Shown here: piece by piece, positions 1 to 64,000 of the stretch
Layout: every line of letters begins with the position of its first letter
Numbering within the stretch: the first letter of the stretch is position 1
DNA from: Muricea muricata
Lineage: Eukaryota; Cnidaria; Anthozoa; Malacalcyonacea; Plexauridae
Length of the DNA: 64,000 nucleotides
Assembly: GCA_963855995.1 (NCBI GenBank)
Contig: OY979716.1
Coordinates: 43,870,480 to 43,934,479 of the forward strand
Reading direction: 5' to 3'
Notes under the pieces: model-generated
Databases searched by the model: none
What the model saw: only the letters and a program-made list of their open reading frames with translations
Told to the model about the DNA's origin: nothing
Made by a program: the position numbers and the translations under genes

Positions 1-521
1 TAATTGACACTCATTTTAAGTTTACAAAAAACAATGTTTTAACCATCTTTCAAAAAACTGTCTATGCATGTCCTTTTTGTAAAACATCTGGTAAAATGTT
101 CAGTTTTACCGGGGCACAATATCTGCATTGAGATTGAGTATATAAAGGGAAAGAGTATACGCTTTGGCGCTGGAATATGGTTTTTTCAAATATCCATTTA
201 TCAGTACTGTTTTTCTGGGTATATTTATATTTCATTACTGCGAAAATATCTTCATAAACTTTGTATTTTAACGGGTAATTTTTAATGACTTTTAAATCCG
301 TGGCACGCGCTGATATAATTATAGTTAACGAGCGTAACTGTTGTCATATACCTTAATCATATACTAAAAATACTTCCTTTGTCCTGCCTCATTAAAAAAA
401 ACACATACATAAGAGCGAGAAAGCGTGTCTTCGATCAGTTGTATGTTACTTTCGTACTGGCAGCAATCTCTCACACGCAATTGTATTTTGAAGCTATAGC
501 GCTTGTTCGCTTGAAGTTAAT
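1..521. other. Upstream flank of the BEN-domain gene, no gene seen
   Basis: AT-rich sequence with only short open frames lacking composition or homology that I recognise. It presumably holds the promoter and 5' untranslated region of the gene starting at 522, but I see no clear TATA box or other named site. Confidence 0.4.
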
Positions 522-2398
522 ATGTTCCGTCGATTGACAAAAACCGTACCTAAGCAGTGTTCGGTGTATTTTACCATTGACGATACTACAGCCGTTATGC
601 CAACTAAGAAAATTACAATGGTCGAAGGTGCGAGGCCAATCACCAAGGGAGAAAAAGTTATGGTGACCTGGAATGGACAAGGGCTTGAAGCATATATTTT
701 GGAACTTTCTGGTAAATACAAGCAGATAACTTTGTATACATTTCTGTATTTATATATATTTGGGCCAAATTGGCAAAAAACTAAACATGTTTGTTAGATT
801 TTTGTAAGAATCAGATGAAGTATAAATAGATTTGATGTAAAAAGTTAATTACCGTATCTATTTTCATTCCAGATGACTTCTCCGCTTTGCTAAGAAGTGA
901 GAGAAACTGCCAGAAAAAGTCGAAGGCTGAGTTGTTTGCTGAGATTAATGTTATTCCACCAACGAAGGACAGTGACAACGAGTCAGATGAAGAAAATCCG
1001 TTGGAAGGTGAAATGGAAGAGCAATTAGAAACAGTAAAGCCCCCCAAAAAGAAGAGAAAAACAAAGAAAAAGTCCGACTTGAATAAAGAAAATCATCCTC
1101 CAGTCAAAGATAAATTAGTGAGTTTCTATAATATATTTTCATCGTACATAAGTTAGGTTATAACTGTTTTGTCCTTGCCGCCCACCAACCTTCCCTTCCT
1201 GTGAAAAACATTTTTTTGTGATTTAGATATTCTCTATTCATTATTATATAGGCTAAAGTAATTGGTGTTGGAAAAGCTCCTCGACCTCCACTCCCTCCAG
1301 CAACAAGTATACCGTTGCCTTCCATTGCCCGTACACCAACATGTGCGCATGAGAATAATCTTCCTATGCCATTCGCCACAATACCAAATCTAAGCAACAA
1401 TCTTTCTCGTGAAGAAAGCATACTTAGCGAAGATCTGCCGCCTTTGACTTCGACGCCAAGTGTCAGAACAACTCCCTGTGGTCTACAAAATATCGCTCTG
1501 GATGGGATAACGAACATTAGCGAAGAGCTGTTACCGCCTTCGACACCAATTGTCAATAGCAGCACTCATTCGAATTTGGACAGCATCGTTCCTGGTGGTA
1601 ATTCTCTAGCGATGAACAACCCCACCTATCACAACTTAGATGTTCCCCAGTTTTTATCTTTTTCAGACCCAATTTTATGTCCTTCATCAGCAAATCCAAG
1701 CGACCCTAGAATTGAGGAAATCTTGAAGAACCAAAAGATCATTATTGGCAACCTGAATTCGTTGACTGGACTTGTGAAGCAGTTAATCAAGCAGCAGCAT
1801 ATAAGCGTTCCAACAAGTAATGATGCTGTTGGCGATTTTGTTCAAACTACAACCAAGGTTGGCACGTCTAACTCAGTGTCAAAAGATGATTGCCGCATTT
1901 TGCCCTCAGCTGACCCAGAAATCTCTTCAACCGACATAGCAGCTCACACGCCGCCAGCTTCAGAGTTGGTCAGCAACGACGAATTGGCAGCAATCAAGCT
2001 TAAAAGCTCTGGTCCAACAGCTTTTGCTGGTGCTTTATTTAGAATGCTGTTCACATTGGATGAAATGAAAGGACAAAATTGTCGTGGTTTGGCAAAGAAA
2101 GCAAAACTTGATGAAGGAAAACTGAAAAAATACAGGAGTACGTTTACAAATACTATCCGGACACACCTGACCAGTTATCTCAAACGTGGGCACGTTGTAC
2201 CCAAACCATTGACTCCTATATTAGGGGTAAAAAACACAAAGATAAAAATTTTTAAGTTGCTTAATTCACTTCATAAAGTTTATCAAATTTTGTAATTACC
2301 CAATAAGCGTTTCTCTGTACTATTTCTGTGTAAATATTTAAAATGTCTTAAATAAAAATTAACTTACTTTTTTTAACTCACAGTCTTTGACTTGGTAG
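522..2398 (+). CDS. BEN domain-containing protein, four exons
   Basis: Spliced gene with exons 522-711, 873-1117, 1252-2226 and probably 2384-2398. Every junction has GT-AG sites and the frame is kept: phase 1 after exon 1, phase 0 afterwards. The start is the ATG at 522. Exon 1 gives a small folded-looking N-terminus. Exon 2 gives an acidic stretch followed by a lysine-rich PPKKKRKTKKK segment that resembles a nuclear localisation signal. Exon 3 is a long Pro/Ser/Thr-rich low-complexity linker ending in a BEN-like domain (around SSGPTAFAGALFRML, then KLKKYRSTFTNTIRTHL). BEN domains bind DNA or chromatin proteins and usually act in transcriptional repression, so a nuclear role is likely. If exon 4 is not used, exon 3 reads on to a stop at 2293. 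It could be a host gene or a domesticated or element-borne BEN protein; no catalytic domain is present. Confidence 0.75.
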
Positions 2399-2720
2399 AC
2401 TCTTTGTAAACTCCGTCCAGGTGCATGTTAGTATACCCAGGTGTCTGTATTCTTCAAACTCTGCATGATTTCTTCTTCGATACATGCAATGTAGAGATTA
2501 TACTGCTGCCGTATAACATTGCCTTTTAAAACATCACAATGTTTCATTGCGTTACACAAATAGCGTAATAGTATTAGAACTGCATCCAAAAAGCTCCTCA
2601 ATGAGAAAACATCTTACCAAAATATGTAAAATAGTGTAGCAAATCTAAACAACTTTGCCCAAACCTCATAAATAAATACGAATATACAGTATGCCTATAC
2701 TCGGAATTGTTATGCGTTTC

Positions 2721-3455
2721 TTATATGATACCCATTAATATTTGTGCCAGTTGTTCGAAAGGCATGTTCGTAAATAAGATAGCATACGCGTGGTCGTATG
2801 TATACATACGCGTAATTCCTATTAGTATATGATACGCGTATATATTTGATACGCGTATGATACGCGTATCAAATATATACGCGTATGTTAAGATATACGC
2901 GAGCGGTACTGTACTTAGATTCTTAATCAGCTCTTTCGCAAAGGAAAAGTAAATATATTGCATTCCAGATCGAATATGTACAGGGACACTTCTAGCAGTG
3001 TTTAACAATGTGCGAGCAGCAGATGGTAGATTTGGGTGGCCACATTCTTGCAAAATTTTAAGTAGACCATCAATAGCATTGTGCTTTACTTGGAAATTAT
3101 TTGCCCAATTTGCTAACTTATTCGTCAGGAAATCATCACCAACTTCTAAATCAACCTCACTATCTGATGCCTCGCTCACATTCAAACCTATAGCAGCCAG
3201 TTCTTGCTCATTGTAATCATCATCATGATTAAAACGAGCTCGTTTTTCACAGCATTCCTTGTCCCAGACTTGGGGATCAGTCTCAGATTGTACTTGTGTC
3301 AAATCATCACTGACATTACTAACAATAGAAAAGTCTTGGCTTGTATCACTTAGTTCATTATCAGTGCTGTCACTAAGCTCAGTAGTATAATCATCATGTC
3401 TCAAGGCTTGCACAGCTGCAACCCATTTTCGTTTATACTGGGCACGTTTAGCCAT
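2721..3455 (-). CDS. Unrecognised acidic protein, probable N-terminal part
   Basis: Open frame reading leftwards from an ATG at 3455 in good context (gtcATGG). A basic first 20 residues (MAKRAQYKRKW) are followed by about 80 Ser/Asp/Glu-rich residues, then a compact part with ANWANNFQVKHNAIDGLLKI and HPNLPSAARTLLNTARSVPV. I have the impression that this last pattern recurs at the N-terminus of transposon-associated proteins in invertebrates, but I cannot name the family. The frame then runs into palindromic sequence at 2790-2900, so the true 3' end is probably lost or continues in another exon. Product unknown. Confidence 0.4.
   Translation of the reverse strand: MAKRAQYKRKWVAAVQALRHDDYTTELSDSTDNELSDTSQDFSIVSNVSDDLTQVQSETDPQVWDKECCEKRARFNHDDDYNEQELAAIGLNVSEASDSEVDLEVGDDFLTNKLANWANNFQVKHNAIDGLLKILQECGHPNLPSAARTLLNTARSVPVHIRSGMQYIYFSFAKELIKNLSTVPLAYILTYAYIFDTRIIRVSNIYAYHILIGITRMYTYDHAYAILFTNMPFEQLAQILMGII
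2832..2886. repeat. 55-bp perfect palindrome rich in ACGCGT
   Basis: Two 27-bp arms (2832-2858 and 2860-2886) are exact reverse complements around a single G. Each arm holds two ACGCGT hexamers. Further ACGCGT-like sites lie just left (near 2787 and 2809) and right (near 2896). It can form a near-loopless cruciform. It may be the tip of a small foldback element or a hairpin created by repair; no gene function is implied. Confidence 0.9.
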
Positions 3456-3499
3456 GACCAATGTCTCTATAATGCAAACATATTTTCTTAACAAGTGCC

Positions 3500-4460
3500 A
3501 TCAAATGTTATTATATTGATTGCATCAATCCTTTGTTTTTGCTGTATTATTAACCCTTATCTCAATGCAAACACAACAGATTTACCACAAGATATTTAAG
3601 TATAATACTTTATACAATATTAAATTTTGACCTCAGAGTCTTTAATTACCAGTCACTAATAAACCACTTGTATTTTGTTTCTTTTATCCTTTTCCTCATT
3701 TGTCCCTTTAATTTTTATTTTTGTAACCAGTTTAAATATTTGAGATCATTGTTGTACATACAATATAAAAGTATACTTGACTTAATTAATTAATACATAT
3801 TAGCTCTGAGTTGTTACTTTTATGATTAGTCTATCAGGCCTTTTGGGAAGAAAAGGTATATGGTACAATGAATTACAATTCTTCTGCTTGGGCACAGTGC
3901 TCCCAAATCTCCTTAAAACAGACTATCACGCAGGGGAGCAGAGTCAGTATTAACAGCATATTTCAAACAGTCTTTTTAAATGCTTTTTATCATGCTCTTT
4001 GTTTCAATTCCCTTTATTACAAAAGCATGCAATATTACAAATGGAAATTCATTCTGAGAGCATAGGTTTGGCATAGCACCATCATTTTATCTATTTTCAA
4101 GGGACACCACAAGGCATTTAATTCTTACTTATGAAGATCTTATACAACAGCAAACATTCCAACTGAATTCTAATTAAAATTTAAATAATTATGTGACTGG
4201 GGATTGAAAAAGAACTGACAGGCAAACCATACAAAATTCTTTAGAATGAAGAAATGTGCTGATATTATCACAATACTTGTCCACAATTATGTGGTTAAAA
4301 AGTTATATTATTATCTTAATAGAATAGACCAAGTTATAGTCAAGATCAGTTTAAAGCTGTTTAAAAAAACAAATTTAGCACTAAATCGCAAGATTAATTT
4401 TGTTTTGTCAAACACTACGGTAAAACTTGTGTTGCTACTCTGAGTTTATATCCATGGCGG
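3500..4460. other. AT-rich intergenic stretch, no gene recognised
   Basis: Only short open frames with no domain-like composition. I see no repeat structure, splice-supported exon or RNA gene here. Confidence 0.5.
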
Positions 4461-4469
4461 GCAAGCTGA

Positions 4470-4545
4470 AAATTATGCCAGACTATGAAATGCTAGCCAA
4501 GTGCTCTACCAACTGAGCTATGTGATCAGGTCAGTTCAAACAGGT
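4470..4545 (-). ncRNA. tRNA-like fragment or SINE remnant (A box only)
   Basis: The reverse strand contains TAGCTCAGTTGGTAGAGCA, an exact tRNA D-arm / Pol III A-box sequence. The expected anticodon stem does not pair and no B box (GGTTCRANTCC) follows, so this is a degenerate tRNA pseudogene or a tRNA-derived SINE fragment and not a working tRNA. Confidence 0.45.
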
Positions 4546-6530
4546 GATATTCCTAAACTAGGTCTTGTTCTGTTGATGTCAATTTAATCTCAAGTGTAAT
4601 AATATTTTCATGTATCTTGTTGTAAGGTGCAACCAGGGGTAAACATGACTTTGAAACATTCTCAAGTTAAAATATTAATTATTAACAAGCTTTATAGTAT
4701 CAACCCATTGAAGGTTGCAGTCTGGCAGTCAAAAGCTTGTTAACAAATTATATTTCAATCAGAGAATGTTTCAAAGTTATTACATCTTAAACTAACCTAT
4801 GTCTTCTATGATTATCGACTCCATACAGTATTGCGCTATTTCGACTTGTGTTGCGGGCTCAATATACTAACGGCCGCAATGGCGCCTATTTTACTTGACT
4901 ATTAAAACAAATGAGAAATTGTCAACAATCCTTCGTAAATCAAGGCATCATTGGCGATTACTCTCTTATTTTATCTTTTACTAAATTGAAGCATGCCAAA
5001 GCACTTAATGCTAACATTATTTGTGAAATATCCAGAAGATATAAGGTTACATAGCACCGGTAAATAACAAACATTTTCGGCAAAATTGAAACAGAGTATA
5101 TGCCAGTGGTCGAAAGAAAAGCAACATAGTAAATTGCCTGATATATTTACTCTTCAAGAAGGACTGTTTAACTTTATGTGAAATCGCAAATTTTACAAAT
5201 TCTAAGGGCTAAAAGCTGAAATATATTTCGAACTTAAGACACCATTAAAGATAGCTGAATACTCGGTTGCATATGAACATATTAATAAAAAATATAGGTA
5301 TCAGTTACTCTAAAACTTACACCTTTAAACAGGTATATTAACCACGAAATTCACAAAACTAACTCTTCGCGAAATTTGCTCTAAACTTTCAACTTTCAGA
5401 ACAGTCCCAGAAGCAGCTCTTGACTTTCACAATTACCAAACAAAATGACAAACACGATACTGTCACAGAATAGAAATAAACAGAAAGTCCACTCGAGTCG
5501 GAGCCTTTGAAGTTTGTGTCTCCACGCATGTCTCATTACGCATGTTCATTATGCAGATTCTGGCCAGTCAATTGCCTTCTCTAGCCAATAGGAACGCTGA
5601 ACTGGCCATTCCGCCATTATTCTGGCCAGTCAATTGCATAAAAATAGGGGGACATGTTGCACTGCTGAGTGGCGCTACTGTTTATTCCCTATACTGTGAT
5701 ACTGTTGATACATGAAATTTAACGCTTACATCAGAGCGAAATTGTTACATCAGTAATAGTGGGCAGCGGCAGAGACACATGCCATTGACGTGTCATGAAT
5801 ATCAATTTCATCATCCCGACGTGAAAAAAACGTTGTGTAAACGTTTCAGAAATACGTAAATTCACAACGTTGTTACAACGTTATTCTCACGAAACAATAT
5901 ATAATCTAATTGCGCGGCTGCATGCTTTACGTTCCATTTAGGTTGTATGATGGTTAGGTCCAATCTAACCAAAATAGAGCCATTTTAAAACGTTGCGTTT
6001 ACGTAACGTGCTAGCTGGGTATCACTAGAATAACTATCAAAGCCGTAATTCCATTGTTCAACCTTTGATAAACGAATGTCAACACTTTTATCATCTAGGT
6101 GTTATGGAAATAGACAATCCCTTGCAGCAAGACGGAGAGAAAGATTTGCAATGTGCATATATTTGTCAAAAGGGTGCTGGGGCAAGCCATTATGTGATGG
6201 TTTGCGGCCAGTATTGTTTCGTTTTCTTTATTTTTCACCTTTGTGCTCACACAGTCATATATCCAATAGATATCAAGATAATTAACACAAGACTTTTGTG
6301 AAATTTAACATATATATTGTGTATTAGGCCTATGGAATTAAGGTTACTGTTTACCGTCACCCGCTCGCGTGTGTTTTTGATACCCGCGTGAAATTTTCAT
6401 TATTTTTTTTAGCTAAAGCTAAATATTTTAGGTAATATTTCAGGTAAACACAACACAACTCACTCAATATCAAATAAAGATATATTTTCGGAATGTTCGG
6501 ATACAATTATTCAAAACAAGGCGCACCAAA
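4546..6530. other. Intergenic stretch with short repeats, no gene recognised
   Basis: A near-exact 19-bp sequence (ATTCTGGCCAGTCAATTGC) occurs twice near 5553 and 5616, with CCAAT-type motifs between. Around 5820-6010 there is a cluster of AACGTT-centred palindromic words that looks like a worn foldback or MITE-type repeat. No coding region can be supported. Confidence 0.4.
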
Positions 6531-6539
6531 ATACTTTCT

Positions 6540-6633
6540 TGTCGCGGATTGGCCATTAAATCGGTGTGTCAGCCAATCGCATCCTTTGACACATCTCCCG
6601 CTAAGAGAAAGTGAGCGAAGCCAATATTAAGCC
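6540..6633 (+). promoter_or_regulatory. Possible promoter with CCAAT boxes
   Basis: Two CCAAT elements, one inverted (GATTGGCC) and one direct (AGCCAATCGC), lie within about 90 bp of the ATG at 6634, with a third CCAAT at about 6620. This spacing suits a proximal promoter. There is no TATA box. Confidence 0.3.
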
Positions 6634-6655
6634 ATGGCGAATGGAAATATGAAAA
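6634..6655 (+). CDS. Candidate first coding exon of an unidentified gene
   Basis: An ATG in strong context (gccATGGcg) opens a seven-codon peptide (MANGNMK) that ends directly at a consensus splice donor (AAAA|GTAAGT, GT at 6656). If the donor is ignored the frame runs to 6828 with no recognisable domain. I could not identify a downstream exon, so the product is unknown. Confidence 0.3.
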
Positions 6656-6829
6656 GTAAGTTCACTGTTGCGTATCCAAGTTTTACTAATTTCTATGTAA
6701 ATTTACAAAATAGTGTAAATATCCGTTCGGGTGAAGAGTTTGTTATTAGTATGACACACAGTTTTATGGATGGTTATCTGTTAATGCAATATGTGATGGC
6801 TTGTTTGCTACATTTTTATAGACACTGAA

Positions 6830-7285
6830 ATAGGGTCTAGATAATTTAAAGTGTGCTTAAATTAATTTATAAATGTCATTTATTATATAATTAAAACAGT
6901 GAGGATCCAATCACGAAAACATTCCATAGGCCTTAAACATAAAACGTGAACAGATACAGGTCTCCTTAACATGCCACAAGTTTCACCAGCAGTGCCATTA
7001 GTAAAAACATATCATCTGCAAAAATAAAAAAAACACTCACTTTTGATTAAAAGAACAAAATGTGTGGATATATTCACATATTCCAGCCTTGCCTTTGCTG
7101 AAACCATCTTGGTAGTTGTCCTTCAGTTCAAGCGCATGTAATTCTAGTTTCACGCGTGTGATTTAAGACACTTCAATTGAAGCGGAGCCAAGCATTAACT
7201 TGCGTGAGAATAACTGTCCAGCACATCTTAATATTCGGGTAGAGCAAGAATATAAACCATATACCTTCTTCATAGAAACATTCAA
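6830..7285. other. No gene recognised
   Basis: AT-rich spacer between the candidate exon and the LINE fragment; nothing supported. Confidence 0.4.
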
Positions 7286-7289
7286 TATT

Positions 7290-7865
7290 TAAACTTAAAT
7301 TTCTTCTGGGGTGACAAGATTAAAAGCAAAAGAATTTGTATTATTAATCTCTGACAAGTAATTGGTAAAAGAAATTGACGAGTTTTGCATATTTGAGGCT
7401 AATTTATAACCCACAGAGGCAAACTGTTTGTTTAAGACATTTGGAATTTCATCTGCATTGGATATTATGGCATTGTTCCCTGGACATTTTAAGGATGGTA
7501 TCAATCTAATTGATTTTTTTGCATGATAAGATTGTTAATACCCTCCCAAGTCTTTTTAGTATTGGCAAAATTATCCTTAAAGTATTTATGAAAGTAAGCT
7601 TTTTTACTTATTCGAGTTAAGGCTAATATTTGTTTCTTCTATAATATTTATACTTCTCTGAATTACCTCGATAAAAAAGTGGATTTTTAATCTTTATTGA
7701 TTTCCCTATTCCTTTTGTTATCCATGGTTTTGAGGGCAACTTAGCCGCACATTTTGAGACTGGTTTTAAACGAGCATGTAAATTGTTACGATTTCTTGTA
7801 ATTATAGTTATGCACTTCTTTATTTTGCTTGAAATAATTAATGTAGAGATCTGGTAATTTTTTAC
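7290..7865 (-). mobile_element. LINE fragment (CR1/Jockey-type ORF2 linker region)
   Basis: On the reverse strand the pieces reading KPWITKGIGKSI, KYYRRNKY and NADEIPNVLNKQFASVG match the linker between the endonuclease and reverse transcriptase of CR1/Jockey-group LINEs. Because this part should come before the RT, and here lies downstream of an RT and its C-terminus, it belongs to a second, related copy joined end to end with the larger LINE. It is broken by stops and has neither endonuclease nor RT of its own. Confidence 0.65.
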
Positions 7866-9227
7866 CATAATTATACCGATACATGAATAAACTACAAAGG
7901 TAATTTTATATACATTTAGGATTTTCAAATTGAAAAACAATGGTTCAGAATGATCCATATAGAGTTTAAAACAAATCATTCTAAGAATCTTCTTTTGTAT
8001 ATTAAATAGCTTTTTCAGTCTAGTTGGGTATGTGTTTCCCCATACTAGATTTCCATAAGTAAGATATGGATATAGCTAAGCGTAGCAAATCAGTTTTAAA
8101 CTGTTTTTATTAGCATAATGTCATAATTTTGCAATTAGGCCACTGGATTTGATGATGTTTTTTGAAACTGAATCAAACTGTTCTTTCCACGTCAGCCCTT
8201 CATCGATTATTAAACCGAGGAACCTTACAGAAGATACTTGTTTAATGATATCGTTGTTTATTCATAAAGATATTTGTTGGTTCTGTGATTTGTTTTTTCT
8301 TTAAAAAACACAATTTTTGTTTTGGATGCATTAATGGATAATTTATTTGCACTGAGCCATTTTACTATTTTGTCTAATTCAGTTTGCACAGTTTTTGAAG
8401 AGTTTTTTATGCATGAGTTAAAATAAAAAGCATTTGTATCATCAGCATAAAGAACAAAAGAAACAATTTTACTAGTTTTCAAAATCATTAATGTATAATA
8501 AAAATAGCAGGGGCCCAAGAATTGATCCTAGGGGCACACCTTTTGTTACTTTCATTTCTGTTGATTTATGTTGTTTAAATTTTACGATTTGACTTCTTTC
8601 ACGTAAATAATTCTTAAACCATTGTAGGCAGATTCCTCTTATTCCATAATGTTCAAGTGTTTTGCAAAGAATTTCATGGTTCACTGTGTCAAAGGCCTTA
8701 GAGAGATCAAGAAAGACACCCAATGTATATTTTCTCTCATCTAAAACTTTTGATATTTTATCAGTTAATTTTAGAATAGCATCTTCAGTTGATCTATTTT
8801 TTCGAAACCCAAATTGATGCTTTGACAATATATTGTGCTTTTCTGTATAGCTACTAATATGCTGATACACTAGTTTTCAAGTAATTTTGAGAGATTTGTC
8901 AAAACCGATATTGGTCAGTTGTTTTCAAAAAGATTAGTTTCGTTTTCCTTTAAAAATTGGAGTAACTAGAGATATATAGGTCATATATATAGGTCAGGGG
9001 CTCGACAATTTCATTGGCTATAGATTTTATAATTTTGGCACTTATTTCATCATCTGCACTTTTGTTTTCTTTTAAATTAATCTCAGTAACTGGTTCAATG
9101 AAGATGCTTTCTGCATAATTACCTTTTAGGTAGTTTCTATATGAAATGCCATTGTCATTAAGAATTTTTTTAGCCAGTTGTGGACCAGTTTCAACAAAGT
9201 ACTTGTTAAATTGATTAGCAATGTTAA

Positions 9228-11956
9228 GGTGGAATGGTACCCAAAATTTTAAAATTTTTTAAAATTTTTTTTCCCTTTTTTGGCACAATGGGTTTGTGGT
9301 GTTCTTAATACAAAAAGAAATTTCTAAAATATCTCAAAATTTGTAGCTTTTTTTTGCTTATTTCTGAAGTGCTTTAGTTGGTTGCTATGGGCAACCGAAT
9401 TGTATACATGCTATTTCTGTGTAATAAACAGGGGAGAAACCCGCAAAATTACATTGAATTTGCCCTTCATGTTCTTAGACCATGTTACTTCTCTTACATA
9501 ATGTTGCCCCGTAACCGCTGGTCACTAGGATCGAAATAAAACGTTTTGAGATTTTGGAAGAGGTGTGTAAATGTTTGTATCTTAGTGTTTCGAAATATTA
9601 CTTTGTAAGTTTGCTTTTTGAAGAAATTTGAAGGTAGAATTTGTGTTAAAATATTTGTATATGCCAAAGCAACGTTCAGTTAGACGTAAAAAGAGAAAAT
9701 TCTGTGGGAATCAGTTTGCTAAAGCGGACAAATGTACTGAAATGGAGACGTCAACGTCGGAGTCAGCTGCTAATATTTCTACAGCCTCAAGCCGAAAACT
9801 CTCCAGTAGTCCTAGGGTCGGAAGCAAAAGAAAAAGGGATTGTTCAATGAATCACAATGACCAGTACGTTGAACGCTTCCGATTCATTGATATGGTCATA
9901 CTTGGGGGAGTTGTATCACTTCTAAAGTGCCCCACGTGTGAATGTTTGAGTCTAATCCTGATGGAAGGCAGTTCAAAACGCCATGCCTGTTCGTCTGAAT
10001 TAAGAATCCTGTGTGAAGGATGTGGATGGTTAAACACATTTTTTACATCCAAGAAACAAAGGAAATCTTTTGAAGTAAACAGACGTCTAGTTTATGCAAT
10101 GAGGTCAATTGGAAAAGGTCACAGCGGTGCCAAGAAATTTTGTGCTTTCATGAATATGCCTCAACCCTCTAAACCCAAACCATACCAGAAAAGCAATAAG
10201 ACAATAACAAAACATTTAAAATCAATAGCAAGAAAGACAATGTCTGATGCAGCAGACGAGGTAAGAAATCTCAAAAAGGTCAACAATGATGAAGTGGCTG
10301 ACTGTGCAGTGTCATGTGATGGTACTTGGCAGAGACGTGGTTTCTCCTCCCTGAATGGTTGTGTCACAGTGATGTCCATTGACATTGCAAAAGTTTTGGA
10401 CACTGAACCCTTGAGTCGAACATGTAAGCAATGCCAACTCCATTCTCACCTTGACAAGGAAGGTATTGGATATCAAACATGGAAAGCCAACCATACCCAG
10501 CGTTCTGCAAATTTTAGGGGGTCGGCCCCAGCCATGGAGCCAGAAGGTGCCTTGCGGATCTTCAAAAGGTCGGAGATGTTGCACAAACTTAGGTACACTG
10601 AACTGTATGAAGATGGAGACAGCAAATCTTATAGTCAGGTCAAAGATGTTTAAAAGGAACAAGACATTGAAGTTGTGAAGCAAGAGTGCATTGGCCATGA
10701 GCAAAAAAGAGTTGGTACCGCACTTAGGAATCTCAAAAAAGAAACACCTGGTCTTGGAGGTAAGGGAAAATTGACAGATGCTATGATTGACAAATTGCAA
10801 AATTATTATGGCATAGCTATTAGAGCAAATGTTAACAATGCTGAAGAAATGGAGAAGGCTATATTAGCAAGCTTCTTCCACTGTGCTTCTAGTCAATCTC
10901 ATCCCCTTCACGATTATTGTCCCGATGGTCCCGACAGCTGGTGTGGGTTTAAAAAACATAAAAGAACTTATAAACATGGTTCAGGACTCTCTTTGCCAAT
11001 TATTGCTAAAGTTAAGCCAATTTATCAAAGGCTTAGTGATAAAACATTACTTAAAAAATGCCTGCATTGAAAGACCCAAAATCAGAACGAAAGCCTAAAT
11101 GCTCTTCTTTGGCAAAGAGTCCCGAAGGAGGTTTTTGTTGCAAGGAAACTATTGAATTTGGCTTATATGATGCCAATGCACATTTCAACAATGGTGCACA
11201 GATTGTTCTGTCATTGTACAAAGCCCTGGGAATATCACCAGGAAAATACACAGAAGCTGGTTGTGAAACCCTTGATCGAGACCACTCATACAAAGCTGCC
11301 TACAAAGAGCAGGAGACAAACAAGAAAAGAAGAAAAATATTAAGAGGTCAAAAGAAAAAAAAGGAAGACAAGAAAAAGGACTCAGAAGGATTAACATATG
11401 GTGCAGGACAGTTTTAGGGTATGCTAGCTGTCAAAATGTTATTCTAAAGCACTGTGAACAGTTGATAGTTAACTTTTACTTAGCGATTTCTCAAATTTAC
11501 AAATTAGCCTATTAGTGGCATTGTTAACAGTTCTCATGCACAGTGGATTTTATATATCTCAATGAATTTTAGCATACAATTCACTTATATACCATTCTGT
11601 GATATGAACCTTAAATATAGTTTGTTATTTCATTGCCCTGTAATTAAATTATTAATTCCAAGGCGTGGCCATAAATTAGTTGCAACTAACTTTTCCTAAT
11701 ATCCTCTAGGAAGCAAGTGCAATGTTCTTGTTAGGTTCATATCACACATGTCTCTAGTGTAAACACTCACAAAGTTTCTGGATCAAATATTGTTTCTTTC
11801 CAGTGATATTGCTGTCACCGTAAAAGGCCAAAAATGGACCTTTGGGTGTGGCACCGTTGCCATGACAACAGAACAGTGTTCAAATGAGTCTGAATTAACT
11901 CCATTTTTTATCTAGAATACTATTATGATAATTAAAAAAAAATGCCAAAAATAATT
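9228..11956 (+). mobile_element. TTAA-flanked DNA transposon (Kolobok-like) in the LINE
   Basis: The LINE sequence breaks at TTAA (9224-9227) and resumes after TTAA (11957-11960). Leaving out 9228-11956 and one TTAA leaves the LINE linker frame open across the junction, which is strong evidence for an insertion with a 4-bp TTAA duplication. That duplication is typical of Kolobok and piggyBac elements. I do not see convincing TIRs: the left end starts GGTGGAATGG and the right end is a run of A/T, so the right end may be worn. It encodes the transposase pseudogene at 9628-11417. Confidence 0.65.
9628..11417 (+). pseudogene. Mutator-like transposase, inactivated
   Basis: Basic, Ser-rich N-terminus, then CPTCECL and CEGCGW cysteine pairs, then DCAVSCDGTWQRRGFSSLNG, SAPAMEPEGALRIFKRSE, ECIGHEQKRVG, GGKGKLTDAMIDKLQNYYG and SWCGFKKH. 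This series matches the family annotated as a Mutator-like transposase domain in many invertebrates. The first D of a DDE core is plausibly in SCDGTW. The gene is broken by in-frame stops at 10651 (TAA) and about 11068 (TGA) and by a frameshift near 11150; the lysine-rich tail ends at 11417. The TTAA context of the element would point to Kolobok-type movement. Start could be internal (ATG at 9661). Confidence 0.75.
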
Positions 11957-12028
11957 TTAAAAAAAAATTGATCTGTGACATTCATACTAGAATTTTTATG
12001 ACTGAATTTATCAGGAAGTTTTCATTGT
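11957..12028 (-). other. Continuation of the LINE linker right of the insertion
   Basis: Short AT-rich part of the LINE ORF2 linker between the insertion site and the readable frame beginning at 12029. No separate feature. Confidence 0.5.
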
Positions 12029-12477
12029 TCATTTTTTATTCAGGACTGTATTGATAGTTTGCCAAGTTATCTTCGTATTATTTTTGTCTTTGGAAAATTG
12101 ATTTTCGTAATATTTTTTTGCAATTTTAATTAAATGGTTCAGTTTGTTTTTATACTTTTTGTAGTTTGTTTCAATTCTAGATGATGGTTTTTTCAGAAAT
12201 TTTTTGTAAAGTTGATTTTTCTCTGATATTGACCTCCAGATATAGAATTCCACTAGTTAACCACGGACTCTTAGCATGATTAACTGATCTATTATTTTTT
12301 GGATTTGTCTTTACTAAACGAAAACTTTTATTAATTGCCACTTGTAAATTATTGTGAAAAATACTACAGAATTGACAGGGGGTCTATTATAGGGGGATCT
12401 CGTCTCCAAAAACCGCGCTGTTTTTTAAATTTAAACCGCAAACCGCACACTCATTTTTCCTTTAAACGTAACCGCAT

Positions 12478-13205
12478 TTAAGCCGTGTTCGAACCGAAGC
12501 ATGATGAGGTAAATAAAAATGCAACACATTCCACAACAATTGTGTGGTAGTATATCAGTGGTGTAATCTGCCTACCATCGCTATTTGTTGCCAGTGTTAA
12601 ATGCGCAAGACTCAATGGCTTGGTAATGCCGGATTTAACCATATAACCAGCCTGAGATTTGTTACACACTGTTTCGGATGGGCCACCTAAATTCATTTTG
12701 CAAGTCTCTTTGGGTTGCGCAGATCCTCATTTCTTTTGTCCTATATGCATGGGGTCCACAAATGAAGTTGACAGTCCTCCTACCTCCTGGGTGGCGAATA
12801 CTGTTAAAAAATTCAATGACATCGTTATCGTATTGATGCCATCGATCATAGAATATTTCAACAACGTCCATAAGGTACTTATAAAGTATTCCATTTTTAT
12901 CGATTAAACCTCTACGTATGAGGTTGTCAAACTTGTAACAGAGGGTCAGCTCTTTGCACACTATATGCCACCCATTGATCGTCTTCATCAATGTCAGCAT
13001 CAACATCATTATCAACATAAATATCTACTTGGTCATTTTCAGAATCAGCAAGTTTGCTATCTTTAGAATTTTCAAGCTCCTCCTTTGCTATCAGCCCAGA
13101 CAATACCATCATCTGATTCCATTCTGGATTCATTGGAACAGTTACATTGTCTAAAAAGTGTATTAACAAGTATTTAGAACTACAATATGTGCTCCCTTTA
13201 ACCAA
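12478..13205 (-). pseudogene. Unrecognised protein fragment, frameshifted
   Basis: Reverse-strand pieces give MNPEWNQMMVLSGLIAKEEL, then a very acidic stretch (DVDADIDEDDQ). A second piece reads LIRRGLIDKNGILYKYLMDV, HQYDNDVIEFFNSIRHPGG and TVNFICGP. In another frame, MNLGGPSETVCNKSQAGYMV continues to about 12478. The overlapping frames and similar style suggest one gene with at least two shifts. I cannot assign a family. It resembles repeated transposon-associated proteins more than a single-copy host gene. Confidence 0.4.
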
Positions 13206-13209
13206 TTAA

Positions 13210-15540
13210 CCAACAAAATGTCAACTAGCACCAAATAGTTTTTTCTAATAATTTGTAGTTAATCCTTCACAGCATTTACAAAATGCTATTACCGTTAAAC
13301 TCCTCAATACATCGTAAGCTACCCTGTGCTAGGATATTCAAAGCATTAGTTAACTTTTTTATGTTCTCTGTATCCCTTAGTATGGTATTTAAATTTTAGG
13401 CCTTAAAATTTGGTTATAGACATTGTCTAACCTATGCCTGGTTAAGTAAAGTACCAGACATTCTGCCAAAGGAAAATTACTGTTTTATTAATTACTGAAA
13501 ATTACTGAGGATTACAATTTGTCCGGCTTAATTGCATTGGTAATCTGGGTAATATAGAAGCAAATTAATCTGCTAGGTGTTTCTCAGGGCTGTTATACAC
13601 ACAGCATGGCCCACTAAACATGACAGCCAAGTTTACATTTTAATTACGTGATTCTTCATTTCATTGCAATCCTATTGGCTATGTTAGCCATGTTAACCAA
13701 TTTCCTACACACCAACTTCAGTTACATTATGCAATTTGTTGAAGTATTTTGCAAACCTAGTTTTACCTGCAAGCCAAGCCAATTTTAGGTTGAAAAACAA
13801 ATGCAATATCAATGCAAGACTTTGTAACCTTTTTGGTCAAACTAAACATATATGGCATTTTGAGACAATTTTAAAGATGTCCAACCAATTCTCAAAGACA
13901 CTGCCACGGACATTTTGACAGGTGACTTACTAACCAATATTTTAACTTTAAGGCAATGTCAACAGAAAAATTATTTGTGCTAATTATTTAGCATTTAATA
14001 TGTATTTTTCAGTTTAATTGATAATTAGAGGCCATTACACTTGACATCGATGACAATGTCAGTTTCTTTAGACTATGTATCCACATGAGAAGCATCTTTT
14101 TTATTGCTTTTTGGTGGTACTTTGGCAAACATATCTTTGATTGATCGATTTCTCTTTAGTTGTAGTATTTTAGCCTATTCAGAACATTTGTTAAAGTGTT
14201 CTAAAGCAACAATTAGAGAATCCAGGCTTAAACCATGAAATATTTTGCAAGCGTAATATTGCAGTACTGTAACATAAAACAGGCAACATCAAATCAACTT
14301 ACGTCTTCTAAACCATTCTACCCTTCCAAGCATGTCTGAGTGATATCGCAACATTACACCAGGAACTGCATGGCAAGATCTATATTTAATAATGCCATGG
14401 CCACAGCACATTTTCTCCGGATTTTAGTTTTGTAGTTAGTGCCTTGTCTTGTATGAGCATGCTTCCTTGCAGTTTACCAAGTTCTACAATTTAAGCCATA
14501 GTTAAAGTATCATTATAAACACACAGGTAGTTACAAATACAGTATATAGGCCTATAAAGGCCAACAAACATTGGCCACAATTGTTCAGCACAGGCTTTGG
14601 TATTGTGGTTTTGCTTGCATGAACTGGTAAACAGTGCATAGTTTCAAAGTATAACACACTGGGAGCATATAAAAAACTAATTTTTGAATTTCCTTCTCAA
14701 ATATGGATCTATTGCATGACTATGCAAGCATTTGGTTGGCAATATTGGTCAGCAAATACTAGGAATTAATAATTCAGTACCAAAACAATACTAATATATA
14801 CAATACTAATATATTTATAAACAATACTAATATATTTGCTAAGCTTGTCTAATTTAAAAACATTGGATGTGAAGACTAAAAAGTGAGATTTATATCTCTG
14901 TCTACTTGACAGATGGACCAAGTACAGTATATATTTTACCTTCATTTAACTTTTGTTGGCTTTCCTCTGACAATTCTTTCTGTAGTCTTGGTTTAGCTGA
15001 AGTGACATTATAGGAACAAGATGCAAGTTTACTCCTGCCATTAACTTCAATCACAGTCGTGGATTTCTTGGGTGCAAACACAACTTCTACAGGATATACC
15101 ATCACTAATCCATAATGAAATTAAGAAATAATTTTAATATTCCAAGATTCTGTGAGGTGAAACACCAAGATAAAAAAGATACACTGAAATAACAACATTC
15201 TCCCAACTCGAACACCCACTTGTCATCAAAGTATTGTGTATCAATCCCTATACTGTTTCTTGGGTTTTACATGACATCATAAATTTAACTGGGGGTCAAT
15301 TCCAATTCACACACAGTCATCGGCGGGAACTAATTCTTCACTGTATGTGCAATTTCATGAGATTTGTTCACTCCAGTAAAACATAATCATCAATACATTT
15401 TGGGTTGACCAAACTCAGATTTACTACAAAATACCCTCATGAAGCCCAAGAATAGGCCCTTTTAGGCCTTTGTATTCAACCATGTATGTGGGCAATTCCA
15501 TAATTATAGATGCCTGTAACCAGCCTAGTCCCTAGGCCTC
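13210..15540. other. Long stretch without a supported gene
   Basis: Non-coding in appearance. A 67-codon reverse-strand open frame (14902-15105, containing EVVFAPKKSTTVIEVNG) has coding-like composition and could be an isolated exon, but no flanking exon or known domain supports it. Confidence 0.35.
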
Positions 15541-15562
15541 TCTGCGCCCGTCCAGTTTCCTG

Positions 15563-15570
15563 TGACGTCA
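15563..15570 (+). promoter_or_regulatory. CRE palindrome TGACGTCA upstream of a first exon
   Basis: A perfect 8-bp CRE (CREB/ATF site) lies about 30 bp before the ATG at 15600 in a locally GC-rich patch (CCAAACGCGGGGGAGAGG). Position and context suit a TATA-less promoter. Confidence 0.45.
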
Positions 15571-15599
15571 CCAAACGCGGGGGAGAGGACTAGCATAAA

Positions 15600-15665
15600 A
15601 TGTTTTCCAATATGGCATATCAACATCATCTGATGGAAGAATATGCCAAATATTTCGAGAACAAT
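15600..15665 (+). CDS. Candidate first coding exon, product unknown
   Basis: Twenty-two codons from ATG at 15600 (a second ATG at 15612 has better context) encode a peptide ending EEYAKYFENN and stop exactly at a consensus donor (AAT|GTAAGT, GT at 15666), phase 0. With the CRE just upstream this is the best host-gene start in the interval. The next exon was not found; the mobile-element nest beginning at 17225 may sit in its first intron. Confidence 0.4.
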
Positions 15666-16229
15666 GTAAGTATTGCAATTCGGTACTACTTATAAATGTT
15701 CGCGTCTATACTAGAAATATTATAATAGTTGTACAAATATGGGTAAATAGCTAAACTTTGGTTTGCTTTGAATATATATGTCGAAAAGTATAATTATATG
15801 AAAATATCAAGCATATTTGTTATTTAAATTCTCATGGAATGTAATTCTTGGAGTTCACTCTACCATTATGCAGTGAATCTGGGTGGGGGTCAACCACAGT
15901 TGTACTGATGCTTATGCTGTACTAAAATGAGCAAATAATATGAAATTGCACGCTTTTGCTCCTAAACACAAGGCCGCCATCACTTGCTTACGAGCAAGTC
16001 GGGGAGTAAATTTACAGATAATCCCCTCCGAATTACCTATTTTTAATAATTGTAGCTCAAGCATTTATTTTATATGTTACCATTAGCCACCTTTCCACTG
16101 GAATTTATCCGCAAGGACCATTGCAAAAGACGTGCTGACCAACAATGCAAAATGAAATTATTACTGCACATCACGACATAGGGTGAAGTAATAAAAATAT
16201 CAAAGAATTATAGCCCAAACAAAGCCTGG

Positions 16230-16317
16230 GTTGAATGGCCAAGACACAGGCGTTCTGGTGTATACTCTCGCTTAGGGTTTGAGAAATCATGGGTTCGATT
16301 CCTGTGCTAGCCCTTTT
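16230..16317 (+). ncRNA. tRNA-derived sequence (Leu/Ser-like head), probable SINE or pseudogene
   Basis: An A box (TGGCCAAGACACAGG) and a good B box (GGGTTCGATTCC) are spaced as in a class II tRNA, the first six acceptor positions mostly pair (GGGTTG with the 3' TAGCCC side), and a T-run terminator (CCCTTTTT) follows. The anticodon stem does not pair, so it is not a working tRNA. A Pol III-transcribed SINE head is the likelier reading. Confidence 0.45.
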
Positions 16318-16413
16318 TGCACGATATCAATGGGATATATGATTTCTAAATCCTGTCGATTCCAAAAATTTTTGTGCCTTAAAAGACGAAAAAAAATGTT
16401 TTCAGAACTCTTT

Positions 16414-16835
16414 TCAAAGAGAAGCTTATATGCAAGACAGAGTGTCCCATCAAATCGAACCATCTGGACTCTTCTTAAGAATGTCATTTAAACTAGAATT
16501 TAGTTCTTCACGTACATGTGGTTTATCTACTTCAAACTTGAAGGCAGTTCGATACTTTTTCTACTATAATACTTCTTTTCTCTTTTTAAAATGCTAAGAT
16601 AACAATAATTCAATTACCTTTATCCTTAGACCAAAAATTAATATTAAAAGAGAAGCAAATATGTAACACAGAGTGTAGAGTGTCTTCCATCAAATCGAAC
16701 CACCTGGACTGTTTTTAAAAATGTAATTTAGTTCTTCACACACTTGAAGGTTTATCTACTTCAAACTAGAAGGCACTTCGATACCTTTTTTTTCTATAAT
16801 ATTTCTCTTTTGTTTTTAAAATGCTCTGCCAGTTA
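16414..16835. repeat. Imperfect tandem duplication, unit about 240 bp
   Basis: The segment starting GAGAAGC (16419) and containing CCATCAAATCGAACCA, GGTTTATCTACTTCAAACT and CTTTTTAAAATGCT recurs from about 16660 with small indels. The joint near 16595-16650 (AGATAACAATAATTCAATTACC) is also found at 58862, just right of the large nested element. Confidence 0.65.
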
Positions 16836-17224
16836 TGACAGAGCTGTGAAAAATTAGCCTGTCAACTCATTCAGCTGTTCTCTTCTACGCAAATCTTCAG
16901 TAAAAGGCAAAAGATTTATTCGTGAATGAAAGAAAACCAGAGTTACTCAAATCATTAAAGCGATCATATTCAATATGTACGACATCCATGCAATCTATTT
17001 GTTGTGGTGGGCGACACAAGCTATGAAGCTGTGCAGTGATTCGAATATCCCGTTTTCAATTCTAACATATCCGGAGTATATTTTTTTCTGAGTAAACACA
17101 CCAAAATTACATTGTTTGCATTTTGAGTAATGAGCAATGACTCCGAATCAAACGATAATCAAAGATACCAATCAGCAAAAAATTTTTTATCTTAAGGCAA
17201 CAATGTAGGACGAGTCTCTCTTAA

Positions 17225-17252
17225 GGGACTGGTCATAAAGTATAGGGGGGAG
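17225..17252 (+). repeat. Left TIR of the outer transposon
   Basis: Starts GGGACTGG directly after TTAA and matches the reverse complement of 58832-58859 with two or three mismatches. Confidence 0.65.
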
Positions 17253-17782
17253 GCTACAAGAATTTAATTATTAAAAGGCTAATTTTGTGTGGTCTACCCC
17301 TAATTTTCCTATAAATATACATGACCCACCCCCTACTTGGCACTGGAAATTACAATGACCAACCCCGTGTTGTATTTACCCGTTTCTCATTGACTGATTT
17401 AAAACAACACGCATCAGTCTGGCAGTATTGTATATTCTATTTACTATTCAACCTTCTGTTCGCAATATCTAGCATAAGTTTGGTACATTTTTTAATTATT
17501 AAAAGATTCAATTTCATAACGACAATGAATGATATCATATGTTGTAGAACAGACAGTGTTGAAATATACTTGTACAGAAAAATGTAACAGTTATTGACGT
17601 CTTGCTCGAAATTTATTTCGGGACAATTCATGGTATTAATGGTCTTCTAAATATTGTGTATCAGTCTGTTTTGACAGCTTGAGATTGTTTTGCGCAACTT
17701 ATTGCTATTATGGTTAATCATCACAACGATTTCAATATTAAAATATCACCAAATATCGGTCTGGTACGATTTACTGTTCTTA

Positions 17783-20700
17783 CTACCCTGAATCCCTAAA
17801 ATATTGCCTTGACCTGTAAGTTGTCGCATGTCTTACTGCTCTTGTTTGATAAATCTCTTCTTCCTGTCCTTGGTCATCTTTTGACTCATCATATTCATTG
17901 CTGGAAAAACCAATTTCCTGCAGAACTATGTCTGCGTTCTCATCTTCATTAACAGGGACGTCAGTATTAATACCAGCAATAGTGTCAATCTCATACTCTT
18001 CCAATTCACTATTTTCGTATTCTTTGCTTTTTTCTTGGTCCTTGTCATATTCTTGCGTATAATTTTTTTCTGCATTCTTGAGCTGAGCTTTCGCCAGCCA
18101 AGCATTAATTAACAAGAGCTTGTTTTCTTTTTTCATGGTTTTGTTTCCCAGCTTGTGCCTTTCTAAAAAGATATGCAACACTTTGACTGTTTTTTTTTCA
18201 GTGTTCCTTTTCTATACATATCATCCCAATCATAATCATTGTATGACAATTGTGACTCAGCTTCTTTATCCTTTCTCGTCTCCTCTTTATGCTTTAATTT
18301 TTTAAGTTCCAGATACTGTAGATGCTCAAGATAATTACGCATATGCTCTTCTTCAACCGCAAAGTCTTTGGAGAAGGAAGCAATTTTATCACCGCCTGAT
18401 TAGCTAAGAGTTCCATTCTTTACACGTTTCTTGATCTGGGCTTGCGGTTGAAAATCATCAACTTCTCTTGGATTGCTTTCATCTGTTGTGTTTAATGTTT
18501 TGTTGTAGGGCAAATATTTCAGCTCTGGGAGAACGGTTTTGTCAGGTTTTGGCCATGGTACTCGCTGTACCAAATCATGAGCTGGGAATTTCACACAAAA
18601 ATCACATTGCTTGCTACTTGTCTGTTCACAATCTCCTTTCAAGAATTCAAGGTAGAGTTCACCACCTTGGATGTGTTGCTTCAGGAAGCATGCATGGCTT
18701 GGCATGTTTTTCTGCTTAGCTTTAGTTGCTGATGTAAAGTCTATGAGGTACTCAGCATTGAAGAAAAACTGTTTGTCTTTTCTTGCTGTATCAAATGACT
18801 TGATAAAATCTCCAGCTGGCCCAGGTTCATCCCGTATTCTGTCAGTAACATCTTTTGCGACTTGCCAGGCATTTTTTGCATTGCTTCTTCCTCCAGCTGT
18901 TTGATATCTTCAATTGAAAGTTTATCGATTTCATTTATGCACGCCGTCAAGAGGCCCACAATACTCCCACTTTAAATCGCTACCATCAACAAGGGCTTCT
19001 CCAATACTGGTGTTCGATCTTTCTGCTTTGTTTTGTCCACTATCGTTCTGCGCCCTGTGAACCCTGTTTAACCGATCCAAATTAAGAATTCTTGCTAGTT
19101 CAGCATCTCTATATTTCACTTCAACGTTTGTGCATCCTACACCTGGACCAGCATCGGTTGCCTCTAACAGATCTGACTTAACTTGTGGCAGATTGAGTTT
19201 CTTGATACTGTTTGTGTTGCTTCAATCTTTTCTAACAATACGATGAAACACTCCCACAATTGTTCCTTGGTAGCACTATATATATCCCCTTTGATTTGTT
19301 CCAAGATTTCTACAAGATCAGTTACAGTGTCCTTAACCTCATTACCCAGCACAACTTCTTCCTCTGGAATCACAGTCTTGTTTTCATCCCATTTTTGTAG
19401 TGCAGCCAGTTTCTGTTGCTTCAGCCAATTCAGACGAGATAATTCATAGGCTCTGAACTTGCAATTTGAGATTGCAGTGCATGACATAACATTGTCATAC
19501 ATTGTAGTATCTTGGAAATAGTATGCACAGTCATGAACTATATTGCAAAACTGCCTGAGCAGTAGGCTGCAGTATTTGTAAGGACCATCTTTAATTTCAA
19601 ATAGTTGGGGAAGTTCCCATCTTAAATCCATGATATCAGATCCCCAAACACTTCCACTACTACCAATGTAGTGCTTTGGTCTGTTCACTACCACTGCTTG
19701 ATCAACATCATTTACAATATGTGTCTTGCCAATGATAACTTCTTGGTGTGCAGTCATGAAGCAAAACGAAGATGGAGTAATATGAAATTTCGGTTACTAA
19801 AATCATGCTCTGGCAACTTTTTTTGCTTCTCTTTTGCTTCAGCGTCATATATTCTCCCTCGCTTCACATTTCTCATTCCCAGGTCTGTTCCAGGACAAAA
19901 ATATGCTTTGTCGTCCATTGACAAAATGAGGCCATGGTTTTCTCTTCCTTTCTGAAAAATAGAAATCTTAACATTCTTCACATGTTTATGCTGATAGTGA
20001 GTGCACTCGTTTGCTTCCCTTTTCGTTTTCTTTCTTTTTTACCCCGTGATTTGCATAAAGTGTTGTAGTGTGACGACGACCATGAGCTATACTTTTATCT
20101 TCAATTGCTTTTTGAATAAATTATTCATCTTCACTATCAAGCAATCGTGGTGCTCCAGATGACAATTTACCTCTCTTTACTCCATTCTTTTCGACAAACT
20201 GTACAGCCAATCTTTGTTTGCGCTGTTGAAAGCTTTTCATAGTTGTTTCATCTTCTCTTTTCTGGAGGCAAGCCACACCTGCTAAACGCTCTTCTAGTAC
20301 TTGCTTCTTAGTATCAAGGTCTTCCCTCCTACTCTGAGGCAAAAAATCACCCAGTTTTGCAATCTTTTCATCTATTTGATTCTTTTCCTTTTCAAGCACT
20401 TCCTTCTTTTCTTTTAGCTGCAGATCCACCATATCTTCTGCTTCTATCAAGGAATTCTTCCACTCTTGAGCAGCATCAATTGTATTGTGCAAAAAGTTTA
20501 CAGCTCTGTCAGCTTTAATCTCTAAAGCTTCAACATCTCTTCGACTTCTGGTTGTGAAAACAACTGCTTTAAGAGCATTCTGATCATATTCAGTGTCCAA
20601 TAAATTTATTATGTCTGGCAGATTTTCAGCAGTGAGTTGGTACCGCACAGTACTGTCCATGCCATCATTAATGGTATCTTCAAAACGTTTCAAAATCCAT

Positions 20701-21717
20701 TCAATGGCAGTCAAGTCATTCTCCAGTATGACATACCTGACAAACCAGTATCATCTTTTTAGACTATGCATCAGTACATATGGCAAAATTACTCTTGTGC
20801 TAATCCTAAATCTAACACTAAAACATCAACATTAATCCTAAATCCACCAAGTATCTATTAACCATAACCTTAAATCGAAGTCTAACCTGCATCTCTAACC
20901 CTAAACTCTATATTATTCCCAATCTACTGCACATGCACATGTATAGCATTGTTAATATAACCAGGAATATATTTTATTTTTGGGAGGGTTACTCTCGTTA
21001 AAAAGGAAGTGTATCATAAAATATTAAATTATTATTGGCCACTCATGTCAATAATAAAGCTGATTGGAGCATTCAACAGGAAGTTTACAAATTTCTTAGA
21101 AAGTTGGAAATGTGAGCAAATGAATTGATGCATTATTTTATCAACACTTCCATTGCAATGACAGTAATGGTAGGGTACCCCATATAAGCCTAACCAAACA
21201 TATGGTTTTGACATAAAACACAATCACCAAGTATCAAGCAAAAACAAAAATATATCCTAGTTCATGAAGGGCTACACAAATGTGCACACGCTTCCACCTC
21301 AATATTCATATTAATACGTACTACAGGTGTCAGTATTCATACTTTAATATGTACTACAGTACATGCAAAAAATCAAATGCATTAATAATGCACCCCTTTA
21401 CTCCTGAGCCAAACTAAAATCTTTCTAATATATATAAAATTTTTGTATATATAAAACTCATACCTGGTGGAATAAATTGTAGCTGTGCATACTCTGAGTC
21501 CATATTCTTCATTTAGAATATAATCTCGAAATTGCTGTTTAGTTATATGCTTATCAAAGAAGCTGATAAAAAGTCCATAAGCTTCTTCAAAGTAAAGAAA
21601 GCCCTTTCCTCGTGTATCAGTACAAGAACTATCCGCCAACAGTAGCCGCAGTATGAATAAAAGTGCTTCAATAACTTGGACTTTAAATCTGGCCTTCTTT
21701 TTCATATAGAAGTCCAA
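17783..21717 (-). pseudogene. Large D,D(43)E transposase-like protein of unnamed family, broken
   Basis: Reverse-strand gene with a first exon 21717-21464 (GT donor at CAG|GTATGAG) and a second from about 20739 onward. An N-terminal helical and coiled-coil part (20714-20121) is followed by an RNase H-like core. The core has D in LSMDDKAYFCPGTDLG (about 19915), YIGSSGSVWGSD, D in TDAGPGVGCTN (codon 19155-19153) and E in NRVHRAQNDSGQNKAERSN (codon 19023-19021), i.e. D(43)E. A cysteine pair (QCDFC), EVDDFQP and a very acidic C-terminus ending near 17783 follow. It is broken by an in-frame TAA at about 20122 and frameshifts near 19755, 19165, 18935 and 18720. I recall repeated homologues in cnidarian and sponge genomes but no superfamily name. 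Function as transposase is inference from the acidic triad and the TIRs. Confidence 0.6.
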
Positions 21718-21950
21718 TTAACCTTTCAGCTTCTCTTCATTCTCTACAACTTTACATGTTTGAAATGATTTACTATGAAATATTTCAACATTGTGTTTGC
21801 TCCATCCTTTCTTTATGTTTGTTTTCGGCTTTTATATTTATAATATCGCTCAATCACTTGTTTTGTACCCTGCGTACAGCTGTCCGCAGGCTATTGTTTT
21901 GTTGAATTGTTGCCCTCCCCAGTCCCCTCGCTAGTTAAAGCAAATAGCAA

Positions 21951-22409
21951 AATGGCGGCTGTTGAAAATGCATGGAAATGGAATGATGATATAAGAAAAT
22001 TCCCCAAGTTTGCTGAACTGCAATCGTTTGAAATTGCTTTCCGCAATGAGGGTGTAATAAAACTTGAGCATACTACTGACGTAACTCCTGAAAATCTTAA
22101 AAAATTAGGTTGGTAAATATTTGTATTGTTAATAATAATTTCAATTTAAATTTCATGCTTGAATTGGTTTTGTATTCTTTGTACAGAAGTTGTCAGAAAT
22201 GCAAGACATAAGTTTACAGCTACCTATTAAAACACACTTCCAATTGAAATTTTTGTTAGGGCTCACTGCAATTCAAATTAGAAGATTTGAAAGATGTTGG
22301 GAGAGTTCAAAACCTTGTCAAGCACTGGGACAAAAGCCAAGTCAAGACAACTCCAGCAGAAATTGTCAATCAATAACACGCTTAAAGATTTAACAAAAAA
22401 TGCAATGCT
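21951..22409 (+). pseudogene. Partner gene of the outer transposon, 5' part, split by the Polinton
   Basis: ATG at 21951 (MAAVENAWKWNDDIRKFPKF) opens an exon ending near a donor at about 22112 (TTG|GTAAAT). A second exon follows TTGTACAG at about 22189, and a third probably follows AAATTAG near 22275 (EDLKDVGRVQNLVKHWDKSQ). The frame stops matching at the Polinton end (22410), and the coding-like sequence resumes at 57458. It is divergently arranged with the transposase-like gene at 21717. Function unknown; a short helical regulator or DNA-binding partner is only a guess. Confidence 0.45.
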
Positions 22410-22550
22410 AGTAGTATAGTCACAGCTATATTCCACTTTGTCAGCATTTTTTTCAGGAGCTCTTACCCCTGTAATTTAGTTACCAGTCCGGCCGCATGGG
22501 GGTGGTGCGCATGCATGTTGACCGGAAATATGTCATATTGGTGGGAAATA
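22410..22550 (+). repeat. Polinton left TIR
   Basis: About 130 bp at roughly 90 percent identity to the inverted right end, including CAGGAGCTCTTACCCCTGTA and ACCAGTCCGGCCGC. The match fades after GTTGACCGGAAATATG. Confidence 0.8.
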
Positions 22551-23480
22551 TATTCATGTTGATCAAAAAAATGTCATTGAAATAATCATGTTTAACTGTT
22601 TTATGTGATTACGTTGTACATTGAGAAATCTGAAAAGTTCATAGGTTTTCATTGTATCGTTAGATCTTTGTATCGATATATGGTATGTTAGCGCGTTTGC
22701 AAGTGATGATTTGTGGCTTTTATTTACTGAAACACCATTTGTTCAATCGTTTTACCTGTTAGAACATTAAGCAGATAATATAAAAGTGGAACTATATGTG
22801 TAAATTGAGACCTAAAGTGTGCTTTTTCAAAGTTTAGAGGCTATGGATATATCGGAAAATTATTAAACAGTTCGCGTGAGATTAGTCCACCTATATCCAT
22901 GGATTCGAGTTCTTACGATAATGATATATGAACAAAGTCAAAGACATGAAATGTGACATTAACACTTAATTTGTTTTAAGCTTAATTATACTGTATTCTC
23001 TTCACAGGGTGTATCCCACACTTTTGAGGAACCTGTAAAGAAGGGAAAAATGAACAAAGCTGTATTTAACCAAACATTTGTCAGTTATATCTTATAACTT
23101 TGTACCGTGTGTGCACAAAGGTATTAAAGGAGAAACTTATGAGTTAAATTATGTAGACGGTTAGATTGTAAACACTTACTCATAGCGAGTTTTTTCAACT
23201 CACGCCAAAAATTATCTTTACACAAGTGCTCATCGAGCACCGGGTCTGGTGTTCTGACAATGTTAAAAGAACGCATGCTATTAGTAAAACGACATATGAC
23301 GACGCATAAGTAGAAGTAAGGTAAAAAGTACCTACTTGCATAGGAGGCAGCACCAAATGTTTTGATACACGTGCAACCCAGACACGTGTGTCTTATGTCC
23401 ACAAGACATTGTGCACACCAATTCACCACAACCGTGGTCAGGACATTTTTCTATTTGTAGGAGAAAGTAATTGTAATATA
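22551..23480. other. Polinton left arm, no recognised gene except a small Cys-rich frame
   Basis: AT-rich sequence inside the left TIR. A 101-codon reverse-strand frame (23429-23124) has a Cys/His cluster (CAQCLVDIRHTCLGCTC) resembling a short zinc-binding segment and then RTPDPVLDEHLCKDNFWREL. It may be part of an accessory Polinton gene, but no family is recognised. A short (AT)n run lies at about 23478-23499. Confidence 0.3.
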
Positions 23481-23569
23481 TATATATATATATATATATT
23501 GAAAATTTGTAATCCAGGCATATTTATGTGTTCGTATAAGGTTCTCCAGATTTTTGTTTTCTTTTTGGC

Positions 23570-23612
23570 GAGCTTTCGACTTATTCCTTCAAGTCTTCGT
23601 CAGGCAATGCGG
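23570..23612 (-). ncRNA. Hammerhead-like motif of PLE copy A
   Basis: Reverse strand carries CTGACGA, the GACTT/AAGTC stem and GAAAGC as in copy B. Confidence 0.4.
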
Positions 23613-24142
23613 GATTGTTTGGTGTGGTGTGATTTTATTTTGGTCTTTTTGCATAGGCGTAGTGAGCGTCTAATTGGTTGGTTTTGGATGATGTTGACTG
23701 GTTGGTTTTGTTCTGGTTTTTCATTGGCTGTTTGTGATCCTCTCGAGGTGTTATAGTGATGTTGGAGAGGCTGATACGCTACGGGGATGTCAATGTGTCT
23801 ATTTATTGTGGGATTTTGTAAGCTGTGCCATGCTTCCTTAAATTCTCGTGCTTCTCTTGTTTTGGCATGATTCAATATTTTTATCTTTGTCCAGTCTAAT
23901 CTGTGGTCGTTTTCGATGACATGTTTTGCCGAGAGGGATCGTTCGTCTTCTCGTTTGATGACGTTCTTATGTTCTGTTATGCGTGATTTGATGGTCTTTG
24001 ATGTTTCACCGATGTATACTTTTTCACAATCTTGGCATGGTATCTGGTATACTGCGTTTTGTTTGTCCTCATTGTTCGGTTGGCCTTTATGTTTGTTGAA
24101 GAGAGATTTGATTTTGTTTGTTGGTTTGTGTGCCACTTTCAA
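23600..24142 (-). pseudogene. PLE GIY-YIG endonuclease region, copy A
   Basis: Contains YQIPCQDCEKVYIGETSKTI, which fits the GIY-YIG N-motif of PLE endonucleases with the Cys pair seen in many animal PLEs, then RITEHKNVIKRED, HVIENDHRLDW and REFKEAWHSL. It ends HHTKQSRIA with the stop in the conserved 3' segment. The upstream link to the RT is broken near 24360-24660. Confidence 0.8.
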
Positions 24143-24660
24143 GTTGTATTTTTCAAGTATTCTCGCCGTTATTTCAGAAATTTTATTGATGTAGGGTAGG
24201 GTTATTCGTCTGAATTCCGGGTTGTTGTTTTCTCCTGCGTTATTGCTTTGTGATGGTTGTGGGCGTTTGGATCTTTTGTGGACAGAGTTGATGAAATGCT
24301 TTGGGTAGTTGTTCTTTCTGAAGGTTTTATAGAGGTGACTGAGTTCATGTTTTTTGCCTCGGCTGTGCTACAATGTGTGTCTACGCGAGTGGGGTGGTTG
24401 CTATTGTAGTTTAGTATTTGGTCGGTGTGGGTATTTTTTTGGTGTACTTTTGTTTCGATGGCGCCGTTGTCAGTTCTTGTGAGTTCGATGTCTAAGAATG
24501 CAATTCTTCATTCCGTTTCCTTCTCCATTGTGAATGTGATGCTGTCTGTGGTCGTGTTGATTGTCTTAAAGAGGTTGTCGATGTGGTGTGTTTAGATGAT
24601 AAAAAGTACATCGTCGATGTAGCGATCCCACAGTTTTATGTTTCCATCCTTGTGGATTGA

Positions 24661-25125
24661 TTAGCGTTCTAGATCTTGCATAACCGCTTCGGCCAGGAAG
24701 CTGGAGAGGGGAGAGCCCATAGGTGTACCTGTTTGTTGATAGTATGTGCCTTCGGACTGGAATTCTGTTGATAGGCAGAGGTCTAGTAAGTCTAGTAAGT
24801 CGAGTATGTCAGATTTGCTTAGTTTTGTTTTGCCAGTCCAAGATAAATTGCTTGTGAGAAGGTTGTCTGTTATACGTTTTCCTGTTGGTAGGGGGATGGA
24901 TGTAAACAGGGATACGACGTCGAAGGATACCATCGTTTCATCGGGTTCGATTTTGAGATCTTTTATTTGTTGGAGGAATGTAACAGCATTGGATACAGAG
25001 TGGGTTGATGTTTTTACCCGTGGTTGGAGTATGCTGGCGAGGTGTTTTGAGAGTTCATATGTCGGTGATCCCGGGAGTGAGACGATAGGGCGAAGTGGTG
25101 TGTTTGGTTTGTGGATTTTTGGCAA
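24661..25125 (-). pseudogene. PLE reverse transcriptase core, copy A
   Basis: Contains PKIHKPNTPLRPIVS, MVSFDVVSLFTSIPLP (RT motif A) and GTPMGSPLSSFLAEAVM (motif B). The frame stops (TAA) right after DLER, and the motif C segment (YIDD) follows beyond the stop. A Leu-Asp-Leu triplet duplication (DLLDLLDLC) distinguishes it from copy B. Confidence 0.8.
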
Positions 25126-25664
25126 TCAGTAGAAACGGGCAGTGGTGGCATCAGAGGGTCGTAACTTGTGGTAGGTTTTGTCGTCGAGTTTTTGTTAATC
25201 TTTTAATGACTTAAGTCTCTTGTTGATGCGGGTTATCGTTGTTTTGATTGGATTTTTGTCTAGCTTCTTGTACGTTTTGTTGTCTTGAAGTAGTTCTTTG
25301 GCTTTGTTAGAGCAATCAGTTTTGTCCATTATAACGGTTGTTCTCCCTTTGTCTGCCGGTAAGATGATTATGTTTGGGTCGTTCCTAAGTGCTTTTAACG
25401 TTTGTCTTTTGGTTTTGGGTAAGTCGGTGGGCTTCTTGTTGTGGTATAGGTGAGTGGTGACTTCGTGTCGTATGTTGTTCGCTTCGTGCTCTTCGATGTT
25501 GTTGGTTTTGATGGCATGTTCAAGGTCTGCGATGAAGTCTAACTGAGTGGCGTCTTTGGTGTTGTAATTGAGTCCTTGAAAAACCGGAAAACCAACCAAT
25601 CAGACGCTCACTACGCCTACGCAAAAAGACCAAAATAAAATCACACCACACCAAACAATCCCGC

Positions 25665-25710
25665 ATTACCTGACAAAGACTTGAAGGAATAAGTCGAAAG
25701 GCTTGCCAAA
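25665..25710 (+). ncRNA. Degenerate copy of the PLE hammerhead-like motif
   Basis: Same segment as at 32036, with box 1 changed to CTGACAA and one inserted G after GAAA. It lies in the 3'-end segment at the head of copy B. Probably inactive if the motif is a hammerhead. Confidence 0.35.
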
Positions 25711-25939
25711 AAGAAAACAAAAATCCGGAGAACCTTACACGAACACATAAATATGCCTGGATTACAAATTTTCAACACTTAAAAGAACATATTGAAGGTA
25801 TACCCTTGAAACCACAAAGCACAACTCCACTTCCTCCATTCTTGCAAACGCCTCAACATATTGCCCAACAGTATCAACTACAAACCACCCATCAAGGAGC
25901 CAACTCGCAATCAAAACTACCTCAGAAAACGTAAAACGT

Positions 25940-26595
25940 ATGCTCAACACCCTAATCACTGATACACACAACCGCAAAAGAAATTATCAAATTCAACTCG
26001 ACAAACACAAGGAAATTATAGCTAAATGTATTACAGAAGATGAAATAGATTCCCTTGACGAAACCATATCCCGCACAATGGCTGGACACAAGGATAAACG
26101 ACATACCGACCTAGAAAGGAAGCTCAAAAACTCCCGCCACTACCGCCAAACACACAAAAATAAAGAAACCAACTGGGTAAAAAACATCTCGTCCAGAGAA
26201 TTGACACAGGAAGAAATAGACATACTTGCAAAAGGACTCAATTACAACACCAAAGATGCCACTCAGATTTTATCGCAGACCTTGAACATGCCATCAAAAC
26301 CAACAACATTGAAGAGCACGCAGCGAACAACATACGACACAAAGTCACCAGCTCACTTAAGCCACAACAAGAAGCCCACCGACTTACCCAAAGCCAAAAG
26401 ACAAACGTTAAAAGCACTTAGGAACGACCCAAACATAATCATCTTACCGGCAGACAAAGGAAGAACAACCGTTATAATGGACAAAACTGATTACTCGAAC
26501 AAAGCCAAAGAACTACTTCAAGACAACAAAATGTACAAGAAGCTTGACAAAAATCCAACCAAAACAACGATAACCCGCATCAACAAGAGACTTAA
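25940..26595 (+). pseudogene. PLE ORF, N-terminal part of copy B
   Basis: Lys/Asn-rich N-terminal domain with KAKRQTLKALRNDPNIIILP and ADKGRTTVIMDK, the latter a PLE landmark just ahead of the RT fingers. It is cut by the TTAA element at 26595 and continues at 30376. A small deletion near 26290 relative to copy A shifts the frame. Confidence 0.75.
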
Positions 26596-27539
26596 GAGCG
26601 ACTGTCTGTAAAAATCAAACAAAATCAGAAATATGTGGCAAGGTTCAAATTTTTTATTGCGCTCTAATTTTGGATTTAAGTTAACTATGGTAAGGTATGA
26701 AACGTCATGTGGTTAGTTTTTGAAAATACTTTTTTGTTTTCTATATAAACGGCAAAAACTTTAATGCCGTGAGGACTGATTTTCGCAATTGCAAAATGGC
26801 TGACATTGCGCGTCATGTTGACATAGTCCGGGTAGCCAAACTTTGAATTCAACCGGCTTAATGATACTTTATGTGCAAAGTATATCTCTTTATTGTTCAT
26901 TGGCAGCATTTTTATGACAATTTATTTTCAGGATATTTTTTTACAGAACAAAAAAGGGGAAGGTACTGCTTTTTAATGCTTGTCGGTACATCTAAAGAAA
27001 TGCCATATTTTTACAAGTGCCATTCTTTCAAATTTTATGAAATTTTGCACGATAACTACAGGTAAATTGCTCTTTTTAGAAATGCATTTTTTATTTTGGG
27101 CAAATAAATTCACGCGCTTTGAGAAAGACTTGATTATGACCTAATTTTAGCTCATTAATTAATATGCGGATATTTGCATTCTTTAGCGGTTGCGTGACTG
27201 AAAACATACGTCTTGAACTAAACTCGCTTTAAAGGTCATTTTTCTTCGTCTCTAGTTGTAGAATTTTAAACCCTCCCAGAAAAGTACTCACCTCTTTTAG
27301 TTAGTCCACTTTTGAGGTTGTCGGGGCTGTAAAATTGACAAACGTGCATGCGCTTGTTTACATCCCGATTATATACATACAAACCTGGCCGTTTAACTTC
27401 AGTTCGTGTTTCCTTTAAAACAATTATTCTTCATTGTTAATATACAATGCAGCGTGCTACAGTCGACTGATTTTATCACAAGCCGACAAGATTCTTTCAA
27501 CTTCAAGGCGGACGGACAATCTTGTATATAATTTGTATA

Positions 27540-28430
27540 TTATTTTATTCTATTATCTGAATGTAAGTGACAACAAGGCGGTCACCGCTAAAATATACTT
27601 GTGGCGTACAAATGGAAATTTCTATTTACTGCTGTTACTAATGGTAATAAACAAATAATTACAGTAAAATAGAAATTATAATAACTTTAGCGAGCATTGT
27701 GACATATTTTGCAGGCTAAAATAAACCAATCAGCAGGCTAAAATACATTTTAGCCCGCTGACGTAATAGCCAATGTATAAATAGTTGGAGGCCATTTAAG
27801 TGTAGTTGTTTTTTTGAAAAACAAAGTTAAAGTTCAACGTTAAAAGGGCTTTAAAGTTATTATAATAGTAATAGAGTTGAAGTTCTTGGGCATAAATATG
27901 TTTTTGGCCCACCTCAGAGCTCATTTTAGCCCTCACTACGCTCGGGCTAAAATGATTCTGAGTCAGGCCAAGAACATATTTATGCTCGCGAACGTCAACT
28001 CTATTGTTATATTATGTAATGTTTGCATACAGATATATCAGTGGAGCTACTTTTACAATTGGAGGTTATGTACTAAAATTAGCTGCATTTTTTAAACTTT
28101 ATATTTACAATATATTTATCAAATCCAAACGTTTTGCCCAGATTTTGACTGTTACTGTATACTTGTTATCTCGCAGTTATGGCTGAGATTAATACTAGTA
28201 TGTAATACTGGCATGCAGACTGCAGCAATTTAACCAGTGGTATAACGTTATGTCAGATTGTCAGGCGGCTCCTGGGTAAAAAAATTGTAAAGGCTGGTAA
28301 TTGTTTATTACAATAACAACAGTAAATAGAAATTTCAGCTTGCACGTCACAAGTATATTTTAGCGGCGACTGTTAATTCTTGTTGTCAATCACTTACATG
28401 CACTGGGATAATAAAGTAATATAATACAAT
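27540..28430. repeat. Inner inverted repeat inside the TTAA element
   Basis: 27540-27660 (GCTAAAATATACTTGTGGCG, AGAAATTTCTATTTACTG-like) is repeated inverted at 28306-28430 at roughly 75 percent. Between them, 27890-27990 is a long imperfect hairpin (GGGCATAAATATGTTTTTGG against its inverse) around GGGCTAAAATG. This may be an older foldback element captured within the TTAA element. Confidence 0.55.
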
Positions 28431-28843
28431 TAAAAGAGCTTTAATGTAGAAATGGCGTATCTAGATGCTCTTTTGGTCCCACAATGGGCACGGATTGTTC
28501 CGTTGATTGGAGAGATCCAAAAAAATAATTTGATATTATTCCTCTGATTGAATGTCAGAAAGAAATTTCTAACCATGAGTCAACTTGGAGTTTCTCTGGA
28601 GTTGAAAGTGAAGAGGACTTGATTCCAGCTCGAGCTGGTATTTTTTGTGCTAAGTCACGAGGTCAGAGTCCTTTAAACATCTGCCCATACCACTGTTCAG
28701 AACTTGACTTGCAGTAAGTTGTTAACGGCACATTCTGCTGGTAAATCTTCTCAGTAAATCGACAGGCTTGCTGCAGCTTGTTGACAACCTATACCAAGCA
28801 GTTAACACTTCTGTGCCGTTTTGCTATTTACATAATTAAATCA

Positions 28844-29061
28844 TATACACTTTAAAAAATAAAAAAAACTATTTTTTAATTGCCTTAGTTTGTCTTGCAA
28901 ATACATCTCAGCAACTATGCTCGCACGCACACACGCACGGGACTGATAGGCAGTCGCGTGCGTGCGAGTGTAGTTGCTGAGGTGGATAATAATAAGCTAA
29001 GCACTTGCAAGACAAACTACGGCAATTAAAAGATAGTTCTCATTATTTTTAAAAGTGTATA
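28844..29061. mobile_element. Short MITE-like foldback element
   Basis: Ends TATACACTTTAAAAAATAA and its inverse (AAAAGTGTATA). The arms pair through TTTGTCTTGCAAATAC / GCAAGACAAACTACGGCAAT and the centre is a CGTGCGTGCG-rich hairpin. No coding capacity. Confidence 0.65.
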
Positions 29062-29081
29062 GACAGCAGTAGTTGGGCGAC

Positions 29082-29527
29082 GGTGATGGCTAAAGGGGAT
29101 GGACGAGAGGTAGGTTTTCATGATGGCAGAAGGTTTTTAAAATTTTTAAAACGAGAACAAATCAACAACCAGATGTTTATAGCATTCCTGAATTGGGATT
29201 AGGTTCAGGGTAAGGTTAGGGTGAGCCTTGGGAATGATATAAATGTCTAGTTGTTGATTCGTTCTCGTTTTGGTCATGGCTAAAGGGGATGGACGAGAGG
29301 TAGGTTTTCATGATGGCGGATGTTTTTTAAATTTTTTAAAATGAGAACAAATCAACAACCAGACGTTTATAGCATTCCTAAATGGGGATTAGGTTCAGGG
29401 TAAGGTTAGGGTGAGCCTTGAGAATGATATAAATGTTAGGTTGTTGATTCGTTCTCGTTTTAAGAATCTTGAAAAACAGCCGCCATCTTGAAAACCTACC
29501 TCTCGTCTATCCCCTTAGCCATGACAC
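29082..29527. mobile_element. MITE with 9-bp target duplication (MULE-type)
   Basis: Flanked by perfect TTGGGCGAC copies (29073-29081 and 29528-29536). TIRs read ATGGCTAAAGGGGATGGACG and, inverted, ATGGCTAAGGGGATAGACG. The inside is an approximately 190-bp tandem duplication (29085-29275 and 29276-29465), each with a copy of the left TIR. Nine-bp duplications are typical of Mutator-like elements. Confidence 0.75.
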
Positions 29528-30375
29528 TTGGGCGACCTATGATTTAATCATTGAAATAAGAATCCATAGAAATTTGAGTCAACAACAAGGAATGTAACAA
29601 CAGGCCAGGGAATGTAAACAAGTGCACGTTTCCCAATTTTAAAGTGCTGATAACATCAAAAGTGGACTAACCAAGAGGCAAATACTTTTTCTATTTTTTA
29701 ACAATTTTATAAGCTAAAGATGAACAAAATAACCTTTCAAGCGGGTTTAGTTCAAGCGGTTTTTTTTAGTCACGCAATCGCTAAATGCAAATATCCGCAT
29801 AATTAATTAGCTAAAATTAGGTCACAATCAAGTCTTTCTCCACAATCAAGTCTTTCTCAAAGCGTGCGAATTTATTTGCCCAAAATAAAAAACTACATTT
29901 CCAGAAAGAGCCATTTCCCAGTAGTTATCGCGCAAATTTTCAAAAAATTTGAAAGAATGGCACATGGGTAAATATGGCGCTTCTTTAGATGTACCGACAA
30001 ACATTAAAAATCAGTACCTTCCACTTTTTGTTCTGTAACAAACATGTCGTGAAAATAAATTGTCATAAAAATGCTCTTTATGGACAATAAAGAGATATAC
30101 TTTGTACATAAAGTATTATTAAGCCGTTTGAAATCAACGATTGGCTACCCGAACCATGTAAACATGACGCGTAATTTCAGCCATTTTGCGATTGCAAAAA
30201 TCAGTCCTCACCCCTGAATATTTTCTTGCCTTTTTATCGCCAACAAAAAAGTATTTTTAAAAACTAACCACATGACGTTTCATACCTTACCATAGCTAAC
30301 TTATAATGAAAATTAGAGCGCAATCAGAAATTTGAACCTTGCCACGGTATGTTTGATTTTTGTAGACAGTCGCTC

Positions 30376-32046
30376 TCAAGTCATTAAAAGATGAACAAAA
30401 ACTCGACGACAAAACCTACCACAAGATACGACCCTCTGATGCCACCACTGCCCGTTTCTACGGATTGCCAAAAATCCACAAACCAAACACACCACTTCGC
30501 CCTATCGTCTCACTACCGGGATCACCGACATATGAACTCTCAAAACACCTCGCCAGCATACTCCAACCACGGGTAAAAACATCAACCCACTCTGTATCCA
30601 GTGCTGTTACATTCCTCCAACAAATAAAAGATCTCAAAATCGAACCTGATGAAATGATGGTATCCTTCGACGTCGTATCTCTGTTTACATCCATCCCCCT
30701 ATCAACAGCAAAACGTATAACAGACGACCTTCTCACAACCAATTTATCTTGGACTGGCAAAACAAAACTAAGCAAATCTGACATACTCGACTTACTAGAC
30801 CTCTGCCTATCAACAGAATTCCAGTTCGAAGGCACATACTATCAACAAACAGGTACACCTATGGGCTCTCCCCTCTCCAGCTTCCTGGCCGAAGCCGTTA
30901 TGCAAGATCTAGAACGCTGATCAATCCACAACGATGGAAACATAAAACTGTGGGATCGCTACATCGACGATGAACTTTTTATCATCTAAACACACCACAT
31001 CGACAACCTCTTTAAGACAATCAACATGACCACAGACGGCATCACATTCACAATGGAGAAGGAAACGGAAAGAAGAATTGCATTCTTAGACATCGAACTC
31101 ACAAGAACTGACAACGGCGCCATCGAAACAAAAGTACACCGAAAAAATACCCACACCGACCAAATACTAAACTACAATAGCAACCACCCCACACAACACA
31201 AAGCCAGCTGCCTTAAAACACTCCTCAATCGCATAGACACACATTATAGCACAGCCAAGGCAAAAAAAAAACATGAACTCAGTCACCTCTATAAAACCTT
31301 CAGAAACAACAACTACCCAAAGCATTTCATCAACTCTGTCCACAAAAGATCCAAACGCCCACAACCATCACAAAGCAATAACGCAGGAGAAAACAACAAC
31401 CCGGAATTCAGACGAATAACCCTACCCTACATCAATAAAATTTCTGAAATAACGGCGAGAATACTTGAAAAATACAACTTGAAAGTGGCACACAAACCAA
31501 CAAACAAAATCAAATCTCTCTTCAACAAACATAAAGACCAACCGAACAATGAGGACAAACAAAATGCAGTATACCAGATACCATGCCAAGATTGTGAAAA
31601 AGTATACATCGGTGAAACATCAAAGACCATCAAATCAAGCATTAACAGAACATAAGAACGTCATCAAACGAGAAGACAAACGATCCCTCCCGGCACAACA
31701 TGTCACCGAAAACGACCACAGATTTGACTGGATAAAGATAAAAATATTGAATCATGCCAAAACAAGAGAAGCACAAGAATTTAAGGAAGCATGGCACAGC
31801 TTACAAAATCCCGCAATAAATAGACACATTGACATCCCCGTAGCGTATCAGCCACTCCAACATCACCATAACACCACAAGAGGATCACAAACAGCCAATG
31901 AAAAACCAGAACAAAACCAACCAATCAACATCATCCAAAACCAACCAATCAACAAACCGGAAAACCAACCAATCAGACGCTCACTATGCCTACGCAAAAA
32001 GACCAAAATAGAATCACACCACACCAAACAATCCTGCATTGCCTGA
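30376..32046 (+). pseudogene. PLE RT and GIY-YIG region, copy B
   Basis: Continues the interrupted ORF: PKIHKPNTPLRPIVS, MVSFDVVSLFTSIPLS, GTPMGSPLSSFLAE, the catalytic DRYIDDELFII (about 30955), FTMEKETERRIAFLDIEL, then YQIPCQDCEKVYIGETSKTI and the endonuclease C-terminus to a stop at 32044. Stops occur after DLER (TGA, 30918) and after ELFII (TAA), and there is a frameshift near 31640. The reading agrees with copy A nearly residue for residue. Confidence 0.8.
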
Positions 32047-32082
32047 CGAAGACTTGAAGGAATAAGTCGAAAGCTTGCAAAA
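32036..32082 (+). ncRNA. Candidate hammerhead ribozyme core at the PLE 3' end
   Basis: CTGACGA, a GACTT/AAGTC stem with an 8-nt loop, then GAAA: the order of the two conserved boxes around stem II of a hammerhead. PLEs are known to carry such ribozymes in their terminal segments. One extra A sits between box 1 and stem II and I could not fix stems I and III, so activity is uncertain. The box overlaps the ORF stop codon (TGA at 32044). Confidence 0.4.
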
Positions 32083-32110
32083 AAGAAAACAAAAATCTGG
32101 GGACCCTTAT

Positions 32111-34070
32111 ACGAACACATATATATGTAATATTTAAAACACGCGCAATAGTGCTTTATCAGATATACAACGCTCGGCTTCACCTCGCGTTGTATATCTG
32201 ATAATGCGCGAATGAAATGACTTCGATAAAGTGCGCATGAAATGACTTCTAAATCGATTCATTTTATACCCATCTTGTCTGTTTGTGTATAAAAGAATTT
32301 TCAATATAGATGTTGTATAAGCCAAGAAAATCGAAGTAAAAGATTTGTGAAAATCGACATGTGTTTTATCTCATATATAGACTCTAGACACGGCTATGAT
32401 TTCCTTTGTGTTTTTGTCATGAATTATTAATGAGGTTTAGAAATATATATAAAGTTTCATGATAAATAAAAAATATTTTAATGTGTTGCACCATACTTAT
32501 GAACTTGTTCGGACATCTTTGAGTTGTACTTGACCTTTGTATGTCTGCATGACACGTCATTTTAATGTAACTTAAAATAGAATATGCTTTAGGTGGTGTA
32601 CTTTTCACAGTTACTCACTCATGTACTTGACTATTTTAATTGCTATATACTTAAAGAACTTTTGTCCTTGAGAGACATTTTTGATGTACAACTATGGCAA
32701 TTGAAAAATACTACATGGAATTATCGATATTTGCTTTTAATGAAACGCGTTGCAGATCAATATGGAGAATTTGACCTTTTCATGCAATATACTGAGGCTG
32801 CACATTTTAATTGCATTAATGTCTGAGTATTCATCAGCTGTGCGGTAACTATGGTATTCGGAAAATAAGGCCCAGGAATTTTTCCCATGGATGCTTTAAT
32901 GATAAGAACATAGCATGACGTTTTAAAGTAGAATATGTTTTAGGCAGTGTACTTTTGACCTAAGAATTTCTTGATATTTGCTTTTGATGAAACGTGTTAC
33001 AGATAAATATGTGCTCAATCTAATTATTTTAATTGCATTGTCTATGAGGTACCTTGTTCAGTTGACCAACTTGATTTTTATACGTGAACATCGTAAAGTT
33101 ATAGTAAGAAATTTTGTCTATGAGATACCTTGTTAATATGTTAATATGCTATTCGAAAAATACTGCATGGAATTTTCCCATGGATTATTTTTATAATTGT
33201 AAAAACACTACATCTTTGTTTAAGATGAGGTGCGCTTAAGGCCGTGTACTTGTCACGGCACTTGACCGATGTGCTTGGGTTAGGTATTTTGCAACTTAAG
33301 AGCTTTTGTATAAAGTCATACGTAGCATAAGGACAGAACCCATCCTTGTCAACTTAGAAAATGAGCGTTCCTTTTTCACTCATTGTAAATATCAATTCGG
33401 TAGCTTGCTAGAGCGATGTCATTCATTCAGAATCCTTGACAGTTTACTTAAACTGACTAGATGCAATCGCAGGGATCGAGTTGACTTTGTTCGTATACTT
33501 GTAACTGTGCTTGAATCGATATCCTTTTTAATGAAACAAATATTTAATTGCAACTGAAGAGTTTTTTGTCTTTGATGAAACGCGCTTTAACATTTCACAT
33601 TCATATATGAACTGGAGATAAGTGATATTCGCCTTTGACAAAACGCATTTTAGGATGCCATGTTGTTGTATGGCACTCAAGATTTTGATCAATAGCTATA
33701 CAAGATAATTATGTCCTTTGACCGCCTTCGAACTTGCGAATCTAAATAGATCCAAATATGTAGACTAGAGTGTGCCCAGGGCTTGCAGTACATGTTTATG
33801 TTGTATTAAAGACGTTTTTGTTTTAAGCACATGCTGTTATTTATATTGTCTCTGACATGATCACATCCACCTATGCACTTGAGTTAAACTTTGAATAGGT
33901 TAAGATTATAATTTGTTATGTTGATAAGATTTTTATTGATTATGTAAAATTGGGTGAGAATGCTATAAAATGTGCTGAAATTATCAGCATCTGTACGACA
34001 TTGGTATTTTTTGTTGTTGACGCAAACAATTATACAACACTGGTACTTTTTTTGTTCACAAAACAGTGGA
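32111..34070. repeat. Polinton left-arm spacer with degenerate long tandem repeats
   Basis: No gene recognised. Similar phrases recur at intervals of about 300-370 bp: AGAATATGCTTTAGGTGGTG near 32579 and its variant near 32931; TTTTAATGAAACGCGTTGCA near 32736 with variants near 32975, 33568 and 33633; CATGGAATT near 32715 and 33168. This looks like worn tandem duplication of a unit of about 0.36 kb. Confidence 0.45.
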
Positions 34071-34072
34071 AT

Positions 34073-34396
34073 AATGGCCTCTCTGAGCAAGTATCCCTGC
34101 TTTTGTAATTCTGCTGGTCTTGAACGATTTGAGTCAAAAACAGGACGCGGTTTTCTAAAGTATAAAGCAGGAAGTTGTCCTTTACTAATTCCAGAAGAAA
34201 AGTATCCACAGTTAATGGATGCGTTTGAAATGCGCACCATGAATGTTATAAACCGAATAACTTCCCACTTTGTCATTGTGACCAGATTTCTAGTTTGTGG
34301 GTGTCTCAATCGAAGGCGAATCCGGGTCGTCCCTACTTTCGATGATGTGACAATGAAGAAAATGATAAATGTGAGTTTTTTAAGTGGGCTGATGTA
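34073..34396 (+). CDS. Small Polinton accessory ORF, possible zinc-binding
   Basis: ATG at 34073 gives SKYPCFCNSAGLERF, ESKTGRGFLKYKAGSCPLL and a hydrophobic/basic second half. The Cys-x-Cys followed by a GRG-containing loop and a further Cys is loosely reminiscent of a GRF-type finger like the one in the ORF at the other end of the Polinton (57297-56962). Family not certain; about 108 residues, apparently complete. Confidence 0.4.
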
Positions 34397-34807
34397 AAAA
34401 AGAAGACAAAATCGCTCGCAAGAATGCAAAAGAGGGCTACAAGCTTGAAACCGTTAGAATCATCGGACGAGGAACAGTAGTGAACAGTAGTGTTGAATAT
34501 TTTAAATTTTACAATAATTTACATGCACTCTTGCTTGATAAGTTTTTAGTGTATGGTTTAATGTTGTTTTGATGACCTGTGTTTAATAAATGTAGGCCTA
34601 TATCGAAAGGGTATAGTAATGGGTTAAGTGTCTAGTGTCAATAAATAACTCACAATTGCACTTTTAATATGCTTTTTGAACAAAACCTGCTTAACTTGTT
34701 TTACTGCCAGACAGTATAAAATGCTTGACTTTTTTTAGTGTGGTACACATCGTTTCGAACTGTAGGTACGATATCAGCAGTTCCGTTACAAACGCATTTT
34801 TGAGAAA

Positions 34808-35059
34808 ATGGAATCTACTGACAAAGTCAAATCTCAACGTCAATATTTGTTAGGTAAAGCTACTAAATACAATAAGAAATCGGTTCGTCTTCTCAAGAAA
34901 TTCGAGCGGGAAATACGAAATCGAATACCGGACATGGCTAAGATTAACAACTGGAAAGCAAAATCTGCCAAGTATGTTAACAAAGCGTAGCGTTACATGA
35001 ACAAAATCGACGCACTAGATCAAGAGAACACTGATGATCAGACGAAAGATTTCTTTTAA
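34808..35059 (+). pseudogene. Small basic ORF, interrupted by a stop
   Basis: MESTDKVKSQRQYLLGKATK continues as a Lys/Arg-rich, probably helical protein to a TAG at 34988, after which the same frame reads an acidic tail (IDALDQENTDDQTKD) to 35059. Not recognised. Its place just ahead of pPolB fits a Polinton accessory gene. Confidence 0.35.
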
Positions 35060-35230
35060 TATGGAAAAGGTATGGGAGATTCTGAGTTTAGCTGACAACC
35101 TATGTAAACGTTTTTTGCTCCGAACGCTTGAGTAGTAATAGCTTGTGGAGTAATACATTCATTTTATCATTAAGGTCTCGGAGCGCTTAGTAAGAAAATT
35201 TGGCACTACTTCGTGTGTGTTCTGAGCGAA
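35060..35230. other. Spacer before pPolB
   Basis: Short non-coding spacer; nothing specific seen. Confidence 0.4.
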
Positions 35231-37960
35231 AATGAATGAACCTATTGAAAACACTGAAAACTTCAAGATACGAAACATCATGAGTGAGCTTTCGAATCTT
35301 TTCACCCATGCAATTGAGCAGGTAAATGATATTTTATGTTATAACTCATTTCAATATATTGATATAAATTTTCTAATGTAGACTATGTAAATATCTACAT
35401 TTGCTTAAAGTTGCTAAAAGGCTTAATTAAGGTAAAAAATCCTTTTTAAAGGTGAAAGAACAATGCGAGTTCCGGTCGCCGCCAGAAGACAAAATTCGTG
35501 TCATGGTCCGCTCTAGTTCTCTAAAGGCACCTATTAGTACGGGACTTATCCCATCGGCGCAAATGACCTCCAATAAAGTTCTTGGTGAAATTACCAAGGT
35601 CTTCCAAAGTAACGAGGAAATTCCCCTTGACCAATCCTTCACTATCGACATCATTGGCGTTAAGGCACCGACAGGTTCTGATCTCTTAAGGTACTGAATT
35701 ATTCCAAAGACACTCACATTAAAAAATCTAGACACAATTTATGTTGTGGGCATGCTTTAGCTGTGGGAAGGGCAATAACAGATAACCATCCCAAGTTATT
35801 AAAATTTAAGCAGGGTAGACTAATACAAAAGCGATCAGCCTTATATTTATACAAAAAAGCCAATATTTTGCCTGGTCCTTGCAATCTTCGCGAAATAAGC
35901 AAATTTCAGGGGTCCCTACCTGGTTACCAGATAATTGTCATTGATTTTCATGCTCGTAATACTAGCATATATGAGGGCCCACAGGCAGAAAAAAAATGTT
36001 GCATAAGAACGGCGATCATTATAACGTGTAAACCCCAAGAAACTACCGGCTTTCCACGAAAAACAATTTTTTTGTGAAAAGTGTAAGTCTTTTAAGTCTT
36101 TTTTTGAAAACTATCGCACACATCCTTGTAACGATCTATGTCACACTTGTTTGCGCAAAGAATGTCTTACGGTTTCTGGTGAAAAACGTACTTGTCCGGA
36201 GTGTTTGAAAACTTGTCGTTCAACTAAATGTTTTGAACATCACAAAAAGTCTCGCAAGTCAAAGGGAGTCAGACTTCCTTCGAAATGCGAGACATCGTTC
36301 AAATGTCAAACGTGTTCAGGGGATGTTGAACGTAAGCGACAAGACAACCATAGGTGTGGTGAACGTGTTTGTCATATTTGTAAGGAGTATGTGTTGTCTG
36401 ACCATTTATGTTACATGCAACCTGAACCTCCTAAAAAACCTAACGATAAACTTACATGTTATGATTTTGAAACTGATTTTTTTCCAGGGCAGCATGTAGT
36501 TAACTTTGCTGTTGGTCAGTATAGTGATGTGACAAAGTTTGTGTTTAAAGGGTACAATGCACTGCACGAATTTTGTGCATTCACGACACCTAAGGCAACA
36601 GGCGAAATGCAACTTTTCCTGGACACGTTTGACACTGTAACCGACCTCGACCCTCGTGACAGTTTCTTTGGTGGAAGGGTCGGCGGTTACAAACTATTTC
36701 GTGAAGCAAAAGCAGATGAAACAATAGAATATTTAGATTTTACTTTGTATCCGTTCGTTAATAAAACAAAAAAGTATCCCACTCCGCATCCGATGATTAT
36801 TCGCAAAAATTTCCAACATATTTCAAATTACTTCGATTTGATAAAATGTAAAGTTTTGGCACCTGCAAATTTGTACCATCCGGTTCTCCCAGTTCGTGCA
36901 AAAGGTAAACTTTTCTTTCCTTTGTGCAAGCAATGTGTCGTGGAAAGCTCTTTACAACGCCAGCATTCTGAAGAGGAGCGTTCGTTTTGGGGCACTTTTA
37001 CTACTATTGAAGTGTTAAAAGCCATCGAGAAGGGTTACAAGGTCCTGGAAATTCATGAGGTGTGGCACTTTGAAAAAAACATCTTGTGATTTATTGAGTG
37101 AATATGTTAACTGTTTTTTAAGACTAAAACAGGAGAGCTCGAGATTTACAGATTGGGTTAAAACACCCGAGGACCAGGTAAGATATATCAATGAGTACTA
37201 TAGACATGAAGGAATCCTTTTACATACAGATAAAATTGCAAAGAATCCTGGTCTGCATGCATTCACTAAATTATGTCTAAACTCACTTTAGGGGCGCTTT
37301 GCTATGCGTACCGATCAAGTAATGACAGAATTCATTACTGATCCTCTACAATTTTATAAACGTATCAATGTGGCAGACACAGAAATGCATGATCTTTGCC
37401 TGTTAAATGATGAACTAGTAGAAGTAGTTTTTAAGCATAAGCAGGAGTATGCTGAGGAGAGTAAAGCTATTAATTTATTTGTAGGTATTTTCACAACAGC
37501 ATGGGCTAGATTAGAGTTATATAACCCACTAGACCCATTGGGAGAGAGTGTTTTGTATGTAGATACAGATAGTAGTGTTTATGTATCCAAATCGGGAGTC
37601 CTAAACCTGCTACAGGAGATTTTCTTGGGGATCTTACTAATGATATTATGCCCAAACATGGTCAATGGGCATATATCACTCAGTTTCTTTGTGGGGGGCC
37701 CAAGAATTATGCCTATAAAGTTAATAATGGAAAGACCCATTGTAAAATAAGGGGGTTTACTTTGAATTACACAAACAGCTTGGTCTTAAATTTTGATTCA
37801 TTAAAAGATGTAATATGTAGGAAAGTTAAGAAATTAAGGAAAAACAAAAACAGTGTAAATAGCTTAAAAATCATAAATGAGTGCAAAATATCCAGATTGT
37901 CAACAAGCTTGAAGTGAAAGAATACAATGTCGTATTTGACAAGAGAATTGTTCTCGGTAA
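35231..37960 (+). pseudogene. Protein-primed DNA polymerase B (pPolB) of the Polinton, broken
   Basis: Successive frames give QSNEEIPLDQSFTIDIIG (N-terminal region typical of Polinton PolB), GPCNLREISKFQGSLPGYQ, several CxxC pairs (CQTCSGDVERKRQDNHRC, CHICKEYVLSDHLC), an exonuclease-I-like YDFETD, then DSFFGGRVGGYKLF, a palm motif A region (LDFTLYPFVNK, one residue shorter than usual), KLCLNSL, and palm motif C YVDTDS. Lesions: frameshifts near 35700, 36075 and 37085, a missing middle section after the exonuclease start, a TAG at 37289 right after KLCLNSL, and another shift near 37600. The enzyme would replicate the element from a protein primer; this copy cannot. Confidence 0.85.
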
Positions 37961-38077
37961 GGGTGAAGATACCATACCCTAAGGCTTCCACTGGATTCCT
38001 TCTACAAATGAGACTGTAGTTCAGAAATCAATCACACCTGTTCTCTTCTCTACACCTTAACCCAACCATCCAGTACT

Positions 38078-38356
38078 GTGGGGCAACAGAGCAATGGTAT
38101 GGACCTGATGACACATGACGAGCTGATGGTAGTTGACAGTAGTGATGGTGGAATGGCAAGTAATGATGACATTGAAATGATGGGTGACGACGATGAAACG
38201 ATAGACACGCATGAGAAAGAGATACATTTGATGGAAACAGATGATGAGTATGACAATGACTTTGAGTCTGAAAGGGACTCGGATATAGAGTTTATGGACA
38301 GTGAATACTTATCAGAAGAGCGTTCGTTCTATAGACGATTTGATAGCAATTTTTAG
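38078..38356 (+). CDS. Small very acidic ORF between pPolB and ATPase
   Basis: About 92 residues, rich in Asp, Glu, Met and Ser (GGMASNDDIEMMGDDDETID), ending SFYRRFDSNF. Low complexity and no known domain. It could be a genuine small Polinton protein or a chance frame in a GA-rich stretch. Confidence 0.3.
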   Translation: MGQQSNGMDLMTHDELMVVDSSDGGMASNDDIEMMGDDDETIDTHEKEIHLMETDDEYDNDFESERDSDIEFMDSEYLSEERSFYRRFDSNF

Positions 38357-38587
38357 TGTATTATAAATATATTTTCACATGTTTACGAACAAGAAATGGA
38401 ACAGTCTTTTATATGATTTAAAAACATTCATCTCTATAGTACTGATATTGATATGTCCATATATAATCTTGTACAGTGACCAATGTGCACACATTTTGTA
38501 TATAAAGTTACTAAATATTCATCTGTAAATGCTTATAGTTTGTCTTTTTAGTACAGTCGGGTCATTTATAGCATACTGTTACCAAGC

Positions 38588-39200
38588 ATGGATGTACGAC
38601 TTAAGACTCCTGCTAATTTTTATATCTGTGGTCAAAGTCAATGTGGAAAAAGTTCTCTTGTTAAATCCATGCTCCATCATCGTGATGAACTGTTTGAACC
38701 AAGAATAACAAATAATAACTGCATTTGACAGTATGATGCAAACAATACCCAATCTTACATTTGTGGAAGGCTTTCCTGAAAACCTAAACGATATGCTTTG
38801 TACCAACTGTTTAGTGATCGTGGATGACTTGATGTCTCAGTGCTCTCAGAATCAGAGTATGTCAGATTTGTTTACTAAAGGATCACATCATAGGGGGGTA
38901 TCTGTCATGTATCTAACACAAAATCTTTTTCCACCTGGGAAACAATCACAGACCATCAGCTTAAACTCCCATTACATGATTGTGTTCAAAAATCCAAGAG
39001 ATTCGTTAGCAATTCCTACTTTAGCCCGTCAAATGTACCCAAACAATACAAATTTTCTTGTACAATCTTTCCAAGATGCGACAAAGAAACCATATGGTTA
39101 CCTGTTATTAGGTCTACATCAACGTACACCTGAGAATATGCGATTAAGAACAAACATTTTACCCCGCCAGATGCAAATTGTTTACGTAAAATGTACTTAA
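38588..39200 (+). pseudogene. FtsK/HerA-type packaging ATPase of the Polinton, frameshifted
   Basis: ATG at 38588 opens a frame with Walker A (FYICGQSQCGKSSLVK). A shift and short deletion near 38725 follow, then NLTFVEGFPENLND, Walker B (NCLVIVDDLMSQ), DLFTKGSHHRGVSVMYLTQN and the C-terminal LARQMYPNN and PYGYLLLGLHQRTPENMRLR. The family pumps DNA into capsids in double jelly-roll viruses and Polintons. It is shorter than usual because of the deletion after the Walker A region. Confidence 0.85.
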
Positions 39201-39921
39201 ACAACGGTTTCAACTCAAGACATTTTATTTGCAACATGTCTAAGCACATGAAAGACAACCTGCCTTATCTACAAGTATTGGTTAAATCCAAACCAAAACT
39301 ATGTAAATTGCTTATTGAAGATGGGCCAGTGTCTGTGATTACTTCCATTTGGAAAATGGAAATGGAAAAGGATATGGAAAAGCAAAAAATGGAATGGATA
39401 TGGAAAAGCAAAAAATGTACTATGCCAACCTGGAAAGATACCTTAATCTCAGACAGCAAAAGGACAGTGAAATACCAACTATTTGGATAGCGCCTAGTGC
39501 TGAAAATGAAGAAGAACCTACCCACCCAAAAAATGCTCAATTATCTGACGAAGTCATTGTTAAGCATATACCAAAAACAATGCAGTCCAGGGCGACGGCC
39601 ATCTTAAACCGATTGAAAGAAAGACTAGACGTTATCACATGGGACAAAACTGGAGAAGTGGAGCTCGAGGGTGAAAATATTCCACAATCAAACATCTCGG
39701 ACTTGATCTCAGATGCTCTGAGGGCAAAAAAATTTCAGTCCTACTGGTTCAAAGGAATTTTTTCGTGTTTTATCCAAGATAAATATGCCTAAAGATTTGG
39801 TGAGGAATGAAGAACGATGGAAAGAGTCCCGAATGGACCGCGGTTTTCTGAAGGAGTCTCTTAGACAGTCCAGGGGCTTCGACCTCATCGATGTATTTTC
39901 AAAACCTTCTAAAAAGACGTG
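39191..39921 (+). pseudogene. Conserved Polinton ORF of unknown function, frameshifted
   Basis: First part MSKHMKDNLPYLQVLVKSKP; second part IPKTMQSRATAILNRLKERL, DVITWDKTGEVELEGENIPQ and SNISDLISDAL, then in another frame INMPKDLVRNEERWKESRMD. I recognise the block around the GEVELEG/SNISDL motif as recurring next to the ATPase in animal Polintons. A 22-bp tandem duplication (GATATGGAAAAGCAAAAAAT, 39374 and 39397) causes one shift; another lies near 39735. Confidence 0.65.
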
Positions 39922-40072
39922 ATGAAAAAGCAAGCAAGCCAAAACAAACTCAGGAACGTTGGCTTAAATATTAATCTTGTAATTGTTAACTTAATAAATT
40001 GTTTTTAAAATACGTTCTTAGTGTTGTGTTATACATGGGGTTAGGGCAAATGAAAACACACACACACACTTC

Positions 40073-40276
40073 TACGGTGGCCCAGAAGGGACAGCACCTT
40101 CATAAGATAAAAACGCTGCAATGCTGTAAAAATGCTGTTTATTATATGAAATTTACAAACAATCAATATATCACGCAACAAGTAATAATAATCCTGTATT
40201 CCTGTATCATCAAATAACAAATGCACGCTGCAAGTAAAAACTTTTGCACGCTGCAAATAAAAACGTTTGCACGCTA
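40073..40276 (+). repeat. Left TIR of the IS3EU-like element, outer part
   Basis: About 150 bp of unique TIR followed by the first two units of the GCACGCTGCAAATAAAAAC array. It is interrupted at the TA at 40275-40276 by the Rep/Tc1 element; the TIR resumes at 44552. Confidence 0.9.
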
Positions 40277-40530
40277 CAACCAGTGACATTAAAAGGTGGG
40301 ACACCCAATTTATAACTATAAATTTATGTAAACTTGCAAAATTCTTATTAACCCCTCCTCCCCCTTTTCAATGTTGGATTTTTTTGACAACAGAACAACC
40401 AGAGACATGCTAGGACAGAAGGTCAGCTCGCGTAAGATCGCAGTTTTGGCCTCACAACATTGAAAAGGGGGCAAGGGGGGGTTAAGTTCCAATTTCGGGT
40501 CAGTCGGTCCGCCAATTTTGTCACTGATTG
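40277..40530 (+). repeat. Left 254-bp terminal unit of the Rep/Tc1 element
   Basis: Matches 44298-44551 in the same orientation at 253 of 254 positions by eye (AAT against TAT near 40307). The unit is bounded by CAACCAGTGAC and GTCACTGATTG and contains a nested inverted repeat, TTTTCAATGTTG against CAACATTGAAAA with C-rich/G-rich flanks (17 bp perfect, longer with gaps). It can fold as a hairpin. Confidence 0.9.
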
Positions 40531-40707
40531 TCTGAGCCATTTGGAGTGCTGTTGGTCAACTTCATTTATGTATAACTTTAAAACTAAGCAAGGTAACTGC
40601 ACCAAATTTTCAGCATAACGAAAATGTTGAATGAGCTATGATTAGGAATCATCATAATCCACTAGTTAATTATGTGACGTAATAATAAATCGTATTAATG
40701 ACTGATC
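40531..40707. promoter_or_regulatory. Probable promoter region of the Tc1-type transposase
   Basis: Leader between the terminal unit and the ATG at 40708. It begins with TCTGAGCC, the inverse of which lies just before the right unit. No clear TATA box; ACGTAATAATAAATCG precedes the start. Confidence 0.25.
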
Positions 40708-41760
40708 ATGAAGCGAAATAGGTATTTTACGGCTGAGCAGCGGGCTTTAGCCCTCCTAATGAGACGGGAAATGAAATACTCATATCGGAAGATTGCCTTG
40801 AAAACCAATATGTCAAAGACAAGTGTCCAGAGGATTGTTAAGCAAGCTGATTGTGGACGGAAGAGCGTGCTAAACTCGAAATCTAATCGTGGTCGACGAA
40901 AATCATTATCAGAAAGAGACCAGCGAAAGCTTAGAAGAGCAATCATACAACTCCGAGAAAAGACTCCAAATTTTACAGTGATGGAGGTAGTGCAAAGGAG
41001 TGGAGTTTCCGCAACCTTAGTGTCTTACAGAACGTTTGTTCGTTATGTGAAAAAGCTGGGATACGGTTTCTTTCAAAGTCGCAAGAAAGGGGTGCTTACA
41101 AGGAAAGATTTCCAAATACGCCGTACGTTCGCACGGTCTATGATGAAGAAACCACCTGATTATTGGACAAAAGGCGTTGCATTTTACTTGGATGGCGTTT
41201 CCTTCATCTACAAATCCAACCCAATGAGTGACGCACTGAAACCAAAAACTCGTGTTTGGCGAAAAAGGGGGGAAGGCCTACTGATAACTACAAAAGGAAG
41301 CAAAGAGCTCGCCGGTGGCAGAAGACTGCACTTGCTGGTGGCTATAGCGTACGGGAAAGGGGTTATTTGTGCCGAAACATATGAGAAAATGGATGGGCCA
41401 TATTTTGCTCGCTTCATTCGCCGTCAATTTCCAACACTCTTTGACATAACAGGAAAACAAAGCAATAATACTCCAAAATTATTTGTAATGGATAATGATC
41501 CCTCACAAACGTCAGCTGTTGCAAAGAAAGCCTTACATTCTATTGGTGCGACCATGCAAGTAATTCCAGCCAGATCTCCAGATATAAATCCGATAGAAAA
41601 TTTGTTCAACGTCGTGCGCAAAAACATTGAAGCAGAAATATTACAGAAAAATATAATATATCAATCATGGGATGAATTCGTTGAAAGAGTTAAATTTCAT
41701 ATATGGTCAGTTCCAAAAGAATATATAAATAAGACTGGGAAGTATGCCAAACAGAATTAA
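40708..41760 (+). CDS. Tc1-type DD34E transposase, intact
   Basis: 350 residues, uninterrupted, from ATG at 40708 to TAA at 41758. The N-terminal paired-like helix-turn-helix (about residues 8-50, YSYRKIALKTNMSKTSVQRI) would bind the terminal repeats. The catalytic triad is D162 (FYLDGVSF), D262 (VMDNDPSQTS) and E297 (SPDINPIENLF), with 34 residues between the last two, the Tc1-type spacing. Length matches Tc1 transposases. It cuts and pastes DNA into TA sites, consistent with the TA at both element ends. It converges with the Rep gene at 42322 within the same element. No lesion seen. Confidence 0.9.
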   Translation: MKRNRYFTAEQRALALLMRREMKYSYRKIALKTNMSKTSVQRIVKQADCGRKSVLNSKSNRGRRKSLSERDQRKLRRAIIQLREKTPNFTVMEVVQRSGVSATLVSYRTFVRYVKKLGYGFFQSRKKGVLTRKDFQIRRTFARSMMKKPPDYWTKGVAFYLDGVSFIYKSNPMSDALKPKTRVWRKRGEGLLITTKGSKELAGGRRLHLLVAIAYGKGVICAETYEKMDGPYFARFIRRQFPTLFDITGKQSNNTPKLFVMDNDPSQTSAVAKKALHSIGATMQVIPARSPDINPIENLFNVVRKNIEAEILQKNIIYQSWDEFVERVKFHIWSVPKEYINKTGKYAKQN

Positions 41761-42321
41761 AGAAATTGTTAAACGCAAGGGTATGCGCACAAAATACTAA
41801 CTTTAATTAAATAATAGAGAACCTTACAATGTGTATGAATATTTTGTATTTGATTGTAAACCCCCTTATATTACAAGCATTAAATTGTTTATCTAACAAA
41901 CTGATTGAATTATGGCAGTGTCATGTTACATTAAGCTAAACCAAAAATCGCCGAAAATATCCTTTAAAGGTAGTTGCTAACTTACTCTTGAGTGCCATGA
42001 AAGTTCTGTGATGATTTGATAACATATTTACACGCATAACCATTCAAATTTTCGAATTTTCGTACGATTTTAAGCGAGTAACCACGAGTCACCACGAGTA
42101 ACCATGCAATGATAAATATGTTAATATGCTACACTAATTTATAAACACAAACATGGTTACTCGTGGTGACTCGTGGTTACTCGTGCTATCTACTTAATTA
42201 TAGCAATTTCGGCACGGTTACTCGTTAACAAACATATACTAAACACTTATAAGAAGAAGTTATGTTTTTTCAACTGCGATGTCTTTCACGATAATGCCAT
42301 ATTTAACGAATACATTTCTCA
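41761..42321. other. Intergenic region between convergent transposase and Rep genes
   Basis: Non-coding, holding the iteron hairpin (42075-42183) and one further iteron near 42213. No other gene is seen. AATAAA-type signals for both convergent transcripts would be expected here but none is distinctive. Confidence 0.5.
42075..42225. promoter_or_regulatory. Iteron-bearing hairpin, candidate Rep origin
   Basis: Left arm 42075-42106 and right arm 42152-42183 are perfect 32-bp reverse complements with a 45-nt AT-rich loop. Each arm has three iterons of period 10 (GAGTAACCAC, GAGTCACCAC, GAGTAACCAT), and another copy (GGTTACTCG) lies at about 42217. Stem-loops with Rep-binding iterons are the hallmark of CRESS and other HUH replication origins. 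The loop has TTAATATGCTAC, only loosely like the TAATATTAC nicking site. Position between the two 3' ends suits an origin; function is inferred. Confidence 0.6.
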
Positions 42322-43770
42322 TTAGTCAAGCCAGTCGTAGCTCTCGAGGATGAGCCGAGCGAAGCACGCTGGGCAAGGATCTATGTCCCGTTGCTCTTCC
42401 TGCAAAATCTGCCTGTTGAAATTAAATATTTTCCATCGAACGGCCATCATTTCTGTCTCCCTCTCGTCAACAACTCCCCCTTTAACATAAACCAACTGAT
42501 GCTTGCTGGTGCTGAAAATTGGCGTGTCTTTGTCAAACACTAGATCATGGGCAAAGTGCGATTTCGGTGCGGGCAAGTGGACTAACTGACCCTCCAGCAT
42601 CAACAGCAAATCATGCCAGGCGATTATCTGAGGTGACCAACGAAAGTCATTCAAGAAAAGCACTTCGGCTTTTTCAGCTCCTACCCACGCGAAACTTGTT
42701 GATGCCGGGTTAGTAAAAGTGCTAAATATCTTGTTAAGAGGATTTAGCAAGAATGTTTTGCCGCAATTCGCTGGGCCCGTCAACATAATGTTTCTAAATT
42801 TACCACGACCTTTTATTAATAGTTGTTTTACACAGTTAGCAAAATTGTCAACAGCAATATTGTTATTTGCAAGTAATTGCAATGCGCAGCTATGCCATTC
42901 GGCTTTTGCATTGCAAGTACATTGTCCTTCATGTGCCTCGCTTAGAATTTCAATGCGGGTTTTACATTGCCTATCCTGCGTTTTCTGTGCCGATTCCATC
43001 TCCCAAGCTGTTGCTATAACTTCGCTGACCACCTTTTTACCACGGTTTACAATAAACTCAGCCAAATCAGTCTTCCCTTCCTCTCTTTGCCGGTTTGAGA
43101 AAGCTAAAAGTTCAGTTCGATTTTTTAAGCCTTTCCTTAGGACGATCTCAGAAACTTCATACGCACTTAACCGCTTTCGCTTCTTTGTCTTTGTTGGTTT
43201 TTTAAGCTCGCTTTCATGTTGCACTTGCCCACATTCATCTGAGCAATCTATATCTACGTCCTGTTCGATATTTTCATGCGAACGCCGTCTCACAGCTGTG
43301 CTCTTGTAGTTGGCTTCACTTGCTCTCATTGTTGATGGTTCTTCGCTGTCGTTTAAGTCAGGGTGTCCTTCGCTTTCGAGTGAATGTTTGTCTTCTTTCG
43401 TAACGTATTTCCATGCCGTATAATAGTTAGCATGCACGCTTGAGAAATGAACGGAAATACCATATTCGTCAGCAAGATATTTCTTTGCGCTCAACCATCG
43501 TTGATTTTTGCTAAGTTTCAAACACATGTGGTAATGCACTCCAGATTTCTTATGGTATTCTTGTGAACAGCACCATTGTAGAATTTTGGCGGATCTTTTG
43601 TGAAACGATTTATTTACCGCTTGGGCAAACGCTGCTCTTGTTGGGAATTTTGACGTGTTGGCTTGGCTATATGTAACCAAATAAACTTTCCGAATTTGCC
43701 TTTTGCCTAACTCACATTTATCAGAATCAGAACAGGAGGAACTACTTTCATAGCCTTCAATAAGATCCAT
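42322..43770 (-). CDS. CRESS-virus-like Rep: HUH endonuclease plus SF3 helicase, intact
   Basis: 482 residues, uninterrupted, from ATG at 43770. The N-terminal HUH nickase has motif I VYLVTYSQ (29-36), motif II HYH (79-81, in KSGVHYHMCLK) and motif III WKYVTKED with Y122 as nicking tyrosine and K125. A basic KKPTKTKKRKR tract (about 190-200) may be a nuclear signal. The superfamily-3 helicase has Walker A GPANCGKT (332-339), Walker B VLFLND (370-375) and motif C PIFSTSK (417-423). This order is that of Reps of circular ssDNA viruses, and parvovirus NS1 has the same plan; the motif I and III forms favour the CRESS side. It would nick and unwind an origin for rolling-circle-type replication. 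The Walker B N-D pair is a mild deviation. No lesion seen. Confidence 0.9.
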   Translation of the reverse strand: MDLIEGYESSSSCSDSDKCELGKRQIRKVYLVTYSQANTSKFPTRAAFAQAVNKSFHKRSAKILQWCCSQEYHKKSGVHYHMCLKLSKNQRWLSAKKYLADEYGISVHFSSVHANYYTAWKYVTKEDKHSLESEGHPDLNDSEEPSTMRASEANYKSTAVRRRSHENIEQDVDIDCSDECGQVQHESELKKPTKTKKRKRLSAYEVSEIVLRKGLKNRTELLAFSNRQREEGKTDLAEFIVNRGKKVVSEVIATAWEMESAQKTQDRQCKTRIEILSEAHEGQCTCNAKAEWHSCALQLLANNNIAVDNFANCVKQLLIKGRGKFRNIMLTGPANCGKTFLLNPLNKIFSTFTNPASTSFAWVGAEKAEVLFLNDFRWSPQIIAWHDLLLMLEGQLVHLPAPKSHFAHDLVFDKDTPIFSTSKHQLVYVKGGVVDERETEMMAVRWKIFNFNRQILQEEQRDIDPCPACFARLILESYDWLD

Positions 43771-44297
43771 GTTTCGAAATTCAATTAAATTCGTTAAAAG
43801 TCTTAACCGGCAAAAAGCGTATAGACAGCGTGTCCTTCAAAAAGACAGATGTCGAAAATAATCGTGTAACACAATATGCCAGAAACGCAGTCATCACGTT
43901 AATAGACTTAAATTATTTGCGACTTGCGAGTGTAACACGGCATATGATGGCTTATATGCCTGCCATGAATAAAGAATAAAGCATTGACCTTTAAAAATTA
44001 CATTAAATGTGTGTAAAAATTTTATAACTGAGTTTATACTGAGAATAATTGTGAGATTGTTAGAAGCGTGCGGTATTCGCAAAAATCACATGCGTCACTT
44101 TTATAGACAAGTGCGTAAAATGCATTCTAAAATACTCCCGTGAAATATTGTTTATTTTAAATCCTTAAGAGTTCACAACAAAATATTATGGAGAAGTGTT
44201 TAAAATGTCTTTAGTAAAGAACCTAGAGCATTACATAATCAAAAAGCTAACTTTAGTACAAATTTTACAAACATGAACACCCTCGAATTTGCTCAGA
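43771..44297. promoter_or_regulatory. Upstream region of the Rep gene up to the right terminal unit
   Basis: Non-coding, AT-rich; presumably the Rep promoter. It ends with TTGCTCAGA, the inverse of the sequence just inside the left unit. No named site recognised. Confidence 0.3.
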
Positions 44298-44551
44298 CAA
44301 CCAGTGACATTAAAAGGTGGGACACCCTATTTATAACTATAAATTTATGTAAACTTGCAAAATTCTTATTAACCCCTCCTCCCCCTTTTCAATGTTGGAT
44401 TTTTTTGACAACAGAACAACCAGAGACATGCTAGGACAGAAGGTCAGCTCGCGTAAGATCGCAGTTTTGGCCTCACAACATTGAAAAGGGGGCAAGGGGG
44501 GGTTAAGTTCCAATTTCGGGTCAGTCGGTCCGCCAATTTTGTCACTGATTG
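44298..44551 (+). repeat. Right 254-bp terminal unit of the Rep/Tc1 element
   Basis: Direct repeat of 40277-40530, ending GTCACTGATTG|TA. Being in the same orientation at both ends, it resembles a long terminal direct repeat, while its own ends are inverted repeats of each other over 11 bp. Confidence 0.9.
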
Positions 44552-44868
44552 TAGCTGCAAATAAAAACTTTTGCACGCTGCAAATAAAAACTTTTGCACG
44601 CTGCAAATAAAAACTTTTGCACGCTGCAAATAAAAACGTTTGCACGCTAGCTGCAAATAAAAACTTTTGCACGCTGCAAATAAAAACGTTTGCACGCTAG
44701 CTGCAAATAAAAACTTTTGCACGCTGCAAATAAAAACTTTTGCACGCTGCAAATAAAAACTTTTGCATGCTGCAAATAAAAACTTTTGCACACTGCAAGT
44801 AAAAACTTTTGCTCGCTGCAAGTAAAAACTTTTGCACGCTGCAAATAAAAAGCTCAAGAGCGTGCGCG
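44552..44868 (+). repeat. Left TIR of the IS3EU-like element, tandem array part
   Basis: About a dozen units of GCACGCTGCAAATAAAAACT-type repeats (22-23 bp; some with GCTAGCTG), ending AAAAAGCTCAAGAGCGTGCG, which is mirrored at 52329-52360. The right array is shorter (about 7 units), so copy number has changed since insertion or between ends. Confidence 0.85.
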
Positions 44869-44890
44869 TGCATGAGATTTAAAAACCAAT

Positions 44891-46142
44891 ATGGCGTCTG
44901 ATGAGTCGAGCGACAATGAAGTTGATGCATGGGATGAAAATCATAATAGAAATACGCATACCGAATTACCGCAGGGGTCAGAATGAGATGTGATTGAATA
45001 CTACTTCAACAGAGGTTTAACATACAGACATATTACTCTTATTTAGAGAAACATCACAATATTGTGATGTCCGAAAGAACTTTGAAACGTAGGCTGAACG
45101 ACTATGGTTGTGCAAGACGCTCTGACGTTGACGACGATTTAAGAAGACTGGTAAGGGATCTTATCTTGTTAGAAATTGGAAATGGGCCAGATAGTCTTAA
45201 TGGCTACCGTACCATGTGGCATATTCTTCGACTTAGACACGGCATTAATGTTCCAAGGAACCTGGTACAAAGAATTTTAAAGGAAGTGGATCCTCAAGGT
45301 GTGGAAAGAAGAAAGCGTAGGTGTTTGAAACGGAGAATGTATATTTCGCAAGGTCCTAATCATTGCTGGCACATAGACGGCTACGACAAACTAAAACCTT
45401 TTGGCTTTTCAATACACGGTTGTGTAGACGGTTTTAGTAGAAGGATAATATGGCTTGAAGTGCAGAGGTCCAACAAGAATCCAAGGGCAGTGGCCAAGTA
45501 TTTTTTAAAATGTGTAAAAGCATCTCGAGGATGCCCAACAAGAGTGTATACTGATCCAGGCACAGAAAATGGTGTCATTGCAGGAATACAATGTTATTTA
45601 CGTGCAGAAGGTACAGACGAGTATGCTGCTCTAAGGCACATAAATATGTCTCAAGCACTAGCAACCAAAGAATTGAGTGTCAATGGTCCCATTTTAGAAA
45701 ACAGCATGCTAGTTGGTGGAGTGACTTTTTTTATGATCTTCATGAGTCAGATATTCTTAATCTCAGCAGTGAAATACACATGGAAGCATTATGGTATTGT
45801 TTTGCTGATTTACTGCAGGCTGACCTGGATAAGGTTAAGGAATATTGAAACTCCCATCGCATTAGAAAGTCAAGGCATGGTAGTACATCTGGTGTACCTG
45901 ATATGATGTATTTCTTACCTGAAGAATTCGGATATCATGAGTGCATTCACCCAGTTTCTGTGGACAAAATAACAGAGATCGAAAACATACTGGAGGAACT
46001 AAAAGGGGAGGATGAAGAGGACACTGTGTTTGAAGAGTATTTTGAATATGCAATGGCATTAAACAACTTAAACCATCCAACATCCATTGAAGAGGGAGGA
46101 GTCTTGTTTCAAAGGTTAACTCAGTTTGCCTGTGGAAACTAG
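44891..46142 (+). pseudogene. IS3EU-like integrase/transposase (rve fold), frameshifted
   Basis: MASDESSDNEVDAWDENHN begins at 44891; after an early stop and shift come MSERTLKRRLNDYG (helix-turn-helix-like), SLNGYRTMWHILRLRHGINV, the DDE core with D in CWHIDGYDKLKPFG and GCVDGFSRRIIW, D in RVYTDPGTENGV, and, in a shifted frame near 45675, E in SNQRIECQW. The tail (FLPEEFGYHEC) ends at 46140. Related integrase-core proteins are common in fish and cnidarian genomes. Lesions: stop and shift before 45064, shifts near 45610 and 45850. It would mobilise the element that carries it. The copy is inactive, so the element needed a helper or decayed after landing. Confidence 0.8.
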
Positions 46143-46315
46143 TCAGCGACACAACAAATCACACATGCGAGATTGTTCGCAAGTTCAATTTCAAATTTCT
46201 ATGTTGAAGTTGCTTTGTAAAAAGTAAACAAGTGTCTCTTTTGAAGTAAGTTGTTGACTATATGTAAATAAAGAAACTGTATGAATTCGTTTAGTCGACA
46301 AGGCAAAGCCTTACC
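46143..46315. other. Spacer between two transposase pseudogenes
   Basis: Non-coding; no boundary motif found that would separate an inserted element from the host transposon. Confidence 0.35.
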
Positions 46316-47256
46316 AAATCAAGTACGAGAAAATATTATTCAAAATTATAGTTAGATAATTTTCCTATCACTGCAATTGCTGCGAGACTTAATCTGCCAT
46401 ACAAAACGGTATCCAACATTGTTGACACTTGGTTTGCAAGACCAACTATTGAGTCGAAACGAGGAGGCAACAAACATAGAACAGCGCGTACAGATGACGT
46501 TATAGCGTACACAGAGTTCGTGAAACAAAATAAACCATCAACTTATGGGAAAGAAATACAACGACAGTTTGTCACTAATGGTGTATGTCTTCCGGAAAAT
46601 GTTCCAAGCACGACTTCAATAAGTCCAATTATGACCGAGGACCTGGGTTACTCCTACAAAAAGATCAGTCAAATAGCGCGTGAAACAGAGCGGCCGGATG
46701 TCATTGAAACTCTCTGATTACCTGTCTGTCATTTCAGAAGTAGATGCAAACCCACTACATTTTTTTGACGAATCGTCAGTTATTGTTACAAGCGGCAACC
46801 GAACTCGGGGACATAGTGCAATTGGACAACCTGCAGTTGAAGTGCAAAGATATGCATCAAATGCCACTTATACCGTTAATTAACTTTCTTCACAACATAA
46901 ACAGAGTAATTCGCATTCTAACATCATTCGAGACTCTTCAAATGGTTTAGGGTTACTTAATTTTTTTGACGAAGCTCTTGATCAAGAAGATATGTTTGGA
47001 AATCCGGTCGTCAAGCAAGATGATATAATCGTAATGGACAACTGTGGATTTCACCACGCAAATCACGTTGAAGGAAACCTACGACTTGCGTTGCAAGCTA
47101 GAAATGTGGAACTAATTTTTCAACCACCGTGCCACCCATGTTACAACACATGCGAGTATTGCTTTAACCTTCTGAAAGCCATTTTGCGCAGATACCCGAT
47201 ATACACAGAAAAGTGTACCGAATTGTGCATATCAGACGCATGCCATAAGATATGAT
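46316..47256 (+). pseudogene. IS630/Tc1-type DDE transposase relative, broken
   Basis: Helix-turn-helix ITAIAARLNLPYKTVSNIV, a linker (YGKEIQRQFVTNGVCLPE), then D in HFFDESSVIVTSGNR, D in DDIIVMDNCGFHHANHVEG and E in NTCEYCFNLLKAIL: the DDE_3 pattern with 38 residues between the last two acids. Shifts or stops at about 46360, 46716, 46880 and 46950 break it. It differs from the Tc1-type gene at 40708. It may be a second insertion in the IS3EU-like element or cargo; no TIRs or TA duplication were found. Confidence 0.65.
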
Positions 47257-48005
47257 AACAATGGGGTTTTCCCGGCAGATTTTTAAGTGCTGTGACTACT
47301 TATAGGTGTAAACAAGTTCTTAAGTTGACATTCTGTTGTAGCAAAATAGTCAGTTAATTTATTTCAGATAACAACACAGCATAATATGAACCATATAAAA
47401 ATTGAGATGCTATAAAATATCCATCCCATTGTCCACCATGAATATAATTTCAAACAAATCTGAAATCGACAATAATTGAAATTTCTCTTCCGTAATTAAT
47501 CTTCTCTGACTCTGTTTTTGAGATATTTGTGTGTAAGGTAGAAACTGATGGCTAGGCACTCCAGCTTCTCTGTTTTTGTAATGTAATTTATTTTATGGGT
47601 AAATACATATGTTTATGGATGAAACGGAAAGGGTTGAGATCATGGATAATAGGACACACAAAAGTGCTGAAGATTTGACTGGGGGGGGTTATGCTGGCAG
47701 TTTCGTGTTTTCCCCAAATTGGTTAGTATACTTCATAATGTTTTCTTTAATATTATCAATCACTTCACACAAAATAGTTGGATGAAAGTAGTCAGTTATC
47801 TTGGTCTGACCTATGGTATTTGAAGAGTAATTCTAACCATAAGATAAATAGCACTAATAGACCCTTAACACAAGTAACACTTACAACAGCATTGTCTCCA
47901 ACAGCATGAGTAATACAATAGTTAATAAAAGAAATAGCAATAATAATACTGACTATATGGTTCTGGTAATGTCATTTTTGGAATCTGTATATCAGTGAAA
48001 AATAA
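47257..48005. other. No gene recognised
   Basis: Spacer between the plus-strand transposase remnants and the 3' end of the HECT gene. Nothing supported apart from ordinary AT-rich sequence and a short G run near 47685. Confidence 0.4.
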
Positions 48006-48009
48006 ACCA

Positions 48010-52260
<4,251 letters not shown>

Positions 52261-52328
52261 CTTACTTTTGCCTAATTTATTCATCATTAATTACTGTATC
52301 ACAATAAATTATCATAATTGATCAAGCA

Positions 52329-52666
52329 CGTCACATGCGCGAGCACGCTCTTGAGCTTTTTATTTGCAGCGTGCAAAAGTTTTTATTTGCAGCGAGCAAA
52401 AGTTTTTACTTGCAGCGTGCAAAAGTTTTTATTTGCAGCGTGCAAAAGTTTTTATTTGCAGCTAGCGTGCAAACGTTTTTATTTGCAGCGTGCAAAAGTT
52501 TTTACTTGCAGTGTGCATTTGTTATTTGATGATACAGGAATACAGGATTATTATTACTTGTTGCGTGATATATTGATTGTTTGTAAATTTCATACAATAA
52601 ACAGCATTTTTACAGCATTGCAGCGTTTTTATCTTATGAAGGTGCTGTCCCTTCTGGGCCACCGTA
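52329..52666 (-). repeat. Right TIR of the IS3EU-like element
   Basis: Inverse of the left TIR: array of about seven GTGCAAAAGTTTTTATTTGCA-type units (52345-52515), then the unique part ending GGCCCACCGTA-like at 52666 (GGGCCACCGTA). Only about two differences from the left TIR in the unique part. Confidence 0.9.
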
Positions 52667-52685
52667 CACTTCATTTTAACTAGAA

Positions 52686-53197
52686 TGTTTATTGAACCAA
52701 CTTTTTACTAAACTGAATAAGATTAACTCTAAAGTGAGTCTTAACAAAATGAGACACTTTCCCGTCATTTAACATAGTATTGTCCTCAAACAACTGTACG
52801 ATTTTGTTCATGCTATAACCACATGCTTTATGGCTTAGGTAGAATATACAGTAATCACTGCATACGTCGGACCAAGTACTTTGCAATTTACGTTTGTTAT
52901 ATTTCCATTTATCAGTGTGTTTTTCTAAATAGTTTCTAAACACCAATGGTACATCAGTCCTGTAGCTGTCAAAATATTCCCCCAGAATCTTGTTGTGGTC
53001 CCCCCGAGCATCACTTGGACTGATCCAAATTGAAATCCAGTAAGTTCCAGGCTTGCTACTCGGATCTGTGTTCGCGACAAATCCGCAAGGATACTTCTCG
53101 ATCGTTTGAGGTAGTTTATCACAGGGAAATACACCACAAAACGTTTTTTTTCGTTATAGGATCTCCTTCTAGTGCATGAGTGATTTGTGCAGTGTTC
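52686..53197 (-). pseudogene. Adenain-like cysteine protease of the Polinton
   Basis: Reverse-strand frame with GVFPCDKLPQTIEKYPCGF, VANTDPSSKPGTYWISIW and SDVCSDYCIFYLSHKACGYS, ending KKLVQ. The nucleophile Cys is expected in the SDYC segment. The histidine usually found in the PGxHW motif is tyrosine here (PGTYW, from TAC where CAC is expected). An A8 run near 53150 separates the apparent ATG at 53197 from this frame. The family matures capsid proteins in adenoviruses, virophages and Polintons. It is the first gene right of the IS3EU insertion. Confidence 0.8.
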
Positions 53198-54489
53198 ATC
53201 TAACCAGCGTAATTGTAGACGACGTTTCTTTCAGAATCAATATGAATAGTGTTTTCGAATTCACTGTAGCACACGAGACTCACAGCTCCTGCAGGTGCAG
53301 TAGAGAACTTGATGTCGACTGCAAGATTTCCACGTTGGACCATGTTAAAATGGTCGGAGGACCCGCATATGTCAGGACTGAGGTCAGCACTATAGAGGTT
53401 AAACCCATTAACAAACTCATCACGTGAAATATCATTACCGACATCATGAAAAATCTTTCCAGTACCCGAGAACAAGGTAAGGAAGGCTTCGATGTATCTG
53501 CGGGTTGCTGCAGTATAGGAGAGCTGTAAGGGTTTGAAGGGTACTTCTTCTCTGTTGACGCTGATTGCTAAGAAGGATGTTGTAAAATTTTGAAAGTTAA
53601 AGGGATTCTTCTTGTAGGCACCGTTGAATGCTGCGCTATCAACCATGCCAAAGGTAATTGTTTTTGGCACAAGTCTGTTGTAGAGATTATCTTTTCTCAA
53701 TGATGGATTTCCAGCTGGAATGATGAAAGATTTGCACTCCACACGTCTCACAGGATAGACGGCAGGTCCTTTCTTCAATGCCAGTTCGTGGGCTATGGAT
53801 ATGCTTGGATTGACTTTCACTTTACATATCTTGAGATAAACCTTCGTCAATTTCACCCTATAATGGGCGTCCTCCTCTGAGGCCATCAAACAAAACTCGT
53901 CCACGTTTCAGTTCATAAGTATTTTGAGATCCACATAGCTCAAAAGAAGTCGTTCACCCATAAACACGTCGCAGAATATAGGTCCCGCCATTTCGATGAT
54001 ACCGCTTTCTTTGCTAAACTCGTACCTTTTCTTGAGGCCAAGGTTGACATTAGCATGGTCTCCAGTGAGTATTGGGTCAGCAGTATCCATTTTGGTGCTC
54101 GTGTCTTTGTAGAACATTGCGGTGGTAGATTGAGACCATTTTGCGGCTGGACCATAGTTGAGGAGCGTTTCCAAATAGGCACGATATGCATAGGTCCCCG
54201 TGGCCTGGGTGACCTGTTTCCCCTTCAAAAACACATCCACTTGTTTGAATAAGCTATGTAGGAAATTTTTGACGATACCTACTTTTTCGTCCTGGTCAAG
54301 ATCATCTCCGTTTGCCTTTGTTACTTTTGCTCGAACCACCAGGATGGCTTTTGCCAAATCTACATAGTCTCTCCGTTTGCCAAATCTACATAGTCTCTCC
54401 GTTCCTGGACAGAGGAACGTGATAGGTCCGCCATCTGAAACACTGGACACCGGCAAGTGGTCTACCCAATGTCCCTTTTCTAAACTCAC
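53198..54489 (-). pseudogene. Polinton major capsid protein (double jelly-roll type), one stop
   Basis: Two halves in one frame, 54489-53911 and 53904-53198, are separated by a TGA at 53910-53908. The N-terminal half has EKGHWVDHLPVSSVSDGGPI, AYRAYLETLLNYGPAAKWSQ and FYKDTSTKMDT; the C-terminal half has YRVKLTKVYLKICKVKVNP, YPVRRVECKSFIIPAG and NVVYNYAG. This matches the family known from nematode F54H12.2-like proteins and Polinton capsids. About 430 residues in all, near normal length. A 26-bp tandem duplication (54363-54414) garbles about eight residues near the N-terminus. One lesion makes this the best-preserved Polinton gene. Confidence 0.85.
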
Positions 54490-54563
54490 TTGTGTTGGTG
54501 GTACAGAAAATTAATCAAGCTCACTCTTGGTGCACTCCTGTGATTTAGCATGTACAAAACTCA

Positions 54564-54968
54564 TGTTTAACCAAATATCTGGGGAGTTGTTTTCCGTTTC
54601 TTGGTCGGATTGCTTCTGGTAGTAGGCGTAGATGTCTTTCTCTTTTTGGCTCTCTTCTTTGATGTGGTTTTTTTACGTCGTCCTCCACTTCCTGTTTGAG
54701 CATACGCTCGCAGTCGCTGCACAGCTTTCTGTTTCGTTGCATCAGCGGCTTCCCTGGTGCGTGCTTTTGCAGTCTCCTTGACATTTTTCCCAGCGAGAAC
54801 ATCTCCAATAAAGTTTGCACCACTGTTCAGAGCTATATTCCCAAGAGGTTTAGCTCCACTTTTTACCATGGGCATGACTGTTCTAGCAACGCTACGAAAC
54901 AGACCACCCAGTCCATAGCCCATTTGACCATGACCTAATTGCCATGGACTACCTCTGAACACAGGCAT
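54564..54968 (-). CDS. Small basic Polinton protein, virion-associated type
   Basis: 134 residues: Gly-rich start (GHGQMGYGLGGLFRSVARTV), PMVKSGAKPLGNIALNSGAN amphipathic segment, then a very basic tail (GGRRKKTTSKKRAKKRKT) ending KKRKTTPQIFG. I recognise the FRSV..P.VKSGAK pattern from a conserved gene beside the capsid gene of animal Polintons. The tail suggests DNA binding in the particle, comparable to adenovirus core proteins. It is uninterrupted. Confidence 0.7.
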
Positions 54969-55019
54969 ATCATGACCTTGTTGATCAAAATAATAAACGT
55001 ACGTATGGATTATTAATCT

Positions 55020-55753
55020 TTATGAAAAATAGCTGTGCTGTCTGAAATGTAGTGTTGTCACCACCTTCCCACGCTCAAATGGCACAGGATCGCCTGTGTC
55101 ACTCCTTAAAAGAATTTCCACATCCTCGAATAATTTTGTTTGGATAGGTACATACTGAATGTTTGTGAACGTTTTAGTAATAATGTCACCAAATGTACTC
55201 TCGGCAGGAATGCTTTTGAGTAACTGAGCACTCATATCTCCAACGATTTGGAGTTGCACAATGTTGCAGTACACGTAGATGGTTGATACGGTCGTTGAGT
55301 CTGCCACGTAAGGACTTTCTGTCGTTTTTTTATCATAACGTCTTTTCCTCCAAAACCAAGTATGATCGATAACGGTTTAATTGCAGCAAACTGAAACCGT
55401 TTTTTATTTGAACGGTCACTTTCCCTGTGAAAGCATTGTACGTCAACTTGATGTTATCGCTAACGTTTCTGGATAATGCTTTATTCGCAGCTTTGATAAG
55501 CTCCTGCATGGGCTGGTAGTAACCGTAATCCATAATGACTTGCTGAAACAAACTGCATAAAAGTGGTGCGTATCCACACCTTTTTGTAATGTGTACCAGG
55601 TGTTTGGATAGGAAATGGAGTACAAACCAACTTCCCAGACCCCCCCAAATCAATACTTTGCGGCAATTTCACGTGATAACTTGTCTTATTATTGGGAAAC
55701 TCATTCAAGGATGCATTACTAGGTAGCGTGAGATAAAAATGTGTTCCACTCAT
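55020..55753 (-). pseudogene. Polinton minor capsid (penton-like) protein, frameshifted
   Basis: ATG at 55753 (MSGTHFYLTLPSNASLNEFP, then NNKTSYHVKLPQSIDLGG) is the typical start of this family. Later pieces in other frames: SISYPNTWYTLQ (55625), MDYGYYQPMQELIKAANKAL (55560) and VGDMSAQLLKSIPAESTFGD to GKVVTTLHFRQHSYFS (ending 55020). At least three shifts, near 55620, 55560 and 55330. It presumably filled the vertices of the Polinton capsid. Confidence 0.75.
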
Positions 55754-55797
55754 GACGACTATAACACAACAAATAAAAAGAAAACAGTTCAAATGTT

Positions 55798-56879
55798 GTT
55801 TTTAGACTTTATTTATTTCTGATGCAGACACCCATGAATTGAATTTGTCTGGGTAACCAGGCCATTTTACAAGATATTGTACATTTTTTTCCCTTTCCTC
55901 GCTTTTTAAGAATTTTCTCAACCTCATACATGTCATCATGTTTGAAGCTCCTTGTCATAAAATTTTCCTTTAAGCTCTTCGCCGTCATAATCTTTGAGTT
56001 TATATACTGGTGGATTTCGAGGTACTTTTTTGCTTACAGTGAATATTTCTTTTGAATAGTTTGGTAAGTATCCTTTCTCAAACTTTCGTTTAATTTTACT
56101 TATTCTAACCTGATCGCCGATCTTGAACTTATATTTTACAGGTTGTACATTATCTAAAACATTACGATATGAAGTACGAAACACCTCCTCTTCATTTTTC
56201 GAATTGAAAAGGGCAGGTGGTCTTCCTATGCTGTGGTGTTCACTATAATTATAAGAATACACCAAGTCAGGAAACATATCAAGGTATCTCATCGTTTTCT
56301 TTGCAGTAAAATAACGCCACATCTTTGTCTTAAACGTGCGAATTACTCTCTTGACAATAGAGGCCTTTGTTTCGTCAAACATATTAAACAGTTGAATAAC
56401 TTTATTTTTAATAGTGTTTAAAATGATTTGTTAAATTCTGTTCCTTGATCCGTCATAATCTTGTGCGGCTTTCTACCAGAAGATAAAATTACTTTGAATG
56501 CTTCAACTAAGGCAAGTCCAGTTTTTGACTTTATTGGAACTATCCATGTACACTTTGAGAATACATCTATACAGACAAGCAAGTATCGATAACCGTCATT
56601 ATACTGTTTCAAAGACTGCATGTCTGCTAAATCTATTTGCCATTGTTCATCTATACCCCCCACAATAACACGATTTCTCTTAAAGTTTCAACGAGCTGGT
56701 TTATGTAAAGTGTGGGTATCTTGACCCATTAACCTGTCTGAAATTTTTTTCGACTTAGTTTAAACATTCCCTTTTGTTTCACATCACGATACAAGTTCTC
56801 AACTCCTCCAAAACTCCCGGGACGTTTTGGATTATAATAAACACTCTCCAAATACTCATCAACTGTTGCTTGGGCCATG
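55798..56879 (-). pseudogene. Retroviral-type integrase of the Polinton with chromodomain
   Basis: N-terminal zinc-less region (ESVYYNPKRPGSFGGVENLY, QDTHTLHKPAR), rve core with D in EQWQIDLADMQSL, DVFSKCTWIVPIKSK, D in IMTDQGTEFNKSF, then KASIVKRVIRTFKTKMWRYF where the third acid is expected: the usual VER is VKR here, so the catalytic Glu is apparently Lys. A chromodomain-like end follows (YLVKWPGYPDKFNSWV, about 55880-55840). There is a TGA at about 56690 and a shift between 56418 and 56382. It would integrate the element and generate the 6-bp duplication; this copy is dead. Confidence 0.85.
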
Positions 56880-56961
56880 TCTTCTTTTTAAATGAAACAA
56901 AGGAATTGTGTACCAGTGTTTTAAAAATTAATTTTCTGTCTCGGTAGATTGATCATTCGGT

Positions 56962-57297
56962 TCAGTTACTGCCGAAGTTGTATGTACCTATTGCTTCAAA
57001 ACTAGGTTTAAAAATGTCTTTCACGACTCGCATTTTAGCCAACTTGTTGTGCTCGTAACATTTTGGCTGAGGAGTGTTTGAATTTTTCCACATAGTAATA
57101 GCATTATGAAAATAACTACAGTCATTTTGCAAACAAAAGAAATTACAGCTAGGCCGTTGTCCACAGTAAAAAAATATACCATTTGTAGTTTTCGAAGACG
57201 ATGCAGGCTCTCCATGTAAACGCTCCATCTTTCTCAATGGCATGATTTCAAAACGCGACTCTTTTATAGTACCACATATAAAAAACCCATTAAACAT
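56962..57297 (-). CDS. GRF-type zinc-finger ORF at the Polinton right end
   Basis: About 112 residues starting just inside the TIR. GIFFYCGQRPSCNFFC and CSYFHNAITMW fit a GRF-type zinc finger (C-G-R/Q-x-x-x-C-x-F-F), known from NEIL3, TOP3A and APE2, where it binds single-stranded DNA. A role in protecting element DNA or in replication is inference. Uninterrupted. Confidence 0.5.
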   Translation of the reverse strand: MFNGFFICGTIKESRFEIMPLRKMERLHGEPASSSKTTNGIFFYCGQRPSCNFFCLQNDCSYFHNAITMWKNSNTPQPKCYEHNKLAKMRVVKDIFKPSFEAIGTYNFGSN

Positions 57298-57319
57298 ATT
57301 TTTTCTTCCTTATGACATA

Positions 57320-57457
57320 TTTCTGGTCAATATAACATATTTTCGGTCAACATGCGCGCACACCGCCCCCACGCGGCCGGACTGGTAACTAAATTACAGG
57401 GGTAAGAGCTCCTGAAAAAATGCTGACTAAGTGGAATATAGCTGTGACTATAATACT
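57320..57457 (-). repeat. Polinton right TIR
   Basis: Inverse of 22410-22550, ending AGTATTATAGTCACAGC on the reverse strand at 57457, followed by the target copy AATGCC. Confidence 0.8.
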
Positions 57458-58160
57458 AATGCCTAGGAAAGACAAACGGTTTGGTTTCGTATCACATCCA
57501 AAAACAGCAAGGGCAACGTTTTTGAATGACAATGTGCTTCCCCAATTCTACCACTCCAAATGGAGTTGGTGTAAGAATGCAGAAAAATTTGTTATCCAGT
57601 TTCACTCAGAAGGGAGAAGGTAATATGATATGCATCAAAAGATTCAAGTTTTACAGGAATCCCATCACTTCATCTCCAATGAAAAAAGTCAAGGTGGTGC
57701 TGGATTCTTATTAACTGAAGATCACGTTCTAAAACCACATGACAGTCAATCAATCGCTTTCAAAACTAGAAAATTGCAAGAAATGCAAAAGAAAGTGGAA
57801 AACTTAGAAAGTTCAATTCATTCTGAAAATGAAAAACTGTTTTTAACAAATGGCAAAATGTGTACAGGTGAAACATGTGCACACAAGTTTAATAAACAGT
57901 GTATTACCACTTTAACAAATCTTAAAACAGATATAGATTGCATTATGGCAAAATTACAAGCCCTGGATGAAAAACACAGGAGTATGTATCCAAATTTTAG
58001 AAAAGGGCAGTATCCAAGAAGAGAAAACAAAAAGAAAACAGAGCCAAAAGCAAGAAGCGAAAATTGCAATGGGAGGATGCCAATTGTAGAAGAGTTTTTT
58101 CTTTTGTTGCTCCAACAAATGATTATAGTTCTGAAGCTGATGTTTCAGATTTAAGTCTAC
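57458..58160 (+). pseudogene. Partner gene of the outer transposon, 3' part
   Basis: Continues the coding-like sequence cut at 22409: PRKDKRFGFVSHPKTARATF, NDNVLPQFYHSKWSWCKN, then after a donor-like GAAG|GTAATA or a shift the frame from 57630: a coiled coil (RKLQEMQKKVENLESSIHSE), CTGETCAHKFNKQC with a Cys pair, and a basic tail (KGQYPRRENKKKTEPKARSE). A possible last exon (58140-58350, SEADVSDLSLLNISKMGKRD) is acidic. Function unknown; the protein looks like a structural or DNA-binding partner of the D43E protein. Confidence 0.45.
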
Positions 58161-58831
58161 TAAATATTTCAAAGATGGGGAAAAGAGATGCAAAATGCCT
58201 ACAAATCTTAGTGCAGGAACACAGGCTCAATGCAATGGCATTGTCAAAACTCAAAAAATTTCTTCCTGCTGCAATTGCATTGATAATAATAGACAGTGAC
58301 GATGATAACAGTGATGTACCTATTGCTTTAATCATAGTCAATCCAGACATCGTCTGGAAACCCAGCGAATTTAAAGCGTTTTTAATGAGCTATCATTTTA
58401 TGTTGAGCTGGCTTCACCGTGCACAAATCTTTTGAAATTTTGCTTATTAATATTTCAATAGCACGGTTGAATGCTTTGGCGAGGCAACGCTATTGGACGA
58501 TTGCTTCATTATACCAAAAATCATTGTCTTCACCGTGCACAAGTCTGCATAAACACGAACAAAAAGATAGAACAAAGACGCTGGCCGAGTCTCCAGACCA
58601 TATCTAGATTGACTTTGCTTTAATAGATTGACATACTGCTATATATTATAAAATAACATGTCAAATATTGTTGTGTTGAACAGTTTTGTGTTCCATGAAA
58701 TTTACCATTTATATTTTACGGCCAGTTTTAGTTTGACCCCCCCCCAGTACATCCTTAAAATTTTCATGACCCACCCCTTTTTGTGACTTGAAAAATTCAT
58801 GACCCACCCCTAAATTTCCATAGCCCACCCC
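58160..58831. other. 3' region of the outer transposon
   Basis: After the partner gene, mostly non-coding, with CATGACCCACCCCT-type short repeats (58768-58830), similar to tracts near 17325 inside the other end. Confidence 0.4.
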
Positions 58832-58859
58832 TTCCCCTCTATACTTTATGCCCAGTCCC
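58832..58859 (-). repeat. Right TIR of the outer transposon
   Basis: Inverse of 17225-17252 with two or three mismatches; flank TCAGATAAC follows. Confidence 0.65.
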
Positions 58860-59049
58860 TCAGATAACAATAATTCAATTACCTTTATCCTTAGAACGAA
58901 AATTAATAAGTCTTCACAAACTGCTCCCTTCTCGTTGGTCATTTTCCAGTTTTTATTGTAGCACAAATAATCTAAATATAAGATGATAATCACCTCAGAA
59001 TTACATTTTTAAATAATTATAGCTCAAGCATTTATTTTATATGTTACTA

Positions 59050-60548
59050 TTAGTTCCTTGCGAAGTACAACAAAGTTTTATCCGTGGATCGCGAAACGTT
59101 TCGAGATTGGCACGGTATCGAATCCGGGGTTCGTATTGCTAAGATGACTGACTTAACGGAAGGTTTTCCTCAACGTTTTTCTATTGGTCGGTTTAAAGTG
59201 GAATTCCTTTATCCTGGGAAAGTTCCTCAATGTGGTCGCTGTGGCTCGTACGGGCATCGTTTTGCCACCTGCATCAATGATGTGAAATGCTTTCGCTGTG
59301 GCAATGATGGTCATATTCAGTGAAATTGTTATAAATGTTTGCTGTGTGGTACCTTTGGTCACGTACGATCGGAGTGCCCTGACAATCCTGCTAATTGCTG
59401 TGTAGACGAAATTGTTGATGATCCTGTTATTCCATCTTTGCATGTTGATGCTGTCAACCAAGTCGACACACAGGTCGGTGGTACCGAATTAGCAATCTCT
59501 TTTTTCTGATGATCCTGTTATTCCACCTCTGCATGATGACACTGAGAACCAAGTTGACTCGCAGCTCGGTGGTACTGAACTTAGTCAGCAATCTCTTTTA
59601 GCTGGGATGGTGACAATGGTATTAGTGGTATTTCATGGGTGACGAAACCATGGGAGAGGCATCCCATGATACCCCTGATGATCCTGTGTCTGCTTTTTCT
59701 AGCTGTTGGTACCGGTCTGATTGATGATAACATGCGTCCGGCTGTGGCGGTTTTGTCCTGTGAAAACACTCAACGCCCTCCGGTAGCACCTTCGCTGGCG
59801 AAAAATAGACCTGTCCTTACTGGTTGCGCTGGGAAACCAAGATCGAAGCATCAGAAACGTACTAAACGATGATAAATGGCCGATCTTGATCTAAATACGT
59901 TGAATGTTAATGGCTTATGAGACTTTAAAAAACATTGTTTATTACTTGATTATTTAAAGCTGAAAAAGTTTAATGTGATATTTTTACAAGAAACTCTAGT
60001 GGCATCTGTGGAAGACTGTATTTTGTGGAATAAGGAATCCAATTTCAAAGCATATTGGAGTCTCAGTGGTGTTGGCGTTTTAATGCGTGACAGTTCTCGC
60101 TTTAAAAACTGTAGTTTTCGTTGTGATAAGAAGGGTCGCATAACCATGCTGAACTGTTCATACTGTAATCAGGACTTGCACTTTATCAGCATTTATGCTC
60201 ATACAGATGGCAGTCAGCGAATAGCTTATTTTGAAACCTGGATAGATATCTGGTTACTCGTCTTACTGGATGCCGGAGACTTTGCGTCAAGCTGTTATCT
60301 CTTTGCTTTGCAAAAAAGATGATCCAGAGCTGTTGAAAAACTGGCGTGAGATTTCGCTGTTGAACGTTGATTACAAAATCTTGACAAAAGTGTTGGTAAA
60401 TCGTCTCAAGCCTCTAATATCTACTATCGTGCATCCTCATCAATGTTGTACCGTGCCCGGAAGGTCAAGTAACGACAATGCTACTCTTCTTCGCCATATT
60501 TGTGACTATCTCGAGGTTCATGAACAAAAGGCTTGTGTTTTTATCTAA
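59050..60548 (+). mobile_element. L1/Tx1-type LINE remnant
   Basis: Three parts in order. (1) 59081-59400, ORF1-like: DWHGIESGVRIAKMTDL, FKVEFLYPGKVPQCGRCGSY and CCHC knuckles (CGRCGSYGHRFATC, CFRCGNDGHIQ, then CGTFGHVRSEC after a TGA at 59321). (2) 59876-60245, endonuclease start: DLDLNTLNVNG, FNVIFLQETL, VGVLMRDSSR. (3) 60260-60545, RT fingers: ETLRQAVISLLCKKDDPELL, then NWREISLLNVDYKILTKVLV and TVPGRSSNDNATLL. The endonuclease is joined to the RT by a deletion, and the RT catalytic half is gone. Dead copy. Confidence 0.75.
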
Positions 60549-61640
60549 AGGAGCACCTTGACACAAAAGTTGAGCAAGGCATTGACGGCCTCCCATTTAC
60601 TGAAAAGAAATATGACAAAGCAAAAGAAATCCTCAAAGAAAAATACACCAAAGTAAACGATATCGTAAATTCTTACATATAGAAGAAATTATTTCATTAC
60701 TGACAGTCAAAGGAACTCAACTGGGTAAAATTCATTCATTTTATGAGAAACTTTGACATAATGTACAATCGCTCGAAACACCAAATAACTTAAGCGACAC
60801 AAACAGATATGTCAGAATGACACTAAATAAACTTCCAAACATCCAAGTAAATTTGGTACGCACCGACACCAAATGAAAAGAGTGGACATTTTTCTAACTT
60901 TGCAAAGCTTTACGAAAGTGGACCGAAAGAAACCCAGTGGAAATCAGGCAAGGTGAGAAACGAGAAGAAAAATTAAGCACAAAACAGAAAAAAGATGAAA
61001 CAAGACCTCGCCCATGAAGCAAGCATCTCATCAAGGAGGTGTTTGGGAGAGTTATATTCGTACTGTGCGAAAAGTATTGAACGTGTTGATGAGAGAACAA
61101 GTACTCGATGACGAACGTCTAGCTTCCCTTATGTGTGAAGTCGAAGCGATCATAAACAACCAGCCGATCACGAAAGTTTCGGATGATCCCAAAGATCTCG
61201 AAGCCCTCATTCTTAACCACCTACTGTTGCTCCGGAAAGGCCCCCAAGTTCCACCTGGTGTATTTACCACCAATGACAGTTACTTGCGACGAAAGTGGAG
61301 ACAGGTCCAGTAGCTCGCAGATCTCTTTTGGAAACGGTGGGTGAAAGAATATCTACCTCGCTTGCAAGAACGACAGCGATGGATCGAAGCCCGAAGGAAC
61401 TTCTCTGTTGGAGACATTGTCCCGCTTGTTGACGAAAGTTCACTGTGAAACGCCTGGCCCCTAAGAAAAATTGTCGAAGTTCGCCGCAACACCAAAGACC
61501 AACTCGTGCGAAGTGTGTCGGTGAAGACAAGGGCTACAACCCTGGACCGACCAGTATCAAAGATCGTACTACTATAGACCGTGGAGCACATAGAAGGAAA
61601 GGAAAATGCCGCCCAACGGTTTGACAGTTCATGAACTTTA
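60549..61640 (+). mobile_element. BEL/Pao retrotransposon remnant: gag piece joined to integrase end
   Basis: 60549-60900 reads gag-like sequence (GIDGLPFTEKKYDKAKEILK) with several stops. 61014-61640 reads the integrase C-terminal region: GGVWESYIRTVRKVLNVLMR, EAIINNQPITKVSDD, LRRKWRQVQ then [20 protein letters not shown] and [14 protein letters not shown]. Protease, RT, RNase H and the integrase core between them are deleted. Pattern is characteristic of BEL/Pao elements. Confidence 0.75.
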
Positions 61641-61744
61641 TTTCTTAATATAGACATAGTCATTTAGCCAAACGATTTCCGATCCATTTATGTATGTTTA
61701 ATTGAAATGCTCAAATAGGTAGTTTTCGCATTTAGAGGCCGGTA

Positions 61745-62410
61745 TGTTGGATCGGAAACCAGAATTAATTGGAACATTGAATTTTTACTTTTGCATGCCA
61801 TATAATTTGTCATCTTAATTTTTCAGGACAGTCGGTTAATTAGCTTAGTGCATGATTATGTGACTAGTGTACCTTGTGAACACGCAAGTGCATGCCTTAG
61901 GTTAGTGTAGTTACAGCATTCGTAGAGAGAGGATGGCGATATCTGTAGAGGAATATTTACAGTAAAAGACACTTAAAGAGCTACTGGGAAAACATCAGTA
62001 AGTTACGATGTATTTCTTGCATTGTTGTAATTCTATAATTAAGGTTCAGGTTAATTTAGGACTTAGTATTAATTTTAGGTTATATATCTACTTTGTTTTA
62101 ATTGAACCACGTTCACATGTCACATTTGTGTTGTACGTTCACGCTATAATTGGAGTTATACTATTGTTTATTGGTTGTTTTAATATATATAAAAAAATAC
62201 GTCTCGAGCCTGTGATCGTGAGTTTTCGTTGCCATTGACATTGGTAATTTGGTTCGCATTCGTGACAGTTTTCTGTTTGTTACGTGCGTTCGAAACGTTT
62301 CCAAACCCCATTTGAACTCAGCAATTTAACTATACTCGTAAGCCTGTGAACTAAATTTGGTCCTCTCTATCATCGGTGGTTGTGAGGCTTACAGGAAAGT
62401 TTGCCTATAT
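61745..62410 (+). repeat. Possible BEL/Pao 3' LTR
   Basis: A purine-rich tract (TTTAGAGGCCGG) is followed by TGTTGGATCGGAAACC, a plausible TG start of a BEL/Pao LTR about 100 bp after the pol end. The right end is not determined because no second LTR is in view. Confidence 0.35.
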
Positions 62411-64000
62411 TTTGGAACTGAGACATCAGAGAATTGTATTGGAATTCCATTTATAATGTGGCACCGTTTTCACTATTTTTTGAAGCCAATTTTTCAACTC
62501 ATATGGTCATAACTCTTACATTTTTTAACCAATCACCATAAAATTTTCACAGTAGATTGGTAAACCCAAACCTACATAATGGTAAAACAGTTGAACAATT
62601 ACCGTTGCTATGCTTGTTTTCCGATAACATTTTAACTATTATGGTAACTTGAGGCTACCATGGTAACTTATGACATCATTTTGTATAATATTTTTCAAGA
62701 TTTACTGCATAAATCTCACTAGCATAGAATCTCCTGATAATTGATTTGAAAGAACTTTATTTATTCTCAAATACTCTGTACGATAAGCAGCAATCATAAA
62801 CTTTACAATTACTGTTTCCATGACAACACGACAGGTAACTGCATCATTAATTAATAACATCACTTACTGGATGGCATAGTGATTTTGAATATAAAATACT
62901 GCAAGAACTAATGCAAGAATTGAAACACACACACAACCACGACAAAGATATCTGAACTATGTGTACAACTGGACTGTTAGCTCCAAACAATCGAGGTTCT
63001 TGCATTATTGTTCCACCAATTAAATTATGTACATCAACACTGTTACATCTGTTCATCCACTCAATGCATGGTTTCATGTTGTATAAGAACAGTTCTCATG
63101 CACCATGTTTTCCCTAAATTTGTAATAAATAAAACACATAAAGCTCTTTAGTTCCTTAGATGCAATTCAATTCAATAACTAATTTATTGTCTACAGTCAC
63201 AATGATCAACATAACAGTAATAAAATTGCAAATTGGATTTTTTCCCCGTCTTGGTTGACAGGTTCCACCTTCATCACTATTAACCACACCACATTGGTTT
63301 AGTGACTACTTGTTTCAAATATTTTATCAACGAATTAAAACAGACTCTGTTCTCACCTTTGCACCAGCCAGTCTTTATCCCATCAATAATAATGAAGCAG
63401 AAATCGTTTTCACTGAAGTCTCATTATTAATTGTATAATACTACGAGGCTTGCAATGGCGCCAAAAAATGTTCCACTGCCTAAGTTTAAATAAGAATCCG
63501 GGATGAGCTCCGCTTCTTCACACTACAAGTAATATATCAAATGAAAGCTAAAATTACAAAGATTTCAACTGTACCTGATTCTTCTGACATTATAGACCAA
63601 AACTAGTTCAAAACCGTCATTGAAAGTTAATTTTCACCCAAAATATTCCTTGGGTGTTGAAAACTCAAAAGAATAGGACATCGTTCGATAGCTGAGATCA
63701 TGAGCTTTCTTCTGATACCACAATTGTCCTATTTCACCCTGGAGCTCACTCCGGATTTACGGTTAAAGACGACGGAACCCGGTGCCACATTACAATATGG
63801 CATCACAAGTCGCAAAATTTCAACAACTTCGGCGACCTGTTACGTGCACGTTACTAAACATTAGATGTTCACAATTGGATCCATTTTTAGATATTTTCTT
63901 TATTTACAAATATCTAAAATTTTATCGCTCAATACATTCTATTTGTTGAGTTATAACTCATTAAACATGCGTTATTTTACTTGTCAAATTTGTAAATTCC
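62411..64000. other. No gene recognised
   Basis: AT-rich sequence without a supported coding region, RNA gene or clear repeat boundary. Short frames (for example 63077-62847, reverse) lack recognisable features. Confidence 0.4.

Follow-up and report, generated by a model that had tools for sequence, protein, structure and literature searches.

The stretch of Muricea muricata DNA that we analysed (hereafter the window, 64,000 nucleotides) holds a unit at positions 40277-44551 in which a 254-bp repeat, here called X, stands on either side of 3,767 bp of internal sequence, with a TA at each outer border. The bounds are exact, and the internal part carries a transposase gene and, convergent to it, a gene for a viral-type replication initiator (Rep):

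40275..40276, no strand: TA, left copy of the target-site duplication (end reading and empty site)
40277..40530, + strand: X, left 254-bp terminal direct repeat, an imperfect palindrome with the ends CAACCAGTGACA and TGTCACTGATTG (repeat comparison)
40531..40537, + strand: TCTGAGC, inner flank of the left X (inverted match to 44291-44297)
40708..41760, + strand: Tc1/IS630-type DD34E transposase frame, 350 codons (D162, D262, E297; profile matches)
42075..42183, no strand: intergenic hairpin, candidate replication origin (perfect arms, iterons)
42322..43770, - strand: Rep, 482 aa, HUH nuclease (H79, H81, Y122, K125) and SF3 helicase (frames, profiles, alignment, fold)
44291..44297, + strand: GCTCAGA, inner flank of the right X (repeat comparison, end reading)
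44298..44551, + strand: X, right 254-bp terminal direct repeat (one mismatch to the left X)
44552..44553, no strand: TA, right copy of the target-site duplication (end reading and empty site)

The two X copies run in the same direction, that is, they are direct and not inverted repeats, and each is a long imperfect palindrome. The outer ends of the unit form 12-bp terminal inverted repeats (CAACCAGTGACA and TGTCACTGATTG) with one mismatch. The initial annotation had described a 4.28-kb unit with a TA duplication and matching 254-bp ends, and these bounds were confirmed, with a single mismatch between the ends and an empty site present; its view of them as the usual ends of a transposon was not supported, since the repeats are direct.

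The empty site lies at 44660-44739, in the same minisatellite, where 80 bp of host flanks joined with one TA are matched exactly, indicating that the whole unit was inserted in one piece. In principle, two solo copies of X (MITEs) inserted near each other, or sequences adjoining by chance, could mimic such an element, as each X bears both kinds of end. For this locus, however, that reading is refuted by an empty site spanning the whole unit; moreover, TA is absent from the inner X borders in most families (two have it at one or both of them), and the same layout recurs elsewhere in the genome. We regard this explanation as extremely improbable. A genome search for solo X, in which 40 of 88 candidates were scored, gave 40 full-length matches, all identical and all inside known elements.

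Transposase, Rep and the intergenic hairpin

The transposase matched the profiles DDE_3 (2e-13) and HTH_23 (5e-07) above the cut-off, and an IS630 model (1.7e-20) and HTH_Tnp_Tc3_2 below it. Aligned with 26 relatives, it keeps D162, D262 and E297, the last two separated by 34 residues, which bears out the DD34E enzyme with all three acids proposed earlier. The genes had also been described as two intact convergent genes: they are convergent, and Rep is an intact open frame of 482 codons, but the transposase frame shifts near window position 41735, with the loss of about 20 C-terminal residues that are present in 24 of the 26 aligned relatives. In other copies from this genome the transposase frame stays open over 366 codons.

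In an alignment of 60 sequences, the HUH residues of Rep (H79, H81), Tyr122 and Lys125, Walker A, Walker B and motif C are invariant or nearly so (residue numbers are those of the full protein; alignment numbers are one lower), and all the motifs first listed for this protein, the nicking tyrosine among them, are therefore present. Its designation as CRESS-like applies to the nuclease domain, the fold of which resembles CRESS and geminivirus Rep, but not to the helicase, the fold of which is nearer to that of parvo- and papillomaviruses, with AAV Rep and B19 NS1 as best matches. Both Pfam and fold comparison matched the helicase to SF3 families, with no Pif1, the helicase type that goes with HUH in Helitrons, among the matches listed; PDB sequence searches gave nothing useful.

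The hairpin between the genes has perfect 32-nt arms (42075-42106 and 42152-42183) and a 45-nt loop, and each arm holds three 10-nt iterons of the GAGTAACCAC type. Apart from two frames that overlap the transposase and Rep genes, we found no further ATG frame of at least 80 codons in the unit (introns not considered). No capsid gene was found among such frames, and the direct repeats enclose no reverse transcriptase, a trait of LTR retrotransposons, but only the transposase, Rep and the two overlapping frames.

The viral type of Rep and the many public relatives on contigs of approximately unit size might suggest an endogenised ssDNA virus, still with a particle, that acquired a Tc1 transposase. 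We consider this very unlikely, given the lack of additional ATG frames of that size and the absence of any confirmed relative when IMG/VR viral contigs were searched with either Rep or the transposase; none was confirmed in genome contigs or phages either. Among the best 120 matches of each public search, contigs of equal size in the Rep and transposase results numbered four below 5 kb, where 2.0 would be expected (four is reached in 131 of 992 offset controls), and one above 5 kb (14,409), where the expectation is 0.012 (reached in 11 of 992 controls), which is only suggestive of pairing in other species.

Gene pairing and arrays across the genome

The pairing of Rep and transposase recurs in dozens of elements of the same genome, with Rep identity ranging down to about 40%, and the genes are convergent wherever both were seen. 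After pieces were merged per element (Rep from 97 to 88, transposase from 116 to 115), a convergent transposase was found among the listed matches for all 58 Reps of four array regions and for 15 of the 30 dispersed Reps. Where no partner was listed, we inspected its expected place. Rep was there in 17 of the 20 cases inspected among 41 such transposases, six of which are units of a single array (in the one that was read, Rep was present). A transposase was likewise found in 9 of the 11 cases inspected among 15 dispersed Reps, a test that left out two C10 copies. Two more of these 15 Reps, read fully (C1:28.33M and C1:84.68M), had a transposase, and in all, five expected partners were absent from the inspected places. 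The joining of both genes in one element, as initially annotated, is thus a recurrent trait, and neither of the outcomes named beforehand as contrary to it, genes only apart elsewhere or a Rep with its own boundaries inside a plain Tc1 element, appeared. Identities of Rep and transposase were correlated (Spearman 0.51, 38 pairs), but only at 0.32 (p 0.06) in the 34 pairs below 90%, so the two genes may have been exchanged between lineages.

At 20 insertions we read the end regions on both sides, and the ends could be placed at 17 (all but C1:6.08M, C1:60.18M and C2:34.57M). TA stands on both sides in 16 of these 17 and TT in one. The layout is conserved, with X, the transposase, the convergent Rep and a second X in direct orientation, and it is inserted at TA with duplication either as a single unit or as a head-to-tail array, (X-internal)n-X. 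Arrays of 5, 6 and 17 units were found, each bounded by TA. Where X is missing inside arrays, four of five junctions carry CA or CAG, like the footprints of Tc1 excision, for which CA-type remains are a known trace. Inner X flanks of the TCTG/CAGA type recur in most families read.

Multi-unit arrays occur in at least three families. The window family includes up to four young ones (in C3, C9 and two in C34) and five young single copies at 99-100% identity; at least four more copies at 95-96% were listed as single matches. The two C34 arrays may be one fragment; C34 has exactly 125,000 bases and is thus probably a scaffold fragment, so that array size there is uncertain. Units within arrays differ by a few substitutions, grouped in blocks. 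The array at C1:9.79M has a right end without X. Of nine further elements, one could not be read because of satellite DNA, and in two others the portions read lacked a direct repeat.

The palindromic X with its inverted inner flanks, together with the helicase matches to AAV Rep and B19 NS1, could point to a linear replicon of the parvovirus or AAV type, in which X would be a terminal hairpin resolved by Rep (flip/flop) and the transposase an addition for integration. At all window-family ends read, the orientation of X relative to the genes was constant, and the flip/flop reading was dropped for that reason; we find such a replicon quite unlikely. Parvovirus NS1/Rep, the Saccoglossus parvovirus-like repeat and Hydra DENSOV_HM (PMC3198968) share the SF3 helicase fold and palindromic ends with the coral element, which differs from them in its CRESS-type nuclease and Tc1 transposase, with no VP gene and no flip/flop of the palindrome seen.

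Proposed amplification and comparison with known systems

We think it rather likely that Rep amplifies a circle into concatemers from which the transposase inserts X-bounded lengths. The circle, suggested among others by the arrays, would contain one X and the internal part. Rep would nick it, the hairpin with iterons between the genes being the probable site, and head-to-tail concatemers would result from rolling-circle replication. The transposase would recognise the two ends carried by every X and cut at an arbitrary pair of X copies, and the intervening DNA together with X would enter a TA as (X-internal)n-X, with n of at least 1. Such a course would account for ends that are direct, LTR-like and near-identical, and the recurring CAGA-X-TCTG inner flanks would represent the donor context in the circle. 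Cut-and-paste integration with Rep amplification, perhaps through a circle, had been proposed initially; TA-bounded head-to-tail arrays raise the support for it, while the circle and the amplification are still what we infer. We give an even chance to the further proposal that arrays reaching 17 units or more (about 68 kb) were inserted in one step, X being an LTR-like cutting module for a Tc1 transposase and the viral-type initiator making extrachromosomal head-to-tail DNA.

Some observations count against the circle model. A one-unit copy has one central hairpin, and circular release needs X-X recombination or another route. Of six families examined for the hairpin, two show it clearly and four show a weaker one. 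Block-wise differences between units are also expected from unequal exchange after insertion. The five absent partners, the C1:9.79M end without X, the two elements without a direct repeat in what was read of them, the unreadable third, the TA at inner X borders in two families and the uncertain array size in C34 were counted on the same side.

Alternatively, single units alone may transpose by cut and paste and arrays may grow in place by unequal crossing-over between direct X copies, Rep having another role or acting on the chromosome. Direct repeats favour unequal exchange, which would leave the outer TA and X intact, and both the variant blocks and the abundance of single copies are consistent with it. 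Nevertheless, it fits less well with multi-unit arrays in several families and with young arrays beside young single copies in the window family, and it leaves unexplained the direct terminal repeats of single copies and the long constraint on Rep. We judge in-place growth possible but unlikely.

The coral element shares with Tc1/mariner (IS630-Tc1-mariner) elements a DD34E transposase with HTH domains, the TA duplication and CA-type footprints. It differs from them in carrying Rep, in long terminal repeats that are direct and each a palindrome, and in occurring also as TA-bounded multi-unit arrays. A transposase as sole gene is usual in Tc1/mariner, although not strictly defining; here, Rep stands beside most transposases examined.

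The Reps of CRESS-DNA viruses (geminiviruses TYLCV and WDV, redondovirus, nanovirus, circovirus) have the same HUH fold, single tyrosine, YxxK motif and SF3 helicase, and in these viruses iterons lie close to a hairpin, as in the coral element. Unlike them, the coral Rep has a helicase nearer to AAV, B19 and papillomavirus and lies inside a transposon without capsid. Helitrons and Replitrons also combine an HUH enzyme with a eukaryotic transposon, but there the HUH enzyme performs transposition itself and no DDE enzyme is known to be involved.

The closest precedent found is a degenerate element of the truffle Tuber melanosporum, a geminivirus-like transposon (Liu et al. 2011; PMC3198968) whose repeated element unites a Rep-like frame with transposase frames. 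The frames of this fungal element are interrupted or truncated, its transposase family is unnamed in the part of that paper used here, and its ends are 37-bp terminal inverted repeats with no obvious target-site duplication, in contrast to the direct 254-bp repeats and TA of the coral element. In PMC titles and abstract openings, a scope with most subscription journals, Repbase Reports and preprints outside it, we found no description of a Tc1 element that combines Rep with terminal repeats in direct orientation.

The window unit probably belongs to a large lineage of DNA transposons of the Tc1 type that carry their own viral-type replication initiator. Transposons that move by cut and paste do not replicate themselves, and on the usual view they gain copies through host repair or replication timing; in a lineage that carries a replication initiator, copy gain could be intrinsic. 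In animals, such a lineage would form a natural link from ssDNA viruses to transposons, and long tandem (satellite-like) arrays would arise from it directly.

The element and its two genes

We found a Tc1 transposase gene and a Rep gene converging on each other within one unit, which is adjoined by TA on both sides.

Features of the window (coordinates, strand, description)
9628-10653, +, Mutator-like transposase fragment (Pfam Mutator, 9e-52)
36151-37089, +, type B DNA polymerase fragment (DNA_pol_B_2, 7e-10)
40277-44551, Tc1-Rep unit
40708-41760, +, transposase frame (matches DDE_3 and HTH_23 above cut-off and, below cut-off, the IS630 model)
42322-43770, -, Rep, open over 482 codons (H79, H81, Y122, K125, SF3 motifs)
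45064-45906, +, integrase-core frame just downstream of the unit (rva_4, 5e-18)

The polymerase fragment, upstream of the unit, is perhaps part of a Polinton/Maverick-like element.

The transposase has all three catalytic residues (D162, D262 and E297), the last two spaced by 34 residues. Its frame diverges from those of its relatives near 41735 and lacks the last ~20 residues, which are kept in 24 of 26 aligned relatives, or in 23 by a stricter recount in which one of the three exceptions is a variant of the same end; elsewhere in the genome, other copies have open frames of 366 codons. The Rep nuclease residues and SF3 motifs are invariant or nearly so in an alignment of 60 sequences. Between the window copy and the element at C1:71.6M (contig of the same assembly and position in Mb), dN/dS is 0.11 for the transposase (dS 1.5) and dN is 0.155 for Rep, with dS saturated. 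Selection has maintained both genes.

The window occupies C1:43870480-43934479 of a 453-Mb assembly (74 contigs). This assembly contains at least 97 Rep and at least 116 transposase matches, and in this one genome the Tc1 transposase and the viral-type Rep form a single conserved element. After pieces of one element were merged, a convergent transposase was among the matches listed for all 58 Reps lying in four array regions and for 15 of the 30 that are dispersed. For part of the genes without a listed partner, the expected partner positions were fetched. Rep was at the expected place, and convergent, for 17 of 20 transposases, with none there beside those at C1:74.35M, C3:34.61M and C8:7.75M; the transposase was at the expected place for nine of 11 Reps, with none there beside those at C1:67.6M and C1:110.5M. 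Eight of these nine transposases could be oriented by the window query, all being convergent, and the ninth (C2:40.32M), matched by another query only, is also on the opposite strand.

One group combines the most diverged Rep (~40% identity) with a transposase at 50-52%; in another, a Rep at 50-57% accompanies a transposase at ~40%. Gene exchange between lineages is a possible explanation.

Public protein searches returned 783 Rep and 502 transposase relatives. Named anthozoan sources among the best 120 listed for each were Acropora millepora and Porites evermanni for Rep, and Dendronephthya gigantea, Paramuricea clavata and, more distantly, Exaiptasia diaphana for the transposase. Judged by the closest named transposases, the window is probably octocoral DNA. 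The closest precedent found in the open part of PMC is a truffle element (PMC3198968) that also unites Rep with two transposase frames; its ends are inverted, its frames are broken, and no target duplication is obvious.

Terminal repeats and insertion sites

The unit ends in two 254-bp copies of a repeat, X, in the same orientation and with one mismatch between them. X is a long imperfect palindrome with a 12-bp end sequence, with one mismatch, at both of its ends. The 80-bp empty site (40 bp of host flank per side with one TA) has an exact match at window 44660-44739, in the same 23-bp minisatellite that hosts the unit, and therefore the whole unit represents one insertion. The inner X borders read TCTGAGC and GCTCAGA instead of TA, which rules out two separate solo X insertions at this locus.

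A 204-bp inverted repeat (40073-40276 and 52463-52666, 99% identical) has 23-bp minisatellite arrays adjoining it. The unit sits inside one of these arrays, perhaps at one end of a larger transposon.

Besides the window family, other families carry terminal repeats in direct orientation.

Terminal direct repeats (locus, length, identity within each element)
C1:71.6M, 255 bp, 99-100%
C1:28.3M, 254 bp, 99-100%
C12:4.35M, C1:65.18M and C1:123.48M, 278 bp, 99-100%
C1:45.39M, 266 bp, 99-100%
C1:118.5M and C1:39.2M, 196-197 bp, 99-100%
C1:84.68M (older element), 168 bp, 93%

Among 9 further elements, the sequence read from two showed no terminal direct repeat, and satellite DNA made one unreadable. 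For 20 insertions the two end regions were retrieved, and the ends could be placed at 17, with TA on both sides in 16 and TT on both sides in one. C-TA-G is favoured as target, the left flank ending in cTA in 15 of the 17 and the right flank starting with TAg in 16. TA also adjoins the left end of three more multi-unit insertions (C34, C1:9.79M and C1:52.06M); there was no X at the right end of the C1:9.79M array, and the sequence read stopped short of that of C1:52.06M.

Inner flanks, adjoining X on the element side, read TCTG.../...CAGA in most families; both inner borders read TA in C1:118.5M, as does one in C1:39.2M. At all window-family ends read, X kept the same orientation to the genes, which counts against a parvovirus-like terminal flip/flop. 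At C2:13.82M the left and right X are identical, down to a private 21-bp insertion. Of the copies at C1:37.41M and C2:50.41M, one has part of its left X region duplicated and the other has lost 92 bp from the centre of the palindrome there; the right X is whole.

Arrays, with proposed excision and amplification

Many units form head-to-tail arrays in which X and the internal part alternate.

Arrays (location, content, spacing)
C3, 17 Reps, mostly every 4,023 bp
C9, 5 Reps, every 4,028 bp
C34, 22 Reps one way and 8 the other way
C1:9.79M, 6 Reps of the family with 50-57% identical Rep, every 4,049 bp
C2:49.86M, six transposases, mostly every 3,956 bp; Rep ~40% identical in the one unit read

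At C3, C9 and C2:49.86M the array begins with TA-X and closes with X-TA. Exact X copies were flanked by GA/TC in 26 cases, GA/TA in seven and TA/TC in four, counts that are not independent, since loci overlap; none among the loci examined had TA on both sides. Each array is most simply read as a single insertion.

C34 is exactly 125,000 bases long and is probably a scaffold fragment. At ~92.9 kb, the X end of one array directly adjoins a TA that lies within a shortened unit facing the other way, as if one array had been inserted into another or the scaffold misjoined.

Five units of the listed arrays fall short by 251-273 bp, and all five sequences were read: at four junctions CA or CAG links inner flanks that are intact, and the fifth shows an additional small deletion. 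Tc1 and Tc3 excision leaves two-base remains of this kind. From these footprints, the transposase appears to excise X from a CAGA/TCTG context, the surroundings to be expected for X within a circle or concatemer.

A candidate Rep origin is the hairpin found between the convergent genes; its arms match perfectly over 32 nt, and each carries three 10-nt iterons. A similar hairpin with similar iterons occurs in the family whose Rep is 75% identical; in four more families an intergenic hairpin is present, with repeats weaker or none.

The replicating form may be a circle carrying one X. Its head-to-tail copying would yield X and internal part in alternation, and cutting at two X copies would then necessarily leave direct repeats at the element ends. 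The main rival is that arrays grow in place by unequal exchange, which the blocks of variants among array units fit too, and which is also favoured by the commonness of single copies (five at 99-100% identity and at least four more at 95-96%). On the best reading of these structures, Rep would amplify circles and concatemers would be the inserted form.
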